This document shows, piece by piece, positions 1 to 6,991 of a stretch of DNA of 6,991 nucleotides. The DNA comes from Candidatus Aerophobota bacterium (GTDB lineage: Bacteria; Aerophobota; Aerophobia; Aerophobales; B3-G15), in the NCBI GenBank assembly GCA_014859225.1, contig JACUUP010000079.1, positions 1 through 6,991 of the forward strand, in the 5' to 3' direction. The notes below the pieces were generated by a model. The model did not search any database and had not been told where the DNA came from. It was given only the letters and a program-made list of their open reading frames with translations. Position 1 is the stretch's first letter, and the number at the start of each line of letters is the position of its first letter. The position numbers and the translations under genes are program-made.

Positions 1-1335
1 CTGGCAATTACATCGTTAGTTTGTTCTCTGGGAATGTTGGTGTGGGCAGAACAGTGGACTCTCCGTTGGGCCGAACATCCAGGTCCGCATGTGACGGCTT
101 TGGAGGAGTACTTCATCCCCAAATATGAAGAAGAGACCGGGGTGAAAGTCATAATGGAAGTAATGCCACCCGACTTGATGCGGGAAAAAATGATGCTGGA
201 AGCCCAAGCCAGGACTTACTATTATGATATGGGTTATCACAGCCCCGGTTGGTTCGGATATTACTACCGGCACGTGAAAGGGTTAGACGAATTCATTGAA
301 AAATATAACTTCGACCTTGACCAATACCCTCCATCCCTTTTTGAGTCACATATGACCAGCCAAATTATGAGACCGGGAGAAGTCATCGCCATCGCCCGCA
401 ACCCACAAACCCCGTTTTACGTCTATCGGAAGGACTGGTTCGCTCATCCCGATGAGCGGACAGCTTTTAAAGAACAATTTGGAAGAGAATTGGAGCCTCC
501 TGAAACTTGGGAAGAGCTGTACGACATAGCCGTTTTCTTCACCCGGGATGCCGGGGAAAAGGTAGCCGGAAAAGTACTGGAGATGCCACTATACGGGTAT
601 TCTGCTTCTATCAAGCCACCTGGAGGAATGGCGCGAGCTTTTCTGGCCATTGTGTACTCCTTGGGGCTGAAGGGATGGGACGAGAACTTTGAGCCGGACA
701 TCGATCACCCAATTCTTTTGAAAGGAGTAGAGTACTTGTCCCGCTTGATTCGGCATACCTTCCCTCCCGCCGCGGAAACCTGGGACTTTCTGGAACACCT
801 ATGGTATTTCCGAGAGGGGAGACTGGCTACCGCTGAACTATGGGCCGAGGGTGTGATGACTGTGGAGGACCCAACCGGTAAATCGGTAGGTAAAGTGGGA
901 TACGCTACATTCCCTAAGTGGCCGGGGAACCTCTTAAACCTTCCTATTGGCCGGTCTTTTTTGGGTGGCGGTGGTACCTTGATTTTCGACACCCCCAAGG
1001 CGGAAGAAGCATTTAAGTTCTTGCAGTGGTTGTATGAGAAAAACGAAGTGGAATTCAATCTACGCACAGCTACTTTTTCCCGTACACGACATTTCACCGA
1101 CCCCGGCATCCTGGCCGTCCATCCCTTCTACCCTGATTTTCTCCCTGTTTTCCAGGCCCAGATGGAGTATGGTTTCCCTCGCCAGCCTATTCCGGAGTGG
1201 GGCGATGTCATGTATCGGGCAGCGGGCGAGTTCGCCTCAGATGTACTACATGGAATCATGACCCCCCAAGAGGCCCAGAAACGTTGGGTTGACTACATGA
1301 GAAGAGAGTTTGAGGCCGCCGGATATTATGATTGA
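1..1335 (+). CDS. ABC transporter extracellular solute-binding protein, family 1 (probable sugar-binding; 5' end outside window)
   Basis: The frame is open from base 1, so the start codon lies upstream; 444 codons are visible. The ATG at 34 is probably internal: the residues before it (LAITSLVCSLGMLVWA) form the hydrophobic core of a signal peptide, with a signal peptidase I-type site V-W-A|E after codon 16. The cysteine at codon 8 does not sit in a convincing lipobox, so a secreted rather than lipid-anchored protein is favoured. The mature part has family-1 binding-protein features: an N-terminal lobe with EEYFIPKYEEETGVKV, the hinge-side PPETWEELYDIA segment (about codons 166-177), GYS/PPGG, and the closing WLYEKN helix. 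It is rich in Trp and Tyr, as sugar binders often are. The family captures sugars outside the membrane for an ABC importer; permease and ATPase genes are not in the window. A pentose or polyol ligand is inferred only from the neighbouring xylulokinase. The gene is visibly GC-richer than everything after it. Confidence 0.88.
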   Translation: MAITSLVCSLGMLVWAEQWTLRWAEHPGPHVTALEEYFIPKYEEETGVKVIMEVMPPDLMREKMMLEAQARTYYYDMGYHSPGWFGYYYRHVKGLDEFIEKYNFDLDQYPPSLFESHMTSQIMRPGEVIAIARNPQTPFYVYRKDWFAHPDERTAFKEQFGRELEPPETWEELYDIAVFFTRDAGEKVAGKVLEMPLYGYSASIKPPGGMARAFLAIVYSLGLKGWDENFEPDIDHPILLKGVEYLSRLIRHTFPPAAETWDFLEHLWYFREGRLATAELWAEGVMTVEDPTGKSVGKVGYATFPKWPGNLLNLPIGRSFLGGGGTLIFDTPKAEEAFKFLQWLYEKNEVEFNLRTATFSRTRHFTDPGILAVHPFYPDFLPVFQAQMEYGFPRQPIPEWGDVMYRAAGEFASDVLHGIMTPQEAQKRWVDYMRREFEAAGYYD

Positions 1336-1350
1336 CAACAGATGAGGACA

Positions 1351-1389
1351 CAACCGGGTTTCACGCTTTGTGAAGCCCGGTTGCTTTTT
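1351..1389 (+). terminator. Intrinsic (rho-independent) terminator after the solute-binding protein gene
   Basis: Bases 1351-1364 pair with 1370-1383 in a 14-bp stem with one G-U pair and a 5-nt loop (GCTTT), and five T follow at 1385-1389. It begins 15 nt after the stop codon. This should end the binding-protein transcript and largely separate it from xylB. Confidence 0.9.
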
Positions 1390-1447
1390 GGATACCAATT
1401 TTCTCTTATAGAGTATCTATGATGAAGCACTAAAATAAAAGCTAGCG

Positions 1448-2971
1448 ATGGTCTACCTTTTAGGCATAGATGTTGGTACATCGGGTATAAAAGTTATTTT
1501 GGTTAACCAAAGAGGGAAAACCATTGTTACATCATCTGAGAAATATCCGGTGCATACTTATCATCCTGGGTGGGCCGAACAAGATCCAGAACAATGGTGG
1601 AAGAGTACTATCAAATCAATACGTAAAGTTCTTGCTGGAACTGGTATTGACTCATCTAAGATACAAGGGGTTGGACTTTCTGGGCAAACACACGGCACAG
1701 TTGCTGTAGATAAAAATCTCCTTCCCTTAAGAGATGCAATCATTTGGATGGATAGAAGAAGTATTGCGCAGGTAGAAAAACTTAGAGACAAATTAGGGGA
1801 GGAAATTAACAACATTACTGGACTTCCTATATCCTGTGGATTTATGGCTCCTTCTCTTCTTTGGATTCAAAAGCATGAACCTGGTCTGTGGAATAAAATA
1901 CATAAAGTTCTCCTTCCCAAGGATTATATTCGGTTGAAACTTACGGGAGAAGTAGCCTCTGATGTCACTGATGCAGGAGGGACACTTCTTTTGAATACGC
2001 ATAAAAGACAATGGGCTAAAAGCATCATAGATACGTTAGATATCCCTTACAATTTTTTCCCTCCCCTTTATGAATCATCCCAGATAACTGGATATATCAC
2101 CAAAAAAGCTGCCAGGGTAACTTCCCTCAAGCAAGGAACCCCAATCGTTGCAGGAGGTGCAGATCAGGTAATGATGGGTATCGGGTGTAGTATTATTAAA
2201 TCCGGAGAAATCGCATGTAGCATTGGTACAGGTGCATTACTTTTCACCTGCATTGATCGACCCCTTTTGAAACCAGATAGGATCCTACATACTATTCCTT
2301 ACGCATTAGCCCAAAAATGGATCCTTATGGGTGCCATACTTTCTGGTGGATCATCTTTTGAGTGGTTTCTGAAACAAATTATCTCTGAAAAAGCTACCAA
2401 GAACCTAAATCCTGCTCTATTTTTCTCTAAGAAAATCTCCTCTATCTCAGCTGCCAAAAAGGGATTGTTATTTCTGCCTTATCTGGAAGGAGAAAGAACG
2501 CCACACCTTGATCCTCAAGCCCGTGGTGCTTTCATTGGCCTTACCCTTCGTCATTCTCAAAGTGACTTGATAAGAGCTATTATGGAGGGAGTAGTTTTTG
2601 CCCTAAGAGATACTCTTGAAGAGTTTAAACGATTAGAAATTCGGCCCTTTCATGTGGTCTCTTCGGGAGGTGGAGCGAAAAATAAACTTTGGAGACAAAT
2701 TCAAGCAGATATCTTTAATCTACCTGTTTTTACCACCCATGTAGAAGATGCCTCCGCCTATGGAGCTTCACTGGTAGCAGCTGTTGGGGTTGGCATTTTT
2801 ACTACAATACAGGATGCCTGTACAAAATGGATAAAAAAAATCAACGAGATTAAACCCAATCCTGAGAATATAGACACGTATGAAAAGGCCTATAAAGTTT
2901 ACAGTAACTTATATCGCCAATTACGGGAGGACTTTCATATTCTTTCCGGAATGGAAGACAGAAAAAATTAA
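1448..2971 (+). CDS. xylB: Xylulokinase (D-xylulose kinase, FGGY carbohydrate kinase family)
   Basis: This 507-aa protein phosphorylates D-xylulose to D-xylulose 5-phosphate with ATP in the cytoplasm, feeding the pentose phosphate pathway. Its length and motifs match bacterial XylB throughout. It has the N-terminal phosphate-binding GIDVGTSGIKVIL (residues 6-18), HPGWAEQDPEQWW (39-51), the sugar-site GLSGQTHG (76-83; E. coli has GQMHG), LLPKDYIRLKLTGE (155-168), and AGGADQ (235-240), whose Asp239 aligns with the catalytic Asp233 of E. coli XylB as I recall that sequence. The C-terminal ATPase half carries SIGTG (258-262), FLPYLEGERTPH (342-353) and GGGAKNKLWRQIQADI (407-422). The ATG at 1448 puts the first motif at the normal distance from the N-terminus, but no clear Shine-Dalgarno sequence precedes it. 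No xylose isomerase or regulator is in view. A related FGGY kinase for another ketose is possible but less likely given the XylB-type motifs. Confidence 0.93.
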   Translation: MVYLLGIDVGTSGIKVILVNQRGKTIVTSSEKYPVHTYHPGWAEQDPEQWWKSTIKSIRKVLAGTGIDSSKIQGVGLSGQTHGTVAVDKNLLPLRDAIIWMDRRSIAQVEKLRDKLGEEINNITGLPISCGFMAPSLLWIQKHEPGLWNKIHKVLLPKDYIRLKLTGEVASDVTDAGGTLLLNTHKRQWAKSIIDTLDIPYNFFPPLYESSQITGYITKKAARVTSLKQGTPIVAGGADQVMMGIGCSIIKSGEIACSIGTGALLFTCIDRPLLKPDRILHTIPYALAQKWILMGAILSGGSSFEWFLKQIISEKATKNLNPALFFSKKISSISAAKKGLLFLPYLEGERTPHLDPQARGAFIGLTLRHSQSDLIRAIMEGVVFALRDTLEEFKRLEIRPFHVVSSGGGAKNKLWRQIQADIFNLPVFTTHVEDASAYGASLVAAVGVGIFTTIQDACTKWIKKINEIKPNPENIDTYEKAYKVYSNLYRQLREDFHILSGMEDRKN

Positions 2972-2982
2972 CATTTTGGGTG

Positions 2983-3005
2983 ACTCTGCCAGCAGGTGGC
3001 AGGGT
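2983..3005 (+). terminator. Hairpin downstream of xylB, possible terminator without a T-tract
   Basis: Bases 2983-2991 pair with 2997-3005 in a 9-bp stem with one G-U pair around a GCAGG loop, starting 12 nt after the xylB stop. The sequence that follows is not a clean run of T, so it may act as an mRNA 3'-end stabiliser or a rho-assisted site rather than a classic terminator. Confidence 0.4.
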
Positions 3006-3041
3006 ACTTACATTGACCTTTTACTTTATTCCTGAGTCTAC

Positions 3042-3061
3042 AAAAGGGTACGCACCTTTTT
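3042..3061 (+). terminator. Second, weaker hairpin with U-rich 3' arm
   Basis: AAAAGG at 3042-3047 can pair with CCTTTT at 3055-3060 and is followed by another T, so the 3' arm doubles as the U-tract. It is a short A/T-dominated stem. It may back up the hairpin at 2983-3005 in ending the xylB transcript, but could be fortuitous. Confidence 0.28.
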
Positions 3062-3138
3062 AAGAAGTTTAATTTCCTCTGTTGATTCTTGAAATTGATA
3101 TTTTAGACATTTCAGGAGAATCCTGCTCACATTCTCCG

Positions 3139-3167
3139 TTGACTTTAAAGGAGAAAGATTATATTAT
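3139..3167 (+). promoter_or_regulatory. Sigma70-type promoter for the small ORF and DUF2007 gene
   Basis: TTGACT at 3139-3144 and TATTAT at 3162-3167 are 17 bp apart; an overlapping TATATT at 3160-3165 gives 15 bp. The predicted start near 3174 would give a leader of about 16 nt, beginning at or next to the GGAGAGG ribosome site of the 34-codon ORF. Confidence 0.5.
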
Positions 3168-3189
3168 TATGCACGGAGAGGAAAGTTAA

Positions 3190-3294
3190 ATGGGCTCTAA
3201 CAGGCAAAGAAAATTAGGATACTTAGATAATAGAGAAGAAAAAATTGTGAAATCCTTTATCCGAAATATAGAAAAAGAAGGAGTTATTTTGTGA
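3190..3294 (+). CDS. Small 34-aa ORF, possible leader peptide or small protein of unknown function
   Basis: The ORF encodes a short charged peptide that starts MGSNRQRKLGYLDNREEK and ends EKEGVIL. I do not recognise it. Support for translation comes from a strong Shine-Dalgarno sequence, GGAGAGG at 3175-3181, eight bases before the ATG. It also sits just downstream of a good promoter, and its TGA (3292-3294) lies inside the ribosome site of the next gene. That arrangement suggests translational coupling to the DUF2007 protein. The peptide is rich in Lys, Arg and Glu with no membrane segment or signal. Its IVKSF stretch also occurs near the N-terminus of the next protein, which may be chance or a trace of duplication. 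Short length means a random ORF cannot be excluded. Confidence 0.42.
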   Translation: MGSNRQRKLGYLDNREEKIVKSFIRNIEKEGVIL

Positions 3295-3304
3295 GGAAGC
3301 TCAT

Positions 3305-3520
3305 ATGAAAGAAGTTCATTCAACCTCATCCTTAAGCGAGGCTGATATAGTAAAGTCTTTTCTTGAGGCAAATGGAATAAAGTGCTTCCTGCAGGATGAA
3401 AATATAGCATCCTCTTATCCTGCGGTAACATTTTATACAGGGGTGAAAGTTTTAGTTAATGATGAGGACTATGAGCTGGCAAAAGAAATAATTGAGGATT
3501 ATATGGAAAATGAAGATTAA
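3305..3520 (+). CDS. DUF2007 family protein (putative signal-transducing protein domain)
   Basis: This 71-aa soluble protein has the DUF2007 pattern: an N-terminal strand (KEVHSTSS), a helix that begins EADIVKSFLEANGI, a strand CFLQDE, then VKVLVNDEDYELAKEIIEDYME. The fold is ferredoxin-like, and the domain is often annotated as a putative prokaryotic signal-transducing module, but no biochemical role is established that I know of. The length is normal for a single-domain member. GAGGA at 3293-3297 lies seven bases before the ATG and overlaps the stop codon of the upstream 34-codon ORF. The gene faces the MFS gene tail to tail across a 44-bp gap, so those two are not in one operon. Family assignment is by remembered pattern; function is unknown. 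Confidence 0.75.
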   Translation: MKEVHSTSSLSEADIVKSFLEANGIKCFLQDENIASSYPAVTFYTGVKVLVNDEDYELAKEIIEDYMENED

Positions 3521-3533
3521 TTTTTACTTAAAA

Positions 3534-3572
3534 GGGCAGATAAATAAATGGTATCTGTCCCTATTTATTTTA
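3534..3572. terminator. Bidirectional terminator between the DUF2007 and MFS genes
   Basis: GGGCAGATA at 3534-3542 pairs with TATCTG-CCC at 3552-3561, with one bulged T and a 9-nt loop. On the + strand a T-rich run (3562-3572) follows. On the - strand the same stem is followed by TTTT. It sits between two convergent genes and reaches into the MFS stop codon, so it can serve both. Confidence 0.65.
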
Positions 3573-4755
3573 GGCGGTAAAAGGAGAGTATAGCTCCTGC
3601 CACAGCAATACTTGCAAATACAAAGAATATTATCTCCATTCCCCAGATATCACTTATTATCCCGGAAAAAAGACGGGAAATTGCACTTAATCCGGCACCC
3701 AGTAAAGTAAAAAGTCCGTAGTTGAATCCCAATCCCTCTTTAGAAAACTCTCCCACCGAGGCAAGAAGGACGGGTATTATCATGAAAAAAGTAATACCCA
3801 AAGCTGTGAGTAAAAAGATTAATGTATATCCATATATAATTGGGATGAGGGGGTAAAATATTGCCAAAAGAAGAAAACAAAAAAAGATTACCTTTTTTCT
3901 TCCCCATTTATCAGAGATTTTTCCTCCCAGCACCTTTCCTGCGGCTCCTGCTAATAAAAACAAAGCCAGAGTAAAGCCTGCATTTTGCACAGAAAAGCCT
4001 CTTTTGTCCACGAGAAAAAGAGGTATGAATACAATCATGGCCCAGAGCAGGCCAGCGATACCTTGAATTGTGAAAATAGTCCGCAGTTCCCTGTGAGATA
4101 GAATGAACTTTATCCAGTTAAAAAGTTCCACATCAATTGGTTTATTGGAGTTGTATATAAAATCGTTCCCTCCTTTCTTTTTGGATGCAAAAAATACAAA
4201 GATAGCAACTATAAAAGCAGGTATTATCCACATTCCATAAACAGATCTCCAGCCAAGTATGGGGCCAACAAGCCCAGCTAAAATAGGAGCCAGGAACATC
4301 CCGAAGTTTCCTCCTGATTCGTATATTCCAAAGGTGGCTCCCCTTTTGCTTGCGTATTCATGGAAAAGGCAAATCTGAGCTGAAGGATGAAAAGCAGAAA
4401 AGCAGAAATAAAGAGCGGTTAATAGTGAAATAGTTATCCAGAAGCTATTGCGTGGTAACAAAAGAGCGCAGATAATACCTATCAACGAGAACATAAGGGC
4501 AATAAACTTAAATCTGTTTATTCTCTCAGATATAACTCCAGCAGGGATGCTCGCTATTCCTAAAGTTAAACTGAGAATTAAGGTAAAAATGCCAATCATA
4601 GTGTAGGAAAGATTAAATTCATTTCTAATTAGAGGCAAAAGGGGGGCGAGACTTTCGGTAATTAAGTGAACCAGTCCATGGCAAATTGTAAAAAAGCCAA
4701 GTTTTGTTAACAAAACCCTTTTTATCAATGTCTGATTAATCGTGGTCTCACTCAT
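3565..4755 (-). CDS. Major facilitator superfamily transporter, Fsr (fosmidomycin resistance)-like
   Basis: This 396-aa integral membrane protein has about 12 hydrophobic helices and a central cytoplasmic loop near residues 191-222, the usual MFS 6+6 layout. The second half has a clear motif A between helices, GGKISDKWGRKK (277-288); the first-half equivalent, AGVISERINRFK (72-83), is degenerate. AFHPSAQ (121-127), YESGGNFG (145-152) and FSVQNAG (254-260) resemble the corresponding parts of E. coli Fsr as I remember it, so a drug/proton antiporter-like exporter is the best guess. The substrate cannot be read from the sequence. The gene is divergent from feoA and has its own promoter at 4802-4829. 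Export of a metal chelator is conceivable from the position but unsupported. The ATG has no obvious Shine-Dalgarno sequence; it was kept because the first helix follows at a normal distance. Confidence 0.85.
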   Translation of the reverse strand: MSETTINQTLIKRVLLTKLGFFTICHGLVHLITESLAPLLPLIRNEFNLSYTMIGIFTLILSLTLGIASIPAGVISERINRFKFIALMFSLIGIICALLLPRNSFWITISLLTALYFCFSAFHPSAQICLFHEYASKRGATFGIYESGGNFGMFLAPILAGLVGPILGWRSVYGMWIIPAFIVAIFVFFASKKKGGNDFIYNSNKPIDVELFNWIKFILSHRELRTIFTIQGIAGLLWAMIVFIPLFLVDKRGFSVQNAGFTLALFLLAGAAGKVLGGKISDKWGRKKVIFFCFLLLAIFYPLIPIIYGYTLIFLLTALGITFFMIIPVLLASVGEFSKEGLGFNYGLFTLLGAGLSAISRLFSGIISDIWGMEIIFFVFASIAVAGAILSFYRLK

Positions 4756-4801
4756 GGTTAAGATATTAAGATATGAAATTTTTGGCTAATTTTTCCATTA
4801 G

Positions 4802-4829
4802 ATTATACAACAAAATTCTTCTTATGCAA
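4802..4829 (-). promoter_or_regulatory. Sigma70-type promoter for the MFS gene
   Basis: Read on the - strand, TTGCAT (4829-4824) and a perfect TATAAT (4807-4802) are separated by 16 bp. The predicted transcription start near 4795 leaves a leader of about 40 nt before the ATG at 4755. Its -35 box is only 17 bp from that of the divergent feo promoter. Confidence 0.6.
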
Positions 4830-4846
4830 AGAAAAATACTTTTTTC

Positions 4847-4874
4847 TTGACTATTTATAATTTAAATATATAAT
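4847..4874 (+). promoter_or_regulatory. Sigma70-type promoter for the feoA-feoB operon
   Basis: TTGACT at 4847-4852 and a consensus TATAAT at 4869-4874 are 16 bp apart in a very AT-rich stretch. The predicted start near 4881 falls in the centre of the palindrome at 4871-4890, so a bound repressor would block RNA polymerase directly. Confidence 0.75.
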
Positions 4875-4890
4875 TAGGTTAACCTAATTA
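4871..4890. promoter_or_regulatory. Primary operator, DtxR/IdeR-type palindrome at the feo promoter
   Basis: TAATTAGGTTAACCTAATTA is a perfect 20-bp palindrome. Its core TTAGG-TTAA-CCTAA matches 13 of the first 14 bases of the DtxR/IdeR box as I recall it (TTAGGTTAGCCTAACCTAA). It shares four bases with the -10 box. Iron-dependent repressors of this family commonly control feo genes, so iron-responsive repression of feoA-feoB is inferred. A MntR-like relative reading Mn(II) is an alternative; no regulator gene is in the window. Confidence 0.72.
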
Positions 4891-4892
4891 AA

Positions 4893-4906
4893 ATAGGTAA
4901 TCCTAA
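4893..4906. promoter_or_regulatory. Secondary, imperfect copy of the feo operator
   Basis: ATAGG-TAAT-CCTAA repeats the TTAGG-N4-CCTAA layout of the primary palindrome with one changed base in the left arm. The two centres are 19 bp apart, close to two helical turns, so two repressor dimers could lie on the same face. It sits in the transcribed leader upstream of the feoA ribosome site. Confidence 0.55.
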
Positions 4907-4924
4907 TTCAGATACGAGGGAAAG

Positions 4925-5179
4925 ATGTTTACTCTTTTAGAGTTGCCCGTGGGGCAGGTGGCTAAGATAGTTACTATAAGAGGCGGCTGGGGAGTGCAAC
5001 GCAATCTTGCCAGTCTGGGTTTTATACCAGGCAAAAAGGTGCGCAAGATAGCTGTTCAGCCCATAGGTGGACCGGTAATGGTGGAAATAGCAGGATGCGG
5101 CCGCGTGGCTATAGGAAGAGGTATGGCAGGTAAAGTTTTAGTTGAAAGGGAAACTTATGAGAGCAGTCTTAATGGGTAA
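4925..5179 (+). CDS. feoA: FeoA, ferrous iron transport accessory protein
   Basis: This 84-aa cytoplasmic protein has the SH3-like FeoA fold signature. LLELPVGQVAKIVTI leads into a short loop with the LASLGFIPGKKVR stretch (28-40; family consensus LxxLGfxpGxxv), followed by GPVMVEIAGCGRVAIGRGMAGKVLV (49-73), close to the usual family ending in which the strand is regulated by binding the transporter. FeoA is needed for Fe(II) uptake by FeoB and is thought to contact it at the inner membrane. GAGGG at 4916-4920 is a good ribosome site just ahead of the ATG. It is first in the operon and overlaps the FeoB GTPase frame by 23 nt, which implies translational coupling. The length is normal, and the short tail after residue 75 is encoded by the overlap. 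Confidence 0.93.
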   Translation: MFTLLELPVGQVAKIVTIRGGWGVQRNLASLGFIPGKKVRKIAVQPIGGPVMVEIAGCGRVAIGRGMAGKVLVERETYESSLNG

Positions 5180-5663
5180 CCCTAATGTGGGGAAAAGTGT
5201 CATTTTTAACCGTCTTACCGGGGTAAAAGTGGTGGTCTCTAACTATCCTGGAACCACTATAGAATACACAGAAGGGATAATGAGGGTAGGGGAGGTTAAA
5301 TTAAAGATAGTTGATGCACCGGGAACTTATTCCCTCATTCCTTCTAACAGGGCTGAGGAGGTAGCGCTACATTTGCTTTTAAAAAAAGAAACCCACCTTA
5401 TAATCAACGTTGTAGATGTAACCAATCTGGAGCGAAATTTATACCTGACTTTACAGATGAGAGAGATTAACATTCCTATGATTTTAAATCTTAATATGAT
5501 TGATGTGGCAAGACGCCAGGGGATAGAGATAGATTTTAATCTTCTCAGGATGTTACTTGAAGTACCCATAGTTCCCACGGTTGCTGTGTCAGGGGAAGGA
5601 ATCAAGGAACTTCATCAGGTAATAAAGCAGATTGTTGAAAATACAGAGAAAAAATGCAGATAG
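5157..5663 (+). CDS. feoB: FeoB N-terminal GTPase domain, separately encoded
   Basis: This 168-aa frame holds the complete FeoB G domain: G1 GNPNVGKS (7-14), switch I PGTTIEYTEG (31-40), G3 DAPGTYSL (53-60), G4 NMID (113-116) and G5 SGEG (145-148). In FeoB this domain binds and hydrolyses GTP to control the Fe(II) pore. The ATG at 5157 is preferred over a TTG at 5142 because AAAGGG at 5145-5150 is well spaced and FeoB proteins start right before this strand. The frame ends at TAG just two residues (Cys-Arg) past an A6 tract. There the membrane domain begins in the -1 frame, overlapping by 10 nt. Nothing seems missing between the parts, so this is either a genuinely split FeoB or one gene broken by a one-base indel. 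Confidence 0.88.
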   Translation: MRAVLMGNPNVGKSVIFNRLTGVKVVVSNYPGTTIEYTEGIMRVGEVKLKIVDAPGTYSLIPSNRAEEVALHLLLKKETHLIINVVDVTNLERNLYLTLQMREINIPMILNLNMIDVARRQGIEIDFNLLRMLLEVPIVPTVAVSGEGIKELHQVIKQIVENTEKKCR

Positions 5664-6991
5664 AATTTGAACCAAGAATAGAAAAGGCTATACAAAGTAT
5701 AATTCAAAAGACAAATCTTCCCAGATGGCAGGTAATTTTAGCTCTGGAAGGCTCAGAGGAGTTCAGGAAAAAAATACCTGAAGCTATTTTTACCGAATCC
5801 ATTAAAGATATAGAACGCGACCATCAGGAGTCAATAGAGACTATTATACTAAAAGCAAGATTTGGGCAGGCAGGCTCCATTGTTAGTAAGGTTCAAAAAG
5901 TTCATCACCGTCATCCTACCTGGCTGGAAAAATTAGGGGATATTACAGTTAAGCCGGGAGTGGGACTGCCGCTTGCGGCAGCTATTCTTTATGGTATATT
6001 TCATCTTTTCATAACTATCGCCGGATGGATAACCGATGCTGTTATGACCCCCTTTTTTGAAGGCCCGTATGATAGGTTTGTGCGCTCACTGGTAGAAAAA
6101 TTTTTCCCTACCGGATTCATACATGATATGCTGCTTGGGGCTCCAGGGGCAGGATACCTGGAATCTTTAGGACTTTTGACTACGGGAATTTTTGTTCCTG
6201 TAGGGATAGTTCTTCCGGCAGTTTTAGTTTTTTACGTTATTCTTACTCTCTTAGAGGATGTAGGTTATCTTCCCAGGTTAGCAGTTCTGGTAGATAGTGT
6301 GTTTCATAAGATAGGACTGCACGGCTACTCCATTGTTCCGGTAATTTTAGCTTTTGGCTGCGCTGTTCCTGGTGCTATGGCTTCACGCATACTGGAAACT
6401 AAAAGGCAGAGGTTTATGGTGCTCACTCTTTTAGGTATATCAATTCCCTGTATGGCACAAACCGCAGTGATTTTAAGTATAATTGGGCCTTTTGGTGTTC
6501 GCTGGGTAATTCTTGTGTATGGCATTTTATTTTGTATATTTGTGGGAGCGGGTAGTTTGCTTAATCAGATTTTACCGGGAGAGGTTCCAGAGATAGCTAT
6601 TGAAATTCCACCTTATAGATTGCCCCGTTTTTCCAATCTTCTTATGAAGACGGGAATCAGATTAGAGCGTTTCCTTTTAGATGCTGTGCCCTGGGTATTT
6701 GTGGGTATAACCATTGTCAATGTTCTTTACATTTTACGCATTACCCATATTTTTTCAGAAGCTTTATCCCCTCTATTGGGTGTTTGGTTAGGCCTCCCGG
6801 GGGAGGCAATTTACCCTCTGGTAATAGGTTTTTTGCGTAAAGATGTGGCTACGGGAATTATTGCTCCTCTTTTAAATCGTGGTTTGATAGACCTTTATCA
6901 GGCTGTAGTTGTAGTGGTCATTCTGGCGGTATATTTTCCCTGTGCCGCTACTTTTGCTGTTTTTTTAAAAGAGTTGGGGATAAAAGATACG
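5654..6991 (+). CDS. feoB: FeoB membrane domain, Fe(II) transporter (3' end outside window)
   Basis: An uninterrupted frame of 446 codons runs off the right edge. Residues 1-60 form the helical linker that normally joins the G domain to the membrane part (KAIQSIIQKTNLPRWQVILALEGSEEF). Membrane segments follow, with the gate signature VLPAVLVFYVILTLLEDVGYLPRLAVLVD (two Gate motifs, first near 187-215), IGLHGYSIVPVILAFGCAVP (220-239; usual GCNVP, Cys236 kept), IPCMAQTAV (264-272), GFLRKDVATG (392-401) and FPCAATFAVFLKELG (428-442). It forms the ferrous iron channel in the inner membrane. The ATG at 5654 has only a weak purine-rich site, so translation probably depends on the upstream frame, whose stop is seven bases further on. 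In-frame TGA at 5636-5638 closes the frame upstream. The closing residues after 442 are near the expected C-terminus, so little is likely missing. Confidence 0.9.
   Translation, partial: MQIEFEPRIEKAIQSIIQKTNLPRWQVILALEGSEEFRKKIPEAIFTESIKDIERDHQESIETIILKARFGQAGSIVSKVQKVHHRHPTWLEKLGDITVKPGVGLPLAAAILYGIFHLFITIAGWITDAVMTPFFEGPYDRFVRSLVEKFFPTGFIHDMLLGAPGAGYLESLGLLTTGIFVPVGIVLPAVLVFYVILTLLEDVGYLPRLAVLVDSVFHKIGLHGYSIVPVILAFGCAVPGAMASRILETKRQRFMVLTLLGISIPCMAQTAVILSIIGPFGVRWVILVYGILFCIFVGAGSLLNQILPGEVPEIAIEIPPYRLPRFSNLLMKTGIRLERFLLDAVPWVFVGITIVNVLYILRITHIFSEALSPLLGVWLGLPGEAIYPLVIGFLRKDVATGIIAPLLNRGLIDLYQAVVVVVILAVYFPCAATFAVFLKELGIKDT

Follow-up and report, generated by a model that had tools for sequence, protein, structure and literature searches.

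FeoB is usually a single polypeptide, and the locus described here raises the question of what it means when the FeoB reading frame breaks at a run of adenines: a damaged gene, a site of slippage, or two genes. The locus lies in what we call the window, the whole stretch of DNA that was analysed, which is the entire 6991-base contig C194 of a draft genome (1.8 Mb in 273 contigs, 91% complete) whose closest named relatives are Candidatus Aerophobetes metagenome-assembled genomes. At 5636-5663 the sequence is TGAAAATACAGAGAAAAAATGCAGATAG. The GTPase frame ends GAG AAA AAA TGC AGA TAG, with its stop at 5661-5663; the membrane frame, shifted one base back (-1), is open from 5639 after a TGA at 5636-5638, and has its first start codon, ATG, at 5654. 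The two genes, feoB(N) and feoB(M), share 10 nt, which they read in different frames. With A7 in place of A6, E-K-K-M-Q-I-E would be read without a stop and the frames would be fused. The bases, the stops and ATG 5654 thus confirm the first-pass annotation, in which the FeoB frames were described as broken at an A6 that one extra A would repair. Nonetheless, a frame break that falls on an A-run in a single metagenome-assembled genome says little for slippage until relatives have been compared, and an A6 is unremarkable in this DNA, since runs of at least six A or T are common (22 in the 7-kb window) and each of the two feoB genes contains an A7 (5381-5387 and 5768-5774); an A6 is present in about 3% of 30-nt sense-strand stretches.

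Table. Features of the feo locus, with positions in the window and the evidence for each.
Feature	Position	Strand	Evidence or remark
Sigma-70-like promoter of the feo operon, TTGACT-16-TATAAT	4847..4874	+	11/12 consensus matches; predicted from consensus only
Candidate DtxR-type box TTAGGTTAACCTAA, perfect palindrome	4874..4887	+	Touches the -10 hexamer
Candidate second DtxR-type box, imperfect copy	4893-4906	+	Sequence likeness
feoA	4925..5179	+	Pfam FeoA PF04023, E 3.6e-18; 23-nt overlap with feoB(N)
feoB(N), separate FeoB GTPase, 168 aa	5157..5663	+	FeoB_N, E 6.8e-56; NFeoB structures; start most likely ATG 5157
A6 run at junction	5649..5654	+	Absent from every split relative
feoB(M), helical and membrane domains	5654..6991, cut by contig end	+	FeoB_Cyto, Gate, FeoB_C; alignment A1

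The break falls between the GTPase and helical domains, and no FeoB domain is lost across it, in line with what had been claimed from the sequence. FeoB_N spans residues 3-155 of the first protein, which carries the G1 motif GxPNxGKS as GNPNVGKS and matches NFeoB domains among solved structures (best 2wjg, E 2.2e-39). FeoB_Cyto, Gate and FeoB_C are on the second, with Gate (PF07670) in two stretches and FeoB_C at E 9.2e-11, consistent with a polytopic membrane domain. Single-sequence and profile searches with the membrane part gave no relevant match to solved structures; FtsY, the sole profile match (E 0.004), looks spurious. Complete relatives run about 26-27 residues past the point at which the contig end cuts feoB(M); the frame is as first described, but the 49 kDa estimated for its product is the mass of a truncated protein. 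On the FeoB equivalog model TIGR00437 (cut-off 315.65 bits), the two halves score 196.9 and 173.8 bits against complementary parts of the model, each below the cut-off as expected for halves, and a fused ortholog, L048, scores 390.8 bits, above it. The 91% complete genome gave only one FeoB_C match, and so shows no further, undivided FeoB of that type.

Between the window and its closest relative (L039, 80% identity), dN is 0.136 and dS 1.99 for the GTPase, and dN is 0.142 and dS 1.17 for the membrane part; the corresponding dN/dS values, about 0.07 and about 0.12, are rough, since dS is near saturation. Judging from these substitution rates, both feoB halves are under purifying selection, and we reject a pseudogene on the low ratios and the intact domains.

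Our search of the phylum covered 17 genomes and found 11 orthologous loci, the window among them, at 70-100% identity. Ten consist of two overlapping or adjacent frames rather than the usual, though not strictly defining, single-polypeptide arrangement; the remaining locus, L048 in genome G006, is a single frame of 639 aa. The start of feoB(M) falls on the same column of alignment A1 in all ten split loci, as ATG in five (the window, L039, L040, L045 and L046), GTG in three (L043, L044 and L047) and TTG in two (L041 and L042). Because interchange of ATG, GTG and TTG fits an initiator and not an internal codon, we take this column to be the initiator. The GTPase stop drifts, with stop-to-start distances of -17 (six loci), -10 (the window), -4 (L046), +1 (L044) and +2 (L039), and the second gene is offset by -1 in three loci and by +1 in seven. 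An A6 close to the junction is absent from all nine other split loci, five of which carry an A5 between 30 nt upstream and 20 nt downstream of the start. On this comparison, the A6 is peculiar to the window genome and incidental, and the divided FeoB is widespread and conserved in the uncultured phylum Aerophobota; it is not obligatory, since one relative is fused. Alignment with relatives had been suggested as a check on the first-pass annotation, and its outcome, with the split and the start column kept and the A6 not, upholds the reading of a real split in which the second start overlaps the first stop.

At the junction of L039 the offset is again -1, the TGA comes earlier, the Shine-Dalgarno match is strong and there is no A-run; this junction differs from that of the window by a 9-nt in-frame gap beside the A-run that leaves the frame relation unchanged. 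Since the offset is shared across an in-frame indel, it most likely predates the A6, which looks secondary, a by-product of a 9-nt gain or loss in one of the two lineages. This bears on the possibility that the true gene is fused, and that the split in the window genome comes from faulty assembly or sequencing, or from the recent loss of one base in a homopolymer. Homopolymers are error-prone, the assembly is a draft in many contigs, and L048 shows that a fused form exists. However, nine other genomes are split, at different junction sequences; the offset shared with L039, whose GTPase gene ends at a different stop, is most likely older than the A6; and ATG 5654 sits on the conserved start column. 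We therefore regard an error or recent deletion, as had been entertained for this locus, as largely refuted and extremely improbable.

Slippage, the other mechanism entertained at first, could occur on the ribosome, as a programmed or incidental -1 shift at AAA AAA, or during transcription of the A6, and would add a small share of fused FeoB to the separate GTPase. After a step back by one base the Lys codon at 5652-5654 is again perfectly paired, and the frames join. Moreover, the A-rich consensus heptamers of predicted frameshift sites include G_AAA_AAA, and frameshifting reached 10% at an A7 site in an E. coli reporter (PMC3711429), such that some slippage at the A6 is possible. On the other hand, G_AAA_AAA leaves a P-site mismatch, and an in-frame A_AAA_AAA heptamer at 5381, within the GTPase gene, suggests that such sites are tolerated as background. 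Some programmed frameshift sites work without a stimulatory structure; here, predicted folding downstream is weaker than the shuffle mean (z +1.2), giving no sign of one, and there is no conserved slippery site at the frame change. Relatives are split without an A6, the outcome that the first-pass annotation itself had named as one to argue against slippage, and with offsets of both signs, seven of them opposite to that of the window; slippage at the A6 would be peculiar to the window genome. The slippage products of dnaX and magnesium chelatase likewise involve two frames one base apart at an A-run (PMC3711429, PMC1088944), but the run here is only an A6, it is not conserved, and most relatives have the opposite offset. 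Slippage that yields a fused minority product is thus very unlikely; we reject slippage as the main explanation of the split, and it is unnecessary for making both FeoB proteins.

We propose that the locus is very probably a feoA-feoB(N)-feoB(M) operon in which the two parts of FeoB are real genes with coupled translation, and in which the halves join non-covalently as a FeoB-like Fe(II) transporter. Direct support comes from the two intact frames, from purifying selection, and from the fact that the split and the start column are conserved and the A6 is not. From this we infer translational coupling, assembly of the halves and iron transport by the split FeoB: feoB(M) would have its own initiation codon at 5654, used mainly by ribosomes that end feoB(N) a few bases downstream, and the GTPase and membrane proteins would then assemble. 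In coupled pairs the second gene typically starts a few bases from the stop of the first, and the two products are often subunits of the same complex (PMC10666635, PMC12548453); the nearness of the feoB(M) start to the upstream stop is conserved in all ten split loci, at distances of -17 to +2 that lie within or near those reported for coupling in the same studies. The start of the second gene at or near the stop of the first is likewise a feature of the coupling clusters of GeneTack, in which partners are again often subunits of one complex (PMC3711429). Against our preferred reading, the overlap of 10 nt in the window, and of up to 17 nt in relatives, exceeds the 4 or 1 nt favoured in coupled pairs. 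Among the nine other split loci, eight have a Shine-Dalgarno match ahead of the start that beats at least 83% of internal NTG codons. Also against this reading, the match at the window start (-2.9 kcal/mol) is no better than that of internal NTG codons taken at random (control median -2.8), such that initiation at 5654 would depend on coupling; the window start may rely on coupling more than do the starts of its relatives.

The palindromes upstream of feoA are presumably boxes for a DtxR-family regulator, and like boxes lie 5' of feoA in five other orthologous loci (L040, L041, L045, L046 and the fused L048). By analogy with known DtxR-type boxes, the promoter and palindromes would look like those of an iron-controlled operon, and a DtxR-type box and an adjoining feoA are consistent with the predicted role in Fe(II) transport. 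Further upstream, the window encodes an extracellular solute-binding protein and then an FGGY kinase above the xylulokinase cut-off (34-2971), by annotation a sugar-use cluster adjoining the feo operon; a small DUF2007 protein, putatively signal-transducing, is encoded at 3305-3520, between the xylulokinase-like gene and an MFS transporter.

The window group has the domains of known FeoB (TIGR00437; FeoB_N, FeoB_Cyto, Gate, FeoB_C) in unchanged order, and feoA directly before them, and differs in having the GTPase and membrane parts on separate polypeptides. It also differs in its second Gate region, PC[MT]AQTAV; at this second conserved cysteine region all 11 orthologs have S-[IV]-PC-[MT]-AQTAV (A1 columns 263-272; window 6440-6469). 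E. coli FeoB has an ARLPV-type motif there. We note that the metal specificity of the window-type FeoB may differ, to judge by this motif. Feo parts have likewise been re-partitioned among polypeptides in the FeoAB fusions of Bacteroides and Porphyromonas (PMC8980893), but there FeoA is fused onto FeoB, whereas in the window group FeoB itself is divided.

The split may be ancestral in the window clade, with L048 re-fused, or L048 may keep the ancestral fused gene, and we consider the chances evenly balanced. In a careful tree L048 lies inside the split rows, which would mean re-fusion, with weak support (81/65, 82/75); however, constraining the ten split rows to one clade is not rejected (p-AU 0.215). 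Among distant relatives (about 40-48% identity, from many phyla), most of those found are fused. A second split group, without most of the cytosolic helical domain, is found in G003, G010, G015 and G016, which belong to the same taxonomic order, and includes a contig labelled Methanosarcinaceae (L099), on a long branch; its loci are L024, L025, L026, L117/L126 and L099, the bacterial ones with two tandem FeoA-like genes upstream. A third split affects a different FeoB type (L123, 1335-1470 of contig C87 in G006), in which the GTPase frame ends with TAA at 1427-1429 and the membrane frame has an ATG at 1432, 2 nt after the stop; G006 thus has a fused ortholog of the window type and a split FeoB of another. 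A single clade of all 15 split rows is rejected (p-AU 0.0004). From these trees and junctions, FeoB appears to have been split at the GTPase/helical boundary more than once, although the tree leaves the number of events unsettled. Split FeoB genes are mentioned for some prokaryotes. Our literature search, which covered few subscription papers, found no split FeoB or separate GTPase and membrane polypeptides, and prior reports are possible.

How the FeoB GTPase drives iron movement is an unsettled question, and a naturally divided FeoB supplies its GTPase and its channel as separate parts that can be co-expressed, and so allows the need for a tether between them to be examined. On balance, we lean towards the view that a stable two-protein FeoB, GTPase plus channel, exists in this phylum, in which NFeoB would not need to be joined covalently to the membrane domain and the GTPase would be made, and perhaps regulated, separately, and that such a split arose more than once: in the window clade, in the second group with its archaeal contig, and in the separate FeoB of G006.
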